Below, in pieces: positions 1 through 64,000 of a DNA stretch of 64,000 bases (position 1 is its first letter; each line of letters opens with the position of its first letter). The DNA comes from an uncultured Clostridia bacterium. GTDB lineage: Bacteria; Bacillota; Clostridia; Christensenellales; Aristaeellaceae. Under the pieces are notes generated by a model. The model did no database searches and was not told where the DNA came from. It was given only the letters and a program-made list of their open reading frames with translations. Position numbers and translations under genes: made by a program. The stretch lies in contig CAMVEB010000001.1 of assembly GCA_947166385.1 (NCBI GenBank), forward strand, positions 1 to 64,000, given 5' to 3'.

Positions 1-92
1 CTGCTTCAATGTTTATTCATTTGCTTTTGGTCCGCCCATCCCGTGAACAGTAACTCATGTATAATTCAAAAAAAAATGCCATTCGACATAAC

Positions 93-122
93 TTGCCAGT
101 TCTCCGGACTTTATCGTATAAT
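93..122 (+). promoter_or_regulatory. Sigma-A-type promoter of the PAP2 gene
   Basis: TTGCCA (93-98) and TATAAT (117-122) are separated by 18 bases, about 60 bases before the ATG at 182. Bases 1-181 otherwise hold no gene that I can support. Confidence 0.6.
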
Positions 123-181
123 GGCTTAAAAGACGATATTTTGTTATCATGAGAAATCGTTGATATGGGGAGGATTTTATC

Positions 182-1084
182 ATGAACAGAAAAACCGTCA
201 TGTCGGTACCGGTGGTCTGCTTCTGGTCGGTCACCGCGGCGTGCATTCTGGGAATCATCATCGGTTCCTTCCGGGACTTTGACATCAATGTCGCCCTGGC
301 GAATAAAACAGAGCTGGGATCGTTCTTTGCCACCTATGGTTCCTGCTTTTCCTATTGCCTGTATCCGGCTGCCGGAGCCTGCCTGTATGTGGGATTGAAG
401 AAGAAAGGCAGCGGTTATCATTTGCTGGCCCGGACGCTGCTGATCCTGGGCTGGTTTATGGCGGTGTACTATTCCAACAGCTATAACGGCAAGGTTGTCC
501 GTGCCCTGTTTGGCTACACGGCCGGGGAGTCCTCCGCGATGCTGTCTGTGCTCAGCTGGATGTTCTGGGCGGTTCTGTATGGATGGGTGCCGTTTGCAGT
601 GATCCGTCTGGTGGATGACAGCAATCCGGACAGGCTGATCGCGGTCGGCGCGGTGATTCTCATCGCTGGCATTGCCGCGGACAATGTGAATCTCTGGCTC
701 AAACAGGTGGCTTCCCGTCCGCGGTACAAGTATCTGATCACGCTGGAGGATCCGAAAACCGAGTTCCGCAACTGGTGGCAGATGATCCCGAACCTGGCGG
801 GCAGCAACGACAGCTTTAAAAGCTGGCCCAGCGGCAACATGACCATTGCCAGCATGATGTTCTCCCTGCCGATGCTGACCGACGTGATGAAAAAGCGCAG
901 CGGCAGGAAGAATATGATCGCGTTCGCACTGGCCTGCGTGTTCGTTCTGATCTACGGCTATAATCGGATTCACATGACCAATCATTTTCTTTCGGATGTC
1001 TGTTTTGGAACGCTGATCACGTACCTGATTTATTCGCTGATTAGCACAGCATTCTTGCGCGGCATAAAGAATCGCCGCGAATGA
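182..1084 (+). CDS. PAP2-superfamily membrane phosphatase-like protein
   Basis: This 300-residue protein has several hydrophobic segments and the C-terminal signature of PAP2 lipid phosphatases, which remove phosphate from phosphatidate, undecaprenyl pyrophosphate or similar lipids at the membrane. Motif 1 is K174...R179-P180. Motif 3 is R262, H268 and D272 (NR-x5-H-x3-D). Motif 2 reads P216-S217-G218-N219, so the usual histidine of PSGH is an asparagine. The start is supported by a GGGGAGG ribosome site just before the ATG. It stands alone behind its own promoter and converges with the next gene. The fold assignment is secure; substrate and activity are open because of the motif 2 change. 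Confidence 0.8.
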   Translation: MNRKTVMSVPVVCFWSVTAACILGIIIGSFRDFDINVALANKTELGSFFATYGSCFSYCLYPAAGACLYVGLKKKGSGYHLLARTLLILGWFMAVYYSNSYNGKVVRALFGYTAGESSAMLSVLSWMFWAVLYGWVPFAVIRLVDDSNPDRLIAVGAVILIAGIAADNVNLWLKQVASRPRYKYLITLEDPKTEFRNWWQMIPNLAGSNDSFKSWPSGNMTIASMMFSLPMLTDVMKKRSGRKNMIAFALACVFVLIYGYNRIHMTNHFLSDVCFGTLITYLIYSLISTAFLRGIKNRRE

Positions 1085-1196
1085 AAGGCATACATCTGTT
1101 TGCAGCAAAAGGTGTCTTCCAGGCATGAATGATCCTGCATTTCTTCCATATATTGGGTTTTGTTACGCTTTTGCAACGTTTGATATGCTAAAAATT

Positions 1197-1532
1197 TTAA
1201 TTTCCCTTGATGAAGCGCTTCTCGAAATCTTCTGTACTCTCAAAGAAGCCGCCCGAAATGCCCTGAATCACCTCATCCAGTGTGTCTCCCCGATGCAGAC
1301 GGGAAAGAATCCCGCTCAGGCCTTCCCGCAGTTTTTCACTGGAGATGGAGACCACGTCGCCGTTCTGATCGAAGGTCACCGCGGCGCTGCCTTTCAGCGT
1401 CTGATATTCCAGATCCGCCAGATACAGACACGCCATATACCCGGACACATAAACCGATCCGTCCACATGCCCGTCATCATTGTCCTCCGACGATGCTTCC
1501 AGATCGTACAGCTGATCTCCGACGCCTTCCAT
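1197..1532 (-). CDS. Hypothetical small acidic protein downstream of glnA
   Basis: I do not recognise this 111-residue protein. It is acidic and soluble, with no signal peptide or membrane segment. I chose the ATG at 1532 because an AAGGTGG ribosome site lies six bases upstream; a GTG at 1553 is also in frame. It lies on the same strand as glnA, 98 bases after the glnA stop, with no obvious terminator between them, so it may be cotranscribed. The C-terminal half contains a predicted helical stretch rich in Gly, Glu and Asp. The function is unknown. Confidence 0.6.
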   Translation of the reverse strand: MEGVGDQLYDLEASSEDNDDGHVDGSVYVSGYMACLYLADLEYQTLKGSAAVTFDQNGDVVSISSEKLREGLSGILSRLHRGDTLDEVIQGISGGFFESTEDFEKRFIKGN

Positions 1533-1630
1533 GTAATTCCACCTTAACTTCACCGTTGAACGTCTTCTCTTCTTTTAACGGCATTTTGCTTCTGTCATTT
1601 TAGTTCTCGCTCCCGTTCCGTAGTATTTCC

Positions 1631-3055
1631 TCACACATTATAGTACCTGTCAAACTCAACCGGCGTCGGAACTCTGCTGATCTGTGCGCATTCCGTCCGT
1701 TTGGTCTGAATGAAATTTTCCAGGAGTTCCTCCGGAAAAACGCCTCCGGCAGTCAGGTAGTCATGGTCTGCCTCCAGGGCGTCCAAAGCCTGTTCCAGAC
1801 TGGTCGGGAGTCCCTTCAGCTTCTTCTTCTCCTCTTCCGGCAGGGTAAACAGATTAAAGTCGTATGGCCCCCAACCGTTGGCATGGGGATCAATCTGATT
1901 CCGGATGCCGTCCAGTCCTGCCATCAAAATGGCGGAATAGGCCAAGTAGGGGTTGCAGGTAGCATCAGGGTTTCTCAGCTCAAAACGCCTGGTTTCCGGG
2001 CTCTTGGCATAGGCCGGGATCCGGATCACCGCGCTGCGGTTGGATGTGGCATACCCAATGGTCACCGGGGCTTCAAACCCGGGCACCAGTCGCTTGTAGG
2101 AATTGGTGCTGGGATTTGTAATAGCGCACAGGGACGCGATATGCTTCAGCAGCCCGCCCATAAAGAAATGCGCCGTGCGGCTGAGATGCGAATAGCCGTT
2201 GTCGTCGGAGAAGACCGGTTCACTGCCCTTCATCAGCAGCATATGCACATGCATGCCGCTGCCCGCCTCGCCGTATACCGGTTTAGGCATGAAGGTGGCG
2301 CTCAGCCCGTGTTTCATGGCGGTGTTCCTGATGATATATTTGATCATCATGGTGGCGTCCGCCATTTTCACCGCTTCGCCCAGCATGGGTTCAATCTCAA
2401 ACTGGCCGCTGGCGGAAACCTCGGGATGGTGATACTTAACGGGAATGCCGGCTTCCTCAATGCGCAGCACCATCTCGCTTCTTGCTTCATAGGTGGTGTC
2501 AAACGGTTTGGCGATGTGGTAGTTCCTTTGGAAGGGAACCACATTTCCCAGCTCCTGAGTGTCCGAATTCCAGTGTGCCTGGTCAAAGTCCACATAAGCT
2601 TCCTGGTGGTCGTGGTCCACCTTCCATCCGGCCCGGTGGAACAGATAGAACTCAAACTCCGGCAGGATCAGCATCTTGTCGGCGATCCCGCTGTCTTTCA
2701 TGTACTGCACCGCGGCCAGCATGATATTCCTCGGATACTGGGGAAAAGGGCGGTTGACCGGATTGTCAATGATCATGGCATCCCCTGTCATGGAAAGGGT
2801 CGGAACCTCGCAGAAAGGGTCAGCCATCGCTGTGCTGAGATCCGGCACAAAGACCATGTCGCTCTTCTCCACCATGGCGTATCCATAGTTTGACGCATCA
2901 AACCCCACGCCGCTGGCCATCAGTTTTTCGTCGAAGGCGGAAGCAGGGATGGTGACATGCCGGTAAGCCCCGTTGATATCCACCATCTTGAAATCCACCA
3001 TTTTAATCCCGTTTTCCCGGATATAATCCTTCACTTCCTGAATTGTCTGAAACAT
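1631..3055 (-). CDS. glnA: Type I glutamine synthetase
   Basis: It makes glutamine from glutamate, ammonia and ATP and is the main route of ammonia assimilation. The 474-residue protein has the N-terminal beta-grasp region and the ATP-grasp-like catalytic domain, with the family signature KPVYGEAGSGMHVHM (a variant of KPxxGxxGxGxH) and the NRSAVIRIP loop that binds substrates. The loop that carries the adenylylated tyrosine in enteric enzymes reads NLFTLPEEE, with Phe in place of Tyr, so regulation by adenylylation is unlikely. The ATG at 3055 is preceded by AAAGGAGA; an in-frame ATG further upstream (3121) lacks such a site. It appears to head a one- or two-gene unit. Confidence 0.95.
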   Translation of the reverse strand: MFQTIQEVKDYIRENGIKMVDFKMVDINGAYRHVTIPASAFDEKLMASGVGFDASNYGYAMVEKSDMVFVPDLSTAMADPFCEVPTLSMTGDAMIIDNPVNRPFPQYPRNIMLAAVQYMKDSGIADKMLILPEFEFYLFHRAGWKVDHDHQEAYVDFDQAHWNSDTQELGNVVPFQRNYHIAKPFDTTYEARSEMVLRIEEAGIPVKYHHPEVSASGQFEIEPMLGEAVKMADATMMIKYIIRNTAMKHGLSATFMPKPVYGEAGSGMHVHMLLMKGSEPVFSDDNGYSHLSRTAHFFMGGLLKHIASLCAITNPSTNSYKRLVPGFEAPVTIGYATSNRSAVIRIPAYAKSPETRRFELRNPDATCNPYLAYSAILMAGLDGIRNQIDPHANGWGPYDFNLFTLPEEEKKKLKGLPTSLEQALDALEADHDYLTAGGVFPEELLENFIQTKRTECAQISRVPTPVEFDRYYNV

Positions 3056-3416
3056 GTGTCTCCTTTCTTCCTCCTGATCAAAGGATACCCGACCGGTACA
3101 TGATGATCCCATTCTCATCAATGCTCCTGCGCTGGCTGTCCGGTTCAGTTATGTTCTGCTTCAACGGTCTTCTGGTATATAATACCATATCCCGCCTGTA
3201 AAGGAAACAGGCAGAACTGTGAGAATTGGTGACGGTTAATAATTCTCATCTGTTTCCGCGCTGAAGAACGATGGTTATCCCTGCTTCAGCAGGTAAGAAC
3301 GAGTTGTGATTCATGGTGGAAATTGATATAATGGAGACGGAATCAGCAGGGAGCGTGAAAAGCATGAAGAGGGAAATCGCCACTGGAGTCCTGGATTTTG
3401 AAAAATTGCGGGTCAA
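3056..3416. other. Intergenic region between glnA and an acetyltransferase gene
   Basis: This 361-base gap holds the glnA leader, where TATTAT near 3175-3182 on the minus strand is a possible -10 box without a good -35. A perfect inverted repeat CCTGCT-TC-AGCAGG lies at 3280-3293, and a looser repeat GAGAATT...AATTCTC lies around 3220-3246. On the plus strand there is a promoter followed by a short decayed reading frame, listed separately. I see no other gene. Confidence 0.5.
3304..3332 (+). promoter_or_regulatory. Promoter-like sequence in front of a gene remnant
   Basis: TTGTGA (3304-3309) and TATAAT (3327-3332) are separated by 17 bases. The element points at the short remnant that starts at 3364 and has no complete gene downstream on its strand. 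Confidence 0.5.
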
Positions 3417-3435
3417 TCAGCGCTTTTTTGTATAG
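3364..3435 (+). pseudogene. N-terminal remnant of an AAA-ATPase/DUF1703-type gene
   Basis: An ATG at 3364 follows an AGGGAG ribosome site and opens a 23-codon frame, MKREIATGVLDFEKLRVNQ then RFFV, ending at TAG. Large clostridial AAA-ATPases with a C-terminal PD-(D/E)XK (DUF1703) domain typically begin with an Ile/Pro-x-Gly-x-x-(D)-Phe-x-x-Leu-Arg...Phe-Val-Asp-Lys-Thr pattern, and this frame matches up to the Phe-Val. It then runs into the 3' end of the opposing acetyltransferase gene, overlapping it by 19 bases. I read it as the stump of a deleted gene whose promoter is still present. The family match is from memory of the N-terminal motif only. Confidence 0.45.
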
Positions 3436-3866
3436 TAGACAAACTCATTGTTGCGTTTCACTTCCGAATACCCAAGCCTGGTGTAGAAAGCGTTCGTCCG
3501 GGTATTCCAGGCGGGGGTGTCGAGAGTAAAAGCCTTCACATCCCGGAACAGAGCCTCGATTTCCCGCATCATCAGGATGCCGTACCCTTTCCGAAAGTGC
3601 TGCGGATCAATGAATATCCTTCCGATGTTCAGTGTGTCTCCCTGGCGGAACAGAATCGCGCCGCCAAGGATCACACCGTTTTCATCCACCAGTTTGTACA
3701 GATGATTCATCCGGGCCATTTTGACATGGAAGGAGACGGACTGATATCCGGGCGGGCCGCCGGCGGAAGCAGCTCCCACCTCCATGTCACTGTCGAAAGC
3801 GTGTTTGGAGATGCTGTTCAGCACCGGGGCGTCTGAAGTCCCAGCTTTCATGAACCGTACATTCAC
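3417..3866 (-). CDS. GNAT-family N-acetyltransferase
   Basis: The 149-residue protein has the acetyl-CoA-binding pattern of the GNAT fold: a strand ending in IGRIFIDPQHFRKGYG (the R/Q-x-x-G-x-G/A loop) and a C-terminal strand with the characteristic NAFYTRLGYSE segment. It transfers an acetyl group from acetyl-CoA to an amine; the substrate is unknown. It starts with GTG at 3866 behind an AGGGGGA ribosome site. The gap to the upstream XRE-type regulator is only 18 bases, so the two are probably one transcript and the regulator may control it. Confidence 0.8.
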   Translation of the reverse strand: MNVRFMKAGTSDAPVLNSISKHAFDSDMEVGAASAGGPPGYQSVSFHVKMARMNHLYKLVDENGVILGGAILFRQGDTLNIGRIFIDPQHFRKGYGILMMREIEALFRDVKAFTLDTPAWNTRTNAFYTRLGYSEVKRNNEFVYYTKKR

Positions 3867-3884
3867 AAATCTTTCCCCCTTACT

Positions 3885-4553
3885 TTACCTGCAGGCGAGA
3901 TAAACGTCCATGTTCTCGCCGTCTGTTTCAAAGCAGGGAATAACTTCATTTTCCGTACGTACCAGCCCGTTCGTCCTCATATAATCCTGCAGGGTATGAT
4001 AGGCTCCCGGGATCGTCACAAAGGGGTTGTCAAACGGCCTGACAATATGGATCGCGGCATACTGATGGGTAGGCTGTTCTTTGATTTCATATCCTTCGGG
4101 CGTAATTTTTTCCGGCAGGATCAATGCCGCGGTATAACCGTGCATATTGAACACATTCACCTGCTCCTGCGAAAGTCTCGGGAAATCCCATCCGATGACC
4201 CTCGGATTCGCAATCCCGTTCTCTTCCGCGCATTTGTACATCCTCCCGATGGCATCCGCTTCCGGTTCACGGCTGATCACCGTGTATTCCACATAACGGA
4301 ATCCTTCGACCGTCTCCGTACGGAGATTTGAATACGCGTCGCTGCGCTTATCCATTTCTTCCCGGAAGAGATGATCCAGCGTACAGTTAAAGATTCTGCA
4401 GATTTCAAGCGCCTTGTCCATTTCCGGATTTGCCGAGTCCATTTCCCACTTTGAGATGGTCTGTCGGCTTACGTTCAGCTTATCCGCCAGCGTTTCCTGG
4501 GTCATATTGGCGCTCAGCTGCCTTAAATACTGAAGATTTTTGCCAAAGCTCAT
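3885..4553 (-). CDS. XRE-family regulator with a GyrI-like effector-binding domain
   Basis: Residues 1-65 form a helix-turn-helix of the Cro/C1 (XRE) class (TQETLADKLNVSRQTISKWE is the recognition region). Residues from about 80 to 222 resemble the GyrI/AraC-type effector-binding domain that binds small hydrophobic ligands or drugs (VEGFRYVEYTVISREP at its start). It is therefore likely a ligand-sensing transcriptional regulator. I chose the ATG at 4553, which has an AAAGGAG site upstream and starts the HTH cleanly; the frame stays open further 5' but without a ribosome site. It sits directly before an acetyltransferase gene. Confidence 0.8.
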   Translation of the reverse strand: MSFGKNLQYLRQLSANMTQETLADKLNVSRQTISKWEMDSANPEMDKALEICRIFNCTLDHLFREEMDKRSDAYSNLRTETVEGFRYVEYTVISREPEADAIGRMYKCAEENGIANPRVIGWDFPRLSQEQVNVFNMHGYTAALILPEKITPEGYEIKEQPTHQYAAIHIVRPFDNPFVTIPGAYHTLQDYMRTNGLVRTENEVIPCFETDGENMDVYLACR

Positions 4554-4676
4554 GTTCCCTCTCCTTTTATTCTGTATTGATTTCTCGTGACAATTCTTTG
4601 CTCCGCGTCGCAGGGACAGATTAACACAGCGCAGGCATCTTTTCCACCAACTCACAGGCGCTGTTTCAGAAAATCG

Positions 4677-4693
4677 CGCAACCACAGGTTGCG
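4677..4693. repeat. Perfect 7-3-7 inverted repeat
   Basis: CGCAACC and GGTTGCG are separated by ACA, about 125 bases upstream of the XRE regulator. It could be an operator for that regulator; this is inference from position only. Confidence 0.3.
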
Positions 4694-4757
4694 TTCAGCT
4701 TTTTCTCCGGAAGAATCCTGAGCGGCAGGCCGTGAGTCAGAATCCTCTTATGGGTGC

Positions 4758-4791
4758 CAAAAAAAGAACAGCCTGCTTTTTTCAGGCTGTT
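4758..4791 (-). terminator. Intrinsic terminator of the GH5 gene
   Basis: On the minus strand a 9-base-pair stem, AACAGCCTG with CAGGCTGTT, encloses a seven-base loop and is followed by a T-rich run. It lies 18 bases after the stop of the endoglucanase gene. Confidence 0.85.
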
Positions 4792-4808
4792 CCGGTTTTC
4801 ATAGGAGA

Positions 4809-6062
4809 TTATTCCCGGTTGAAGGTACAGTTCCGCAGGATGGCCAGTGCAATATCCGGATACCGCCATTCAATCTTATTTCTGTCAATGATGCCGAATC
4901 TTTCTCCGTTGCCCCGGAATACATGGTTGTCCCACCAGCAGCAGGTTATCCCCCTGGTGCTTGCCGATGCAGTGTAGTATGCGGCCAGGTTCACCCTCGC
5001 CTGCAGATCCAGGTCGTCATCCTTCTTGTTCAATGCTCCGTATTCGTCGATCAGTACCGGGATTCCCTGTGAAACATAGGTCTTATAGAGGCTGTTCATA
5101 AAGGATGCGATATCGCTCTTTTTCCCCGTATCGGTTTCCAGATTGAAGCTGGAATCGCCGCTCTTCATGTTCAATGCGAAATCATACGGCCGATAGGCAT
5201 GAACTGACACAATGATCCGGTTGTCTGCGGAATCTTCCGGCATCCGGAACAGCGTGCTCAGCGCGCCGTCCGGGCTGGCGCAGTATCCGGGTACCGCAAG
5301 GTAACGGTTCGCATTGTTCCCGCCGGTTCCGCGTACCAGATCAACAAATTTCTGGTTCAGCCTGTTGATGCATTCTGCGGCATCCTGACAGGCTGGCGCG
5401 CCTGTGTTCAGATACCATTCGTATGGAGTATCGACAAGCCTCGGCTCATTCATCGATTCCATGATACAGTGATCGTCAAATTCCGCGAATGTTTCAGCGA
5501 TTTGTTTCCAGATGGCGCTTAAGAATTTTTCAGACTGCTCATAGTGTTCACTGTCCGGATAAAAAAGCTCGACGCCGTTATCGTGGTGAACATTGACGAT
5601 AAAGTACATGTCTTCGTCTGCAGCCCATTGTGCCACTTCCCTCACCCGGGCCAGCCACGCCGGATCCACAGTATAATCCTCGTCGATGATATGGTTATGC
5701 CAGCTGACCGGAATTCGGATCAGATTGAATCCGGACATTTTGAGGGCATGGATGAGTTCCCTGGAAGTACGGACGCCGACCCAGGAGGATTCTGTCTGAA
5801 CTCCCTTATTGTTTATTTTCCATCCGTCATGGGCGTCAAACGTGTTTCCCAGGTTCCATCCGGCCTTTAGCGTCCGGATAAATGCCAGCGCTTCGTTGTC
5901 CGGCAGGTCGAATTTTTTCAGGTTGTCTTCAGTGAAAACAGGGATTTCGACACTTCCTGATGCGACTGGGACAACATTTTCTTCCGCGCCTTCCGAGATG
6001 GAAAATGATAAGCATAGGATCAGGATCAGGGAGATCATGAATGCGAAGAATCTTTTCATCAT
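4809..6062 (-). CDS. Secreted glycoside hydrolase family 5 endoglucanase
   Basis: The 417-residue protein begins with a signal peptide (hydrophobic residues 5-22, cleavage likely near SEGA) and continues as a single GH5 TIM barrel. The family start motif GWNLGNTFDA is at residues 68-77, the acid/base glutamate is E206 in MNEPR, and the nucleophile is E340 in LIDEYG. The form resembles subfamily 4 beta-1,4-glucanases acting on cellulose, xyloglucan or mixed-linkage glucan. No dockerin, carbohydrate-binding module or sorting signal is present, so it is probably released or loosely wall-associated. It is flanked by its own promoter and terminator, hence a single-gene unit. Confidence 0.92.
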   Translation of the reverse strand: MMKRFFAFMISLILILCLSFSISEGAEENVVPVASGSVEIPVFTEDNLKKFDLPDNEALAFIRTLKAGWNLGNTFDAHDGWKINNKGVQTESSWVGVRTSRELIHALKMSGFNLIRIPVSWHNHIIDEDYTVDPAWLARVREVAQWAADEDMYFIVNVHHDNGVELFYPDSEHYEQSEKFLSAIWKQIAETFAEFDDHCIMESMNEPRLVDTPYEWYLNTGAPACQDAAECINRLNQKFVDLVRGTGGNNANRYLAVPGYCASPDGALSTLFRMPEDSADNRIIVSVHAYRPYDFALNMKSGDSSFNLETDTGKKSDIASFMNSLYKTYVSQGIPVLIDEYGALNKKDDDLDLQARVNLAAYYTASASTRGITCCWWDNHVFRGNGERFGIIDRNKIEWRYPDIALAILRNCTFNRE

Positions 6063-6094
6063 TCTGTAACCACCTTTTTCTTTTTGTTTATAAT

Positions 6095-6123
6095 ATTATA
6101 AGCAATATTCTTCAGGATCGCAA
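6095..6123 (-). promoter_or_regulatory. Promoter of the GH5 gene
   Basis: On the minus strand TTGCGA (6123-6118) and TATAAT (6100-6095) are 17 bases apart. The element lies between the end of the histidine kinase gene and the endoglucanase start. Confidence 0.7.
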
Positions 6124-6136
6124 TATGAATCTCATT

Positions 6137-8431
6137 TCATTCTTCCGGCGGGAATTCCAGGATACCGTTCTCCGGCAGGACGATCTGCTCTGCCGGACCG
6201 GCCACCAGTGCAGCGGCTTCCGCCGCCGGCAGGTAGGATTCCAGCAGGTCCGGATGGTTCAGCCGGATCACGTCCGCCTGCGTTTCTTTCGCCGCTTTTT
6301 CCAGCGCGGCAGCTTTGGCGGAAAGCGCGGGCGCCCCGATCGTCGCCGCCGCGCTCTTGAGTGAATGGACGAGGATGCCGTAGTTTTCCCAGTCACCCGC
6401 GTCAAGGAATGCCTGCATCTCTTGCTGCTTTTCCCCTGCGCTCGCGGCAAATTCCCCCAGAAGCGTCAGGTAAAGGTCCTCATCCTCCCTGCAGTATATC
6501 AGACCCTGTTCCGGATCAATCCCTGCCCTTCGCAGCAGAGCATACCGGTCTGCGCGCGCAGGATCCATACCGGCGCTTTTCCTCTCCTTCGCTGCATCAG
6601 GCTTCCGGTAGAGGACTTTTTCATTGGGCAGGTAACGGAGCAGCGTTTTCTCCAGCATTTCGCTGCTGACCGGCTTGGCGAGATAATCCGTAAATCCCTG
6701 GGCAGTATATCGTTCCTTTGCCCCGATGATGGCATCCGCCGTCAGGCAGACCACCGGCGCTTCCCGGCTGGGGCTGTCCTCCATCTCCCGCAGGAGCCGC
6801 AGGGCTTCCGTTCCGTCCATCCCCGGCATACGCTGGTCCATGAGGATCAGGTCATATTTTCTCCGCTTCATGAGATCCAGCGCTTCCTGTCCCTGCCGGG
6901 CTGTATCAATCTGCACATCTGTTTTCTTCAGCAGTCCGGAAACAACCGCAAGGTTCATGCGGGAATCGTCGACAGCCAGAATCCTGGCATCCGGCGCGCG
7001 GAAAGTTTCATATTGGCGGTTTCCGGCCTGCCCTGCCCGGAGATTTTCCGGCCGGATGTCCCCCAGCGGTTCATCAGACACGATCCGCTGCGGCAGGCAG
7101 ACGGTAAAGACGGATCCTTCGCCGTATGTGCTCTGCACGGAAATCGTTCCGCTCATCATATCCAGGAATCTCCGGGTAATGGCCAGGCCGAGTCCGGTTC
7201 CCTCCACGGTGCTGTTCCGGTCCAGGTCCACGCGCTGGAACTTGGTAAAGATGCTGGGAATATCCTCCTGCCGGATCCCGATGCCGGTATCCCGTACGGT
7301 CACCTGCAGGAGGAGACTGCTTCCTGCCGGATCTTCCTTTCGGCTCCCGCGGACTTCCAGGCGGATTTCTCCCCGGTCTGTATACTTCACCGCGTTGGTC
7401 AGGAGATTGGTAATAATCTGGCGGATGCGGACCTTGTCTCCATACAGCCCGTTGGGAAGATCCGGATCCGCGTCGATGCGGTAAGCCAGTCCTTTTTCCC
7501 GGGCGCGGAAAAGAACCGTGCTGCTGAGATCCTGCAGGAGTGTGCGCAGTTCGTAATCGTTCTCCACCAGCGTCATCCTGCCCGCCTCAATCTTGGAGAA
7601 ATCGAGGATATCGTTGATAATGGACAGCAGGCTGCTGCCGGCGTTCTCAATGTTCGACGCGCAGGAATAGATACTGCGGAACGCATCCCTGCCGGCGTCG
7701 TCGGCGGTTTCTTTCTCTCCCCGCTCGCTCTCTCGCCGGATCATCTCATTCATTCCCAGCACCGCGTTAATGGGCGTCCGTATTTCATGCGACATTTCAG
7801 CAAGGAAATCGCCCTTGGCGCGGTTTGCACGCTCTGCCTCATCCCGGGCACGCCGCAGCTGCGCGGCGTAATCCATCTGGTCGAGGACGCTCCGGTGATA
7901 CTGGATCATCACGAACGCGGTAATGATAAAGAGAAAGAAATACAGGATCGGAAAACGGTCCATAATGATAGCCGAATAGTTCTGCTCCACCAAGCGGCGC
8001 AGCGGCGTATAGAAAAGCATGAAATACAGAAGCGTAAAATATCCCGAGACCAGGATACCCGGCCGAACCCCGAAAAGGTAGCTGACCGCCAGGGGAATCA
8101 GAATTGTCCACAGGAAAGCAAACCCATTGGAAAGGAACAGAACATCGTAGGTCAGCATCATCACAACAGCGATCAGCGACAGAATCATGGCCGCCCTGCG
8201 GTTCCTGCGGCAAACGGTAAAATACCAGGTCACGCCGCCGGTCACCATAAAGGGAACGGACGTCATGGCAACCGAATACTCCCGGGACGCAAGGTTCACG
8301 ATGAGCATGACCAGACCTGCCGCCGCCATGATGACGGAAAGAACAGCGATGCTTTTCATGTTTCTTTCATACCGTTCCCCGATATAAATGTTTTCCCCCA
8401 GCATCTTCCAGGTCTTCCGGATGGTCTTCAC
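6137..8431 (-). CDS. Hybrid sensor histidine kinase with receiver and HPt domains
   Basis: This 764-residue protein carries about six membrane helices at residues 25-178, with no recognisable extracellular sensor. It continues with a HisKA domain (phospho-acceptor H215 in MSHEIRTP), an HATPase domain (N346, DTGIGI at 381, GTGLGL at 411), a receiver domain (phospho-acceptor D532 in LILMDQRMPGMDG) and a C-terminal HPt domain (H689 in LVHSLKS). It therefore contains a complete phosphorelay except for the output regulator, which is not encoded next to it. I place the start at the GTG at 8431, which follows a GGGAGGAG site; the frame is open upstream to 8596 but has no ribosome site there. Confidence 0.92.
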   Translation of the reverse strand: MKTIRKTWKMLGENIYIGERYERNMKSIAVLSVIMAAAGLVMLIVNLASREYSVAMTSVPFMVTGGVTWYFTVCRRNRRAAMILSLIAVVMMLTYDVLFLSNGFAFLWTILIPLAVSYLFGVRPGILVSGYFTLLYFMLFYTPLRRLVEQNYSAIIMDRFPILYFFLFIITAFVMIQYHRSVLDQMDYAAQLRRARDEAERANRAKGDFLAEMSHEIRTPINAVLGMNEMIRRESERGEKETADDAGRDAFRSIYSCASNIENAGSSLLSIINDILDFSKIEAGRMTLVENDYELRTLLQDLSSTVLFRAREKGLAYRIDADPDLPNGLYGDKVRIRQIITNLLTNAVKYTDRGEIRLEVRGSRKEDPAGSSLLLQVTVRDTGIGIRQEDIPSIFTKFQRVDLDRNSTVEGTGLGLAITRRFLDMMSGTISVQSTYGEGSVFTVCLPQRIVSDEPLGDIRPENLRAGQAGNRQYETFRAPDARILAVDDSRMNLAVVSGLLKKTDVQIDTARQGQEALDLMKRRKYDLILMDQRMPGMDGTEALRLLREMEDSPSREAPVVCLTADAIIGAKERYTAQGFTDYLAKPVSSEMLEKTLLRYLPNEKVLYRKPDAAKERKSAGMDPARADRYALLRRAGIDPEQGLIYCREDEDLYLTLLGEFAASAGEKQQEMQAFLDAGDWENYGILVHSLKSAAATIGAPALSAKAAALEKAAKETQADVIRLNHPDLLESYLPAAEAAALVAGPAEQIVLPENGILEFPPEE

Positions 8432-8536
8432 CGCGGCTCCTCCCTTCTCCGGTATTCCCTTTTCTGCAGTCCTTCCGTCCCGTCCGGATCTGCAGTTATG
8501 CTGCGCCCAACGCGCTGTGTTTTCTTTGCTCAAGTC

Positions 8537-8565
8537 AATATAGCATATGGATGATTTCCTGTAAA
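8537..8565 (-). promoter_or_regulatory. Promoter of the hybrid histidine kinase gene
   Basis: On the minus strand TTTACA (8565-8560) and TATATT (8542-8537) are 17 bases apart, giving a leader of about 100 bases before the GTG start. Confidence 0.6.
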
Positions 8566-8679
8566 TATCTCTGGATTCCTGGTTTCGTTTGATCAAAATG
8601 GAAGGTTCTATCTTCCTCTCTTCCCAAATTGCCTGAAAAATGATAAAATTGATAGGATTTGTGGTTGGGAGATGGTATT

Positions 8680-10044
8680 TTGAAGATCATTGTGATTGGT
8701 GCCGGTAAGCTGGGATACACACTGGCGGAGCATCTGACGGCGGAAGAACACGATGTCATCGTGATCGATAAGGATGATGATGTCGTGGAGCGTTGCTCAG
8801 GTTCGCTGGATGTCATCTGCCTGAAGGGCAACGGTGCCAATGCCAAAGTCCTGCTGGAGGCCGGGGTGGATAAAGCCAACATTGTCATCGCGTCCACCGC
8901 CAATGACGAGACGAATATGCTCGCCTGTCTGATTGCAAAAAGGCTTGGCGCGAAGTACACCATTTCCCGGATCCGTGATCCGGAATTTAATGAAAGCCAG
9001 ACTTTCCTGCAGAACGAGCTGGGGATCGATGTCGCCATAAATCCGGAGCGTGCCACAGCGCTGGAAATAAGCCGTCTTCTGCGGTATCCCTTTGCCGGAA
9101 GCATTGAGTCGTTTGCCCGCGGCCTCGTAGAAATGGTGGAGTTCCGTGCGGTGGAGACGGATCCGATCGTCGGGATCGCCATGAAGGACCTGGCCCAGAA
9201 AGTGCCTGGCCTCCCCCGTGTCCTGTATGCAATGGTCGAGAGAAATAATAATGTCATCATTCCGGACGGCGATTTCTTTATCCTCCCGGGTGACAAGGTC
9301 TTCGTTTCGGGCGACATGGTCATGATCACCAATTTTTTCCGTTTCCTGGGGCGAAACAACCAGAAAGTTCGCAGCATCATGGTCCTCGGTGGCGGCCGGA
9401 TCTCCTTCTATCTCGCGCGGATTGTGATTCCGATGGGGATCCATGTGACCCTTTTCGAGCTGAATTCGAAAAAGGCCCGTACCCTCAGCGAACTGCTTCC
9501 CAAGGTGGATGTGATTTTCGGCGACGGGACAGATCAGGAGCTTCTCCAGGAACAGGGTCTTTCACAGGTTGACGCCTTTGTTTCCCTCAGCAATCGGGAT
9601 GAGGAAAACCTGATGACAGCGCTCTATGCTTCCCGCAGCGGCGTGAAAAAGATCATCGCCAAAAACAGTCGCATGGCCTATACGGACATTCTGAATGATC
9701 TTGGACTCGATTCTGTGATCAGTCCGCAGAATATCACCAGTTCAACGATCCTGCGCTATGTTCGCGCCAGGGAAAACAGCAACGGAACCCATATTGAGCG
9801 CCTGTATCGCCTGATCGACGGGAAGGCGGAAGCCATTGAGTTTGTTGCCCGAAAAGGCGATTCCTATATTGGCATCCCGCTGATGAAGCTGAACAACCGC
9901 AAGGGTTCGCTGGTTTCGGTCATCGTCCACCAGGGCAAGATTATCATTCCCTTCGGCAAGGATCATATTGAGGAAGGCGATCATGTCATCATTATATCCA
10001 GAGACCTCGGAATATCTGATCTGAATGAGGTGCTCTATCAATGA
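8680..10044 (+). CDS. trkA: Trk potassium uptake regulatory subunit TrkA
   Basis: TrkA is the cytoplasmic NAD(H)- and nucleotide-binding gating ring of the Trk/Ktr potassium channel. The 454-residue protein has two RCK units: a first Rossmann fold with GAGKLG near residue 8 and a second starting with VLGGGRISFY near residue 235, each followed by a TrkA-C subdomain. The start is the TTG at 8680, which begins the first beta strand and follows GGGAG; an ATG is not available there. A weak TTGCCT...TAGGAT promoter precedes it. Its last four bases overlap trkH, so the two subunits are translationally coupled. Confidence 0.94.
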   Translation: MKIIVIGAGKLGYTLAEHLTAEEHDVIVIDKDDDVVERCSGSLDVICLKGNGANAKVLLEAGVDKANIVIASTANDETNMLACLIAKRLGAKYTISRIRDPEFNESQTFLQNELGIDVAINPERATALEISRLLRYPFAGSIESFARGLVEMVEFRAVETDPIVGIAMKDLAQKVPGLPRVLYAMVERNNNVIIPDGDFFILPGDKVFVSGDMVMITNFFRFLGRNNQKVRSIMVLGGGRISFYLARIVIPMGIHVTLFELNSKKARTLSELLPKVDVIFGDGTDQELLQEQGLSQVDAFVSLSNRDEENLMTALYASRSGVKKIIAKNSRMAYTDILNDLGLDSVISPQNITSSTILRYVRARENSNGTHIERLYRLIDGKAEAIEFVARKGDSYIGIPLMKLNNRKGSLVSVIVHQGKIIIPFGKDHIEEGDHVIIISRDLGISDLNEVLYQ

Positions 10045-11495
10045 ATAGGAAACTGATCATTCGGGTGCTGGGTGCCCTCCTGTCAATCGAAGCAGTCGCA
10101 ATGATTCCCGCCTTCCTGATTTCGCTCTTTCATCAGGACGGTGATTCTCTCGCACTGATTATCGGCGCTGTCTTTACTGTCATTGTGGGCACCTGCCTCT
10201 ATTATATTCCGAAAACGGAACGCAATTCCTACCTTCGCCTGAAAGAAGGTTTTATTATTGTTGCGGTTGGCTGGATTCTCCTCTCTCTCTGCGGAGCGAT
10301 TCCGTATATGCTTTCCGGCTTCCTCCCGCGCTTTGAAGACGCTTTCTTCGAGTCCGTCTCCGGTTTCACCACCACCGGCGCCAGTGTGACCACGAACTTT
10401 GAAAACTTTCCCCATGGCATCATGTTCTGGCGGGCGACGACACACTGGATCGGCGGGATGGGCGTTCTGGTTCTGACGCTCGCCCTGCTGCCGAAGCTGA
10501 CGGGCCGCTCTTCTCACCTCGTCCGGGCGGAGAGTCCCGGTCCTTCTCTCAGCAAACTGGTGCCGAAAACAGGCCAGACAGCCAAGATCCTTTATCGGAT
10601 TTATATCGGCCTGACTGCGCTGGAGTTCATCAGCTTATTGCTCTGCGGCCTCTCCCCCTATGATGCTGCGGTTCATGCTTTCGCCACGGCCGGGACCGGT
10701 GGTTTCAGCTGTTACGGCGCCAGTATTGCCGCTTTCAACAGTGTCTCGGTGGATATCGTGATCACGGTCTTCATGTTCATGTTCGGCATCAATTTTGCCC
10801 TGTATTATAAATTTCTCGTCGGCGAGCATTTCAAGGCTTTCTGGAAAGATGAGGAATTCCGTTGCTTCTTCCTGATTGCGGTTTCCTTTTCTCTCCTGAT
10901 CAGTCTCCTGAATCTGCCGTATTACCATGATTTCTGGACTTCTCTGCGCTACAGTTCTTTCCAGCTCTCATCGGTTATCTCTACCACGGGATTTGTCACG
11001 GCGGATTTCAGTCTCTGGCCGGCAGCGTCACAGATGCTCCTGATTCTGGCGATGTTCGTCGGTTCCTGCGCCGGGTCGACCGCCGGCGGCATCAAGGTGG
11101 TTCGGATCGCGATGCTTTACAAGCTTTCCAAGCGGAATATCCTGGCGACCGGGCGGCCGAAGAAGGTGGATGTAATCCGTATTGATCATAAGGCGGTCGA
11201 TGAAAATATCGTCTCTCAGGTTGCGCAGTTCGCTGTGATGTACGTTTCTCTGGTTCTGATCGGTGCCTTCCTGCTCTCGCTGGAGGGAAAATATGATGTC
11301 ATCACGCATCTGACAGCTTCCCTGACCTGTGTCAGCAATGTCGGTCCCGGTTTGGGAGCGGTGGGGCCGGTGAACAATTTTGCAGGATATGGTGTTTTCT
11401 CCAAGATGGTCGCTTCTTTCCTGATGCTCTTTGGCCGTTTGGAACTTCTGCCGATGTTTATTCTCTTTACCCGTTCTGCCTGGAGGAAATATTAA
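10041..11495 (+). CDS. trkH: Trk potassium transporter membrane subunit TrkH
   Basis: TrkH is the potassium-conducting pore of the Trk system in the cytoplasmic membrane. The 484-residue protein is strongly hydrophobic, and the four selectivity-filter loops of the family can be read: SGFTTTGAS, TAGTGGFS, STTGFVTA and SNVGPGLG. The ATG overlaps the trkA stop by four bases. With trkA it forms a complete potassium importer; no ktr or kdp genes are seen nearby. Confidence 0.95.
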   Translation: MNRKLIIRVLGALLSIEAVAMIPAFLISLFHQDGDSLALIIGAVFTVIVGTCLYYIPKTERNSYLRLKEGFIIVAVGWILLSLCGAIPYMLSGFLPRFEDAFFESVSGFTTTGASVTTNFENFPHGIMFWRATTHWIGGMGVLVLTLALLPKLTGRSSHLVRAESPGPSLSKLVPKTGQTAKILYRIYIGLTALEFISLLLCGLSPYDAAVHAFATAGTGGFSCYGASIAAFNSVSVDIVITVFMFMFGINFALYYKFLVGEHFKAFWKDEEFRCFFLIAVSFSLLISLLNLPYYHDFWTSLRYSSFQLSSVISTTGFVTADFSLWPAASQMLLILAMFVGSCAGSTAGGIKVVRIAMLYKLSKRNILATGRPKKVDVIRIDHKAVDENIVSQVAQFAVMYVSLVLIGAFLLSLEGKYDVITHLTASLTCVSNVGPGLGAVGPVNNFAGYGVFSKMVASFLMLFGRLELLPMFILFTRSAWRKY

Positions 11496-11521
11496 TCTGA
11501 TTTCTGGAAGATGGTGATTTG

Positions 11522-13114
11522 ATGTCAGAGACGGCAAACAGGTCTGTTGTGAAAGGAATCTCTATTTTGGGGATTACCGGCATCATTTGCAAGCTGGTGG
11601 GCGTCCTCTTTTCCATTCCGCTCTCCATGATCAATATTGATGGAAAATCCGTCGCAGATATATTCTATCTCGTTTATCCGACCTATACGCTGCTGCTGAC
11701 GATCTCCAGCGCGGGGCTCCCCGTCGCCGTTTCCCGGATGGTCTCGGGTTTCCTCGCCCATCAGGATCCGCGGAACGGAAAGAACACATTCAGGGTTGCG
11801 CTTGCGGCGTTGTTCTCGATCGGGGCTGCCTTTTCCCTGATCCTGATTGTGATGAACAAAACGCTGGTGTCCATGGTCTCACGATCAGATACGTCTCTGG
11901 GTTTCTATACCATTGCTCCCTGCGTATTGATTGTCTGCATGCTCTCCGCTTTCCGTGGTTTCATTCAGGGCCAGCAGAACATGTTCCCGACGGCTATTTC
12001 CCAGTTAATCGAGCAGGTTGGCAAGGTGTTTATCTCGATCCCCCTGGCTTATATCGGTGTCCATGTCTATCATGATCTGGGAATCGCGGCGGCCGGCGCC
12101 CTCCTGGGGATCACGCTCTGCGAAGTGATCGCCCTTATCTATATTTTCATCCATTATACCCGTAAAAAAGGAGAATTTAATGCGCTTCCTCAGAATCCTC
12201 AGGAAAAGCCTCTGTCAAACAAATTCCTGATGAAGCACCTTCTGCTGATCTCTGTTCCGATTACGATCAGCGCCTGTATCGTACCTTTTTCCCAGTTTAT
12301 TGATTCAGCGATGATGATCAACCGGATGGTTGTTGCGGGCATCGATGAAACCATGGCCGGTTCCTACTACGGCGCCTTTACAAGCATCGTGATCCGTCTG
12401 ATCAATATTCCCACCGCCCTTGCGCTGGCGATCGCCATGAGCCTGGTTCCGGCTGTTTCTGCCCGACGTGCTGTAAACGATGAAGAAGGGATTCGGCGGG
12501 AAAGCCACACCGGCATGCGCTACGCGTTCCTGATCGGTTTCCCCTGCTCCGTCGGAATGAGCCTTCTGGCCCGGGAAATCGTGGATTTTATTTACGGTTT
12601 TGCCCTTCCGGAGTGGAAAATCCAGCTGGCTTCCGAACTCCTGGTCTTCTCCGCGATGACGGTCCTGCTTTTCACCGTCGTCCAGGCGACCAGCAGCATC
12701 CTGCAGGGCCTTCGAAAGCAGCGAATTCCGATGTATACCATGATGGCCGGTGTCGCTGTCAAGATATTGCTGAATTATATCCTGATCGGAACGCCCGGGA
12801 TTCATATCCACGGCGGTCCCTACGCCTCCATTGCCTGCTATTCCATCGTCATGGTGCTGAATACCTTCTATGTCTGTAAATACGCGAAGATGTCTTTCCG
12901 CTGGATTCCCTGGGTTGTCCGCCCGGGCGCTGCTGCGGCTGTCATGGGGGCTGTGGTCTGGCTGATGAAACGGTTCCTGCCATCCGGTCGTATGGTCACA
13001 ATCCTGATGATTATCGTCGGGATCGCCGCTTATTTTGCCGTTGCGATGGCCGTAGGCGCACTGACAAAGGATGATCTGCGGGCCATGACCCGCAGGAACA
13101 GGAGGAAATCATGA
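11522..13114 (+). CDS. yabM: YabM/SpoVB-like lipid-linked oligosaccharide flippase
   Basis: The 530-residue protein has about fourteen membrane helices and belongs to the MOP superfamily (MurJ/SpoVB/Wzx), which flips lipid-linked saccharides such as lipid II across the membrane. The internal motif GFIQGQQNMFPTA is typical of this branch. The gene order here (flippase, mazG, S4 protein) matches the yabM-yabN-yabO order of Bacillus, which supports a YabM-type assignment rather than SpoVB proper. I chose the ATG at 11522; a TTG one codon earlier is also in frame. The stop overlaps the mazG start by four bases. Confidence 0.85.
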   Translation: MSETANRSVVKGISILGITGIICKLVGVLFSIPLSMINIDGKSVADIFYLVYPTYTLLLTISSAGLPVAVSRMVSGFLAHQDPRNGKNTFRVALAALFSIGAAFSLILIVMNKTLVSMVSRSDTSLGFYTIAPCVLIVCMLSAFRGFIQGQQNMFPTAISQLIEQVGKVFISIPLAYIGVHVYHDLGIAAAGALLGITLCEVIALIYIFIHYTRKKGEFNALPQNPQEKPLSNKFLMKHLLLISVPITISACIVPFSQFIDSAMMINRMVVAGIDETMAGSYYGAFTSIVIRLINIPTALALAIAMSLVPAVSARRAVNDEEGIRRESHTGMRYAFLIGFPCSVGMSLLAREIVDFIYGFALPEWKIQLASELLVFSAMTVLLFTVVQATSSILQGLRKQRIPMYTMMAGVAVKILLNYILIGTPGIHIHGGPYASIACYSIVMVLNTFYVCKYAKMSFRWIPWVVRPGAAAAVMGAVVWLMKRFLPSGRMVTILMIIVGIAAYFAVAMAVGALTKDDLRAMTRRNRRKS

Positions 13115-14496
13115 TCCCACAGATAACGGTGCTCACCCTGGGCCCCGGCGATCCGGAGCTTCTGACGCTGAAAGCAGTCAGATGTCTGGAATCTTCTTCC
13201 ATGGTCGTATTGCGCACGGATCATCATCCTGTTGCGGATTTTCTTCGCGGGAAGGGAATCTCTTTCTCCTATCTCGATGATCTTTATCTTCAGTCTGAAG
13301 ATTTTGATGATCTCGCGCGAAAGATATCAGATTTTCTCTGGCGGGAAGCCTCCTCTTCTCCGTTGGTCTACGCTGTCCCGGATCCTTTTTCCGATGCTTC
13401 TGTCCGGGCTCTTTTCCGGCACCGTCCCGCGGGGGCGCAGATCACGCTAGTTCCCGGCGCCGGTTATACGAACGTTTCCATGCTTGATGCTTATGAGTTG
13501 CTTCCCGGAAGCGACCTGCGTTTTGCGTCGGCAACCGATCTGATCTCATCCGGATCCTATGATCCGAATGTCTCCCTCCTCGTCAGTGAATTGGATGGAG
13601 AAATCCTGGCCGGCGATCTCAAGATCTTTCTCTCCTCCTTCCTTTCGGATGATGATCCGGTCTTTCTGCTTCATCCCGGTGCCGCGCCGCTGCCGTTACA
13701 GCTTTATGAGATCGATCGTCAGTCACACTATGACCATCTGACTTCCCTCCTGGTTCCGGGTGCTCCTTATGATGCCCGCTCCCGCTTTGTTTTTTCTGAC
13801 CTGATGAGCATCATGGATCGTCTCCGTTCGCCGAACGGATGCCCCTGGGATCGCCGGCAGACGCATAAGTCTCTCTGTCCGTATGTGGTGGAAGAGGCGT
13901 GGGAAACGGTCGGTGCCATTGACGAGGACGATCCGGCGCATCTGATGGAGGAGTTGGGAGACCTCCTCTTTCAGGTTGCTTTCCATTCTTCGATCGCCTG
14001 CTCCTTTGATGAATTCACCGTCAACGATGTCGTTTCCGGGATCTGCTCCAAAATGATCCGCCGCCATCCCCATGTCTTTTCAGGCGCGCCTGTTCCTGCT
14101 GATGCGCAGCAGGAGAATCAGTGGGAGAAAATAAAAAGTTCCGAGACCGGCAGCAATACCGTTGCGCAGTCACTCTCTGACATTTCCGTTTCTCTCCCCT
14201 CTCTCCTTTACGCGGAGAAGTATTTCAGGAAAATGAGCCGGCTTCCGGACTGCAGCCGTGCCGGCACGGAGATCCTTAAAGAGATCAGGCTGGCTGCGGC
14301 TGACCTGGGACGGGAAAATGATGATGCTGTTTCCCGTAATCAGCTTGGAAACCTCCTTGCGCTCTGTGCGGAGTGGGCTCAACTGAACCATATGGATGCG
14401 GAAACGTTGCTCCATGAGGTGATCAGGGATCGGATTCAGGTGGCGCAGTCCTGTAATTTGCTGAAATCGGCGCCTCAAAATAGCGGTAACGCTTGA
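13111..14496 (+). CDS. mazG: Tetrapyrrole-methylase/MazG pyrophosphohydrolase fusion
   Basis: The 461-residue protein joins two domains. Residues 1 to about 220 resemble the S-adenosylmethionine-dependent tetrapyrrole (corrin/porphyrin) methylase fold, beginning LTLGPGDPELLTLKAV. Residues from about 235 form a MazG nucleoside-triphosphate pyrophosphohydrolase, with the LRSPNGCPWDRRQTH start and the metal-binding glutamates in VVEEAWE and MEELGD. This is the YabN architecture of Bacillota; the methylase half has no proven role. The gene overlaps the upstream flippase by four bases and ends just before the hup promoter. Confidence 0.92.
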   Translation: MIPQITVLTLGPGDPELLTLKAVRCLESSSMVVLRTDHHPVADFLRGKGISFSYLDDLYLQSEDFDDLARKISDFLWREASSSPLVYAVPDPFSDASVRALFRHRPAGAQITLVPGAGYTNVSMLDAYELLPGSDLRFASATDLISSGSYDPNVSLLVSELDGEILAGDLKIFLSSFLSDDDPVFLLHPGAAPLPLQLYEIDRQSHYDHLTSLLVPGAPYDARSRFVFSDLMSIMDRLRSPNGCPWDRRQTHKSLCPYVVEEAWETVGAIDEDDPAHLMEELGDLLFQVAFHSSIACSFDEFTVNDVVSGICSKMIRRHPHVFSGAPVPADAQQENQWEKIKSSETGSNTVAQSLSDISVSLPSLLYAEKYFRKMSRLPDCSRAGTEILKEIRLAAADLGRENDDAVSRNQLGNLLALCAEWAQLNHMDAETLLHEVIRDRIQVAQSCNLLKSAPQNSGNA

Positions 14497-14520
14497 CTTT
14501 AAAGGATTTTCGTGTATACT
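14493..14520 (+). promoter_or_regulatory. Promoter of hup
   Basis: TTGACT (14493-14498) and TATACT (14515-14520) are 16 bases apart; the -35 box overlaps the mazG stop. The strong boxes suit a highly expressed nucleoid protein. Confidence 0.7.
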
Positions 14521-14610
14521 ACAGGTATGTTGAAGGAGGAATTGAATAGTTTCTTTTTTCAACGCGTTTATAAACACATGCAATAGCATGAAATTTAAGG
14601 AGGCTATCTC

Positions 14611-14910
14611 ATGAACAAGAGTGAACTGGTTGCTGCCCTGGCTGAGAAAACTGAATTTTCCAAGAAAGATGCTGAAAAGGCTCTGAATGCCTTTGTGGAT
14701 GTTGTAACGGATACTCTCGTGAAGGCTGACAAAGTGCAGCTGATCGGCTTCGGTACATTTGATGTGAAGGATCGTCCCGCCCGCGTTGCCCGCAATCCGC
14801 GCACCGGCGCTGAGATTAAGATTGCCGCTTCCAAAGCTCCCGCTTTCAAGCCTGGCAAAGCTCTGAAAGATAAGGTAAATACCCCTGCGAAGAAAAAGGG
14901 CAAGAAATAA
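14611..14910 (+). CDS. hup: HU-family DNA-binding protein
   Basis: This is the bacterial histone-like protein that bends and compacts DNA. The 99-residue protein has the full HU fold: an N-terminal helix pair starting MNKSELVAALAEKT and the DNA-binding arm with GFGTF and the RNPRTG signature. It ends in a short lysine-rich tail (about ten residues) beyond the usual 90-residue length. A TTAAGGAGG ribosome site precedes the ATG. Its own promoter and terminator make it an independent unit inserted within the yabM-mazG-yabO order, an arrangement also known in other Clostridia. Confidence 0.96.
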   Translation: MNKSELVAALAEKTEFSKKDAEKALNAFVDVVTDTLVKADKVQLIGFGTFDVKDRPARVARNPRTGAEIKIAASKAPAFKPGKALKDKVNTPAKKKGKK

Positions 14911-14920
14911 AAACGGATCA

Positions 14921-14951
14921 CGCCTGCAGGATTGAATCCTGCAGGCGTTTT
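14921..14951 (+). terminator. Intrinsic terminator after hup
   Basis: A perfect 11-base-pair stem (CGCCTGCAGGA with TCCTGCAGGCG) has a five-base loop and is followed by TTTT. It ends only 13 bases before the next start codon, so read-through is probably needed for the S4 gene unless it has another promoter. Confidence 0.85.
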
Positions 14952-14964
14952 CAATGAGGTTACC

Positions 14965-15243
14965 ATGAGAATTGATAAATATCTGAAAGTCTCCCGCATC
15001 ATCAAGCGCCGCACGGTGGCGAACGAAGCCTGTTCCGGTGGGCGTGTCACCATCAATGGCAAAGTCGCCAAGCCCGGAACGGATGTCCACGAAGGCGACA
15101 TCATCACGATCCGTTTCGGCGAACACCTTGGCCGTTATGAGATTGTCTCCATTGCTGAAACTGTGAAAAAAGATCAGGCTTCTTTGATGTATAAAATCAT
15201 CGAGGAAGATCCTACGCTCTTTGACGAGCGCAATCAGTCATGA
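14965..15243 (+). CDS. rqcP: S4-domain RNA-binding protein of the YabO/RqcP (Hsp15) type
   Basis: The 92-residue protein is little more than an S4 RNA-binding domain ([20 protein letters not shown] then [13 protein letters not shown]). Members of this group in Bacillota act in ribosome-associated quality control, where RqcP assists alanine tailing on stalled 50S subunits. I chose the ATG at 14965, which begins the S4 domain and follows a GAGGT site; an upstream in-frame ATG lies inside the hup terminator. Its stop overlaps the ispDF start by four bases. The yabP, yabQ and divIC genes that usually follow it in spore-formers are absent here. Confidence 0.85.
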
Positions 15244-16397
15244 AAGTATACGTGATTTTAGCCGCCGGCGGTTCCGGGGCAAGAATGCACACTTCAGTGA
15301 ACAAGGTTCTTCTTTCCTTATCCGGCTGCACGGTGCTTCTTCGCAGCCTGAGGATTTTTGATCATATCATCGATGGCCTTGTTCTCGTTTGTCGTCCGGA
15401 GGACGAGGAAGCCATACAGGCGGAAGTTGCGCTTGGCGCTCTTTCCTTCCCTGTGACGATTGTACACGGCGGTGCAACCCGCCAGCAGTCCGTATGGAAT
15501 GGGTTGAAATCCCTCCTGGCTGATCCGGAGGATATCGTTCTGGTCCATGATGCGGCACGCTGCCTGGCCTCCCCGGATCTGGTGCGCACGCTGATCCGCA
15601 CCTGCATGGAGACCGGTGCCTGTGTCCCGGGAGTCCCGGCAGTGAACACGGTCAAAGAGTGTGATCCTGCGGGCCGGATCGTTCGAACGCCGGACCGTTC
15701 TGCTCTCTTTGAGGTTCAGACCCCGCAGGCCTTCCGGTATCAGGATCTGTGCGATGCAAATCTTCGAGCCGGTGAGGATGGTTTCCAGGCCACGGATGAC
15801 GCTTCTCTCCTGGAGCATGCGGGATATCCAGTCTTTGTGGTCCCCGGCTCCCGCATGAATATCAAGATCACGGAAAAGGAGGATCTGATGATCGCTTCCG
15901 CCTGGCTTCGTTCGAACGCTCCCGCTGCGCCCCGTGTCGGCATGGGTTATGATGTCCACCGTCTGGTGGAAGGCCGAAAGCTGATTCTCTGCGGCATTGA
16001 AATTCCTCATGTATTCGGCCTTCTGGGGCACAGTGACGCGGATGTAGCCATCCATGCCTTGATGGATGCGATGCTGGGTGCTGCTGCCCTGGGCGATATC
16101 GGGCATTGCTTCCCGGATACTGATCCGCAGTATAAAGGAATATCCTCTGTGATTCTGTTGGAGAAAGTCAATGATATGATCCGTAGCGCCGGATATACGC
16201 TGATCAATGTTGATCTGACCATCGCCGCCCAGAAGCCCAGGTTGGCTCCCTATATCGGTCAGATGCGTGAGAAAATTGCCGAAACGCTCGCTGTGGATGT
16301 ATCATGCATCAGTATCAAAGCGACAACGACCGAAAAGCTTGGCTTTGAAGGCCGCGAAGAAGGCATCTCCGCGCAGGCGGTCTGTCTGTTATTGTGA
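15240..16397 (+). CDS. ispDF: Bifunctional IspD/IspF enzyme of the MEP isoprenoid pathway
   Basis: Two enzymes are fused in one 385-residue chain. Residues 1 to about 225 are IspD (2-C-methylerythritol 4-phosphate cytidylyltransferase), with the nucleotide-binding start [10 protein letters not shown] and the VHDAAR motif at 102-107. Residues from 232 are IspF (2-C-methylerythritol 2,4-cyclodiphosphate synthase), with metal ligands D238 and H240 in GYDVHRL and H272. The intermediate IspE is not in the window. The start overlaps the S4 gene by four bases. The stop overlaps the end of the opposing gene by nine bases, with no terminator visible. Confidence 0.95.
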
Positions 16398-17864
16398 GAT
16401 TTTGATTTCCATCGGAATCCGTTCAATCGCGCTTTCTGCGCCTTTCATCCACATCTCCCGGATCGAATTCATCCCGTCTTTCGCGAACACATCCAGGTGG
16501 ATCGCGTTTTCTGTTTGGAAGGGCAGGAACTCCCACGGTGATGCGGTTTTGACTTTCCCGCTGACGTCAAAGTATGCTTTCCCCTTGCTCATCTGGAAAG
16601 CGAATTCAAGCGTCGTTGGGCTTGAAAGCTCAATCTTGCTGGAATAATGCAGCTCCAGTTGTGCCTGAATATCTTCCATTTCCGGGAACAGATCTGCCGT
16701 CAGCCCTTCCGGAAGCACGGATACATCCCGCACGGCACGGATTTTAAACTGTTCCGTTTCGTGCGTCCTCGCCGTTTCTTCCTCTTCTGATTCGATGAAG
16801 TTTTTGTCGATGGTAATCAGCAGAGAAAGGTTGTCTTTCTTCTTTCCGTCACGGTCGACGGTGTTTGCGCGGCATACGCGGAAGGTCTTCTCGCTTCCGC
16901 TTTCCCAGTTATCCATGCTGGTCGGCAGGGTCACAGAATAGGTCCCCTTCTTTCCGGAGATCGTAAAGCTCTGGTTTTCAGCATCGTTCTCAATCCGGAT
17001 CGCGCTGTATCCGGTTTTTTCTTCATCCAGCGGCAGAATCAGGCATGCTTCCAGCGGTTCACCCAGCGTGGAAACCGTCTTCTGGAAGATGATATCTCCC
17101 TTCAGATCCAGCTTGGAAAGGGCCTCGCCGTAAAACGCTTCGAGGTTTGCGTTGGCGTACAGCGCCATTTCTTCGTCGTTCAGGTATTCTTTCAGCGAAG
17201 CCATGGCCGTATCGTCCGATGTTACAACCGTCAGCATTTCCTGGATCATTTTGTTCAGCGCTTCGGTTGGAATCCTGAATTCAAGGGACAGACGCGGTGC
17301 CCCGTCGTCCTTGCTGTGGAAAGTAGTTTCGGCTGAAAATCCGTTGATCCAGACTTCAATCAGCTTCTCCAGCTTTTGCAGCAACGCCTGATCTGCTTCT
17401 TTTTCCTCATTTCCGGGCAGAAAACTCCGCAGGATCGTCGGCAGGATCGAAGGATTTTCTCCCTTCTGGATATCAAGAATCTCGTTGATGGCCTCATTCT
17501 CCGACGGCAGCTGGTAAACCTGCTCGCCGAGCAGATCGCTCCGCAAGAACCATACATCACTGATCCGGCAGATCTCGGTCAGTGCTTTCATGGTGTCATT
17601 TTCCCCGTTCTGGAAGAAGTAGTAATGAAGGTTTTCTTCCTGCCGGATTCCGCGAATCTCGTATTCTGCGTTCTGTAAGCTTTCCAGCAGGGCATAATCC
17701 TCTTTGTCCACGTTTCCATGGACGACGAAGGACCCCTTCAGCCCACTGCCGATCTGCAGCTGCTTTTCCATTTTCTCGCGAAGCGGATATCCGCCGGCAG
17801 CAGCGTTTTCACAGATCGCCAGGATGACCAGAATCATCATCAATAGACGGAATCTCATTTTCAT
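16389..17864 (-). CDS. Secreted protein of unknown function
   Basis: I do not recognise this 491-residue protein. It begins with a signal peptide (hydrophobic residues 5-22, cleavage near ENAAAGG) and has no later membrane segment, lipobox or sorting signal, so it is probably exported. The body is rich in alternating polar and hydrophobic stretches, suggesting a large beta-sheet fold. The ATG at 17864 follows AAGGAG and overlaps the stop of the upstream secreted protein by four bases, so the two are translationally coupled and likely act together. It is the last gene of a four-gene operon and overlaps ispDF tail to tail by nine bases. Confidence 0.8.
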
Positions 17865-19093
17865 TTCTGTATCTCCTTCATGAACACTTCCGGATCAATG
17901 CCTTCCAGAAGGAATGCCAGGTCTTCCTTTGGCAGAGACATCAGTTCCCGGATCATGGCCACCGCCAGCTCATGCTCTGTCATCTCATCTTCCGCAGCTT
18001 CGATCTGTTTCCCCTGGAACAGGTCGAACGATACCTTCAGATGGCTGGTTTCTATTTTATCTGTTTTAAGGATTATTTCAAGGGTGCCTTCTGAAGGAAT
18101 CCCGTTTCGGGTGGTGATTTTTCCTTCAATATCCGTCGATCGGGTGCTTCCCTGTGAAATGATATTTTCGTGAATCGTGCCGCTGATCCCGTTCCTGTTG
18201 GTCTCCAGGGTCATCGTCGTTCGCGTTTGCGTCCGGACACGGTTGTGAACCTGATCGTATTCAATCTGCCATTTCAGCTGCTCGTTTCCGTTCTCATCCA
18301 GAATCCATTCTCTCTCCATCAGCATGTTGTCTCTTTCTGAGTTAACACCAGTCGGAGTTCGCAGCTGGATTTGGTCCTTTTCCAGGGTTTCATCCCTCAG
18401 CATTTTCCAGTCCAGCATCACATTGCGCTTTGTTCCCTCTCCGACAGCGCATTTTCCGTTGTAGTTGACCCGAAGCGCCTTGTTGTTCTCGTCGTACTGG
18501 ATCTGAATTTTCTGTCTTCCCTCGAATGACATCTCATTCAGGTCAGGATAAAGCCCTGACTCGCTGATCTTGTCACCGTTGCTCTTCACATAAGTCTCTA
18601 GATCTTCCGGCATCAGCGTGACCGTCTCCCGTCGTGTGACAATCCCGTATCCCTTGTATTTATTGTTGATCTTGTTCGAAACGCTGTTCCCGGAAAAGAC
18701 ATCCGGCAGCTTTTCAAACCAGTCGCTGAAAGAATACAGCGTCTCCCACGTCTTCCCGTACTGGTCAATCGACCGGTTCATGGTCTTTTCATCCATGTCC
18801 CCTTTTTCCGTCATCCAGTCAGAGATCGCCTTCCCATCCAGAAGGACGGTTGTCCGGGCCCTGTCCCTGTCGATATCCTCTTTGATCTGAAGGTGCCGCA
18901 GGAGCCGGTTCAGCTTTTCTGTCCGCTCTTCTCCGTAAGAAGGCGTTCTGATCACTTCGGCTGAGAGCAGAATGCTGTAGGGTTGCTCTGTCTCTGCTGT
19001 CCATGTGAACAGATCACGGATCACGGAAGCAAATCCCGCCGAAGCAATGGATAAACACAGCACAAGGACCCAAATAAAGACTGTCTTTTTCAT
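17861..19093 (-). CDS. Secreted protein of unknown function
   Basis: This 410-residue protein has a signal peptide at the ATG at 19093 (MKKTVFIWVLVLCLSIASA, then cleavage), so I chose that start over the longer open frame. I cannot assign a family. The mature part has many charged and beta-prone segments, and the last 40 residues form an acidic helical region containing MTEHELAVAMIRELMSL. The gene lies seven bases after the dihydrouridine synthase gene and overlaps the next secreted-protein gene by four bases. The pairing of two exported unknowns in one transcript suggests that they share a pathway. Confidence 0.8.
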   Translation of the reverse strand: MKKTVFIWVLVLCLSIASAGFASVIRDLFTWTAETEQPYSILLSAEVIRTPSYGEERTEKLNRLLRHLQIKEDIDRDRARTTVLLDGKAISDWMTEKGDMDEKTMNRSIDQYGKTWETLYSFSDWFEKLPDVFSGNSVSNKINNKYKGYGIVTRRETVTLMPEDLETYVKSNGDKISESGLYPDLNEMSFEGRQKIQIQYDENNKALRVNYNGKCAVGEGTKRNVMLDWKMLRDETLEKDQIQLRTPTGVNSERDNMLMEREWILDENGNEQLKWQIEYDQVHNRVRTQTRTTMTLETNRNGISGTIHENIISQGSTRSTDIEGKITTRNGIPSEGTLEIILKTDKIETSHLKVSFDLFQGKQIEAAEDEMTEHELAVAMIRELMSLPKEDLAFLLEGIDPEVFMKEIQK

Positions 19094-19100
19094 CCGTTCC

Positions 19101-20042
19101 TTACTCCTCAAAAAAATCCTCCAGCAGGGCGATCGTCTTTTCCCAGTCAGAGCATCGGTTAATCTCATCCCGCACCTTGCTGGCTCCCCGCATCCCGTGC
19201 AGGTACCATCCGATATGCTTTCTCATCTCCCGGATGGCGATTTTTTCCGGTTTGTCCTCCAGCATCATCCCGTAGTGGCGAAGGATCATTTCCTTTCGTT
19301 CCCGGACTGTAACCGGCTGGGGGATTTGCCCTTCCGACCGCTGTCGGATCTCCCGGAAGATCCAGGGATTCCCGAGTGCCCCGCGTCCGATCATGATCCC
19401 GTCCACGCCGCTCTCGCGAAAGTGTTTCTCGGCATCCTCGGCGGTAAAGATATCCCCGTTTCCGATGACGGGAATGGAAACGCTTCTTTTGACCTCGGCA
19501 ATTTTTTCCCAGTCAGCCTTCCCGCTGTATTGCTGCGCTCTGGTTCTTCCATGGACAGTGATTTCACAAATCCCCGCTTCTTCCGCCATCCGGGCAAACA
19601 TGACCGCGTTGATATGTTCTCCATCCCATCCGGTCCGAATTTTGACAGACACAGGCAGCGTCGACGCCGCCACCGTTTTTTCCATCATTTCCCGGGCAGT
19701 TTCCGGTTTCAGCATCAGTCCTGCGCCTTCTCCCGAACAGGCCACCTTTCGTGCCGGGCATCCCATATTCAGGTCAATTCCGTCGTAGATTCCCAGTTCG
19801 CACATCCGCTTTGCTGCTTCAGCAACGGTGTCCGGATCCTTGCCAAACAGTTGCAGGATGAGTCTTTTCTCTTCCTTTCCGCGCTTCATCAGTTCAGTGG
19901 TGGCCCGTTGCGTTGGCGCGCACAGATAACCCATCGCGCTGATCATTTCTGTATACGCTTGGCTGCATCCCTGCTCAAAGCACAGAGTCCGGTAAATATG
20001 ATCCGTGATCCCGCACATCGGTGCCAGTCGTATGTCAGTCAT
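19101..20042 (-). CDS. dus: tRNA-dihydrouridine synthase (DusB type)
   Basis: This flavoenzyme reduces uridine to dihydrouridine in the D-loop of tRNA. The 313-residue protein shows the FMN-binding TIM barrel start (LAPMCGITD), the conserved NMGCPARKVACSGEGAGLM segment with the catalytic cysteine, and VTVHGRTRAQQYSGKADW with the usual phosphate-binding GNGDIFTAEDA. I prefer the ATG at 20042, eight bases after AAAGGA and overlapping the upstream stop; another ATG at 20051 is too close to that site. It sits second in an operon otherwise made of unknown proteins. Confidence 0.93.
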   Translation of the reverse strand: MTDIRLAPMCGITDHIYRTLCFEQGCSQAYTEMISAMGYLCAPTQRATTELMKRGKEEKRLILQLFGKDPDTVAEAAKRMCELGIYDGIDLNMGCPARKVACSGEGAGLMLKPETAREMMEKTVAASTLPVSVKIRTGWDGEHINAVMFARMAEEAGICEITVHGRTRAQQYSGKADWEKIAEVKRSVSIPVIGNGDIFTAEDAEKHFRESGVDGIMIGRGALGNPWIFREIRQRSEGQIPQPVTVRERKEMILRHYGMMLEDKPEKIAIREMRKHIGWYLHGMRGASKVRDEINRCSDWEKTIALLEDFFEE

Positions 20043-21753
20043 AATCCGCATCCTTTGGAATCAGCGCAATCCTGCATGTCATTTCATCGTAGGGATGCAG
20101 TTCCATGGGGACGGTTTTTCCCTTGGCTTTCGGCAGCACGGGGATATCGCCCATGATCCCGTTCTTCATCTTCCACGTTTCAGCTTTCCTGACGGGCAGA
20201 TAAAGATGTCCTTCTTCTGTATAGGGAGCTCCGGCTGCGGCATACTGATATCCGTTCTCCGCGTCCAGGCACATCAGCCTGTTCTCCAGGAAAATGAAAA
20301 TCCCCTGGTGATGCCCCTGGCATACAATCGGGTTCCCGTTCGCCTGGAATACAAAGCCTTCTCCCTTTTTCCACTCTTTTTCAGATACGAGGTAGATTCC
20401 CCTTTTCCCGTTGCTGTCGCCGATTTCCCGGTTTTCGCTTTCCGCAAGGAACAGGCAGATCTTTTGCTGCATCGGCTGCTTGCTGAACAGCCGGATACCG
20501 TCTTTCCGGGCCTGCAGTACATTCAGGTGATCCCCGCCGGGGATGCAGTATTTCCCGTTCAGCAGCATGTTGACGCTGATCAGTTCCTTCTCCGCGAGGG
20601 TCACCGCATGCTGGTAAACGCCGGCATACGCCCGTGCCAGTCTGCAGATACTGCGGAAACGCTCCCGCTCGTCATCGCCGAAGGGATCGAATCCGTCTTC
20701 CTCATTCTTTTCCAGTCCGCAGCGATTGATCCGCTGACAGCTTCCCTTCCCGATATGACGGATCGCTTCCGGCAGAGCGTTGTGAATCAGGACTGTCAGC
20801 TCATTCAGGATCCATGGCTCTCTCGAAAGGTACATCTGAGCCAGGAATGCCTCCGTCCATGCGGCGATGGTCAGCGAAGAAATCCCGGCCGGCGCGCTGT
20901 TTCCCTGAAAGAAGGCGTTCCCCGAAGTTCCCCCGCAGATGACGCCATGGGTTTTTTTAATCTGGTTCCATCCTGCCTTCCCGGCGGAAAGCTCCTTGAT
21001 GTTTCCGCTGTATTGTCCCGACCATGCACTGTACCGGATCCCGTCGGCAGTCAGTTCCGCGTGATTCATGTAGTATTGCGTAATAAAGAAATCCGTCTCT
21101 TCCGGCAACGGATCCCGGTAAAAGGAGGCAATCTCCGTTTCCCGTCCGCGGATCTCAACAGTTCCGCGCCGCCGTTCATTATGCAGGTAGGAAGTCCAGT
21201 CGATGGCGTCTGAACGAAGCCTCGCGCATAGCCGCAGGACGGCTTTGAGCCCGGAAGCTCGGTAAAACTTCACCAGGAATTCCATCAGATCTGCAGATTG
21301 TACGCGAATGACATAATCCTTCCGGATGCTGTCCCAATGTAGTTCCATCCATCTGCACCAATCAGCCAGGCGTTTCAGCAGACTTCGGTCTGGTTGGTAT
21401 TCAAACATGGCAAATTCAGCCCGTGCAATGCAGATATGTTGAGCCAACGATCCCGGGAACGCCCCGTCGCCGGGATCCGCAGTCAGTTTTCTGATGAGGA
21501 TCGCCGGTTTTTCTTCCATCGGATTTTCCTTCAGAAGGCAGCTCAGACAGAAAGCAGGTTCCAGCGCTTCTGCCGGAAAATCTGTTTCATCCGGTGCCTG
21601 CTCCGATCCGTCATCGGTTTTCGGGATTTCCCTGCACAGCGCTGTATAAAGCTTCTTGAGCAGCGCGTCGCTGCTCCGCACCATTCCCCGGCCCAATGGC
21701 AGATGTGCCGGATTCATCAAAGGTGTTCTTGTAAAAACGTATTTCTGTGGCAT
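20035..21753 (-). CDS. Large protein of unknown function, possibly GH127-like
   Basis: The 572-residue protein lacks a signal peptide. The N-terminal two thirds look all-helical, as in an (alpha/alpha) barrel, and the last 150 residues look beta-rich. The order of segments and the ending (VPMELHPYDEMTCRIALIP, compare VPL...PYxxWxNR...VWIP) recall family GH127/DUF1680 beta-L-arabinofuranosidases. I could not place the catalytic cysteine or glutamate, so this is only a lead. I chose the ATG at 21753 (MPQKYVFTR) over a longer frame, because the promoter lies upstream of it at 21787-21815. It is the first gene of the operon with dus and two secreted proteins. Confidence 0.5.
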   Translation of the reverse strand: MPQKYVFTRTPLMNPAHLPLGRGMVRSSDALLKKLYTALCREIPKTDDGSEQAPDETDFPAEALEPAFCLSCLLKENPMEEKPAILIRKLTADPGDGAFPGSLAQHICIARAEFAMFEYQPDRSLLKRLADWCRWMELHWDSIRKDYVIRVQSADLMEFLVKFYRASGLKAVLRLCARLRSDAIDWTSYLHNERRRGTVEIRGRETEIASFYRDPLPEETDFFITQYYMNHAELTADGIRYSAWSGQYSGNIKELSAGKAGWNQIKKTHGVICGGTSGNAFFQGNSAPAGISSLTIAAWTEAFLAQMYLSREPWILNELTVLIHNALPEAIRHIGKGSCQRINRCGLEKNEEDGFDPFGDDERERFRSICRLARAYAGVYQHAVTLAEKELISVNMLLNGKYCIPGGDHLNVLQARKDGIRLFSKQPMQQKICLFLAESENREIGDSNGKRGIYLVSEKEWKKGEGFVFQANGNPIVCQGHHQGIFIFLENRLMCLDAENGYQYAAAGAPYTEEGHLYLPVRKAETWKMKNGIMGDIPVLPKAKGKTVPMELHPYDEMTCRIALIPKDADYD

Positions 21754-21786
21754 TCTTCTCTCTCCGATAAAACAAAATATCAGCTT

Positions 21787-21815
21787 ATTATACCGAATTT
21801 TCTTCAGTAAAACAA
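21787..21815 (-). promoter_or_regulatory. Promoter of the 572-residue-protein/dus operon
   Basis: On the minus strand TTGTTT (21815-21810) and TATAAT (21792-21787) are 17 bases apart, 34 bases before the start codon. Confidence 0.7.
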
Positions 21816-21847
21816 GCTGATATGATGTCAGGAAATAAGTGTTTCTG

Positions 21848-22504
<657 letters not shown>

Positions 22505-22525
22505 TCATTGATTTTCCCTCAAATG

Positions 22526-22554
22526 ATTTTACCAGAAACCAATCTTCCATGCAA
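22526..22554 (-). promoter_or_regulatory. Promoter of upp
   Basis: On the minus strand TTGCAT (22554-22549) and TAAAAT (22531-22526) are 17 bases apart. Confidence 0.6.
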
Positions 22555-22581
22555 TCATTAATTTTGATCAAACCGGTGTTT

Positions 22582-24429
22582 TCATCCGTTTCGGATGTTT
22601 TCAATATTGTCCATGCTGCCGCCGCCCTGATCGTCAGCCGCCCGGAATTTTCCCTTTTCCACCAGTCTCAGGAAAGCATCCACCACGTCAGGTGTCAGCT
22701 GTGTTCCTGAAACATCTTTGATAATGCTGACAGCTTTGTCAAAATTCATTCTGTTTCTGTATGGCCGGTTGGAATACATGGCGTCAAAGGTATCCGCCAC
22801 GGCAATAATCTGCGCCACGCGTGGAATTTCTTCTGCTTTCAGCCCGTTGGGGTATCCTCTTCCGTCCGGTCGCTCATGATGCGCCAGTGCCCCGGTTGCC
22901 AGATCCGGCATGATGCTGATATCCTTCAGAACCTGATATCCTTGCGAAGTGTGTGACTTGATGATCTCATACTCCTCGTGCGTCAGTTTGCCTGCCTTGT
23001 TCAGCACTTCTTCGGGCACGCCAATCTTTCCGACGTCATGAAGAAGCGCAATCCGATAATACTTTTCAACGGTTTCCTGATCGCATCCGAGCTCTGTGGC
23101 AATCATGGCAGTGAATTGAGCCACGCGGGTGGAATGTCCGTTCGTATAGCTGTCCTTCATATCGATAACTTTCGCAAATGCTTCAGAAAGCTCCCGGATA
23201 TAGGCCTGGTTTTCTTCGTGCTGTTTCTTCAGGACCTGTGTCTGGCTGCGGAACAGATAGATACCGATCAGGGTCATAAAAATGAACACACCGGTTCTGG
23301 TAAAGCTGGTTGAACCGTAGCTCTTGGAAAAATAGAAACGGATGATATCAGTCGTTACACCGGCCGCGCAGGAAACAATCCCGATCATCATGCATCGAAG
23401 GAGTTCCCTGGAAATCGTTTTTTCTTTCGCTGCACGGATGACAAAACAGATCGAAACAGCAAATGCAAATCCGATAATCGCATGGCTGATGTAAACCAGA
23501 TAGTAGTAATCGGAAATTCCACGGTATGTCAGAATCACCTGAACTCCGAAATTAACAAGGCACAGAACCAGCGTGCCGGTCACCCATTTTGATCCGCTTC
23601 TGCCGGTGGCTCCGGCAAAAAAGGACATGGCCGGGAATGGCATGAACATCAGGCATGCATACGTAATCACGCGGATAAAAGCCGGGTGATGAGACATAAG
23701 CTGCAGTAAGGTTGTATCGTTGAATCCGGAAAAGCCGATCAGGAGGCTCATAATTCCGAAGGAGGCAAAATCAAGCCCGGCTGATTTCATCAGGATGCGG
23801 CTGAAAACCGCGATAATCAGAAACAGAAAGCCGATCAGGAGATAAGCGGCCGACCGTGTAAAGGGGATCATATTTCTGCTGAAATGCTCGGACATATAGA
23901 GGCCGGCGTCTTCGATCATCACTCTTTCCAGGCTCGGAGATGTCTCCGGAAAGACAGGATCCAGGCGAAGACGGAGGTACTCCGCATGCTCGGGAATCAC
24001 GACAGTGTGAACGTACATCCCGTAGGATTGGCCGAGTCTTTTGGGAATGGCGGGCCGGTAGGAATAGATCAGCTGGTCATCCGCATAAACGTCAAAATCC
24101 GTATCAATGCTTTTGAAGCACAAAGCCTGTCCGTTTGAATATAAGCCGCGTACTTCTTTCCGGATGGTGATGGAGCCTGCAGGAAGATCATACAGGTTCA
24201 GTGCTGTGTCGGAGTTTTCCCAGGACTCCGTCATCCATCCCTCATTGGCCGGCATGCCGTTGGAAGGATAATATCCTTGGCTGTCTCTGTCCACATAGAG
24301 AGAAACGGCTACGAACAAAAGAAAGATCACGAAATACACGATCTGTTCCCTGGTGGATCGAAGATTGCTCCTCCGGATCTTGTTCCTGTCCTGTAATCCG
24401 GATGTTTCAGACGTTTTTTTTCGTTTCAT
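22582..24429 (-). CDS. Membrane HD-GYP cyclic-di-GMP phosphodiesterase
   Basis: The 615-residue protein has one N-terminal helix (31-46), an extracytoplasmic stretch of about 140 residues, seven further membrane helices (roughly 190-395), a short coiled linker and a C-terminal HD-GYP domain. The metal ligands are H464-D465 in LLHDVGKIG, and the family signature HHERPDGRGYP is at 517-527. HD-GYP proteins hydrolyse cyclic-di-GMP. The topology resembles 7TMR-DISM receptors, which sense extracellular ligands. The gene starts one base after the stop of the GGDEF gene, so synthesis and breakdown of the messenger are encoded in one transcript. Confidence 0.93.
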   Translation of the reverse strand: MKRKKTSETSGLQDRNKIRRSNLRSTREQIVYFVIFLLFVAVSLYVDRDSQGYYPSNGMPANEGWMTESWENSDTALNLYDLPAGSITIRKEVRGLYSNGQALCFKSIDTDFDVYADDQLIYSYRPAIPKRLGQSYGMYVHTVVIPEHAEYLRLRLDPVFPETSPSLERVMIEDAGLYMSEHFSRNMIPFTRSAAYLLIGFLFLIIAVFSRILMKSAGLDFASFGIMSLLIGFSGFNDTTLLQLMSHHPAFIRVITYACLMFMPFPAMSFFAGATGRSGSKWVTGTLVLCLVNFGVQVILTYRGISDYYYLVYISHAIIGFAFAVSICFVIRAAKEKTISRELLRCMMIGIVSCAAGVTTDIIRFYFSKSYGSTSFTRTGVFIFMTLIGIYLFRSQTQVLKKQHEENQAYIRELSEAFAKVIDMKDSYTNGHSTRVAQFTAMIATELGCDQETVEKYYRIALLHDVGKIGVPEEVLNKAGKLTHEEYEIIKSHTSQGYQVLKDISIMPDLATGALAHHERPDGRGYPNGLKAEEIPRVAQIIAVADTFDAMYSNRPYRNRMNFDKAVSIIKDVSGTQLTPDVVDAFLRLVEKGKFRAADDQGGGSMDNIENIRNG

Positions 24430-24430
24430 T

Positions 24431-25843
24431 TTACCGCCTCAGTTCCGGATTGTTGTGATAGTATTTTTCTTTGTCCTGATACATCCGTTCATCTGCTTTT
24501 TTCAGAGCGTCTCTGATTTTCCTGGAATTCCGGATCACACAGCAGCCGACGGCAAAGCTCACATACGGATAATCAGAAGCCAGGCGTTTGATCTCTTCAC
24601 ATCTCTTATCAAGTTCCTCTTTCTCGATGCCGCGGGTCAGGATCATAAACTCATCACCGCCAGCGCGGTAGATTTCATCTCCGGCAAAAACCTGGCGCAG
24701 GACAGCCGTACCGTTCATCAGCATCCGATCTCCCTCTTCGTGACCGTATCGGTCGTTCACCCGCTTCAGGCCGTTCAGATCCGCAAAAACGACGCCCAGC
24801 TTGTCAATGCTGATGTTTCCTTCCCGCAGCTCATCGATTCGGTTGTTCATTTCGTTCCGGTTCATAATCCCTGTAAGCATGTCCATGGAGCTGAGTTCCC
24901 GGAGACGGGTTAACAGACTGTAGTTTGCAATCTCGGAAGCGATAAAGTAAGTACTGAGTTCCAGTGTTTCTTTGATCTGCAGGGTATGAACCGTATCAAA
25001 ATTGGTTGCCCAGATATACCCGATGAGTTCGTCCCCGGACTTGAGCGGGAAAATCACCAGGCTCTGAACACGGGACTTCATCAGCGACTGATACCAGACG
25101 ATATTTCTTTCCCGGATATATTCCATGTCTGCCAGATCCTGCGCAATCAGACAATTGCTGCCGCCGATCGTGTCGAGCCATGACAGGGCGATATCATAGA
25201 AACCCGGCATCATTTCTTTTCGGATATTGTTCAGTTCATCCGAGGCTTCAATGGCCTCACTCAGAATCCGGCATGTTTTCTTTCTGGTATCCATCAGCAG
25301 GACAACACAGTTTTTGGCTTTGCACAGATTCCGCAAATCCAGGATCACGCTGTTCATCGTGCGTTCGAAATCGAATTCATCCTTTGTGCCCCGCAGTTTG
25401 ATGCAGGTGCTGAGAACATCCTTGGCAGTATTCTGGGAAATGCCGGCCATCTTCTCGGTCTCAGCCTGATGAGAGATCACCTGGGTATAGGTGCAGTAAT
25501 GAATATTCCCTTCGCGTCCAACCGGAAGCATGAAGATATCAAACCAGAAATCAAAGCGTTCCGGATGGACATAGGTATGCATGGGTTTCTTCAGGACAGC
25601 ACAGTTGTAACAGAACAGTTCAAAATTCAGGTCTTTCGGAATATACTTTTCATAGAGGCTGTTGGGGATAAACTGGGTTGCCTTCAGCATCGGAACATCG
25701 GGGGAAGGATGTACAATGGAATCAATATAAGCCTTGTTTCCCGTCACAATTCGTATTTCCCCGCAGGAACCGTCTTTCTTTTCTTCCACCGACATAATAC
25801 AGGTCATAGCATCAATCTGATTCACAAATTGCTGCAGGTCCAT
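24431..25843 (-). CDS. GGDEF diguanylate cyclase with a GAF-like sensor region
   Basis: The 470-residue protein makes cyclic-di-GMP. An N-terminal PAS/GAF-like region (1 to about 310, with a GAF-type segment at 150-310) precedes a GGDEF domain with the active-site motif GGDEF at 395-399. The inhibitory RxxD site is absent: FAGD stands at 386-389. No membrane helix is evident. The ATG at 25843 follows GGGGAGA. The downstream gene encodes a cyclic-di-GMP phosphodiesterase and starts one base after this stop. An extended -10 promoter (25884-25892) precedes it. Confidence 0.92.
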   Translation of the reverse strand: MDLQQFVNQIDAMTCIMSVEEKKDGSCGEIRIVTGNKAYIDSIVHPSPDVPMLKATQFIPNSLYEKYIPKDLNFELFCYNCAVLKKPMHTYVHPERFDFWFDIFMLPVGREGNIHYCTYTQVISHQAETEKMAGISQNTAKDVLSTCIKLRGTKDEFDFERTMNSVILDLRNLCKAKNCVVLLMDTRKKTCRILSEAIEASDELNNIRKEMMPGFYDIALSWLDTIGGSNCLIAQDLADMEYIRERNIVWYQSLMKSRVQSLVIFPLKSGDELIGYIWATNFDTVHTLQIKETLELSTYFIASEIANYSLLTRLRELSSMDMLTGIMNRNEMNNRIDELREGNISIDKLGVVFADLNGLKRVNDRYGHEEGDRMLMNGTAVLRQVFAGDEIYRAGGDEFMILTRGIEKEELDKRCEEIKRLASDYPYVSFAVGCCVIRNSRKIRDALKKADERMYQDKEKYYHNNPELRR

Positions 25844-25883
25844 AGAAATCTCCCCTACTTTCCTTTTTTTCGTGGCTGTCTGG

Positions 25884-25892
25884 ATTATACCA
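25884..25892 (-). promoter_or_regulatory. Extended -10 promoter of the GGDEF/HD-GYP operon
   Basis: On the minus strand TGGTATAAT carries the TGn extension, and no good -35 box is found at the usual distance. Confidence 0.5.
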
Positions 25893-25913
25893 GAACACTC
25901 CGGCAACAGGGCA

Positions 25914-26390
25914 TTACAGGATCTTTTCGCATAAACAGAAATGATGTCCGAACAGATCGGCTTCGCCGCGAATGCAAAAGCCGGTTCTTTTATACAGTTT
26001 CAGCGCGGGGATATTCTCCTTCGCAACGGCAATATGAATGGCTGCAACATGCTGCTTTTTCATTTGCTGAATGATGCCTTCAACGAGGAAAACGGACAAA
26101 CCCTGATGCTGATGATCCGGTCTCAGGACGACCCTGGCAAACTCGCGGGCATTTTTGTTAATCTCCCAGTGTTCGAAATGATCAAGCTCGTTTTCCGGAA
26201 CAATGGAAATGGCTCCGATCAGTTCTTTCTCTTCCTCCAGGACAAAAAGCGTTCTGTTGGAAAGATCTCCCCAGATCTCGAACATTCCCGGATATGTTTC
26301 GTCCCAGGTGCAAAACGGCTTTCCGACAGCAGCCCGGTAGAGATTCATGATCGCTTCCGATTCATATTCTTCAGCATTTCTGAAAACCAT
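25914..26390 (-). CDS. GNAT-family N-acetyltransferase
   Basis: The 158-residue protein has the GNAT core, with VVLRPDHQHQGLS as the acetyl-CoA loop region and the C-terminal AKENIPALKLYKRTGF segment. The substrate is unknown. I chose the ATG at 26390 (MVFRNAEEYE), which begins the first strand of the fold; a longer frame to 26426 is open. It follows the secreted protein gene by 40 bases and precedes the cyclic-di-GMP operon. Confidence 0.82.
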   Translation of the reverse strand: MVFRNAEEYESEAIMNLYRAAVGKPFCTWDETYPGMFEIWGDLSNRTLFVLEEEKELIGAISIVPENELDHFEHWEINKNAREFARVVLRPDHQHQGLSVFLVEGIIQQMKKQHVAAIHIAVAKENIPALKLYKRTGFCIRGEADLFGHHFCLCEKIL

Positions 26391-26430
26391 TTTAGCACCT
26401 GCATTTCCTTGACCCGGCGGGTTCACGTAA

Positions 26431-27543
26431 TCAGTACATTTCTACCAGGACAGCTTCTTCGGATGAAAAATAATCATCAGAATGGCTGCTGATTCCGGAC
26501 GCCAGATATGCCTGTTCAAAAGAGATATCCTCACGGTTACTCAGATAGACGAAGGTGGAATCCTTTGCTGCGTTTGGCATTCTTCCATTGATTTCAAGTC
26601 TGTATTGGTAAGGCTGATCATCGCACATCCATGTTCCGTCGGTCATTTCATGGTAGGTTTTGATATTTCCGGCGATCGTGCTTTTGATGGAATACTTCTC
26701 CAGCACAATCGCTTCTTCTGGTTTTTCGCCGCCATCACTGTATTCGGGGACAAGACTCAATCCGTTAAGATCCTCCATGTATGGATACATCACGGAAAAG
26801 GCAACGCCGTCGCTGAGCACCTCTGAAGCGCCGAAAAGATCGAAGGAAACCGGTTCGCCGTTCTGATACAGATTCCAGCAGGCAATGACATCCGTTCCGT
26901 TTCCTTCCTCTCCTTCCTGCCAGGCGCGCCAGCTGTCGGCTTGTTCCGGTGAGGTCAGGATGACTGCGCCCTTCAGGCTTACTTTTCCCATATACAGAAT
27001 GGCATGGGCCCGGTAATCAGTGGAAGGAGAAATGCCTTGCAGGTATTCGCTGTAAATATGCCGCTCCAGGGAAAAGCGGAGCGTTTGTTTTTCTTCGCTT
27101 CCGGGAATTCTGTAAACCAGGCAGAATGTCTGGCGATCTGCCAGCTGGTTATCCGGAATGATGCATTCTTTCCACCCGATGATCGAACCGTCATCTTTTT
27201 GTACGCTTCCGCCTGCTATGATGTCCGCGTAGGAACCGTCTTCAAGAGACAGGCCGTCTTCCTCATAAATAGCTCCACTTGCTTTGTAGGAAATGTAGAT
27301 ACGGTTTCCTTCACAGTAAGCCTGACTGACCTCTGCGGTAACGGATCCCGTGGTTTGTGAAACGGATATCGTCTCGGCGACCTGATCCAGAATTGTCAGT
27401 CGTTCGTCATCATATTCAGTCTCCGTCATTTCACGGAAGAGACCGCCTTCGGCGGCAAACGCTGCCGATACAGAAAAAGCCAGCAGGAAAGCTGTGAAAA
27501 GCAGGGTGACGCTCTTTTTGAACAGACTGGTTTTTGTGCTCAT
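26431..27543 (-). CDS. Secreted protein of unknown function
   Basis: The 370-residue protein begins with a long positively charged signal peptide (SLFKKSVTLLFTAFLLAFSV, cleavage near AFA-AEG). The exported part is made of beta-rich repeats. Segments such as AEVSQAYCEGNRIYISYKA recall the DUF4179/DUF5643 ectodomains of anti-sigma factors, but no C-terminal membrane helix is present and this likeness is weak. I chose the ATG at 27543, which starts the signal peptide. It lies 73 bases after the CARF-nuclease gene on the same strand and may share its transcript. Confidence 0.7.
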   Translation of the reverse strand: MSTKTSLFKKSVTLLFTAFLLAFSVSAAFAAEGGLFREMTETEYDDERLTILDQVAETISVSQTTGSVTAEVSQAYCEGNRIYISYKASGAIYEEDGLSLEDGSYADIIAGGSVQKDDGSIIGWKECIIPDNQLADRQTFCLVYRIPGSEEKQTLRFSLERHIYSEYLQGISPSTDYRAHAILYMGKVSLKGAVILTSPEQADSWRAWQEGEEGNGTDVIACWNLYQNGEPVSFDLFGASEVLSDGVAFSVMYPYMEDLNGLSLVPEYSDGGEKPEEAIVLEKYSIKSTIAGNIKTYHEMTDGTWMCDDQPYQYRLEINGRMPNAAKDSTFVYLSNREDISFEQAYLASGISSHSDDYFSSEEAVLVEMY

Positions 27544-27616
27544 ACGGACATCCCCCATCCAATGAAATAAACAGATTTGGCTGCAGCGATACATTTTCAA
27601 TAATAAAGCAATCGGC

Positions 27617-28831
27617 TCATCGTATTGGTTCGGAATCAGGGAATTCGCTTTGATTGTTCTTCATGAATCGCTGAATGCACGAACCAAGATGTCCTCCCTG
27701 CAAATCATTCAGATCAATCACCCGGATATTCAGTTCAGCGGCACGGTTCCGCGCGGAAGCCCCGGCAATCTCTGCTGTAACAATGGCAGCCTGTGCCATT
27801 TCACCGCCGAACCGGTCCCGGAGAATCGCCAGTTCATTCAGGGCTTCTGTCCGGATCGCACAGGTTTTGCAGCTGATAAACACGGGGGTAATCCCTCTGG
27901 TGCACATGACATCCAGTTCATTGGAAACAGGATGATTCCTGTCATCGCCGTTCCAGTCTACCACCGCGCTGGTTCGCACATCGTGGAATAGGCCGGAATC
28001 CAGGCAGGCTTTATAAACATACAGTTCCAGAACGCTTCCCACATCCCGTAGCCATGCCCGGATCTGGGAATCGCGGAAGCAGAAAGAGACACGTTCATCC
28101 GGAACGATTTGCAGTTCACAGATCATCCGGATCTTTTCCAGGTCTCGCAGTGCTTCTTCCGGAGCCGTCAGTTTGGCGCCGTGCTCTCCTTTGACAGTAT
28201 AGTCTCCCCGGATATCCAAGGAATAACTTCCGTCGTCCCGGGCCGGTGAAATCCGTTGAATGTAGGATACGATTCGATCCCACTGTCCCCGATATTTCAG
28301 GAACACGCTGAAGAAAGGATCATAGTCATCCATATAGCGGAAAAGAATGCTGTTATCCACCCGGCCTTTGCGCATGGAACCGCCGGCCATCAGAAAGCAG
28401 TCCTCCACGGACAGGGAAATATCGCACGGAACACCGTGAACAGATTGTGCGTGCTGAATGCTGTAAAAGCGGTTCCGAATCCGGCTGTACGTAACGACAG
28501 GGATTTGCTCTTCGGCGCAGGCAAGCCCCGCGGCAAACAGCACAGCGTCCGTTCCTCCGGTGATATCCAGCACGGCGTCCGGATATTCCGGCAGAATACT
28601 CCTGAAAACCCGGAGAATAGCCTGCGTATCATAAATATTGACATGCACAAACCGGATCCGCGTTTGAATACCGCGATGCAGGAAGTATTGATGCAGCTGT
28701 GCTTTCGCATTGGACGGCGTTGTCCCTTCCGGACAGACGTAAATGACCAGTTCCGGATGAAAAATCTCGACGCCCAGCACATTTTCAAGCGGCCGTTCAT
28801 CATACAGTTCAACCAGCGTTTTTGTTTCCAT
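27617..28831 (-). CDS. CARF-domain nuclease of the Card1/Can2 (DUF1887) type
   Basis: The 404-residue protein has an N-terminal CARF-like Rossmann domain, with the ligand-binding motif DITGGT at 89-94, and a C-terminal PD-(D/E)XK nuclease domain: E269 in GSVLELY, D307 in SNELDV and K322 in FISCKT. Card1/Can2 enzymes are activated by cyclic tetra-adenylate made by type III CRISPR complexes and cut DNA or RNA. The position before the lysine that is usually the second acid (ExK) is S320. No CRISPR array, cas gene or cyclase is present in the window. The ATG at 28831 follows CAGGAGGA. It starts 14 bases after the MATE pump gene, so the two probably share a transcript. Confidence 0.8.
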   Translation of the reverse strand: METKTLVELYDERPLENVLGVEIFHPELVIYVCPEGTTPSNAKAQLHQYFLHRGIQTRIRFVHVNIYDTQAILRVFRSILPEYPDAVLDITGGTDAVLFAAGLACAEEQIPVVTYSRIRNRFYSIQHAQSVHGVPCDISLSVEDCFLMAGGSMRKGRVDNSILFRYMDDYDPFFSVFLKYRGQWDRIVSYIQRISPARDDGSYSLDIRGDYTVKGEHGAKLTAPEEALRDLEKIRMICELQIVPDERVSFCFRDSQIRAWLRDVGSVLELYVYKACLDSGLFHDVRTSAVVDWNGDDRNHPVSNELDVMCTRGITPVFISCKTCAIRTEALNELAILRDRFGGEMAQAAIVTAEIAGASARNRAAELNIRVIDLNDLQGGHLGSCIQRFMKNNQSEFPDSEPIR

Positions 28832-28845
28832 CGTTCCTCCTGAAA

Positions 28846-30213
28846 TCAGGGCGTATTGATTTCTGTTTTGTCCCGTGTAAGGTCCCTGACCCACTTATAT
28901 TTCCGGAACCGGAGCATCACCCACGGAATCTTTCCAACCTCGTCCAGACAGGTGCATGCATACACCACCAACACGGGCCAGTGGAAAACAAAGGCACCGA
29001 GCAGAGCCAGCGGAAGAGCGATCCCCCACATGCTGACAGCCAGTGAATACATGTCGAAAACCGTATCGCCGCCGCCGTCCAGTACACCGTTGATCGTAAT
29101 CGTATTGACGCACCGTCCGATCATATACACTGCCATGATGATCATCATCCCGGTGAGATACTGCTGTGCCTCTTCGGTCAGGATGACCATCCGGACGACC
29201 AGCGGCGTCAGCGCGAGAACAACTGCCATGGAAACGAACCCGATCACGAAAGAAATCTTTTTCAGTTTAATTCCGTAAGCCTTCCCTTTTTCCAGGTCAC
29301 CGTGACCCAGTTCATTCCCGACCATAATCCCTGCCGCGCTGCCGACGCCGTTGCACACACAGCAAATCAGGTCGCGCACCACGGCTGCAACAGCATTCGC
29401 GCCTGCGGCATCTGTGCCCATATGCCCCATAATCGCGGTATAGGATGTGAATCCGACGCCCCAGAGCAGCCCGCCGCCCAACAGGGGCAGGCACTGGCGG
29501 CGGAAATCCGCTGCAAGCAGCTTCTGTTTCTCAAAAAACCTGTTCCAGGCCGGTCGGATATAACTTTCCCGTGTGGAAACCACGATGCACAGCACCAGTT
29601 CAATCACCCGGGCCAGAGTTGTCGCCAGCGCAGCACCTCTGGCATTCATGGCGGGCATTCCCAGCATACCGAAGATGAACACGCCGTTCAGCAGGATATT
29701 TCCGACCACGGCAGAAGTGGAGATCCATGCGCTGGGCGACACATGATCGGTCACTTTCATGATGGCCAGGTAGCATTGGGATACGCCCGCGATCAGATAG
29801 GACCAGCCCGCGATACGCAGGTAATCGCTGCCGATGTCAATAATCACCGGGTCATGTGAAAACAAACGCATCAGCAGATCCGGGCAGAATTCACAGGCGC
29901 AGAAAAAGATGATCGAAATCAAACTGCACCAGCGCAGGATCATATTGAACAGCGTCCTGACCGTTTCCTTGTCGCCCTTCCCCCAATACTGTGCGCCAAG
30001 GATGGATCCGGCGGACATCGTCGCGAACAGGAACATGCTCTGAACAAACTGAACCTGCGTTGCCAGGGAAACCGCCGTCATCTCGTCCTGCGCCACGCTG
30101 CCGAGCATTAAAGCGTCTCCGGCCGCCACCGCGGCCATCATCAGACTCTGGAAAGCGATGGGGGTGGCTATTTTCCTCAGTTTCGTGTAAAAATCGTGAT
30201 TGTCAATCTGCAT
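28846..30213 (-). CDS. MATE-family multidrug/metabolite efflux transporter
   Basis: The 455-residue protein has twelve predicted membrane helices and the MATE fold, exchanging sodium or protons for organic cations or metabolites. It begins with IATPIAFQSLMMAAVAAGDALMLGS-type segments typical of the family, and the internal repeat begins near residue 240. The ATG at 30213 has a GGAGA site five bases upstream, so I prefer it to the GTG at 30231. It is followed after 14 bases by the CARF-nuclease gene. Substrate unknown. Confidence 0.88.
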   Translation of the reverse strand: MQIDNHDFYTKLRKIATPIAFQSLMMAAVAAGDALMLGSVAQDEMTAVSLATQVQFVQSMFLFATMSAGSILGAQYWGKGDKETVRTLFNMILRWCSLISIIFFCACEFCPDLLMRLFSHDPVIIDIGSDYLRIAGWSYLIAGVSQCYLAIMKVTDHVSPSAWISTSAVVGNILLNGVFIFGMLGMPAMNARGAALATTLARVIELVLCIVVSTRESYIRPAWNRFFEKQKLLAADFRRQCLPLLGGGLLWGVGFTSYTAIMGHMGTDAAGANAVAAVVRDLICCVCNGVGSAAGIMVGNELGHGDLEKGKAYGIKLKKISFVIGFVSMAVVLALTPLVVRMVILTEEAQQYLTGMMIIMAVYMIGRCVNTITINGVLDGGGDTVFDMYSLAVSMWGIALPLALLGAFVFHWPVLVVYACTCLDEVGKIPWVMLRFRKYKWVRDLTRDKTEINTP

Positions 30214-30266
30214 CGTATTCTCCGGTCTCACATCTTTTCTGCCATCCGGTGAGACTCCTTTGATCG

Positions 30267-30710
30267 TTATCTTTCACGCTTCGTATAGTCCTGATCCTGG
30301 TCGATCGCGCTGACCAGCGCGATCGCGGTCTGTGAAAACAGCTCCTGCATGTTTTCCTGATCTTCCTTCAGCAGCTGTACTTCCTTAGGAACCGGCTGTC
30401 CCAGATCTGCGCGGATCAGGTCTGCCAGATACAGCGTAAAGGAATGGATGACCAGGAGGATTGTCAGAAATACCAGGAAGTTGCAGATCCGAACCATCCA
30501 GTATCCGACGGGGGTTGTGTCTCCGGAATAGTATTCCTGCAGAATCTCCGTGATCAGCAAGATCATCGTACTGAGCGCCATGACGAGCTGGGCGGTTTTG
30601 CGCTTTTTGGACGGATATCTCGTAAGACAGGCAAAAAGAGCAATCATGGCGCAGATGCCGCTCAGCACGAACATGATGTTGGTCTGGACATTTCGCAGAA
30701 ACACCAGCAT
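30267..30710 (-). pseudogene. Truncated membrane HD-GYP-type protein
   Basis: The 147-residue product has four N-terminal membrane helices (about 13-28, 42-60, 68-90 and onward), then a linker that leads into ALVSAIDQDQDYTKRER and stops. In intact HD-GYP proteins this region reads like AxxxAIDxKDxYTxGHSxRVA; the same segment in the complete HD-GYP protein of this window is AKVIDMKDSYTNGHSTRVA. The frame therefore ends exactly where the catalytic HD domain should begin, and the next gene follows after 53 bases. It is best read as a 3'-deleted gene. A stable membrane fragment could still be made: AGGAGAT lies upstream of the ATG. Confidence 0.6.
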
Positions 30711-30791
30711 GAAATCCCTTCATCTCCTGTATGTCAGTCTTCCTTCGGTTCGATGATGCATGATTTGTTACCGGATGTCAGTAAATATGAT

Positions 30792-33065
30792 CTATAACCC
30801 CAACGGGATGCTTTCCGTATAATGGACATGCCCGGACAGGTCTGTCAGGCTGAAGCAGTATGCGTAATCCCCTTCCGGAATCCTGTTCCATGTCAGTTCG
30901 GTGCCTTCCGCTGATAGAGTGAATGCATGGCCTTCATATTCCCGTTCGCTCCCGTCCGCGGCAACCGCGGTAAACAGCGGATAAACAGTGGTTCCTGCTT
31001 CCAGCGGGATATATCCGCGGATGGCGTACCCCTTTTCATCATATCCCTGAGTTGCTCCCAGCAACTGTGTTTTCCCGTCTTTTGAATAATTCCCCAGCAG
31101 ATACATTTTCAGTCCGTTGATCCGGGCCGGAATCACGAACCGTACATTCCCCTCCTCGTCACCATAGAAGTATTCTGCCCGAACCATCTGTCCGCCCAGC
31201 ATCGGCCAGGATCCGTCGAACATGGAAATGATCAGTCCGGTGGACCAGTCGATCGTAGTCTGTCCCATATTCCCGAATCGTATGGTTTCATCCCCGACCT
31301 GCTGGCTCAGAACGCCGCTGGCAGTGGAAAGATGATTCAGGTCTTCCTTTGTCAGTTGCAGAGAGTAAACCATCTGTGCAGTCAGAGAAGCATTGGCAAA
31401 ATAGGAACCGGCCGTTTCCAGCAGTTCTCCGACCGGGACCGCTTCGCTGACTCCGGTCAGCAGGTTCTGGTTTTCCTCCCCGGGCTGATAGTAGTCAGTC
31501 CCCTGGTTCAGGAAGCCTGCCCAGATATTTCCCAGCGCTGCGGCAGCTTCTTCAGAAGATGCCGGCGTTTCCGTTTCTGTCTCCAGACCGGCCCAGATCC
31601 CCCCGATGGAAGTGGAAGGCGTAACCTCCGGCTGATCCGGTTCAAAGCCGCTCCAAATGCCGGATGAAGAGGAATATCCCTCCCAGATGGAACCGTTTTC
31701 AATGTTCAGTCCGGCCCAGATATTTCCTTCGCAGGCGTTGTAAACATCGTCAAAAGAGCAGGAATCTCCGTAATATCCATTCCAGATATCGCAGAAAGAA
31801 CCGGAGCAGGATCCATTGTTCGCACTGTAGAAATTATCGGGCATATATGAAGCGGCAGTCATGGCATATCCGGAGGACATGACCTGGCTGGTCATGGTGG
31901 TCGCCAGAGCCGCGTAGGAACTGCTCTGATCATGATAATGGGACAGGATTTCTTTCTGATCAGTGGAAACCGTTTTATACGGCAGGAAAAAAGACATCCC
32001 GTGGGCATATCCGGCAATATCTCTGGTGGTGCAGTTGTAACATACCGCCTGTTCGGTGCTCTGTTTGAGTAGGGCGCTTTCCTGTGGCAGAAGCGTAGAG
32101 AAAGCGTCGCACATGTCAGATACGTCAACCAGATCCGAAGCGTCGTAATCCAGAAATTCCCCGAAGGAAGTCAGTTTATTCCGCGCTCGGACGACTCCGG
32201 CCAGATCCGTTTTCATCAGCGCTGTCAGAGAGGCGCTGAAGGCATCGGCCGCCTCCATGACGTCCGGCATCCGTTCGGAGGCAACGACGGTCATCGTGGC
32301 AGTGGTCGCGTCGCGGCCGTTTGCATTTTCAGTCACATAGGTATCCGCCATCAGCCTGGCGATTTTTTCGGGAGAAATCTCCGGATTCTGCACGATCGGT
32401 TTGATCCACTCGTCATAGTTCAGTCCGGTTCCGCTGACCAGTTCCTGACTGACAACAGAATAATCCGCGATTCCATACAGATCATAGCACAGATCCACGC
32501 AGTTCATCAGGCAGCAGTCAAAAGCGATGATATCAAGCTGCTTCCCCTGCATTCCGTCTGTCAGGGCATTTTTTAATTCGTCAAGCGAAAGACCGTCATC
32601 CTGGTAGTTTTCATCGTTGCACAGGCCATACACCGGTCCTCCGCCATGATCCCACAGCACAAGGATGGTTCGTTGTGCCGGGGCAGCCGAAAGGCCGAAT
32701 TGAAGGAAGTCGCTCAGCGTTTTTGGATCACCCATGCTCACCCGTCCGGCGTCTTTCATCAGGACGGGGCCGTTTCTGTCAATCATGGAATACTGAACAG
32801 TCCGGGAGGAGAAATTGTATCCGTTCCACCGGGTCGTGCCGCCTGTCGCCAGCAGCACCTGGACGGACGCAGAGCTTCCGACGCCGGAGGAAGCCATTTC
32901 CCGGATATCATCGCTCGCCTCGCCGCTCTCGCTTTCCAGGTCGGATCCGCAAACGTAGACAAGAATCGTCACTTCGCCTGCTTCTGCACTGGCGTCGGAT
33001 CCTGTCCATGGGATCAGGGAACTAAGCAGCATAAGGGCAAGCAGGAGACAGATCGGTTTTTTCAC
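30792..33065 (-). CDS. Secreted clostripain-family (C11) cysteine peptidase with IWxG repeats
   Basis: The 757-residue protein has a signal peptide (residues 3-19) followed by a C11 peptidase domain, with the catalytic histidine H140 in LVLWDHGGG and cysteine C185 in AFDCCLM. Between residues 427 and 518 lie six copies of a short motif [DNSG]-I-W-x-G-[YLF] (427, 449, 460, 470, 490 and 514), separated by acidic, Ser- and Glu-rich linkers. The C-terminal 220 residues look like a beta-sandwich. Clostripain relatives are secreted proteases that cut after arginine or lysine and often self-process. The repeats are not part of the known C11 fold. The gene lies 46 bases after a small secreted protein gene. 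Confidence 0.88.
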   Translation of the reverse strand: MKKPICLLLALMLLSSLIPWTGSDASAEAGEVTILVYVCGSDLESESGEASDDIREMASSGVGSSASVQVLLATGGTTRWNGYNFSSRTVQYSMIDRNGPVLMKDAGRVSMGDPKTLSDFLQFGLSAAPAQRTILVLWDHGGGPVYGLCNDENYQDDGLSLDELKNALTDGMQGKQLDIIAFDCCLMNCVDLCYDLYGIADYSVVSQELVSGTGLNYDEWIKPIVQNPEISPEKIARLMADTYVTENANGRDATTATMTVVASERMPDVMEAADAFSASLTALMKTDLAGVVRARNKLTSFGEFLDYDASDLVDVSDMCDAFSTLLPQESALLKQSTEQAVCYNCTTRDIAGYAHGMSFFLPYKTVSTDQKEILSHYHDQSSSYAALATTMTSQVMSSGYAMTAASYMPDNFYSANNGSCSGSFCDIWNGYYGDSCSFDDVYNACEGNIWAGLNIENGSIWEGYSSSSGIWSGFEPDQPEVTPSTSIGGIWAGLETETETPASSEEAAAALGNIWAGFLNQGTDYYQPGEENQNLLTGVSEAVPVGELLETAGSYFANASLTAQMVYSLQLTKEDLNHLSTASGVLSQQVGDETIRFGNMGQTTIDWSTGLIISMFDGSWPMLGGQMVRAEYFYGDEEGNVRFVIPARINGLKMYLLGNYSKDGKTQLLGATQGYDEKGYAIRGYIPLEAGTTVYPLFTAVAADGSEREYEGHAFTLSAEGTELTWNRIPEGDYAYCFSLTDLSGHVHYTESIPLGL

Positions 33066-33111
33066 GGCAGGGTTCCTCCTGGTACAGCATCATAGGATAT
33101 TCGTACTTGGA

Positions 33112-33660
33112 TCAGGCAGCTGGCTGGAATGTCGCAAGGATTTCCCGGATCTGTTCGATATGCGCATCGGTGATTGGATACATTTTCTCGCCTTCCTCAT
33201 CCGTGACGTAAAATTCAATCTGAATGGAATATCCGTTCGTCATGGTATCGGCATAGATGAATTCGCCTTCTTCATCGGTGCCCTTGATAACAACCAGGGG
33301 GATTTTCCCGGCTTTGACAATCCCGATCAGTTCGGGATGACTGTCCTGGAAATCTTCCAGGATCGCGTCTGTATAATCTTTCAGTTCATCCTCGTCGGAT
33401 TCCCAGAGCTTAATATCCTTCAGATTTTCATAGTAGACCAGATATGCGCCGGCCATGATACAGATATCTTCCGGTCCTCCAAAGTATCCCAGGCACTGTT
33501 CGCCCTCTTCAGACTTCAGGTCTTCGGTATCGATAATCCAGCCTTCCGGCAGCTGCAGGGTAAAATAGGCCGTACTGAAAGGAACGCCTTCCGCTGCTGC
33601 GTTGCAGATGACAAGCAAAACCATCATCACGGCTGCCATAAGACTGTAGAAACGTTTCAT
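33112..33660 (-). CDS. Small secreted protein of unknown function
   Basis: The 182-residue protein has a signal peptide (MKRFYSLMAAVMMVLLVICNA, cleavage near AAA-EGV) and an acidic mature part of about 160 residues with no cysteines in a lipobox position. Segments such as YFTLQLPEGWIIDTED are like the small PsbP/Mog1-type beta-sheet folds of exported proteins, but I cannot assign a family. It has its own promoter, and the clostripain-like gene follows after 46 bases on the same strand, so the two may be coexpressed. The ATG follows AGGAGGA. Confidence 0.75.
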   Translation of the reverse strand: MKRFYSLMAAVMMVLLVICNAAAEGVPFSTAYFTLQLPEGWIIDTEDLKSEEGEQCLGYFGGPEDICIMAGAYLVYYENLKDIKLWESDEDELKDYTDAILEDFQDSHPELIGIVKAGKIPLVVIKGTDEEGEFIYADTMTNGYSIQIEFYVTDEEGEKMYPITDAHIEQIREILATFQPAA

Positions 33661-33697
33661 TTTTCTTCCTCCTCTGTGTTTCGTATATTTTGATAAA

Positions 33698-33725
33698 ATT
33701 ATATCAGGAATTCAAAACATGTAAA
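33698..33725 (-). promoter_or_regulatory. Promoter of the small secreted protein and protease genes
   Basis: On the minus strand TTTACA (33725-33720) and TATAAT (33703-33698) are 16 bases apart. Confidence 0.7.
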
Positions 33726-33756
33726 GTACCTGAAAGCTTCTGATCATCGCATTTCG

Positions 33757-33785
33757 TTGACACGTTGTATGTTCCATTTTATAAT
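33757..33785 (+). promoter_or_regulatory. Perfect-consensus promoter of the lgt operon
   Basis: TTGACA (33757-33762) and TATAAT (33780-33785) are exactly 17 bases apart, matching the vegetative consensus at all twelve positions. Confidence 0.9.
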
Positions 33786-33815
33786 GGATTATTCTATTGA
33801 GAAGGGGACGGTTTC

Positions 33816-34787
33816 ATGGCAGTTCCATCCTCCCGGTTGTTCCTGGGGATCATTCCCTGGTACAGCCTGCTGATTGTCTGCGGGGCTGCCCTGGCGATTT
33901 TTCTGGCGGTCAGGGAAGAACCCCGGACAGCTCTGAAAAAAGATACTGTGATTGATTTTGCGCTCTGGGTGCTTCCCTGCGGAATCATTGGCGCGAGAGT
34001 ATATTACGTCATTTTTGCCTGGGATCAGTTTAAATCCGATTTCTGGTCTGTTTTCAAAATCTGGGAGGGTGGAATCGCGATTTATGGGGCAGTGATTGCC
34101 GGCTTGCTGACAGCCGTCTTCTTCTGCCGATCCCGGAAGCTGCCTCTGCTGCAGCTGTGCGATATCATTGCGCCTGGGCTGGTACTGGCCCAGGCCATCG
34201 GTCGTTGGGGGAATTATTTCAACCAGGAGGCCTTTGGGCTCCCAGTGACAAATCCGGCTCTTTGCTTTTTCCCTTTCGCGGTTCTCATTCCTGGATCCTC
34301 CGGGCTGGAATGGCACATGGCTACTTTTTTCTATGAATCGCTGTGGAATTTTCTGGTCTTTGTTTTTCTTCTTATTGGCAGAAGAAAATGGTTCAGATAT
34401 GCCGGGGATGTTTTCTTTTTCTATGCTTTCCTGTATGCATGCGGCCGCCTGATCATTGAGGATTTCCGTCTCGATTCTCTGTACGCGTCCTCTTCCCTTC
34501 GGATCAGTCAGCTCCTCAGCCTGCTGATTTGCATGGGCCTGATGATTTACTACCTGGTCAGATTCAGATCCGCTCCCCTGCCCTTCGTCTGGCGGATTCC
34601 GGCCTTTGTTTCATTGGCAGTTTCCCTGCTTTTGTGTCCCTTTGTCCTGGGGCTGGTTTCTTTTCCCGATTACCCGCTGCATTTCCTGCTTTTGCTGGTC
34701 TGCAGTCTTTTCAATATACTGGGGATCTGCTCCCTGTACGGGAAATGTGCGGAAGGAGATGTTCTGTATGCCGACATCAAAGGGTAA
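33816..34787 (+). CDS. lgt: Prolipoprotein diacylglyceryl transferase
   Basis: Lgt transfers a diacylglyceryl group to the lipobox cysteine of prolipoproteins at the membrane. The 323-residue protein has the family signature GRWGNYFNQEAFG and the GGIAIYG loop. Its length exceeds the usual 260-290 residues: the extra sequence (from about 255) adds two hydrophobic segments and a short cytoplasmic tail. It is the first gene behind the consensus promoter and overlaps the following gene by 20 bases. Confidence 0.94.
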   Translation: MAVPSSRLFLGIIPWYSLLIVCGAALAIFLAVREEPRTALKKDTVIDFALWVLPCGIIGARVYYVIFAWDQFKSDFWSVFKIWEGGIAIYGAVIAGLLTAVFFCRSRKLPLLQLCDIIAPGLVLAQAIGRWGNYFNQEAFGLPVTNPALCFFPFAVLIPGSSGLEWHMATFFYESLWNFLVFVFLLIGRRKWFRYAGDVFFFYAFLYACGRLIIEDFRLDSLYASSSLRISQLLSLLICMGLMIYYLVRFRSAPLPFVWRIPAFVSLAVSLLLCPFVLGLVSFPDYPLHFLLLLVCSLFNILGICSLYGKCAEGDVLYADIKG

Positions 34788-35916
34788 GAATCTTCTTTAT
34801 CGCTGCATGTTGCCTGCCGCGCCGCGTCTTCACGGCAGTCCTGTATCTGATTTTTACGGTCACAATATAGAATATTTTTCGCATCTGAAAAGGATCATTC
34901 GCCACCACCATATATCCGGCGGGGCTTTCCTTTTCAGTTCAGGTTCCTCTCAGAGTTATGTCTATACAAAAGCCTATCATACTTCTGTTCTTTCCGGTTC
35001 CCAAATCTATTTTCGCGTAGCGTCTGTCACGAAGATGGCAACCGCCCTCCTGGCTTTCCGGCTTCAGGAAAAGGGCTGCATTGATCTTTCCGCGCCGGTC
35101 CTTCATTACCTGCCGGAGGTTGGGGAGCTTCCGGAGCTGAAGGACGTAACGCTCCTGCATCTTCTGTCCCATACTTCAGGCCTGGCGGATCCTCCGGATC
35201 TGGAATCCATGCTGATTCATCATACACCGTTTCCGAAAGCGGTAACCGGCTGTCGTTATGCTGAGCCCGGTGCATCATTTCGCTATTCCAATCTTGGATA
35301 TGGGCTGTTGGGGTGCGTGTATGAAGCGGTGCTGAATGCGCCGCTTGGCAGAATTTACGAGGAGGAATTGTTTGCCCGGCTGTCCATGAACGCTTCCATA
35401 GAAGGTTCTTCTCTTCCGCCGGATCAGATCATGCCGGTGGTCCGGATCCTGCCCTATCACCCGTCCCGGATGCTGTCAGTTACTGAACTGGGTAAAATCC
35501 CGCTGACTTCCGCCGATCCGCTTTACCATTACGGTCATTCAGCTGGAAGCATGTATACGGATCTCCCTTCTCTGTATAAACTTCTTGTCTGTATACGCGA
35601 TGGCGGGGCGCCGCTGCTTTCTTCCCCTCATACAATGAAGCGGCAGCTTGCTTCCTACGGAGCCATTTCCCCAACGCTTTCCTACGGGGCCGGTTTGCTG
35701 ATCATTCGTGATCCTTCGATCTCAGCATCCCCGGTTTATGGACATCAGGGTTTCGCCTACGGTTGTGTGGATGGCGCTTTCTGGGAAGATACAACCGGAA
35801 ATATCATCATTTCGCTGAACGGTGGTTGTTCGGAAGCCAGAAAAGGCCGCCTGGGCGCTGTCAATGCGGATCTCTGCCGCTGGGCATTCAAAAAGGAGCT
35901 GCCGACATGGACGTAA
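34768..35916 (+). CDS. Beta-lactamase-related serine hydrolase
   Basis: The 382-residue protein belongs to the class C beta-lactamase/penicillin-binding-protein-like family of serine esterases and peptidases. The catalytic S86-V-T-K89 motif (RVASVTK), the YSN motif (YxN, about 173-175) and a C-terminal YGHQG (HxG in place of KTG) can be read. No signal peptide is visible, so it may be cytoplasmic. The ATG at 34768 follows GGAAGGAG and lies inside the end of lgt. A longer open frame upstream is a shadow of lgt. Whether it cleaves peptides or esters is unknown. Confidence 0.85.
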   Translation: MPTSKGKNLLYRCMLPAAPRLHGSPVSDFYGHNIEYFSHLKRIIRHHHISGGAFLFSSGSSQSYVYTKAYHTSVLSGSQIYFRVASVTKMATALLAFRLQEKGCIDLSAPVLHYLPEVGELPELKDVTLLHLLSHTSGLADPPDLESMLIHHTPFPKAVTGCRYAEPGASFRYSNLGYGLLGCVYEAVLNAPLGRIYEEELFARLSMNASIEGSSLPPDQIMPVVRILPYHPSRMLSVTELGKIPLTSADPLYHYGHSAGSMYTDLPSLYKLLVCIRDGGAPLLSSPHTMKRQLASYGAISPTLSYGAGLLIIRDPSISASPVYGHQGFAYGCVDGAFWEDTTGNIIISLNGGCSEARKGRLGAVNADLCRWAFKKELPTWT

Positions 35917-36533
35917 TTGATCGTGTGGAGAATATACGTTCAAAAGTCCGGATCACTTTTGAGTCCGGTTGGGTCGTCTGGCTTTCCCGGAAAGAGCTTC
36001 AGTCCAGACCCTTGCAGGCCGGGATGCAGGTTGATCCGGTCGCTTTCCGGCGCTTTGTCCATCTGTGTCAGGATGCCCCCGCCCTCGACAGGGCTGTCGC
36101 GATGCTTGCTTCCAGGCCCTGCAGCACCCAGGAAATCAGACAGAAGCTGCGGCTCCTGCATTATGATGATGAGGTCATCGCTCAGGTGATCGAAAAGCTG
36201 GAGAAGAACAACCTTCTGGATGACCGGGATTTTGCGGAGCAGTGGATTCAGTCAAGAATCCGGAAATACGGCGTGAACCGAATTCATCAGGAATTGCGGT
36301 TGAAAGGGGTGGAAGAGGAAATTACCCGCTCCGTCACGGAAGAGGTTCCGGAAGAATTACAGCTGCAGAATGCGGTGAAACTTGCGGAAAAAAAGCTGGA
36401 CGTCAATCATCAGCAGGAGGATCCCCGGAAAACATACCGGCGAGTGACCGCGTTTCTGGTTCGTCGCGGCTATTCATGGGATTTGGCAAAGAAAGCCTAT
36501 GAGATTGCTTCAAGCAATCATTCCCCGGAGTAA
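35907..36533 (+). CDS. recX: RecX-family regulator of RecA
   Basis: RecX binds RecA filaments and limits recombination. The 208-residue protein consists of the helical three-helix repeats of the family (ALDRAVAMLASRPCSTQEIRQ, then LLDDRDFAEQWIQSR and YGVNRIHQELRLKGV). I chose the ATG at 35907, which follows AAAAGGAG and overlaps the hydrolase stop by ten bases; the frame is open further upstream but only as a shadow of that gene. RecN, which acts in the same repair process, is encoded 3 kb away on the other strand. Confidence 0.9.
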   Translation: MDVIDRVENIRSKVRITFESGWVVWLSRKELQSRPLQAGMQVDPVAFRRFVHLCQDAPALDRAVAMLASRPCSTQEIRQKLRLLHYDDEVIAQVIEKLEKNNLLDDRDFAEQWIQSRIRKYGVNRIHQELRLKGVEEEITRSVTEEVPEELQLQNAVKLAEKKLDVNHQQEDPRKTYRRVTAFLVRRGYSWDLAKKAYEIASSNHSPE

Positions 36534-36537
36534 AGAT

Positions 36538-36569
36538 AATCACCGGCAACGGAGTGGTTGCCGGTGATT
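36538..36569. terminator. Hairpin between convergent recX and ppdK
   Basis: A 13-base-pair perfect stem (AATCACCGGCAAC with GTTGCCGGTGATT) closes a six-base loop. T-runs are weak on both sides, so it may act as a bidirectional terminator of moderate strength. A second small hairpin, GCCGGTT with AACCGGC, lies at 36580-36595. Confidence 0.6.
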
Positions 36570-36614
36570 CTGTATTCGCGCCGGTTTTAACCGGCAAAGG
36601 ATGTTTTCGCGGAA

Positions 36615-39254
36615 TTACTTCTTGTCTGCAATGGCAGCCTGGGCCGCGGCAAGACGGGCAATCGGCACGCGGAACGGAGAGCAGCTCACATAATCCAGTC
36701 CGATCTTATGGCAGAACTCAACGCTGCTCGGATCGCCGCCGTGCTCGCCGCAAATACCGACGTGCAGGTTTTTGTTCACAGGCCGTCCGAGTTCAATCGC
36801 CATCTTCATCAGCTTGCCGACACCGATCTGATCCAGTTTCGCGAAGGGATCGTTTTCAAAAATCTTTGTGTCATAGTAAGCGGTCAGGAATTTACCGGCA
36901 TCGTCACGGCTGAAACCGAACGTCATCTGGGTCAGGTCGTTGGTGCCGAAGCAGAAGAAGTCAGCTTCCTTCGCAATTTCGTCGGCTGTCAGGGCAGCAC
37001 GCGGAATTTCAATCATCGTACCGACTTCATACTCGAGTTTCATGCCGGCTGCGGCGATTTCGGCGTCCGCAGTCTCCACGACGACCTTCTTGACAAACTT
37101 CAGTTCCTTCAGTTCGCAAACCAGAGGAATCATGATTTCGGGTTTCACATGCCAGTCGGGATGCTTTTTCTGGGTGTTGATGGCCGCCCGGATGACCGCT
37201 TTGGTCTGCATCGCGGCGATTTCGGGATAGGTCACTGCCAGACGGCAGCCACGGTGACCCATCATCGGGTTAAACTCATGCAGGCTTGCAATCAGCGTCT
37301 TGATTGTTTCTACGCTCTTGTTCTGAGCTTTGGCCAGCTGGGTGATTTCATCTTCAGTGGTGGGAACGAACTCATGCAGCGGCGGATCCAGGAAGCGGAT
37401 GCAGACCGGGCAGCCTTCCAGTGCTTCGTAAAGCTTTTCGAAGTCGCTCTGCTGATACGGCAGAATCTTATCCAGGGCCGCTTCACGTTCTTCCACGGTA
37501 TCGCTGCAGATCATTTCACGGAATGCGGCAATGCGTTCCGGCTCAAAGAACATATGCTCTGTCCGGCACAGACCGATGCCTTCAGCGCCGAGCTCCCGGG
37601 CTTTCTTCGCGTCGGCGGGGGTATCAGCATTGGTCCGCACGCGGAGTTTGCGATATTTGTCGGCCCAGGCCATAATGCGGCCGAATTCACCGGCGATCGT
37701 CGCGTCCACAGTCGGGATAAGTCCGTCATAAATCTTACCGGTCGTACCGTCAATGGAGATGCAGTCGCCCTCGGTATAGGTTTTGCCGGCCAGGGTGAAC
37801 TTCTTGTTCTCTTCGTCCATGGCGATATCGCCGCAGCCGGAAACACAGCATTTGCCCATGCCGCGGGCAACCACAGCCGCATGGCTGGTCATGCCGCCGC
37901 GCACGGTCAGGATACCCTGAGCGCTCTTCATGCCGGTAATGTCTTCCGGAGAAGTCTCCAGGCGGACCAGCACAACCTTTTCCCCGCGTCCGGCCCAGGC
38001 TTCCGCATCTTCTGCGGTAAACACGATCTTGCCGCAGGCAGCTCCGGGAGATGCACCAAGGCCCTTGCCGATCGGCTCCGCCTTCTTCAGGGCAGCCGCG
38101 TCGAACTGCGGGTGCAGCAGGGTATCCAGGTTCCGCGGATCGATCATCGCGACGGCTTCTTCTTCAGAGCGCATGCCTTCGTCGACCAGATCGCAGGCAA
38201 TCTTCAGAGCCGCCTGAGCGGTGCGCTTGCCGTTGCGGCACTGCAGCATATACAGTTTGCCGTTCTCGACGGTAAACTCCATATCCTGCATATCGCGGTA
38301 ATGCTTCTCCAGAAGATCACATACGCGGACAAAATCAGCGTAAGCTTCCGGGAACTGTTCTGCCATTTGGGCGATAGGCATGGGCGTCCGCACGCCGGCC
38401 ACAACGTCTTCGCCCTGTGCGTTGACCAGGAATTCACCCATCAGTTTGTTTTCACCGGTTGCGGGATCGCGGGTGAACGCAACGCCGGTACCGGAATTGT
38501 TGTTCAGGTTGCCGAACACCATGGGCATGACGTTGACAGCGGTACCCCAGCTGTACGGGATATCGTTGTCACGGCGATACACATTCGCGCGGGGATTGTC
38601 CCAGCTGCGGAATACAGCTTTGATAGCGCCCATCAGCTGTTCTTTCGGATCGGAGGGGAAATCCGCACCGATTTTGCTCTTGTATTCAGCTTTGAACTGG
38701 CCGGCCAGTTCCTTCAGATCGTCCGCTGTCAGATCCACATCGAAGGTAACGCCTTTCTTGGCTTTCATTTCGTCAATCAGCTGTTCGAAGTACTTCTTAC
38801 CAACTTCCATGACGACATCAGAGTACATCTGGATAAACCGGCGATAGCTGTCATACACGAAACGTGCGAATTTGGGATCATCGTTTCCTGCGATCATCGC
38901 GGCTACGACTTCGTCGTTCAGTCCGAGGTTCAGGATGGTATCCATCATGCCGGGCATGGAGGCACGGGCGCCGGAACGCACGGAAACGAGCAGGGGATTT
39001 TTCAGATCGCCGAACTTCTTGCCGTTGATCTCTTCCATTTTGGCAATGTATTCCATAATCTGAGCCTGGATTTCCTCATTGATCTGACGGCCGTCTTCAT
39101 AGTACTGAGTGCACGCTTCTGTTGAAATTGTAAAGCCTTGGGGAACAGGAAGACCGATCTTGGTCATTTCTGCAAGGTTGGCGCCTTTACCGCCCAGCAG
39201 TTCGCGCATGGTGGCGTCCCCTTCGCTGAAGAGGTAGAGATACTTTTTGGACAT
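36615..39254 (-). CDS. ppdK: Pyruvate, phosphate dikinase
   Basis: It interconverts pyruvate, ATP and phosphate with phosphoenolpyruvate, AMP and pyrophosphate and serves glycolysis or gluconeogenesis in many anaerobes. The 879-residue protein has the N-terminal ATP-grasp region, the swivelling domain with the phospho-carrier histidine in GGMTSHAAVVARGMG, and the C-terminal PEP-binding TIM barrel with catalytic cysteine in GICGEHGGDP. The ATG at 39254 follows AGAGGAGG. It is a single-gene unit with its own promoter. No PPDK regulatory protein is seen nearby. Confidence 0.97.
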   Translation of the reverse strand: MSKKYLYLFSEGDATMRELLGGKGANLAEMTKIGLPVPQGFTISTEACTQYYEDGRQINEEIQAQIMEYIAKMEEINGKKFGDLKNPLLVSVRSGARASMPGMMDTILNLGLNDEVVAAMIAGNDDPKFARFVYDSYRRFIQMYSDVVMEVGKKYFEQLIDEMKAKKGVTFDVDLTADDLKELAGQFKAEYKSKIGADFPSDPKEQLMGAIKAVFRSWDNPRANVYRRDNDIPYSWGTAVNVMPMVFGNLNNNSGTGVAFTRDPATGENKLMGEFLVNAQGEDVVAGVRTPMPIAQMAEQFPEAYADFVRVCDLLEKHYRDMQDMEFTVENGKLYMLQCRNGKRTAQAALKIACDLVDEGMRSEEEAVAMIDPRNLDTLLHPQFDAAALKKAEPIGKGLGASPGAACGKIVFTAEDAEAWAGRGEKVVLVRLETSPEDITGMKSAQGILTVRGGMTSHAAVVARGMGKCCVSGCGDIAMDEENKKFTLAGKTYTEGDCISIDGTTGKIYDGLIPTVDATIAGEFGRIMAWADKYRKLRVRTNADTPADAKKARELGAEGIGLCRTEHMFFEPERIAAFREMICSDTVEEREAALDKILPYQQSDFEKLYEALEGCPVCIRFLDPPLHEFVPTTEDEITQLAKAQNKSVETIKTLIASLHEFNPMMGHRGCRLAVTYPEIAAMQTKAVIRAAINTQKKHPDWHVKPEIMIPLVCELKELKFVKKVVVETADAEIAAAGMKLEYEVGTMIEIPRAALTADEIAKEADFFCFGTNDLTQMTFGFSRDDAGKFLTAYYDTKIFENDPFAKLDQIGVGKLMKMAIELGRPVNKNLHVGICGEHGGDPSSVEFCHKIGLDYVSCSPFRVPIARLAAAQAAIADKK

Positions 39255-39333
39255 GAAATAATTCCTCCTCTTAATTTTGCGTGCTCTGGACACTGCCCAT
39301 CTGCAACTCCGTCACGCGTTCTCACATTCATTT

Positions 39334-39362
39334 ATTATATATGTAACTCATGGACTTTGCAA
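39334..39362 (-). promoter_or_regulatory. Promoter of ppdK
   Basis: On the minus strand TTGCAA (39362-39357) and TATAAT (39339-39334) are 17 bases apart, giving a leader of about 75 bases. Confidence 0.75.
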
Positions 39363-39382
39363 TAGTTTTTCTGGGTCGTTTT

Positions 39383-41089
39383 CTATGCTTTTCTCTTGGC
39401 GGAAGCGCTGATCATTTCACTGGCGTAGCGGCGGCCTTCATCTGTCAGCCCGCCGGCCCCGCTGATCATCCGGGCTACCTCGAGAACGCGTTCTTCCGGA
39501 TCCAGTTCCCGGATCGCGCTGATTGTCCGGCCTTCATGAACTGATTTGTGAACCAGATACTGGTGGTCGGCCGCCGCTGCGATCTGCGGAAGGTGACTGA
39601 TGCAGATAACCTGCTGATGCAGGGAAATCTGTCCCATCTTCTCAGCAACTGCCTGGGCCATCTGTCCGCTGATCCCGGTGTCGATTTCGTCAAAGATCAT
39701 CGTCTCCCGTCCGCTTCTTCCGCTTTCGATCGTTTTGATGGCAAGCATCAGCCGGCTCAGTTCACCGCCGGACGCGATCTTGGCCAGCGGTTTGAGCGGC
39801 TCTCCGGGGTTCGGGCTGATCAGAAACTCGATCTGATCATCCCCTTTTGCGGTCGGCATTTTCACTTTTCCGGTCGGATCCTCGTAAAACTTTGTCTCAA
39901 ACCGGGTATGCGGCATTCCCAGGTCCTTCAGCTCCGCAATCAGACGTTTCCCAAACTCGTCAGCAATCCTTTTCCGGCTTTCGGTCAGATTCCTTGCGCA
40001 TTGGCGGTAGGCTGAAAGCAGTTTTTTATGCTCAGCCCCCGTCTCGGCAACGCGTTCTTCTAGGCCGCAGAGCATTTCGTATTCTTCCTCTTTTTCGTGC
40101 TGAGCACGAAGAACGTCTTCCTCCGTTGTTCCGTATTTTCTTTCAATTCTGCGAATAAACTCCAGTCTGTTTTCGGCGCTTTCCAGCTTGTTGATGTCGA
40201 AATCATACTGATTTTCAAGACGGCTCAGCTGATAGGCGATATCCTCCATTTCATAATAGAGGCTGTCACATTTTTCAGCGATATCTTTGAAGGAGGGATC
40301 TTCCTCCTGCAGCCCGTACAGCGCTTTTGCGGCCTGCTTCAGCGAAGCCATGGCACTGCTGCCGTCCTCATCTGATAAGAACACCCGGTACGCGCCGCTC
40401 ACCTTACCGTGGATGCGTGCCGCCTTTTCCATTTGTATACAGGTGTTTGTCAGTTCTTTTTCCTCGCCCGGGGTAATTCCAGCCTGCTGCAGCTCCTCCA
40501 GTTCCCGCTTCAGCATCGCCATGCGTACATCCTTGGATTCATTCTGCTTATGCATTCGGACGTATTCTCGGTGATTGGTCATAAAGCGCTGATAGGCTTC
40601 TTCGGTTTTCCGGATCAGTTCCTGATGCTCTTTTCCGCCCATCAGGTCCAGATATCCCAGGTGTTTCTCAGGATCTGCCAGAAACTGATGCTCGCTCTGC
40701 CCGTGCAGATTCACGAGCAGGGACGTCACGCTTCTGAGCAGCGTAAGAGAAACCATAATGCCGTTGATTCGGCAGACGTTTTTTCCGTTCTGGCCGATCT
40801 CGCGGTAAACAGTCAGGGTATTCCCGTCCCGGTCAATGCTTTCCTGCTCCAGAATACGGTCCAGTTCTTCACAGTCTCCTGTTTCAAACACCGCTTCTAC
40901 GGATGCCTTATCAAATCCCGTTCGGATCAGGTTTTTGTCTGCCCGCCCCCCGAGGATGAGGTTGACAGCGTCGATAATAATGCTTTTTCCGGCGCCTGTT
41001 TCTCCCGATAAAACCAGCAGTCCTGGATGAAGCGACACAAACATGGATTCAATCAGGGCAACATGTTGAATACGGATGGAAAGGATCAT
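39383..41089 (-). CDS. recN: DNA repair protein RecN
   Basis: RecN is an SMC-like ATPase that gathers broken DNA ends in double-strand break repair. The 568-residue protein has Walker A (SGETGAGKS), a long coiled-coil central region (about 150-370), the ABC signature SGGELSRLMLA and Walker B TMIFDEIDTGISG. The ATG at 41089 follows AAAGGAG. It is the last gene of a long co-directional run and comes 16 bases after argR, the usual partner in Bacillota. Confidence 0.96.
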   Translation of the reverse strand: MILSIRIQHVALIESMFVSLHPGLLVLSGETGAGKSIIIDAVNLILGGRADKNLIRTGFDKASVEAVFETGDCEELDRILEQESIDRDGNTLTVYREIGQNGKNVCRINGIMVSLTLLRSVTSLLVNLHGQSEHQFLADPEKHLGYLDLMGGKEHQELIRKTEEAYQRFMTNHREYVRMHKQNESKDVRMAMLKRELEELQQAGITPGEEKELTNTCIQMEKAARIHGKVSGAYRVFLSDEDGSSAMASLKQAAKALYGLQEEDPSFKDIAEKCDSLYYEMEDIAYQLSRLENQYDFDINKLESAENRLEFIRRIERKYGTTEEDVLRAQHEKEEEYEMLCGLEERVAETGAEHKKLLSAYRQCARNLTESRKRIADEFGKRLIAELKDLGMPHTRFETKFYEDPTGKVKMPTAKGDDQIEFLISPNPGEPLKPLAKIASGGELSRLMLAIKTIESGRSGRETMIFDEIDTGISGQMAQAVAEKMGQISLHQQVICISHLPQIAAAADHQYLVHKSVHEGRTISAIRELDPEERVLEVARMISGAGGLTDEGRRYASEMISASAKRKA

Positions 41090-41105
41090 GCTGATGCTCC
41101 TTTGT

Positions 41106-41561
41106 TTACTTGATTGCTGTGAATTTTCGGATCTTCGAGGTAATCTCTGCAGCATCTTCCGGGGTTCTGGCCGCAATAAAGATCGTATTGTCGCCGGCGA
41201 TCGTACCGACAATCTCCGGCCAGTTCATCATATCAATGGCTTCCGCGGCCACATTGGCCGATCCGCTGAGTGTTTTGGCAACAACAATCTGTCCGGTGGA
41301 ATCCACACCGATCATGGAATCAGTCAGGATCCTGATCAGCCGGTCGCTGACGGCGGTTTCCTGGCGGTCGGGTCGGGCGTATCTGTAGTTGCCGCGGCTT
41401 CCGGCAATCTTGATCAGGCGCAGCTCCTTGATATCCCGAGATATGGTCGCCTGGGTGACCTGGTATCCGTGTTCTCTCAGCGCTTCCGCAAGTTCTTCCT
41501 GCGTTTCCACTTCGTTGTTGGCTATAATCCTGAGAATCTCGTCCTGTCGGTTGGATTTCAT
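41106..41561 (-). CDS. argR: Arginine repressor ArgR
   Basis: ArgR represses arginine biosynthesis and activates catabolism in response to arginine. The 151-residue protein has the winged-helix N-terminal domain (MKSNRQDEILRII, TQATISRDIKELRL) and the C-terminal oligomerisation and arginine-binding domain (GTIAGDNTIFIAART). The start at 41561 opens the family N-terminus and lies 20 bases after the NAD kinase stop; its ribosome site is weak (AGGCAGGGA). No arginine genes are in the window, so its targets lie elsewhere. Confidence 0.95.
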   Translation of the reverse strand: MKSNRQDEILRIIANNEVETQEELAEALREHGYQVTQATISRDIKELRLIKIAGSRGNYRYARPDRQETAVSDRLIRILTDSMIGVDSTGQIVVAKTLSGSANVAAEAIDMMNWPEIVGTIAGDNTIFIAARTPEDAAEITSKIRKFTAIK

Positions 41562-41581
41562 AATGCTGTATCCCTGCCTTT

Positions 41582-42400
41582 TTATCTTGTTCCCCATTCG
41601 GCCAGTTTGTTCTGAACAACGGTAAAAAAATGATATGGATGGATCCGCATGAGCTGAATCTTCTTTTTGCTGCCGGAAACAATAATGCGGTCTCCCGCCT
41701 CCATCTTCCCCTGACACATGCCGTCAATCTGCAGTTCAGCGGTTTGGTTCCTGTCTTCTGTCAGTCGGAATTCAATGGTCGAAGTGCCGCTGACAATGCA
41801 GGGACATTTCTGCAGGCTGTGGGCGCATACCGGTGTCAGAACAATACAGTTCATATCTGGATGGATAATGGGTCCCCCCGCGCTCAGGGAATAACCTGTG
41901 GAACCGGTCGGCGTCGCGGCAATCATTCCGTCTGCGGTAAAAATCCCGTATGCTTCTCCGTTGACACTGCATTGTACTTTGATCAGCCTGGCAAAGCCTC
42001 CCCTCGTAATCACGGCGTCGTTCAGCGCGATATACTCTCTTTGATTCTTCTGCGAGCAGACGTTCAGCAGAAAGCGTTCTTCGATCTGGTACTTCTCCTC
42101 CAGGATGGCCTCAAGACATTCCGTAAGATATTCAGGTTCCTCGGCTGTCAGGAATCCCATCGTCCCGAGATTGATTCCCATCAGAGGGATCCCCTGTTCC
42201 ACAGCGATTCGTGCGCCGATCAGCAGAGTTCCGTCTCCTCCGAAAGTCAGAATGAGGTCGATTCCTTTGCTCCGGGCTTGATCTTTCTGCAGAAATACCG
42301 TTTCAATGCCGTGTGAAGCAAAGAATGCCTCTGCCTTCCGGGCAATCTGAATCGCTTCTTCCTTCTCCGGTTTTGTGACCAGGCCGATTCTCTGGAACAA
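41582..42400 (-). CDS. nadK: NAD kinase
   Basis: It phosphorylates NAD to NADP. The 272-residue protein shows the ATP/NAD motif LTFGGDGTLL and the second motif TPTGSTGYSLSAGGPI. The start codon is a TTG at 42400, preceded by GAGAGGAG at about ten bases; no ATG matches the family N-terminus. It lies between tlyA and argR in the arrangement common to Bacillota. Confidence 0.95.
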   Translation of the reverse strand: MFQRIGLVTKPEKEEAIQIARKAEAFFASHGIETVFLQKDQARSKGIDLILTFGGDGTLLIGARIAVEQGIPLMGINLGTMGFLTAEEPEYLTECLEAILEEKYQIEERFLLNVCSQKNQREYIALNDAVITRGGFARLIKVQCSVNGEAYGIFTADGMIAATPTGSTGYSLSAGGPIIHPDMNCIVLTPVCAHSLQKCPCIVSGTSTIEFRLTEDRNQTAELQIDGMCQGKMEAGDRIIVSGSKKKIQLMRIHPYHFFTVVQNKLAEWGTR

Positions 42401-42477
42401 TTCTGCCGCTCTCCTCTCTGTTGTTCATGGGCTGCGCGGAGCGTCTTCATACCGTTCTGTGAGAGGCAGTAAAGACA

Positions 42478-43293
42478 CTATTTCCTCTCCAGCTTCTCAT
42501 GCGCTTCCGCAACGATCTCCCGGATCCTGTTCTCGCTGATTTCCTGTCTGTCCTCTTCTCTTTTCCTGATCTCCGCTAAAAATTCGATATTTCCTTCCGG
42601 TCCGGTAATCGGGGAATAATCCGTCTGCACGGCCTGCCAGCCGAGATCCCGGACGAACTCCGTGATATCACGAAGCACTTTGATATGGATGTCCGGATTG
42701 CGCACGACGCCGTTCTTTCCGACATACTCTCTTCCCGCTTCAAACTGCGGTTTGATCAGTGTGTAAAATATGCCGCAGTCTCCCATAATCTCAATGGCCG
42801 CAGGCAGGATCATTTTAATGGAAATAAAGCTGACATCCATGACCGTAATTTCTGGTTGGGTCGGAAAGTTTTCCCTCTTCAGGTAGCGGGCGTTCGTCCT
42901 TTCCATGACAGTAACGCGCGGATCATTTCGGAGTTTCCAGTCCAGCTGACCGTATCCTACATCAATGGAATATACATGCTTCGCGCCGTTTCTCAGGCAG
43001 ATATCAGTAAACCCGCCTGTGCTGCTTCCTATATCCATGACCGTCTTTCCATTCAGATCCGCGTGAAAGGATACGATCGCTTTTTCGAGTTTCAGAGCGC
43101 CCCGGCTGACATACTTGATGGCTTTTTCGCGCAGGATGAATTCATCCTCCGGAGCAACATTTTCAGAGGCCTTGTTGATCTTTCTTTCTCCGACATAGAC
43201 TTCTCCGGCCATGATGGCAGCCTGGGCTTTTTCACGGCTTTCGAATAATCCGCGTTTCACGAGCGCGACGTCGGCCCTTTCTTTTCCGTTCAA
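42478..43293 (-). CDS. tlyA: TlyA-family rRNA 2'-O-methyltransferase (hemolysin A)
   Basis: Members methylate 16S and 23S rRNA ribose positions and are often called hemolysin A. The 271-residue protein has an N-terminal S4 RNA-binding domain (ERADVALVKRGLFESREKA) and an FtsJ-like methyltransferase domain (VMDIGSSTGGFTDICLRNGA, then IDVGYGQLDWKLR). The start is TTG at 43293, eight bases after AGGAGG and overlapping the dxs stop. It sits between dxs and nadK as in many Firmicutes. Confidence 0.93.
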   Translation of the reverse strand: MNGKERADVALVKRGLFESREKAQAAIMAGEVYVGERKINKASENVAPEDEFILREKAIKYVSRGALKLEKAIVSFHADLNGKTVMDIGSSTGGFTDICLRNGAKHVYSIDVGYGQLDWKLRNDPRVTVMERTNARYLKRENFPTQPEITVMDVSFISIKMILPAAIEIMGDCGIFYTLIKPQFEAGREYVGKNGVVRNPDIHIKVLRDITEFVRDLGWQAVQTDYSPITGPEGNIEFLAEIRKREEDRQEISENRIREIVAEAHEKLERK

Positions 43294-45164
43294 TCGGTTA
43301 TCCTCCTGATCGTATTCCGGATTCTTTCGGCCATCTGTTCGGGATCCAGTCCGACGTCTTTCAGCAGCCGGGAATGCTTTCCGTGCTGGATGAAAGTATC
43401 GGGAATCCCAATACAGTCCACAGGCGTTTTGATCTTCATTTCACGGCACCGTTGAGTGACAAATTCCCCGAATCCGCCGGTCACCATATGCTCTTCGATG
43501 GTAATGATGGGTTTCCTGCCGGCTTCTTTCCTCAGCGCTTCCTCATCCAGCGGTTTCACAGTGCTGCAGTTGTAAACCGACACCTGGAGTCCCTCATTCC
43601 GCAGAATATTGCCGGCTTCCAGCGCGTTTCGGACCATGCTCCCGGTTGCGAACAGGGCCGCGTCCTTCCCTTCGCTGAAGCATTCCCAGCGGCCGAATGA
43701 AAAACTGATCCCTTTGTTCTTTTTCTGTTCGATGAGTCTTCCGTCCTTGGCATAGCGGATGGCGACGGGACCGTCCTGCTGGATAGTCCATATCAGCATC
43801 TCACACAGTTCATCCGCGTCGCAGGGAGCCAGGACTTTCATCCCGGGTATGGGCAGCAGCGCAGCAAAATCAAACACGCCATGGTGAGTCTGTCCATCCT
43901 CCCCGCCGATTCCGCTCCGGTCCAGCAGGAAAACGACTGGTAAGTGCTGCATGCTGACATCGTGGATCATTTGGTCGTAACAGCGCTGAAAAAAGCTGTT
44001 GTAAACAGCAAAATACGGCCGCATCCCTCCCGCTGCCAGGCCGGCTGCCATGGTAGCCGCGTGTTCTTCTGCGATACCGACATCGAACAGTCGATCCGGA
44101 AAGCTTTCCGCAAAATGATCCAGTCCTGTGCCGAGCGGCATCGCGGCGGTAATCGCAACAATCCGGTTGTCCTTCCGGGCCATCTCGGCCAATTGGTTTG
44201 CCATCCTGTGTCCGGAGGAAGGAATGGAAGGGGCATTCATTCTGTCACCGGTTTCAATATAGAATGGCGGAGTCCCGTGGAAAGCTTCCGGCCGCTTTTC
44301 TGCCTGTTCATATCCGTATCCTTTTCTGGTCAGGACATGGATGACACACGGTGCCTGGCAGAGGCGGGCTTTTTCCAGTGTTTTTTCAAGGCTTTTCAGG
44401 TCATGGCCGTCAATCGGACCGAAGTACTGGAATCCCAGCGTCTCAAAGAATCCAAGGTCTTTGTCGCGAAGAAGAATGAACTTGAAAAACTTTTTAACCC
44501 GATGAATCACGGTATAGAGAGGTTTCCCGATAACAGGGATCCCGGAAAGATGCCGGACTTTTTTCTTGGCGCTCTGCCAGCCGGCGCTGATTCGCAGGTT
44601 GGTCAGGTAACTGCTGAGGGCGCCGACATTCGGAGCGATACTCATTTCATTGTCGTTCAGAATGACGGTTAGCTGTGTCCTGCTGTTTCCCGCGTCGTTT
44701 AGCGCTTCATAGCACATTCCTCCGGTCAGTGCCCCGTCGCCGACCACTGCAATGACCTGATGGTTTTCCTTCTTCATATCCCGGGCGCGCGCCAATCCCA
44801 GCGCGGCTGAAATTGCGGTGCTGGCGTGTCCGGTTTCAAAACAGTCGTAGATGCTCTCGCTTCTTTTGGGAAAACCGCTGATCCCGCCATACGCGCGCAG
44901 GGTGGAAAACTGCCGATATCTTCCGGTGATCAGTTTATGAACATAACTCTGGTGGCCAACGTCGAAGACGACCTGATCCTCAGGCGTATTGTAAACACGG
45001 TGGATTGCAACAGTCAGTTCAACAATCCCAAGATTTGATGCGAGATGTCCGCCGTTTTCTGATACAGTCCGGATCAGTTCCTGGCGAATCTCATCGCACA
45101 GATCTTTCAGCTGATCTTCCTTCAGCTCCTTCAGATCAGCGGAAGATGAAATGTTCTCAAGCAT
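43290..45164 (-). CDS. dxs: 1-deoxy-D-xylulose-5-phosphate synthase
   Basis: Dxs condenses pyruvate and glyceraldehyde 3-phosphate in the first step of the MEP isoprenoid pathway, using thiamine diphosphate. The 624-residue protein has the conserved N-terminus GGHLASNLGIVELTVAIH, the thiamine-binding GDGALTGGMCYEALND and the transketolase-type C-terminal domain. The ATG follows GGAGAAGGAA. Together with ispDF it shows that the MEP route is used. Confidence 0.97.
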   Translation of the reverse strand: MLENISSSADLKELKEDQLKDLCDEIRQELIRTVSENGGHLASNLGIVELTVAIHRVYNTPEDQVVFDVGHQSYVHKLITGRYRQFSTLRAYGGISGFPKRSESIYDCFETGHASTAISAALGLARARDMKKENHQVIAVVGDGALTGGMCYEALNDAGNSRTQLTVILNDNEMSIAPNVGALSSYLTNLRISAGWQSAKKKVRHLSGIPVIGKPLYTVIHRVKKFFKFILLRDKDLGFFETLGFQYFGPIDGHDLKSLEKTLEKARLCQAPCVIHVLTRKGYGYEQAEKRPEAFHGTPPFYIETGDRMNAPSIPSSGHRMANQLAEMARKDNRIVAITAAMPLGTGLDHFAESFPDRLFDVGIAEEHAATMAAGLAAGGMRPYFAVYNSFFQRCYDQMIHDVSMQHLPVVFLLDRSGIGGEDGQTHHGVFDFAALLPIPGMKVLAPCDADELCEMLIWTIQQDGPVAIRYAKDGRLIEQKKNKGISFSFGRWECFSEGKDAALFATGSMVRNALEAGNILRNEGLQVSVYNCSTVKPLDEEALRKEAGRKPIITIEEHMVTGGFGEFVTQRCREMKIKTPVDCIGIPDTFIQHGKHSRLLKDVGLDPEQMAERIRNTIRRITD

Positions 45165-45197
45165 GTTCCTTCTCCTGTTGATCGCTTACTTTTTTCT

Positions 45198-46406
45198 TTA
45201 TCCGAGTTTGGTGCCTTTGGTGCCTTTACTGCCTTTCGTCCCGAATGACACGTTTTTCAGGATGTCGCTCGTATAGGCGTAATTGGATCTGTTCTTATCC
45301 GCGTGCGATAGCTCGGCGCATTCAATCATTCGGTCAATCAGTTTTTCATATTTCATGCCGGCATTCTCCCACAGATAGAACGCCAAGCTGCCCGGAATGG
45401 TATTGATCTCGGTAATATAGATTTTTTCACTTTCGCGGTCAAACATATAATCGATTCGGACAACCCCTTTGCAGTCCATCAGTCGGAAGATGGTTTTGCT
45501 CAGCTCCTGGATTTCGTTTTTCAGCTCTTCCTCGATCGGAGCAGGCAGGAGGCGGTTCAGGCTTGCCATGCCTTTGCTGCCGCCGCCGGCCAGATACTTG
45601 TCGCGGAAATCGAGGAATTCATCATGCTGGATGGGCATCTCAATGGGAGAAGCTTCCAGATCCCCGTCATAGCCCACCACACTGCAGTTGAGTTCGATCG
45701 GTTTGATCAGTCCTTTTTCAACCAGCACCCGCCTGTCATACTCAAAAGCCAGTTCCAGGCTGTCCTGCAGCTCTTCCTCATCGGTTGCGCAGCTGACGCC
45801 TATACTGCTTCCGAGATTGGCGGGCTTGACAAAAACGGGGTACCCGAGGTTTTTTCCCACTTTCGCAATGACAGACTTGGAATCCTGTTCAAATTCTTTC
45901 CTGGTAAACCATTCGCCCGGGAGCGTTGGCAGGTTTGCGCCCCGGAAGAACTGTTTCATCATGATCTTGTCCATTCCGATGGCGCTGCCGCTGACGCCGG
46001 TGGAAGTATAGGGAATGTTGGCCAGTTCAAACAGCCCCTGGAGAGTGCCGTCCTCCCCGTTCATTCCATGCATGACAATCACATAGACATCAATCCGGGC
46101 GACGATTTCAATGCGGTCCTTCGCAATCAGTCCGCTTCCCTTTTTGACAGTCAGCAGGGCGCCGCTTCCGCTGGTCAGATCAGGGAACACTTTGATGATC
46201 CCGTTGCTGTCAGGTTGAAAAGGTTCATAACTCCTGATGTCCTTCAGCGCGTTTCCCGTATACCATTGTCCTTTTTCATCGATGTAAACGGGTATCACAT
46301 CGTATTTTTCCGGATTGGCGTGGCGCATCATTTGAACAGCGCTGATGATCGAAACTTCCCTCTCACAGCTCCTGCTGCCGAAAATAACACCGATTTGCTT
46401 TTTCAT
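45198..46406 (-). CDS. ddl: D-alanine--D-alanine ligase
   Basis: It joins two D-alanines for peptidoglycan. The 402-residue ATP-grasp protein starts IGVIFGSRSCEREVS, with the ATP-binding VFVKPANLGSSIGVS and the C-terminal ITEINTIPGS. The omega-loop has a tyrosine (RDKYLAGG), which in this family goes with D-Ala-D-Ala rather than D-Ala-D-lactate products. The ATG at 46406 follows GCGAGGGA. The C-terminus carries a short tail GTKGSKGTKGTKLG encoded by tandem nine-base units, not part of the enzyme fold. It follows the MurF gene by 16 bases. Confidence 0.93.
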   Translation of the reverse strand: MKKQIGVIFGSRSCEREVSIISAVQMMRHANPEKYDVIPVYIDEKGQWYTGNALKDIRSYEPFQPDSNGIIKVFPDLTSGSGALLTVKKGSGLIAKDRIEIVARIDVYVIVMHGMNGEDGTLQGLFELANIPYTSTGVSGSAIGMDKIMMKQFFRGANLPTLPGEWFTRKEFEQDSKSVIAKVGKNLGYPVFVKPANLGSSIGVSCATDEEELQDSLELAFEYDRRVLVEKGLIKPIELNCSVVGYDGDLEASPIEMPIQHDEFLDFRDKYLAGGGSKGMASLNRLLPAPIEEELKNEIQELSKTIFRLMDCKGVVRIDYMFDRESEKIYITEINTIPGSLAFYLWENAGMKYEKLIDRMIECAELSHADKNRSNYAYTSDILKNVSFGTKGSKGTKGTKLG

Positions 46407-46422
46407 GTTGGAATCCCTCGCT

Positions 46423-48015
46423 TTATTCTGAATAATGATCCGGAAGGTCATTCTCAAACAGAACGGTATCACCGGGTTTAACCATACCGCTCAGCATCCT
46501 CGTCGCTTCGTCAAGGCTTCCCGCAACATGGATCCGATCCTCAGGGAATCCTTCCTGTCGGAGTCCTTCTGCGATGGCCTCACTTCTTTTTTTGCCAATC
46601 AGGATGACCGTGTCACAGCAGTCAGCAGCCAATGCGCCAAACCGGAGGTTCATCTCCTCTTCCTGGCTTCCCAGTTCCACCATTCCCGGTGTGATCAGGA
46701 ATCGGTTTCCCGGCATATCTTTCAGCACCCGGAAAGCCTGTTCGGCTCCCCGGATATTGCTGTTGAAAGCATCATCAATCACGGACATACCGCCCGGATT
46801 CGAGATCAGCTGCAGCCGATGTTCCACCGGGGTAATCTTTTCAATGCCATGGACGACCTGTTGGGCCGTCAGGCCGAGCCGGAAACAGACGCTTGCGCAG
46901 AGGATGATATTTCGGATGTTCAGTTCTCCCAGCAGACGGGTTTTACACGGGATTCTTTCCTCTTTTGTGCAGAGCATAAACCGGCTTCCCGTGCTGTCCG
47001 TACGAATTTCTTCCGCCCAGACATCATCCTGTTCCGGATCAGTGCCGGCCAGACATTTCCTCATATTTGTCTTTTCCCACAGTTTGCGGCAGATATCCCC
47101 GTCATCCGCAAAAAAGGCGGTACCGTCATCCGGTAGTGCGTCGATCAGTTCATATTTGGTTTTGATAATCCTCTCCAGCGTATGGAAAGTGTCCAGATGC
47201 TGTGGCCCTACGCTGGTCAGGATCCCCATCTCCGGGTTGACAAGGCGGCACATCTCCTTGATATCACCCACATGCCGGGCGCCCATCTCGGCCACAAAAA
47301 CCCTGTGTCCGGGCTCAAGTTTGCTTCGGATGACCTTTGTCACACCCATGGGCGTATTAAAACTGGAAGGCGTAATCAGCGTCGGGTATTTTTCCTGAAG
47401 CATGGTTCCCAGGATAAACTTGACGCTCGTCTTTCCCCAGCTTCCGGTAATTCCGATTTTGATCAGATCGTTGCGTTCACGAAGGATCCGCTGGGCATCC
47501 CGGAAATACATTTCGCTGATGCCCTTCTCAATCGGCCACGCAAGCAGCCCGGCCAGTGCTGTCCATAATGGAAGCAGGACCGGAAATGTAAGCATCACCC
47601 AGGAAAGGTATCCGCCGATTGTCTCAGAAATGTACAGTATCAGAAAGAATACAATAAATGCCGTTCCGTATAACCGTTTCATCCGGGCTGTCATACGAAG
47701 GGGTTTCTTGGCCTTCTCTTTTTTTGTCTTCAGGAAAATCAGGAATCCGGCCGTAAGCACGGCAATGATGCAGATCAGATATGGCAGCCATTGATTCTCA
47801 GGCGGAATCAGGAGCGCTCCCGCGGTCATAGCGAGAATCAGCACGATATTCAGGATCAGTCCCGGCAAGACAGCTTTGATGGCGTTTCTCTTCAGCGTCC
47901 GAAAATATCCGGGAAACTGATAGCTTTCCAGCTGAAAAAAATGGAAGAGCGTTCTCCCGGCCAGCAGGCAGCTGACATCAATGGCTGCCGTAAGAATCAG
48001 GATCCAGAGGATCAT
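46423..48015 (-). CDS. murF: MurF-like Mur ligase with an N-terminal membrane domain
   Basis: The 530-residue protein carries four to five hydrophobic segments (about 1-22, 48-72, 78-96, 115-135, 140-160) followed by Mur-ligase central and C-terminal domains. The ATP-binding loop is G191-S-W-G-K-T-S197, followed by EMGARHVGDI and the C-terminal VIDDAFNSN. MurF adds D-Ala-D-Ala to the UDP-MurNAc-tripeptide. The usual soluble UDP-binding N-domain is replaced here by membrane helices. Its place directly upstream of ddl supports the MurF role. The gap to the upstream hydrolase gene is only four bases. Confidence 0.88.
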   Translation of the reverse strand: MILWILILTAAIDVSCLLAGRTLFHFFQLESYQFPGYFRTLKRNAIKAVLPGLILNIVLILAMTAGALLIPPENQWLPYLICIIAVLTAGFLIFLKTKKEKAKKPLRMTARMKRLYGTAFIVFFLILYISETIGGYLSWVMLTFPVLLPLWTALAGLLAWPIEKGISEMYFRDAQRILRERNDLIKIGITGSWGKTSVKFILGTMLQEKYPTLITPSSFNTPMGVTKVIRSKLEPGHRVFVAEMGARHVGDIKEMCRLVNPEMGILTSVGPQHLDTFHTLERIIKTKYELIDALPDDGTAFFADDGDICRKLWEKTNMRKCLAGTDPEQDDVWAEEIRTDSTGSRFMLCTKEERIPCKTRLLGELNIRNIILCASVCFRLGLTAQQVVHGIEKITPVEHRLQLISNPGGMSVIDDAFNSNIRGAEQAFRVLKDMPGNRFLITPGMVELGSQEEEMNLRFGALAADCCDTVILIGKKRSEAIAEGLRQEGFPEDRIHVAGSLDEATRMLSGMVKPGDTVLFENDLPDHYSE

Positions 48016-48019
48016 CGTT

Positions 48020-48799
48020 TTATGCCTCCGTCAAGAAAAATCTGACAATTCTGTTGAACCGTTCCGCTTGCTCCAGAAAAGCAAAATGGCTGCCGCCCTC
48101 CAGGAGGACCAGTCCGCAGTCCGGAATCTTCTTCTCCATTTCTCGGGCCATCCAGACCGGGGTCTCTGTATCTGCATCACCCCAGATCAGCAGTGTGCTC
48201 TGCTTCATCTGCTCATATTTCTCGCTCAGGTCAAGCTGAATGACCTTGACGAATGTTTTCCTCATTTCTTCATCCAGGGCATTGTAGTCCCTGCTGCCGT
48301 ATTTCTTCCGGAGTTTATCCATCATATGATCTGCTGTGCTGCCCATCATGGGAATCTTCCCGATTTTTTCGGCAATGCCCTTCAGCTTCCGGTACTGCTC
48401 GCTTCTCTTTTGGGCTGCCTCACTTGGTTTGGGACGGATGCCTGCAGCGCCGGTAAATACGATTTTTCGAAATATCTCCGGATACGCTGTGGCGATCCAC
48501 GTCGCTACCCGGCATCCGAAGCTGTGGGCAATGACATCGCACGGGATAAAGTCGGTTTCACGTAGCAGCTGAACAAGGTTTTCCGCGTATTCCGGAACGC
48601 CCCACGGTTCTGGAGGGTTTCCGCTCTTTCCATGTCCGGGAAAGTCGGGAATCAGCAGTTCATGATCTTCCCGCAGGGCAAGGGCAATTCCGTTCATCAG
48701 GCTTCCGTCGCAGCCCCATCCGTGCAGCAGGAGTACCTTGCTGCCGGAAGTTCCGCTTCTGACATAGAATTGGGAGACTCCGCCGATTTCTGTGTTCAT
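48020..48799 (-). CDS. Alpha/beta-hydrolase
   Basis: The 259-residue protein has the alpha/beta-hydrolase fold: oxyanion region LLHGWGCDG, nucleophile Ser in AHSFGCR, acid in LLIWGDADTETP and catalytic His in EGGSHFAFLEQ. Such proteins hydrolyse esters, lactones or similar bonds; the substrate cannot be told. The ATG at 48799 overlaps the upstream acetyltransferase stop by four bases. It sits immediately before murF and may be cotranscribed by position rather than by function. Confidence 0.88.
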   Translation of the reverse strand: MNTEIGGVSQFYVRSGTSGSKVLLLHGWGCDGSLMNGIALALREDHELLIPDFPGHGKSGNPPEPWGVPEYAENLVQLLRETDFIPCDVIAHSFGCRVATWIATAYPEIFRKIVFTGAAGIRPKPSEAAQKRSEQYRKLKGIAEKIGKIPMMGSTADHMMDKLRKKYGSRDYNALDEEMRKTFVKVIQLDLSEKYEQMKQSTLLIWGDADTETPVWMAREMEKKIPDCGLVLLEGGSHFAFLEQAERFNRIVRFFLTEA

Positions 48800-49266
48800 A
48801 TTTCTTCTGTAACTCCTGCTATCTGCCAGATGTACCGGCATTTCTCCTCACTGATCTCATACTTTTCCCTGATATCGTGCGGTACCTTGACAGTTCCTTC
48901 CCATAAACATCCGAGCTTTTCGCATGTCTTTCGGCTTGGAAGATTATCCGGATCGCAGGTAATCACCACCGAGCTCTTCCCGCTCAGCCGGATTTCATTC
49001 AGCAACAGCAGACACGCTCTCCGGGCGTAATGGTGTCCCCGCCATGCCGCTTCAATATGGTATCCGATATGTCCATAGTAATAGACACAGCGGCTTTCCC
49101 CCGTTCGGTAACTGATCTGGCCTATTTCTTTCCGGTGATTGTGCATCGTAATCTTCCAGATCTGCTCCCTTCCGAATCCCATGCCGGGATCTGGTGGCGA
49201 GATGTGGATAGGAACAAGATCGATGGTCTGATCTGTATATTCTGCCCGGTCTCTGTGAAATATCAT
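48796..49266 (-). CDS. GNAT-family acetyltransferase (RimJ/RimL-like)
   Basis: The 156-residue protein has the RimJ/RimL layout, with IGYHIEAAWRGHHYARRA as the acetyl-CoA-binding loop and NLPSRKTCEKLGCLWEG near the C-terminus. Such enzymes acetylate protein N-termini or small amines; the target is unknown. It lies two bases after the 1-phosphofructokinase gene and overlaps the hydrolase gene, so the three genes form a tight transcriptional block. Confidence 0.85.
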   Translation of the reverse strand: MIFHRDRAEYTDQTIDLVPIHISPPDPGMGFGREQIWKITMHNHRKEIGQISYRTGESRCVYYYGHIGYHIEAAWRGHHYARRACLLLLNEIRLSGKSSVVITCDPDNLPSRKTCEKLGCLWEGTVKVPHDIREKYEISEEKCRYIWQIAGVTEEI

Positions 49267-49268
49267 GT

Positions 49269-50195
49269 TTACACTTCCTGGATTTTCACCTGGTCCAGCA
49301 ACCGTTCAAAATCGCTTCGGAGCATCAGCTGCGTCCCTTCGGTCATGACGCTGGCTGCGCCTGCGGCAATTCCGTACCGAAACGCCCTGGCCATATCCTT
49401 TTCTTTTTCATATCCCAGCAGCATACCGCCGATCATCGCGTCTCCGGCGCCGACTGTGCTCTTTGTCTCAACCCGCAGGGCCGGGGCGAACAGCGTCTTT
49501 TTCGCGCTGACATACATTGCTCCCATCTCGCCCATGGAAACAACAGCGTGCTCTACACCCAGCTGGATAAACAGCAATGCAGCGTCACGGATCGTTCGCA
49601 TGGTGCGCAGTTCGATCCCCAGGGTGGCCTCCATTTCCCTCAGGTTTGGCTTAATCAGATAGGGATGTGCGCCCTTCGCACCTTTTTCAAGTTCCTTCCC
49701 TTCGGTGTCCAGAATGCATTTTTTGCCATCCAGGACTTTCATCAGCTCACAGTATGTCCCCTCCGGGCATCCTGGTGGCAGGCTTCCTGTCAGGACAACG
49801 ATATCGCTGTCTTTTGTCTTCTCCTTCGCAAGCTGGAAAAATGCCTGAAGGTTTTCTTCACTGACGACTGTTCCGGGTTCGTTCAGTTCGGTAACACCTT
49901 GCCCGTCCCGGCTGTATATCTTTGTATTTGTTCGTACGTGTCCTGGGATTTCCATGAAATGGTGTTCAAGCTCTTCCCTGTCCATCAGGTCGCTGAGCTC
50001 TGCGCTCCCGTCTTTTCCCATGATTCCGATGCACTGCACTGCCAGTCCGAGGCGTCTGGCCACCACTGCAACATTGATGCCTTTGCCTCCGAGGTCCATT
50101 CGGACATTTTTGATCCTGTTGACCTGACCGGTTTTCAGGCTGTCCACATCCACCGTTTTGTCAAAACTGGGATTCATGCAGATTGTCGAAATCAT
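49269..50195 (-). CDS. fruK: 1-phosphofructokinase (PfkB family)
   Basis: The 308-residue protein is a ribokinase-type sugar kinase with the FruK/LacC signatures: MDLGGKGINVAVVARRLG near the N-terminus and VGAGDAMIGGMLLG near residue 245. It most likely phosphorylates fructose 1-phosphate to fructose 1,6-bisphosphate; tagatose-6-phosphate kinase is the alternative. No fructose PTS genes lie beside it, which is unusual for fruK. It is the first gene of the ten-gene run ending in recN. Confidence 0.88.
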   Translation of the reverse strand: MISTICMNPSFDKTVDVDSLKTGQVNRIKNVRMDLGGKGINVAVVARRLGLAVQCIGIMGKDGSAELSDLMDREELEHHFMEIPGHVRTNTKIYSRDGQGVTELNEPGTVVSEENLQAFFQLAKEKTKDSDIVVLTGSLPPGCPEGTYCELMKVLDGKKCILDTEGKELEKGAKGAHPYLIKPNLREMEATLGIELRTMRTIRDAALLFIQLGVEHAVVSMGEMGAMYVSAKKTLFAPALRVETKSTVGAGDAMIGGMLLGYEKEKDMARAFRYGIAAGAASVMTEGTQLMLRSDFERLLDQVKIQEV

Positions 50196-50233
50196 CCTGC
50201 TCCACCCTTCCCCTTTGCATATTTATTCAAGTT

Positions 50234-50262
50234 ATTATATCATTCACTGATTTCCTTCGCAA
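50234..50262 (-). promoter_or_regulatory. Promoter of the fruK-to-recN run
   Basis: On the minus strand TTGCGA (50262-50257) and TATAAT (50239-50234) are 17 bases apart. Confidence 0.7.
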
Positions 50263-50349
50263 CCTTCATGGCAATAATCCTTTTTCTGATTCTTTTTTTT
50301 CTTCTTCTGATATGTTATAGTAATGGAAATCCATGGGAGGTTATGGCAA

Positions 50350-51810
50350 ATGATTCAACTGGATATCCTTGTGATTGGTGCCGGAATTACTGGCACAGCA
50401 TTAAGCCGGGAGCTCAGTCGGTTGAATGCGACAGTGGCGGTCATCGACCGTGCCTGTGATGTGGCGGAAGGAGCAACCAAGGCGAACAGCGGCATCGTCC
50501 ACGCCGGTTATGACGCTCTCCCTGGCACGCAGAAAGCCATGTATAATGTCCGCGGTGCTCAGATGTACCCAGGTCTTTGCGAATCTTTGGGTGTATCTTA
50601 TCGGAAGTGCGGCGCTCTGGTCATCGGCTTTGATGAGGCGGACTGCGCTGCATTGCGCGATTTGTTGGACCGCGGCATTCAGAACGGAGTCCGCGATCTT
50701 CGTCTTCTGTCACAAAAGGAAGCGCTTGCTCTGGAGCCTTCCCTGAATCCGGAAGTGCTCTGCGCGCTTTCCGTTCCGGAAAGTGCGATCGTCAGTCCGT
50801 ATGAAATGGCGTTTGCGCTGGCTGACGATGCAGCCGTAAATGGCGTTTCTTTCAGTTTTGACCAGGATGTCACGGGAATCTCCCGCCTGGAAGACGGCAC
50901 CTGGCAGGTGACCACCTCGAAGGATGTTTTTATCTGTAAGGTTCTGGTCAACTGCGCCGGTTCCTCCGGTGCGGATCTGCACAATATGATCTCGGATCAG
51001 AAGCTTCATATGGTTCATCGTCGCGGTCAGTATTACCTTTTGGACCGTGCGGCAGAGCTGCCCTTCTCCCGGACGGTTTTCCAGTGCCCTTCCAGGATGG
51101 GAAAAGGAGTTCTTGTCTCGCCGACTGTTCATGGGAATCTGCTGCTCGGTCCGACGGCAGAGGATATTCCCGATCCTCTTGATACCGCGACCACATCGGA
51201 TGGTCTGTCCGAAATTCTTAAAAAGGCGTCCCGGACCTGGCCGGCCCTTTCTGTCCGTACCAACATCACGAATTTCAGCGGGGTTCGTGCGCATCTTGAC
51301 ACGGATGATTTCATCGTCGGCCCTGTTCCCTTTGCCCCCGGTGCTTTTGAGGCAATCGGCATTGAAAGTCCCGGCCTTTCTTCCGCTCCGGCAATCGCGC
51401 AGGATCTGTCCGCGATGATTGCGTCGTACCTTTCCCTGGAGCGGAAATCATCCTTGCGCCCCTTCCCGAAGCATCCCAAACCATTTCATGAAATGAGCGA
51501 TGAAGAACGCACTGTGGCCGTCAGCACCGATCCCGAATACGGTCGCATCGTCTGCCGTTGTGAAGTGGTGACAGAAGCGGAAATCCGGCAGGCGATCCGT
51601 CGTCCTGTCGGTGCCAGGACGATTGATGGAATCAAACGCAGAACAAGGGCCGGAATGGGTCGCTGCCAGGGAGGATTCTGCAGCCCGCGTGTAGCACAGA
51701 TTCTTTCGGAAGAAACCGGAACCCCTCTCCTTCGGATCACCAAAGACGGTGGGCACAGTTATCTCCTTGCCGATACAATCGGATCGTTTCTGAAAGGAGG
51801 TCATCGGTAA
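50350..51810 (+). CDS. GlpA-like FAD oxidoreductase with a BFD-type [2Fe-2S] domain
   Basis: The 486-residue protein resembles glycerol-3-phosphate dehydrogenase and related FAD oxidoreductases. An FAD-binding start VIGAGITGTALSREL (8-22) precedes the DAO-like domain. Residues 400-448 form a bacterioferritin-associated ferredoxin-like cluster domain with C402, C404, C439 and C444. It is the first of three genes that in many Clostridia occur together and are thought to oxidise glycerol 3-phosphate. The ATG at 50350 follows GGGAGG. An extended -10 (TGTTATAGT, about 50311-50319) precedes it. The substrate is inferred from context, and no glycerol kinase or facilitator is present. Confidence 0.8.
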   Translation: MIQLDILVIGAGITGTALSRELSRLNATVAVIDRACDVAEGATKANSGIVHAGYDALPGTQKAMYNVRGAQMYPGLCESLGVSYRKCGALVIGFDEADCAALRDLLDRGIQNGVRDLRLLSQKEALALEPSLNPEVLCALSVPESAIVSPYEMAFALADDAAVNGVSFSFDQDVTGISRLEDGTWQVTTSKDVFICKVLVNCAGSSGADLHNMISDQKLHMVHRRGQYYLLDRAAELPFSRTVFQCPSRMGKGVLVSPTVHGNLLLGPTAEDIPDPLDTATTSDGLSEILKKASRTWPALSVRTNITNFSGVRAHLDTDDFIVGPVPFAPGAFEAIGIESPGLSSAPAIAQDLSAMIASYLSLERKSSLRPFPKHPKPFHEMSDEERTVAVSTDPEYGRIVCRCEVVTEAEIRQAIRRPVGARTIDGIKRRTRAGMGRCQGGFCSPRVAQILSEETGTPLLRITKDGGHSYLLADTIGSFLKGGHR

Positions 51811-53096
51811 TGGTTTGTGAACAGCTTATTGACCTTCTGGTCATCGGTGCTGGTCCTGCCGGTCTTGCAGCAGCCATCGCCGCGAAAGAAGAAGGGATTT
51901 CTTCTCTCCTGGTTCTGGAACGGGAGAAGGAACCCGGTGGTATTCTGCGTCAGTGCATCCATAACGGTTTTGGTCTGCATCGTTTTTCTGAAGAATTGAC
52001 CGGACCGGAATATGCAGCCCGCGATATTGCACGGGCGCATGAACTGGAAATTCCGATCGAATGCGATACGACAGTTCTTTCGGTTTCACCCGACCGTCAG
52101 GTGACCTGCGTGTCTCCGAAGCATGGTTTCCGCCGTTTTTCTGCAAAAGCGATCATTCTGGCGATGGGCTGCCGGGAGCGCCCCCGCGGTGCATTATGTA
52201 CGCCCGGCACCCGGTGCGCGGGCATCTATTCCGCCGGAACAGCTCAGCGTTTCGTGAATCTTGAAGGGTACATGCCCGGGAAACGTGTTGTCATTCTCGG
52301 TTCCGGGGATATCGGACTGATTATGGCGCGGAGAATGACGCTGCAGGGAGCCAAAGTCCTTGCCTGTGTGGAAATCATGCCTTACTCTTCCGGTTTGAAC
52401 CGGAATATCGTTCAGTGCCTGGACGATTATGGCATTCCGCTGTATCTCAGTCATACGGTTACGGAAATCCGGGGCCGTGACAGGCTGGAAGGAATCACGG
52501 TCTCGGAAGTGGACAGCAACCGAAATCCCATTCCGGGAAGTGAAATCCGCTTTGATTGCGATACGCTTCTTCTTTCCTGTGGGCTGATTCCGGAAAACGA
52601 ACTGTCTCAGGGAGCCGGGGTTGAAATATCTCCGCTGACATCCGGTGCCGTTGTCAGGGAAACTTTCGAAACTTCCGTTCCCGGCATCTTTGCCTGTGGG
52701 AATGTCCTGCATGTCCATGACCTGGTAGATCACGTGTCCAATGAAAGCTTCAAAGCCGGGAGAGCAGCCGCTGCATATATCCGTTCCGCGTCTTCCGCAG
52801 AAACGGATACCGCGGATGTCTGGAAGGTTCAGGATGGAGCCGGGGTTCGCGGGACGGTTCCGCAGATGATTTCAAAGCATCCCTCCTCCGATGTCGATCT
52901 GATGTTCCGCCCATCCGCGGTTTTTCGCAATGCGTCGGCGGTTGTGGAATGTGACGGAGTGGAGATTCTCAGGAAAAAATCGCTGATCTTTACCCCCGGT
53001 GAAATGGCGGTTCTGACGCTGAAAAAGGCCTTGTTGGATACCCTGTCCGGGAGTTGTATCGAAGTTCGGATGGAAGGAGGTTCTTCCCGTGGATAA
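51810..53096 (+). CDS. FAD/NAD(P)-dependent oxidoreductase, second subunit of the set
   Basis: The 428-residue protein is a pyridine-nucleotide-disulfide-type flavoprotein, with an FAD motif VIGAGPAGLAAAIAAKEEG (residues 11-29), a second nucleotide-binding motif VVILGSGDIGLIMARRM near residue 159 and the C-terminal FACGNVLHVHDLVDHV typical of these reductases. It would pass electrons between NAD(P)H and the partner flavoprotein. Its ATG shares one base with the upstream stop, and a GGAGG-like site lies upstream. The third gene follows with an eight-base overlap. Confidence 0.82.
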   Translation: MVCEQLIDLLVIGAGPAGLAAAIAAKEEGISSLLVLEREKEPGGILRQCIHNGFGLHRFSEELTGPEYAARDIARAHELEIPIECDTTVLSVSPDRQVTCVSPKHGFRRFSAKAIILAMGCRERPRGALCTPGTRCAGIYSAGTAQRFVNLEGYMPGKRVVILGSGDIGLIMARRMTLQGAKVLACVEIMPYSSGLNRNIVQCLDDYGIPLYLSHTVTEIRGRDRLEGITVSEVDSNRNPIPGSEIRFDCDTLLLSCGLIPENELSQGAGVEISPLTSGAVVRETFETSVPGIFACGNVLHVHDLVDHVSNESFKAGRAAAAYIRSASSAETDTADVWKVQDGAGVRGTVPQMISKHPSSDVDLMFRPSAVFRNASAVVECDGVEILRKKSLIFTPGEMAVLTLKKALLDTLSGSCIEVRMEGGSSRG

Positions 53097-53445
53097 AGTG
53101 ATAACCTGTATCAATTGTCCTGTGGGATGCCGCATGACCGTAACCCTTTCTGACCATGGTGAATTTGTTTCCGTGACAGGGAACACCTGTCCCCGTGGCG
53201 CGAAATACGCCGAGCAGGAATGCACGCTTCCGCTTCGTATGATTACCGCTGTTCTTCCGGTAGCTGGCAGTGATACGCCGCTTTCAGTCAAAACATCGTC
53301 CCCGGTTCCGAAGGAAATGATTGCTGAGATCATGGAAGAACTGAGCCGCGTTTCCATATCCACCCCCATTTCTGCTGGTCAGGTGATTCTCCCGAATATA
53401 TTGAATACCGGCGCCGATCTGGTGGCTACCCGGAGCCTTCTGTGA
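53089..53445 (+). CDS. DUF1667 cysteine-rich protein, third subunit of the set
   Basis: The 118-residue protein belongs to DUF1667, found next to the two flavoproteins above. Five cysteines (C7, C10, C14, C34 and C45) in CINCPVGC and NTCPRG contexts suggest an iron-sulfur or metal site. It begins with GTG at 53089 behind GGAAGGAGG, inside the end of the previous gene. Its biochemical role is unknown. Confidence 0.85.
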   Translation: MDKVITCINCPVGCRMTVTLSDHGEFVSVTGNTCPRGAKYAEQECTLPLRMITAVLPVAGSDTPLSVKTSSPVPKEMIAEIMEELSRVSISTPISAGQVILPNILNTGADLVATRSLL

Positions 53446-53464
53446 TTTTTTTCTGCTTCTGTAC

Positions 53465-53493
53465 TTGTTTCCATTGTCTTCATTTGTTATAAT
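53465..53493 (+). promoter_or_regulatory. Promoter of yajC
   Basis: TTGTTT (53465-53470) and TATAAT (53488-53493) are 17 bases apart, 34 bases before the yajC start. Confidence 0.7.
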
Positions 53494-53527
53494 ACAGTCT
53501 GTTATGAATCTGAAAGGAGTTATTCGT

Positions 53528-53914
53528 ATGCTGACAACTTTGCTGGGAATCGGGAACGCCGTCGCTGAGCAGGCGGCCCAGACAGCTGCTAATGCGGAAA
53601 CGGCAGAAGTCAATCCCGTTGTTTCTCTCCTCTTTACTTTTGGCCCGCTGGTGCTGCTTTTCGTGATCTTCTGGTTTATGATGATCCGTCCGCAGCGGAA
53701 GAAGGATAAGCAGGTCAAAGAAATGCTGAACAATCTGAAGGCTGGAGACCGGATCTGCACCATAGGCGGCATTTACGGAACCATTACCGGCATCAAGGAT
53801 GACACGGTAACCCTGTCTGTTGGCCGGGAGAACACCACGATGGTCGTTGCCCGCTGGGGCATCCGGAGCGTGGAAGAAGTCACCATTGAGAACGATGCGC
53901 AGGAATTGAACTGA
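53528..53914 (+). CDS. yajC: Preprotein translocase subunit YajC
   Basis: YajC is a small membrane partner of the SecDF-YidC complex. The 128-residue protein has an N-terminal extracytoplasmic segment rich in Ala and Gln, one membrane helix (about 32-50) and the family segment MMIRPQRKKDKQVKEML followed by the GDRICTIGGIYGTI fold. I chose the ATG at 53528, after AAAGGAG. It stands alone; secD, secF and tgt are not next to it. A bidirectional terminator separates it from dnaX. Confidence 0.92.
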   Translation: MLTTLLGIGNAVAEQAAQTAANAETAEVNPVVSLLFTFGPLVLLFVIFWFMMIRPQRKKDKQVKEMLNNLKAGDRICTIGGIYGTITGIKDDTVTLSVGRENTTMVVARWGIRSVEEVTIENDAQELN

Positions 53915-53931
53915 CGGATAGAATCGCTTGT

Positions 53932-53968
53932 AAAACGGCATGATCGCTCACGATCATGCCGTTGTTTT
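53932..53968. terminator. Bidirectional terminator between yajC and dnaX
   Basis: A 13-base-pair stem (AACGGCATGATCG with CGATCATGCCGTT) closes a CTCA loop, with TTTT on the plus side and an A-run on the other. It overlaps the dnaX stop codon. Confidence 0.85.
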
Positions 53969-55595
53969 ACTCTCTGATATCCACTGGTTCCTGCCCGAAG
54001 GTCTCATACAGCTTTTCGATATATGCTTTTTCGGAGCTGTCTTCATTGGAAGGTCTGGAATCGTTTTCCCGGATGACAAAACGATAGTTTTCCCCGGTGA
54101 TTTCCTGCAGTGCGCTTTGGATCTTCTGCTTCTTGTCTTCCTTTTTGATGGAGTCAATCAGGAAGTTCAGGCCGTCCGTTTGTTCCGGCCGCCAGCTTAT
54201 TTCGCCTGACCCTGTCATGATCGCTTCCCCGGCTGACAGCACGCTGTATAGGAAGGGCTCTTCCTTCATAAACTTTGACATCAGGTCATTCCAGATCTTT
54301 TTCAGGTCCCCGTTTCCCTTCTTCGAAGCAGCAGCCGCTGAAGGCTTAGCTTTTTTCTCTTCCTTGGGCTTTTGCTCTTCCGGCGGCTGGTTGTCCTGAA
54401 CGGATTTCATGGAATGGATTTCCCCCGATGAAATCATCTTTTTCAGCTCATCGATCTGCGTTTCCAGTTCATGCAGCCGGTCCTGAACTGCCTGATTGTC
54501 GGTTTCTTCCGTGCGAATGCAGCATTTGAGGCTTGTGTTTTCCAGAGCCAGCCGGGGAGTCGAAGAATACCGCATTTCCGTTTCCAGGCTCATAAACAGA
54601 TCCATGATTTTCATCAGCCGGGTCATTGTGAATTCAGAAGCCTGTTCCCGGTATTCTTTTGTATCTTCCTCTGTCAGATCGAGAATATCTTTCATTTCAT
54701 CCGGACAGCACTTCGCCAGGAGCAGCGTCCGAATGTGGTTGCTGACATCCTTCGCGAACACGGCGGGATCCCGCCCATCCCGCATCATCCGGTCAATCAT
54801 CCGGAAGACGGTACCGGGTTGCTGTTCCGCCATCGCTTTTCCGAAAGAGAACAGGAACGATTGATCGCATGTACCGAGGATTTCACGGACCGTACTTTCA
54901 TCAAGATCGTTTCCGTAGCCGAGACACATATCCAGCAGGCTGAGGGCATCCCGCATTCCGCCCTCTGCTGCCCTGGCAATGATCATCAAAGCGCCGTTCG
55001 AAACTCTGGCCTGGGATCCTTCGGCAGCTTCTCGCAGTCTCTGCTGAATGTCTGCGACTGCGATCCGACCGAAATCAAACCGCTGGCAGCGGCTAAGAAT
55101 GGTCTCCGGCAGTTTTTGCGGCTCTGTTGTTGCCAGAATAAAGACGATATGGGCCGGAGGTTCTTCCAGCGTTTTCAGAAGAGCATTGAATGCGCTGGTG
55201 GAAAGCATATGAACTTCATCGATGATATAAACTTTATACTTTCCGTATTGAGGTGGGTATTTTACGGTATCCCGTAAATCCCTCATCTCATCAACGCCGT
55301 TATTGCTTGCAGCATCGATTTCAATGATGTCCAGGCTTTCTTCTTTCTCCATCCGCAGGCAGTTGGGGCATTCCCCGCACGGATCCCCATTCTGTGGATT
55401 TTCACAGTTGATCGCTTTGGCCAGGATTTTTGCTGTGGAGGTCTTTCCGGTTCCGCGGCTCCCGCAGAAAAGATAGGCATGGGCAATACGATCCTGGATG
55501 ACCTGATTGCGAAGGGTATCAATGATGGCTCGTTGTCCGACGACATGGGAAAAGTCTTTGGGCCGCCAAAGGCGGTATAAAGCTCGGTACGGCAT
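53967..55595 (-). CDS. dnaX: DNA polymerase III subunit gamma/tau
   Basis: DnaX is the clamp-loader subunit that organises the replicase. The 542-residue protein has an AAA+ ATPase with Walker A at residues 45-53 (GSRGTGKTS), the zinc site C64, C73, C76, C79, DEVHML, and a C-terminal tau-type region with a Lys/Ala/Glu-rich linker (about 400-430). It starts 17 bases after the ComEA-like gene. The scRNA and recR genes often found near dnaX are not seen in the window. Confidence 0.97.
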   Translation of the reverse strand: MPYRALYRLWRPKDFSHVVGQRAIIDTLRNQVIQDRIAHAYLFCGSRGTGKTSTAKILAKAINCENPQNGDPCGECPNCLRMEKEESLDIIEIDAASNNGVDEMRDLRDTVKYPPQYGKYKVYIIDEVHMLSTSAFNALLKTLEEPPAHIVFILATTEPQKLPETILSRCQRFDFGRIAVADIQQRLREAAEGSQARVSNGALMIIARAAEGGMRDALSLLDMCLGYGNDLDESTVREILGTCDQSFLFSFGKAMAEQQPGTVFRMIDRMMRDGRDPAVFAKDVSNHIRTLLLAKCCPDEMKDILDLTEEDTKEYREQASEFTMTRLMKIMDLFMSLETEMRYSSTPRLALENTSLKCCIRTEETDNQAVQDRLHELETQIDELKKMISSGEIHSMKSVQDNQPPEEQKPKEEKKAKPSAAAASKKGNGDLKKIWNDLMSKFMKEEPFLYSVLSAGEAIMTGSGEISWRPEQTDGLNFLIDSIKKEDKKQKIQSALQEITGENYRFVIRENDSRPSNEDSSEKAYIEKLYETFGQEPVDIRE

Positions 55596-55612
55596 GGCAG
55601 CTTCTTCCTTCT

Positions 55613-55969
55613 TTAATCCATGTTCTCTATGATGGGAATCAGTTTTCTGAGCTTCGCGTTCCCGATTCCGCTGACAGACGTCAGATCTTCAGGATAGTGG
55701 AAAACCCCATGATCTGCTCTTTCCTGTACCACTTTCCCGGCGATGATTTCGCCAATCCCCGGAAGTGCGGTGAGCTGTTCCGAATCGGCCATATTCAGAA
55801 AGGCAGTATCCGATAAGACAGGACAGGCACATAGTTCCGGATCGGGAAGATGCTTCCCTTCAAATTGAATGGAAAGATCCTTCCCTCTGAAAAGAAGAGA
55901 AGCGAAAGGAATGGCAACAGCAAGAAGAATAAACCCGATTCCGATCAGACTCTTCTTTTTGTCAGACAT
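55613..55969 (-). CDS. ComEA-like helix-hairpin-helix membrane protein
   Basis: The 118-residue protein has one N-terminal membrane helix (residues 8-27) and a C-terminal helix-hairpin-helix pair (ALPGIGEIIAGKVVQ and SVSGIGNAKLRKLI), which binds DNA non-specifically. Its fold matches the DNA-binding end of the competence receptor ComEA, but the SLBB domain is missing and no comEB/comEC genes are nearby. It might be a DNA-uptake or DNA-binding protein. It overlaps cysS by eight bases. Confidence 0.75.
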   Translation of the reverse strand: MSDKKKSLIGIGFILLAVAIPFASLLFRGKDLSIQFEGKHLPDPELCACPVLSDTAFLNMADSEQLTALPGIGEIIAGKVVQERADHGVFHYPEDLTSVSGIGNAKLRKLIPIIENMD

Positions 55970-57368
55970 CTTTTCGAACCTTCTGGCCCTGTTTTGTATC
56001 TTCCAGAATATATCCGGCCGCCCGAATGGAATCGCGCAGTTCGTCGCTCTTTTTCCAGTCCTTGTTTTTCCGGGCTTCTTCGCGTTCTTTCACCATGCGG
56101 AGAATATCTTCCGGCAGCTCATCATTCCCTTTCGTCAGGAATCCAAGCACACCGCAAATCGCCGTCAGGCTGTCAAGGGCTGCCTTGGCTGCCGCTTTGG
56201 AGCTTGTTTCATGGATGGAAATATTGCTGTCTTTGACCAGTTCGAAAATAGCCCCAAGAGCATCTGCCGTATTCAGATCGTCATCCATGGCTGCGTCGAA
56301 ACGTTTTTCATATTGTTCGATTCGATCCCGGAATGCTGTTTCTTCTTCATTCAGCCCTCTGTCTTCCCCGTTTTCACTGCAGAAGCGCAGATGGTCCCGG
56401 GCGGTATAGATCCGATTCAGGCTGGCATTGGCAGCCTCGATCTGTTCCCGGCTGAAATTGATAGGACTGCGGTAATGGGCGCTCAGCATAAAAAGTCGGA
56501 CAGCTTCCAGGTCAAACTCTTTCGATATATCCCGAACAGTAAAGAAATTGTTCAGGCTTTTGCTCATTTTCTGATTGTCGACGTTGATAAATCCGTTATG
56601 CATCCAGTATCGCACATACGGTTTCCCCGTGGCGCCTTCGCTTTGGGCGATCTCATTCTCATGATGCGGAAACAGGAGATCTTTTCCGCCGCAATGGATA
56701 TCAAAGGTTTCTCCCAGATATTTCATGCTCATGGCGGAGCATTCAATATGCCATCCGGGTCTGCCCATACCCCAGGGGCTTTCCCAGGCCGGTTCTCCGG
56801 GTTTTTGAGACTTCCACAATGCAAAATCTTCCGGACTTTCCTTGTCTGTCTCCACATTCAGGCGGTCACTGGCGCCGACTTCCCGGTCTTCTGTCCGTTG
56901 GCCTGAAAGCTTTCCGTATCCGGGAAATGCGGAAACACGGTAATAGACATCGCCGGAAGGCGTGGCATAAGCATGCCCGTTTTCAATCAGGCGGGATACA
57001 AGTTGAATAATCTCCGGGATATGTTCTGTGGCTTTTGGATGAACAGTAGCGGGCCTGATCCCGAGTGCTTTTGCGTCTACATAGTATTCGGCGATAAATC
57101 GGTCTGCAAGTTCTTTCACCGTAATGCCTTCCTCATTGGCCCTGCGGATCATCTTGTCGTCGATGTCTGTGAAATTCTGCACAAAAGTGACCTCGTATCC
57201 TTCCCTTTCCAGCTGCCGGCGCAGCACGTCGAAAGTGATAAACGGTCTTGCGTTACCAATATGAAAATAATTATATACGGTCGGTCCGCAGGCATAAATA
57301 CCCGCTTTTCCTTCCTGTAATGGTTTGAATTCTTCTTTTTTTCGGGTTAAGCTGTTATAAATCTGCAT
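55962..57368 (-). CDS. cysS: Cysteinyl-tRNA synthetase
   Basis: It charges tRNA-Cys with cysteine. The 468-residue protein has the class I motifs HIGN (in [10 protein letters not shown]) and KMSKS (in [11 protein letters not shown]), and the zinc-binding cysteine in ACGPTV. Only 22 bases separate it from the upstream gene, too few for a T-box leader. It is part of the run from the 194-residue protein to dnaX. Confidence 0.97.
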
Positions 57369-57390
57369 GATGTTTTCCCCCCAATACTTG

Positions 57391-57975
57391 TTATGAATGA
57401 TGTTTATGTTTCACGATCCGGACAATTGCTGCAATCCAGACCAGGACAGCAGCAATGGCAGTAATGAGAATAGCTGTTCCGATCGGAAAGGAACCGGAGG
57501 TTTCTGTCTGTGTCTTCTCGGAAGAAGCCTGTGGTTCCCTTTCTGCTGAAAATAAAGCTTCTTTTAAAATAGTACCGTTATCAGAAAGGATCTGCAGCCG
57601 GACGGTAACGCTTTCAGCATGGCAGGTTTCCGGGACTTTCCAGCATCCTGTGAAGGAAATCTCCTGAACACTGTCAGGAATCTTATACTCCGGAGTTTGC
57701 TTTCTGAGTGTCAGTTGTTTGCCGTTCACGGAAAGGAATATGACGGCTCCTGTTTCTTCTTCCGATGGAAGGCTATCTGCAGAAAGCCTCATCAGGATTG
57801 AACCGTCGGATGGGCTTTCCAAAGATACATTTCCATCAAACATGGCTGTCCCGTTTTCTTCCCATGTCCATTCAGTCGCCTGGATGGCAGCGGATCCGGC
57901 ATCATCGGCATACGCGTAGCTGATACACAGAAAAACGGCTGAAATCAGCATAAACCAGAGAAAGAAACGCCTCAT
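57391..57975 (-). CDS. Exported, C-terminally membrane-anchored protein of unknown function
   Basis: The 194-residue protein has a signal peptide (hydrophobic residues 4-20, cleavage near AYA-DDA), an extracytoplasmic beta-rich region of about 130 residues, a short Ser/Thr/Glu linker and a C-terminal membrane helix (about 168-188) followed by a basic RIVKHKHHS tail. This topology is typical of surface or wall-associated proteins. I do not recognise the domain. It has its own promoter, 30 bases upstream, and precedes cysS by 22 bases. Confidence 0.78.
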   Translation of the reverse strand: MRRFFLWFMLISAVFLCISYAYADDAGSAAIQATEWTWEENGTAMFDGNVSLESPSDGSILMRLSADSLPSEEETGAVIFLSVNGKQLTLRKQTPEYKIPDSVQEISFTGCWKVPETCHAESVTVRLQILSDNGTILKEALFSAEREPQASSEKTQTETSGSFPIGTAILITAIAAVLVWIAAIVRIVKHKHHS

Positions 57976-58003
57976 TCCCAGCCTCCTGACAAAAAGTTAT
58001 GTT

Positions 58004-58032
58004 ATTATATCATGATCATAATAACAATTCAA
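58004..58032 (-). promoter_or_regulatory. Promoter of the run from the exported protein to dnaX
   Basis: On the minus strand TTGAAT (58032-58027) and TATAAT (58009-58004) are 17 bases apart; the element lies just after the cdd stop codon. Confidence 0.7.
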
Positions 58033-58035
58033 TTC

Positions 58036-58485
58036 TCAGTCACGAATGAGATCTTCCGGGCCGAAACTGTCAGGAAGAAGTTCTTCCAGTGTCGTTTCAC
58101 GAAAATCATCCTCGCTGACAGCCAGCAGGATCTTCATCTCGGAAGGATGGCTGAATTCCCGCATGACCTGTCTGCAGATCCCGCAAGGCGCACAGAAATG
58201 GGTTCTGCAGCCGTGTTTGCCTCCGACGATAGTAATGGCTTTGATTCTCTGTTCTCCGCAGGCTACAGCATGGGAAATGGCGTTCCTTTCTGCGCAGATT
58301 CCTGCCGGAAAAGATGCGTTTTCCACATTGACACCGGTATAGATATTCCCTGATTCCATAAGAACCGCCGCAGCGACATGAAAATTGGAGTAAGGTGCAT
58401 ATGCGCTTCCCAGCTGATTCACGGCCCGCCGGATGAGTTCAGCTCTGTCGAAATCAAAATCATTGATCTTCTTTTCAGAATCCAT
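58036..58485 (-). CDS. cdd: Cytidine deaminase
   Basis: It deaminates cytidine and deoxycytidine to uridine and deoxyuridine. The 149-residue protein has the zinc ligands and catalytic glutamate in GICAERNAIS and HFCAPCGICRQ. I chose the ATG at 58485, after CGGAGGA. It is divergent from deoC and belongs to a nucleoside salvage locus. Confidence 0.94.
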   Translation of the reverse strand: MDSEKKINDFDFDRAELIRRAVNQLGSAYAPYSNFHVAAAVLMESGNIYTGVNVENASFPAGICAERNAISHAVACGEQRIKAITIVGGKHGCRTHFCAPCGICRQVMREFSHPSEMKILLAVSEDDFRETTLEELLPDSFGPEDLIRD

Positions 58486-58552
58486 GTTCCATCTTCCTCC
58501 GAAATTTTTATGCATTTTATTTTCAACAATGATTTCCCTGTCTCCTTTTTTA

Positions 58553-58561
58553 TGTTATACT
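58553..58561 (+). promoter_or_regulatory. Extended -10 promoter of deoC
   Basis: TGTTATACT carries the TGn extension; no good -35 is present. Confidence 0.5.
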
Positions 58562-58626
58562 GTTATCATAAAAGTTGTCTGAATTCAAACGTTGCCACAA
58601 ATTCAAGAGTAAAGGAGATAGAATGA

Positions 58627-59319
58627 ATGGATCTGAACAAATTGACGAAGGAATCATTGGCAGGGTTAATTGATCACACGAATCTCAAAGCAACAGCCAG
58701 CGAAAAGGATATCCGGACTCTTTGTGATGAAGCTGTAACGTATGACTTCGCTTCTGTCATGGTCAATTCTTCGTATACGTCTTTCTGTCGACGCCTTCTC
58801 GGCAATTCACCCGTGTTGATCGGAACGGTTGTCGGTTTCCCGCTGGGCCAGATGTCAGTCAGTGCAAAGGTCTTTGAAGCGCAGACTGCCATTGTCGACG
58901 GGGCGAATGAGATTGATTATGTTGTCAACATAGCCCAGGTGAAGAGCGGGAAATGGGCGGAAATCCGGGACGAAATGGACAGAATTACTTCCGCCTGTCA
59001 TATGCAGGGAGCCGGCTGTAAAGTGATTTTTGAGAACTGTTATCTGACGAAGGATGAAATTGCCCGTTTGGCTGAAATAGCCGTGGAGATCCGCCCGGAT
59101 TTCATTAAGACGTCTACCGGCTTCGGTACAGGCGGTGCGACAGTAGAGGATGTTCGTCTGATGAAGGAAACGGTCGGAGATGCTGTCCAGGTGAAAGCCG
59201 CAGGCGGAATCCGGGATTGGAACACATGCCGCGCCATGATCGAAGCTGGTGCCGAAAGGATCGGGGCCAGTGCCGGGAAACAGATTCTGGAGGAGTTTTT
59301 ATCCTCTTTTCCGGCATAA
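58627..59319 (+). CDS. deoC: Deoxyribose-phosphate aldolase
   Basis: It splits 2-deoxyribose 5-phosphate to glyceraldehyde 3-phosphate and acetaldehyde, ending nucleoside catabolism. The 230-residue TIM barrel has the Schiff-base lysine in DFIKTSTGFGTGGAT and the conserved IDHTNLKATA start. The ATG at 58627 follows AAAGGAG. It lies 130 bases upstream of the nucleoside transporter and divergent from cytidine deaminase. Confidence 0.97.
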   Translation: MDLNKLTKESLAGLIDHTNLKATASEKDIRTLCDEAVTYDFASVMVNSSYTSFCRRLLGNSPVLIGTVVGFPLGQMSVSAKVFEAQTAIVDGANEIDYVVNIAQVKSGKWAEIRDEMDRITSACHMQGAGCKVIFENCYLTKDEIARLAEIAVEIRPDFIKTSTGFGTGGATVEDVRLMKETVGDAVQVKAAGGIRDWNTCRAMIEAGAERIGASAGKQILEEFLSSFPA

Positions 59320-59375
59320 ATGAAAAAGCCTTCGCAAAAATGTAATAAAATCGTCTTATTATCTTGCTCATTTTC

Positions 59376-59384
59376 TGTTATAAT
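59376..59384 (+). promoter_or_regulatory. Extended -10 promoter of the nucleoside transporter
   Basis: TGTTATAAT with TGn. It is followed by a possible inverted repeat GTTAT...ATAAC around 59377-59391, which could be a regulator site; the leader to the ATG is about 60 bases. Confidence 0.5.
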
Positions 59385-59449
59385 TCATAACAGATTAGAG
59401 AAATGAAGGGGGCCATGAGGTTCCCTCAATAAAAAGGAGGTATTCCCTT

Positions 59450-60544
59450 ATGAAAAAGTTCCTGGCTCTTCTGTTGACGGTAGTAATGGCTCTGTCCATG
59501 CTGTCGGTTGTCTCAGCTGACGATGCGCTTCGTGTGGCGATGATCACTGACTATGGTGACATTACTGACCAGTCCTTCAACCAGACGACTTACGAAGCTG
59601 CCAAAGCCTTCTGTGAAGCAAATGGCCTGGATTTCCAGTATTATAAGCCTGCTTCCGACTCTGATGAAGACCGGATTTCTTCCATTGAAAAAGCGATTGA
59701 TGACGGATTCACCACGATCATTATGCCCGGTTATGCCTTTGGCCCTGCGATTCAGAAAGTTGCGCCCGAAAATGATGACGTGACCTTTATCGCGCTGGAC
59801 GTCAGCGAAGGCGACATCGGAGATCTGGCTGCCAACGTTCCCGCCAATCTGTACTGCGCTGTTTACCAGGAAGAACTGTGCGGCTATATGGCCGGCTATG
59901 CGGCTGTAAAGCTCGGATACAAGAAGCTGGGTTATCTGGGCGGCATGGCGGTGCCTGCGGTTGTCCGTTATGGTTATGGCTTCGTTCAGGGCGCGGATGC
60001 CGCTGCTGCAGAGCTTGGCCTGACCGATGTTGAAATCAAGTACGTCTATGGCAACCAGTTCTATGGTGATGCGGACATTACCGCTTACATGGACACCTGG
60101 TATTCCAACGGAACCGAGATCGTCTTCGCCTGCGGTGGCGGTATCTTTACCTCCGCTGGTGAAGCGGCTGCCAAGGTTGGCCAGAAAGTGATCGGTGTCG
60201 ACGTTGACCAGGCTGCTACCATTAACGGCCTCTACGGCGATGGCATTACCGTGACTTCTGCGATGAAGGGCCTGGCTGCCACGGTGAACGCTCAGCTGAC
60301 CGCCGTGAAGGACGGAACCTTTGCCGGCGGCAAGGTCGACAAGCTCGGACTCGTTTCTGATGTTCCGGAAGAGAACTTTGTCCAGATCGCTCCTTCCACC
60401 CAGTTCGCCGATGGTTTCACCGCTGATGACTATGCGGCGCTGGTTGCCAAGATGCACGCTGGCGAAATCACCGTATCCGATGCGATCGACGCGGAGCCCG
60501 CTGTAACTGCTGTAACAGTGGATTATCAGGGCAACATTAAATAA
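59450..60544 (+). CDS. BMP-family nucleoside-binding protein of an ABC transporter
   Basis: The 364-residue protein is of the BmpA/TmpC/Med type that binds purine or pyrimidine nucleosides outside the cell. It starts with a signal peptide (MKKFLALLLTVVMALSMLS then VVSADD), and the body has the periplasmic-binding-protein fold, with DQSFNQTTYEAA as the family segment. There is no cysteine near the cleavage site, so the usual lipobox is missing. The following genes supply the ATPase and both permeases. AAAAAGGAGG precedes the ATG. Confidence 0.93.
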   Translation: MKKFLALLLTVVMALSMLSVVSADDALRVAMITDYGDITDQSFNQTTYEAAKAFCEANGLDFQYYKPASDSDEDRISSIEKAIDDGFTTIIMPGYAFGPAIQKVAPENDDVTFIALDVSEGDIGDLAANVPANLYCAVYQEELCGYMAGYAAVKLGYKKLGYLGGMAVPAVVRYGYGFVQGADAAAAELGLTDVEIKYVYGNQFYGDADITAYMDTWYSNGTEIVFACGGGIFTSAGEAAAKVGQKVIGVDVDQAATINGLYGDGITVTSAMKGLAATVNAQLTAVKDGTFAGGKVDKLGLVSDVPEENFVQIAPSTQFADGFTADDYAALVAKMHAGEITVSDAIDAEPAVTAVTVDYQGNIK

Positions 60545-60590
60545 TCTGAATGTTTTCAGTACGGATCAGTACCTGACTGGATCTTTCAAG

Positions 60591-60628
60591 GGGAAAAGCA
60601 CACCGGGTTCCTCCGGCGTGCTTTTCCC
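60591..60628 (+). terminator. Stem-loop between the binding-protein and ATPase genes
   Basis: GGGAAAAGCAC pairs with GTGCTTTTCCC around an inner CCGG/CCGG stem, giving a long hairpin without a following T-run. Such elements after binding-protein genes often hold back or stabilise part of the transcript, so that the binding protein is made in excess. Confidence 0.6.
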
Positions 60629-60682
60629 ATATTGCTTTCGATAGCTGATCCTGCAGCCCGAAACAAAGAGGGGGAATCGAAT

Positions 60683-62221
60683 TTGGAGCCATATGCCATT
60701 GAGATGCTCCACATCACAAAACGATTTCCGGGCATTATCGCAAACGATAATATTACTCTCCAGCTGAAAAAGGGTGAAATTCATGCCCTCCTGGGAGAAA
60801 ACGGTGCCGGCAAATCAACCTTGATGAGCGTTCTCTTCGGTCTTTATCAGCCCGAAGAAGGAACGATCAAAAAGGACGGTGTGGAAGTTAAAATCAACAA
60901 TCCCAATGATGCGAATGCCCTTGGGATCGGAATGGTTCATCAGCATTTTAAGCTGGTGGAGTGTTTCACGGTTTTGGATAACATCATCATGGGGGTGGAG
61001 CCTGTCGGAGCCATGGGCTTTCTGCAGAAAAAAGCCGCCCGCAAAAAGGTCCTGGATCTTTCTGAAAAGTATGGTCTTCAGGTAGACCCGGATGCAAAGA
61101 TAGAAGATATCACGGTAGGCATGCAGCAGCGTACGGAAATTCTGAAGATGCTCTATCGTGACAACGAAATCCTGATTTTTGATGAACCGACGGCTGTGCT
61201 GACTCCACAGGAAATTGATGAACTCATGCAGATTATGAAAAATCTGGCGGCCGAAGGAAAGAGCATTCTTTTTATCAGTCATAAGCTTGCTGAAATCATG
61301 GCTGTGGCAAATCGTTGCTCTGTGCTGCGCAAGGGAAAATATATCGGCACAGTGGAAACTGCAAACACAACGATGGAAGAATTGTCCGCAATGATGGTCG
61401 GTCGGAACGTGAATTTCCACGTGGAAAAACAGCCCGCTCATCCGGGTGATGTGGTACTTGACATCCAGCATATGACGGTTGCGTCAAAATCCCACAGTAA
61501 TAACGCGGTGAAGGATGTTTCTCTCCAGGTTCACAGGGGAGAAATCGTCTGTATTGCCGGAATTGACGGAAATGGTCAGTCTGAATTCGTCTATGGACTG
61601 ACCGGGCTTGAGCCGCTTGTTGATGGCAAAATCATCATGGATGGCAAGGATATCACAAAAGCGTCCATCCGAAAGCGTTCCGTTTCTGGGATGAGCCATA
61701 TCCCGGAGGATCGCCATAAGCATGGTCTGGTTCTGGACTATTCCCTTGAATACAATATGATTCTCCAGACGTATTTTGAATCCAGGTTTACAGACCGTAT
61801 CGGTTTCCTCAGAAGGAAAAATATCCGGCAGTATTCAGATAAACTGATTGAACAGTATGACGTACGTTCTGGTCAGGGTTCAATCACGATAGCCCGTTCC
61901 ATGTCCGGCGGCAATCAGCAGAAGGCAATCATTGCCCGGGAGATTGACAAGCAGCCGGAGGTTCTCGTCGCGGTACAGCCGACCCGTGGCCTGGATGTCG
62001 GCGCGATCGAGTATATTCACAAACAGCTTGTTGCGCAGCGGGATGCCGGTAAAGCAGTCCTGTTGATTTCTTTGGAACTGGATGAAGTGATGGATGTTCC
62101 GGACCGGATTCTCGTGATGTATGAAGGGGAAATTGTTGGCGAACTGGATCCAAAGACAACCACGCAGGAAGAGCTTGGTCTTTATATGGCTGGCGCAAAA
62201 AGAGATGAGGTGAGCACATGA
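60683..62221 (+). CDS. ABC transporter ATPase, nucleoside type (tandem ATP-binding domains)
   Basis: The 512-residue protein has two ABC ATPase halves like the sugar and nucleoside importers of the RbsA/NupO class. The first Walker A is GENGAGKST with a degenerate signature (ITVGMQQR). The second half has a degenerate Walker A (GIDGNGQSE) but a good signature MSGGNQQKA and an AVQPTRGLDVGAI Walker B region. The start is TTG at 60683, after GAGGGGGAA; no ATG matches. It ends with a four-base overlap with the first permease. Confidence 0.92.
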   Translation: MEPYAIEMLHITKRFPGIIANDNITLQLKKGEIHALLGENGAGKSTLMSVLFGLYQPEEGTIKKDGVEVKINNPNDANALGIGMVHQHFKLVECFTVLDNIIMGVEPVGAMGFLQKKAARKKVLDLSEKYGLQVDPDAKIEDITVGMQQRTEILKMLYRDNEILIFDEPTAVLTPQEIDELMQIMKNLAAEGKSILFISHKLAEIMAVANRCSVLRKGKYIGTVETANTTMEELSAMMVGRNVNFHVEKQPAHPGDVVLDIQHMTVASKSHSNNAVKDVSLQVHRGEIVCIAGIDGNGQSEFVYGLTGLEPLVDGKIIMDGKDITKASIRKRSVSGMSHIPEDRHKHGLVLDYSLEYNMILQTYFESRFTDRIGFLRRKNIRQYSDKLIEQYDVRSGQGSITIARSMSGGNQQKAIIAREIDKQPEVLVAVQPTRGLDVGAIEYIHKQLVAQRDAGKAVLLISLELDEVMDVPDRILVMYEGEIVGELDPKTTTQEELGLYMAGAKRDEVST

Positions 62222-63303
62222 GGAAAATTTTGAAAAGGCCGGGCGTTCAGGCTTTCATTGCTTCCGTCATCTGTATTCTGTTGGGCCTTTTGATTGGATA
62301 TATTGTTCTCCTTTTCATCAATCCGAAAGGCGCAAGCGAATCGATCATCAATGTAATTAAGAATTTCTTTACATGGAAGAAACCGGCAAAACAGCTGAGT
62401 CAGTTCGGGAACACACTTTCAAAAACCATGCCCCTGATTCTCTGCTCTCTGAGCATTCTGTTTGCGTATAAAGTCGGTTTGTTCAACATCGGCGCTGCCG
62501 GGCAGTACATTGCCGGCGCGTGTGCGTCTCTCTATGCCGCGCTGGCCTGGGGATGGAGCTGGCTCCCCTGCATGCTGTTTGCGATGGTGGCTGCCTCACT
62601 CCTTGGAGCAATCACCGGTTTCCTGAAAGCATACTGCAATGTGAATGAAGTCATTTCGGGAATCATGCTGAACTGGATTGCGCTCTATACATCAAACACA
62701 TTGTTGTCGAATGTGAAGGAAGTAGCCAGTCCTTACACTTTGTATCTGGATAAAGTCAATCCTTCTGCGCTTCTTCCGACATTGGGGCTGGATGGTTTAT
62801 TCAATGGAAATGATAAGGTCACCCTGGCTGTTCCGCTGGCAATTGTCGTTGCTGTCCTGATTGCTGTCATTCTCAGCAAAACACGTTTCGGCTATGAGCT
62901 GAAAGCAACCGGCAACAACAAAAATGCGGCGAAATACGCTGGAATGGCGGAAAACCGGAATATCATCCTGACCCTGATGATCTCCGGTGCCTTAGCCGGC
63001 CTCGGTGCCTCCATGCTTTATCAGACAGGATATATGCGTTGGGAATGCACCCAATCCTCCGTGCCCGGTATGGGATTCAACGGCATAGCCGCCGCCTTCC
63101 TCGGTGGTTTGAGTCCTATTGGCGCAATTTTCTCCTCATTCTTTATCCAGCACATCACCGATGGCGGCCAATATGTGAATACAAATTTCTATTCGTCGCA
63201 GATATCGGACGTCATCTCTTCTGTGATTATTTATCTTTGCGGCTTCGTTCTCTTTATCAAGCTGACAATGAACAGGATTCTGTCAAGAAAGGGGGCGGAA
63301 TAA
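62218..63303 (+). CDS. ABC transporter permease, nucleoside type (first)
   Basis: The 361-residue protein has about nine membrane helices and is related to the NupP/YufP (BPD_transp_2) permeases. Recognisable are the segment GLFNIGAAGQYIAG and the C-terminal GFNGIAAAFLGGLSPIGA loop. It overlaps the ATPase gene and is followed three bases later by the second permease. Confidence 0.93.
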   Translation: MRKILKRPGVQAFIASVICILLGLLIGYIVLLFINPKGASESIINVIKNFFTWKKPAKQLSQFGNTLSKTMPLILCSLSILFAYKVGLFNIGAAGQYIAGACASLYAALAWGWSWLPCMLFAMVAASLLGAITGFLKAYCNVNEVISGIMLNWIALYTSNTLLSNVKEVASPYTLYLDKVNPSALLPTLGLDGLFNGNDKVTLAVPLAIVVAVLIAVILSKTRFGYELKATGNNKNAAKYAGMAENRNIILTLMISGALAGLGASMLYQTGYMRWECTQSSVPGMGFNGIAAAFLGGLSPIGAIFSSFFIQHITDGGQYVNTNFYSSQISDVISSVIIYLCGFVLFIKLTMNRILSRKGAE

Positions 63304-63306
63304 CAC

Positions 63307-64000
63307 ATGTTGCTTTTAATTCAGTATACTTTGATATTCGCCTCTGTTCTTCTGCTTGTTGCGCTCGGCGGTTGTATTTCTGAGCATTCGGGTATCATTA
63401 ACCTTGGCCTGGAAGGAATCATGGTAGTGGGTGCGCTTGGCGGAGCCCTTGTGATGCGCTCACTGGCGACGACATCTGCTTTAGTGATGGTTCTTGTTGC
63501 CATGCTTGCGGCAATTCTTTCCGGTATGCTGTATTCATCCCTGCTTGGTGTTGCGTCAATCCATTTTAAGGCAGATCAGACGCTTGTCGGCACGGCGATG
63601 AATCTGTTGGCCACGGCGGCAGCGACTGTGTTGGTCAAAGCCATCAATACCGCTGCCAATCCGGATGATCACTCTTCTGAAATTGAGTATGTCGCAGCGA
63701 GAAAAATGTTCATTGTAAACATCAACGGCTTTGAGTTTAACTGGTTTATGCTGGTTGCCATTTTTGCAGTTGTCATTGTTTATTTTGTCCTTTACAAGAA
63801 TCGTTTCGGACTTCGCCTGATGGCCTGCGGTGAACATCCCCAGGCAGCCGCCTCTGTAGGAATCAATGTGTATAAAATGCGCTGGTCCGGTGTTTTGATC
63901 TCAGGGGCCCTGGGAGGCCTTGGAGGCCTGTGTTATATTCTGGCCGGCGTTTCCATCTGGAAGTTTGAAAATGGTGTGGCCGGTTTCGGATTCCTTGCGC
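63307..64000 (+). CDS. ABC transporter permease, nucleoside type (second), partial
   Basis: The frame opens at the ATG at 63307 and runs off the window end, giving 231 residues. It has the NupQ/YufQ-type segment HSGIINLGLEGIMVVGALGG near its start and further membrane helices. It completes the BMP-type importer (binding protein, ATPase, two permeases). The end of the gene lies outside this window. Confidence 0.92.
   Translation, partial: MLLLIQYTLIFASVLLLVALGGCISEHSGIINLGLEGIMVVGALGGALVMRSLATTSALVMVLVAMLAAILSGMLYSSLLGVASIHFKADQTLVGTAMNLLATAAATVLVKAINTAANPDDHSSEIEYVAARKMFIVNINGFEFNWFMLVAIFAVVIVYFVLYKNRFGLRLMACGEHPQAAASVGINVYKMRWSGVLISGALGGLGGLCYILAGVSIWKFENGVAGFGFLA

Follow-up and report, generated by a model that had tools for sequence, protein, structure and literature searches.

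By its sequence, the 404-residue protein P0001 is a relative of Card1 and Can2, nucleases that are activated by CRISPR signals. We give even chances to the reading in which the active site of this stand-alone CARF4-PD-(D/E)XK nuclease is permuted and its trigger is probably not cA4. P0001 resembles Can2, Card1 and Cdn1 (DUF1887, PF09002) in domain order, in the GGT loop of the CARF domain and in the helix-A glutamate, the NExD motif and the xCK motif of the nuclease. It differs from them in carrying serine for glutamate in the ExK motif, glutamate for lysine at position 333 and aspartate for lysine after the GGT. The ExK acid and the lysine after the GGT, replaced in P0001 by S320 and D95, are both features of the Can2/Card1 cOA effectors.

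Gene and domain organization

The window, by which we mean the whole stretch of 64,000 nucleotides that was analysed, encodes P0001 on the minus strand at positions 27617 to 28831, as an open reading frame of 404 residues with its ATG at 28831. A Shine-Dalgarno sequence, AGGAGG, lies 4 bases ahead of the ATG (28841-28836, minus strand), and the start is also backed by homologous starts. The frame is genuine and encodes a CARF domain followed by a Card1-like endonuclease, as determined by Pfam, PADLOC and profile matches. Residues 265-377 match Pfam Card1_endonuc (3.9e-7, above its cut-off), and residues 3-391 match the PADLOC model CARF4--CARF_PDDEXK (1.8e-41). A profile, A1, was built from 32 relatives of P0001 and searched against a PDB set, where it matched Can2 (2e-30), VC1899 (7.4e-28), Card1 (1.6e-16), 8bao (2.3e-15) and Cdn1 (1.3e-13). 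By the profile match to Can2 and Card1 the CARF domain covers about residues 1-130 (28442 to 28831, minus strand), and the listing for a low-confidence structural model gives CARF domains over residues 1-144. The endonuclease domain covers about residues 245-390 (27662 to 28099, minus strand; Pfam and profile). A CARF domain and then a Card1-like endonuclease are the features of membership in the CARF4-PD-(D/E)XK (DUF1887) family, and the matches bear out the earlier note, which had seen a CARF protein with a PD-(D/E)XK core, laid out as in Card1/Can2.

The helix-A glutamate, NExD and xCK core is present throughout, as E269, N304-E305-x-D307 and C321-K322. E269 (28025 to 28027, minus strand), which is invariant in A1, corresponds in our own alignment to Cdn1 E274 (PMC12825302; papers are cited here by PMC number and for those parts of their text that were available). 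E305-L-D307 (27911 to 27919, minus strand) aligns with Can2 E276/D278 and Cdn1 E308/D310 (PMC12825302), and S320-C321-K322 (27866 to 27874, minus strand) stands where the others have E-C-K. Two named relatives at about 60% identity (L021 and L022) are each labelled 'uncultured Clostridiales bacterium', which suggests a Clostridia-like host for P0001 too. Among 12 genus sequences, dN/dS of the CARF gene was 0.06-0.33 over 66 pairs, and the gene is under purifying selection.

Serine 320 is typical of its branch

In the alignments, the ExK glutamate of Can2, VC1899, Card1 and 8bao falls in the column of S320. The placement of a serine at the ExK acid, proposed earlier, was thus confirmed in register against Can2, Card1 and VC1899, and the residue positions given with it (T91-G92-G93-T94, E269, D307, S320 and K322) were right by translation and alignment. 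The 32 aligned sequences share 17-78% identity with P0001, and 12 columns are invariant among them, including E269, N304, E305, D307, S320, C321 and K322. In a survey that took in the genus loci, L020-L022 and those of 391 class genomes that carry the gene, and that gave 77 rows (6 without a letter at position 320 and 9 without one at position 95), 68 of the 71 lettered rows had serine at 320 and three had glutamate. These rows are not genomes, since some ORFs yield two rows, and the genus sequences are closely related; the family set excludes L023-L026, and L080 is a repeat of the window. The three E320 rows are L046, a 295 aa ORF with no CARF match, and the very large ORFs L125 and L127. A unique local defect at S320 was ruled out, serine being the usual residue of the branch. 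Some members of the family have decayed, as three S320 rows are without K322 (L126 has I, L128 T and L156 S). L128 and L156, with T or S replacing the lysine, adjoin Cas10-like sequence.

L124, L125, L126 and L127 (in G374, G295, G409 and G173) are frames of about 1330-1510 aa with a Card1-like nuclease match near the C-terminus; a Pfam protein kinase domain lies close to the beginning of the stretch read in L124 and L126, and in the part of L127 that was read no kinase was found. The Cas10 search gave no match in these four genomes. At L107:1489-3984 the CARF nuclease frame continues stop-free into a CCA tRNA nucleotidyltransferase domain. We did not count it as a fusion, because a separate ATG and ribosome site belong to the CCA part and suggest two genes.

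An acid on the following helix

E333 (27833 to 27835, minus strand) lies on the helix that follows S320 and is proposed as the relocated catalytic acid. Letters at 320, 322 and 333 could be read in 85 rows, outside-class relatives included; this set leaves out L127, which has E320 and no letter at 333. S320 was found in 81 of the 85, with E at 333 in 70 and with K at 333 and an acidic 330 in 11. The four remaining rows have E320, and all four have lysine at 333. Lysine at 333 is also present in the five PDB proteins with ECK, namely Can2, VC1899, Card1, 8bao and Cdn1, and thus in 9/9 readable E320 proteins. An acid at 333 or 330 accompanies serine in 81/81 rows. Position 330 is not diagnostic alone, because 4/9 E320 proteins (two of the 85 rows, Can2 and 8bao) have an acid there too.

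After a 50% identity filter, 44 S320 rows remained (35 with E333 and 9 with K333 and an acid at 330) together with four E320 rows. E333 is present in 35/44 S320 rows versus 0/9 E320 proteins, the four rows and five PDB chains taken together (Fisher 1.1e-5, kinship ignored). On a tree built from 60 of the 85 rows, each at least 60% filled and thinned at 65% identity, S320 changes three times and E333 four times, and the swap between 320 and 333 rests on about three changes. Over the two to three independent pairs, which are too few for significance, E333 follows the direction of S320 in an average of 1.9 of 2, and in no case the opposite one. The property 'acid at 330 or 333' is mostly the same within these pairs; significance is out of reach for both.

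The predicted structure of P0001 (pLDDT 51) is too low in confidence to place E333. In Cdn1 the metal site consists of E274, E308, D310, E323 and K325; the E308A, D310A and E323A proteins have no activity, and docking puts N341 and K345 in contact with the RNA (PMC12825302). Counting along the Cdn1 segment gives the register E323 = 320, K345 = 333 and N341 = 329 or 330. The Cdn1 equivalent of 320 thus belongs to the metal site and that of 333 lies at the docked RNA, so that both positions share one pocket in Cdn1. Relocation of the ExK acid has been described in the CCGG restriction enzymes Cfr10I, NgoMIV and their kin (PMC551604, PMC6344858). As proposed here for P0001, the (D/E)XK acid of Cfr10I, NgoMIV and BsaWI is placed elsewhere, after the lysine (PMC551604, PMC4652773). 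The BsaWI acid is near, yet not at, the position of the NgoMIV acid (PMC4652773); this difference in place between BsaWI D175 and NgoMIV E201 recalls that between 330 and 333 in the S320 branch (PMC551604, PMC4652773). The spacing is K-x12-13-E in the CCGG enzymes and K-x10-E in P0001. The CCGG enzymes cleave DNA at specific sequences and have no CARF domain, and the likeness is one of analogy, not homology. From these alignments we infer that the site of P0001 is probably permuted (PD..SxK..E) and live rather than dead.

SCK relatives in type III loci

A PF09002 match was present in 14 outside-class genomes, with Cas10 (E<=1e-6) in nine and none in five. In eight of the nine, Cas10 shares the contig of the matching gene and lies no more than 18 kb away; in G738, which has ECK, it lies at about 30 kb. 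The proteins with S320 and Lys95 (G703, G590, G612, G733, G616, G593 and G575) have a same-contig Cas10 within 18 kb in 7/7 cases, the G593 protein being one without K322. In G612 the gene order is cas6, CARF nuclease, cas10d (GGDD), cas7, cas5, cas7 and csx19. The SCK nuclease of such type III-D loci (G612, L152/L184) shares S320, C321, K322 and E333 with P0001, but differs in the lysine after the GGT and in its cas6, cas10d, cas7, cas5 and csx19 neighbours. The eighth protein, L158 (G755), combines SCK with an acid loop, GGEE. It is encoded 3.7 kb from a Cas10 reading GGED, and its gene heads a same-strand type III-B-like run with RAMP genes.

The presence of SCK copies within type III loci shows that a protein with the serine can belong to a CRISPR locus. 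In the earlier note, S320 had been one hint that the enzyme might have been repurposed as a binding protein. We do not read it so, because the serine is typical of the branch, the core is invariant, an acid is found in the next helix and SCK copies occur within type III loci.

The ligand loop carries an acid in place of the cA4 lysine

The CARF ligand loop reads T91-G-G-T-D95 (28547 to 28561, minus strand). Asp95 aligns with Can2 K99 and Cdn1 K104, the lysine used for cA4. Can2 touches cA4 via S19, T42, K99 and Y118 among others (PMC7969007), and the cA4-induced activity of Cdn1 is severely reduced by T9A, K104A and Y124A (PMC12825302). In the alignment of P0001 to Can2, K99 is replaced by D95, S19 by D11 and Y118 by T114. 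Position 95 is D or E in 22/22 of L001-L022; over the 68 lettered rows of the survey it is D or E in 49 and K or R in 10. A lysine or arginine stands directly before the acid in 11 of these 49 rows, none of them in the genus. The acid is not proof of a ligand other than cOA, because the acid-loop SCK protein L158 heads a III-B-like run. With moderate confidence, the alignments suggest a ligand other than cA4 for P0001. Of the two triggers raised in the earlier note, a distant CRISPR system and another messenger, we favour the latter.

No cOA synthase was detected in the genome of P0001

No CRISPR array was seen in the window, which has no direct repeats of at least 23 bases within 150 bases of each other. 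It had been stated earlier that the 64 kb hold no cyclase. This stands for cOA synthases and fails in general, since an ORF with a GGDEF motif lies at 24431-25906. By motif reading, neighbouring ORFs at 22582-25906 (minus strand) look like HD-GYP and GGDEF signalling proteins.

The search for Cas10 was run on the whole genome of P0001, which is 94.6% complete. It gave no PF22335 match at E<=0.01, a model that misses some divergent Cas10, and thus detected no cOA synthase; Cas1 gave no PF01867 match at 1e-5. Can2 and Card1 are cOA effectors, whereas no type III system was detected in this genome. SMODS was found in 0/61 genomes at 1e-5, that of P0001 included. For mCpol, 0/37 genus genomes matched at 1e-5, and 14 control genomes gave no match either, so that this search has no positive control. 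No family member was found in viral contigs by a P0001 scan and two FISCKNG DNA patterns, and plasmid matches amounted to one record for P0001 and two for Can2.

The CARF gene is present in 19/37 genus genomes (that of P0001 included) and in 1/24 others, many of these genomes being incomplete. Cas1 is present in 1/37 genus genomes, one without the CARF gene. PF22335 also matches GGDEF domains, and all 25 places in the genus were inspected. Among the 23 regions fetched, 22 have a GGDEF-like motif and one, L212 (G035), is without it; in a tblastn comparison the G024 protein had no match in any of the 23. The remaining two are L025, GGDEF by Pfam, and L026 (G024), which is Cas10-like. Thus 24/25 places were dismissed as not Cas10-like as far as read, by a GGDEF-like motif or by the lack of a match to the G024 protein. 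The G024 gene matches PADLOC Cas10d (1.1e-54) and Cas10 (1.9e-40) and has a GGDD motif. It belongs to a trio of Cas10-like, Cas5_IIId-like and Csx19-like genes on a contig different from that of the G024 CARF gene, and is the one Cas10-like gene among the 19 CARF-bearing genus genomes. The site of the trio is L210 (G024:C56) 5334-9136, with no repeat array in the 10 kb read.

Because PF09002 misses P0001 in a six-frame search, the A1 profile was used for the class count. Among 391 class genomes A1 matched in 51 and Cas10 (E<=1e-8) in 43. Cas10 was present in 3/51 CARF carriers versus 40/340 others (Fisher 0.33), which is no positive link. The three carriers with both, G128, G199 and G294, have them on different contigs each time. 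Three is a lower bound, as tblastn revealed a Cas10-like stretch adjoining L128 (G153) that PF22335 had missed.

The MATE neighbour is not conserved

A MATE efflux transporter gene (PF01554; 28846 to 30231, minus strand) is the upstream neighbour and ends 14 bases before the CARF ATG on the same strand. The distance of 14 bases was given correctly in the earlier note. The pairing with a MATE pump that it inferred was not supported, since the adjacency was found in the P0001 genome only. By tblastn at 1e-3, over stretches of 1.8-17 kb, MATE was found at 0/21 genus or near loci outside the window and at 0/49 class loci. Conversely, 0/14 MATE ortholog regions hold a CARF gene, and 10 of these genomes have one elsewhere. 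In the 23 genus genomes searched, a MATE match at E<=1e-40 was present in 22, and one of at least 54% identity in 16, that of P0001 among them; in the relatives the matches lie elsewhere, in G002 for instance about 650 kb away from the CARF gene. We therefore dropped the CARF-MATE partnership, as the adjacency is not conserved at related loci or MATE regions.

The called upstream ORF points the opposite way in 9/16 other CARF loci (mechanical ORF calls). CARF neighbours vary by locus; close relatives share some of them, and no partner gene is kept across the genus. A Pfam scan of 19 neighbouring ORFs left 9 without a match at 1e-5; the others belong to varied families (Schlafen-like, uridine-kinase-like, ABC, HAD, trypsin-like, EamA, GGDEF, diacylglycerol-kinase-like, amylase and AAA-M41). 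Directly downstream of the CARF gene in the window lies a 389 aa ORF with a DUF4179 domain (26431-27600, minus strand).

Proposed mechanism and alternative explanations

In the stand-alone nuclease proposed here, the metal-binding ExK acid would have left its place on the beta strand (320) for the next helix, at 333 or, in a sub-branch, at 330, and nucleic acid would still be cut using E269, E305, D307, K322 and E333. A ligand across the CARF dimer may bring two nuclease domains together, as in Can2/Cdn1. The protein of this genus probably responds to something other than cA4, derived from the host or from an infection, since Asp95 stands in place of the lysine that holds the cA4 phosphate and no enzyme making cOA was detected. 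The outcome would likely be nucleic-acid cleavage under stress or phage attack.

P0001 could instead be an ordinary cOA effector responding to a type III-like Cas10 that is encoded far off in the genome, is minimal or array-less, or is acquired occasionally, but this is unlikely. Such an effector would fit the outside-class proteins with S320 and Lys95, 7/7 of which have Cas10 within 18 kb, the acid-loop L158 in its III-B-like run, and G024 of the same genus with its unlinked GGDD Cas10-like, Cas5_IIId-like and Csx19-like genes. However, the P0001 genome has no Cas10 palm match at E<=0.01, though the search detected GGDEF and the divergent G024 gene in relatives; it has no Cas1 match either, and only 1/19 CARF-bearing genus genomes has a Cas10-like gene. 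The key lysine is replaced by D95 and Can2 S19 by D11, and the class genomes show no positive link (3/51, a lower bound, versus 40/340). A dead nuclease in a protein that serves to bind a ligand or nucleic acid, the repurposing of the earlier note, we regard as quite unlikely. P0001 lacks the canonical ExK acid, E323A abolishes the activity of Cdn1 (PMC12825302), and K322 is lost in L126, L128 and L156; yet E269, E305, D307, C321 and K322 are invariant in A1, an acid at 333 or 330 is present in all 81 S320 rows, and the gene is under purifying selection.

A nuclease gated by a protein signal such as phosphorylation, not by a nucleotide, is suggested by the large ORFs of four class genomes that match the nuclease profile near the C-terminus, two of them (L124 and L126) with a Pfam kinase domain. 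One of the four, L125, matches PADLOC PD-T4-6 models, which we take to be kinase-type. These ORFs represent other, distant branches, however, L126 is without the core residues, and neither P0001 nor its two direct neighbours contain a kinase domain; we consider this gating very unlikely for P0001. Finally, a two-gene system for export or detoxification, made up of the CARF protein and the MATE pump, is hardly credible. The shared strand and the 14-base gap would agree with it, but it is largely contradicted already by the 21 genus or near and 49 class loci with no MATE match, the 14 MATE regions without a CARF gene and the opposite upstream ORF in 9/16 other loci.

Relation to known systems

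Every CARF family has members unlinked to CRISPR-Cas (PMC4012209), and CARF and Cas3 homologues are abundant outside CRISPR-Cas (PMC12669027). VC1899 (1XMX) is, like P0001, an orphan CARF nuclease unlinked to type III CRISPR and has an aspartate at the position of Can2 S19 (PMC7969007). It keeps ECK, Lys333 and an arginine after the loop, where P0001 has SCK, E333 and D95, and it retains one of the four Can2 cA4 contacts in kind (Arg96). VC1899 did not cut plasmid DNA and had only weak residual RNase activity, said not to be regulated (PMC7969007), although its ECK is intact; this weighs against the explanation favoured here. By title and start of abstract, no serine variant of the Card1/Can2 family was found in the literature; this scope did not extend to the CARF classification of 2020 or to the Card1 paper, so a prior description is possible. 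Orphan CARF genes are thus already in print, and the S320/E333 variant would be the new part.

As a tentative view, which we hold with less than even confidence, a large Clostridia-type branch of CARF nucleases may have left CRISPR, with an acidic loop, a non-cOA messenger made without Cas10 and the catalytic glutamate on the next helix. The S320/E333 pattern would provide a simple sequence rule that separates permuted from dead CARF nucleases, where annotation based on ExK would call them inactive. Genomes that carry the acid-loop branch and in which no cOA synthase was detected would be a tractable place to seek a non-cOA CARF ligand. If the branch has indeed left CRISPR in this way, P0001 and its relatives would represent a stand-alone CARF-based alarm system outside CRISPR.
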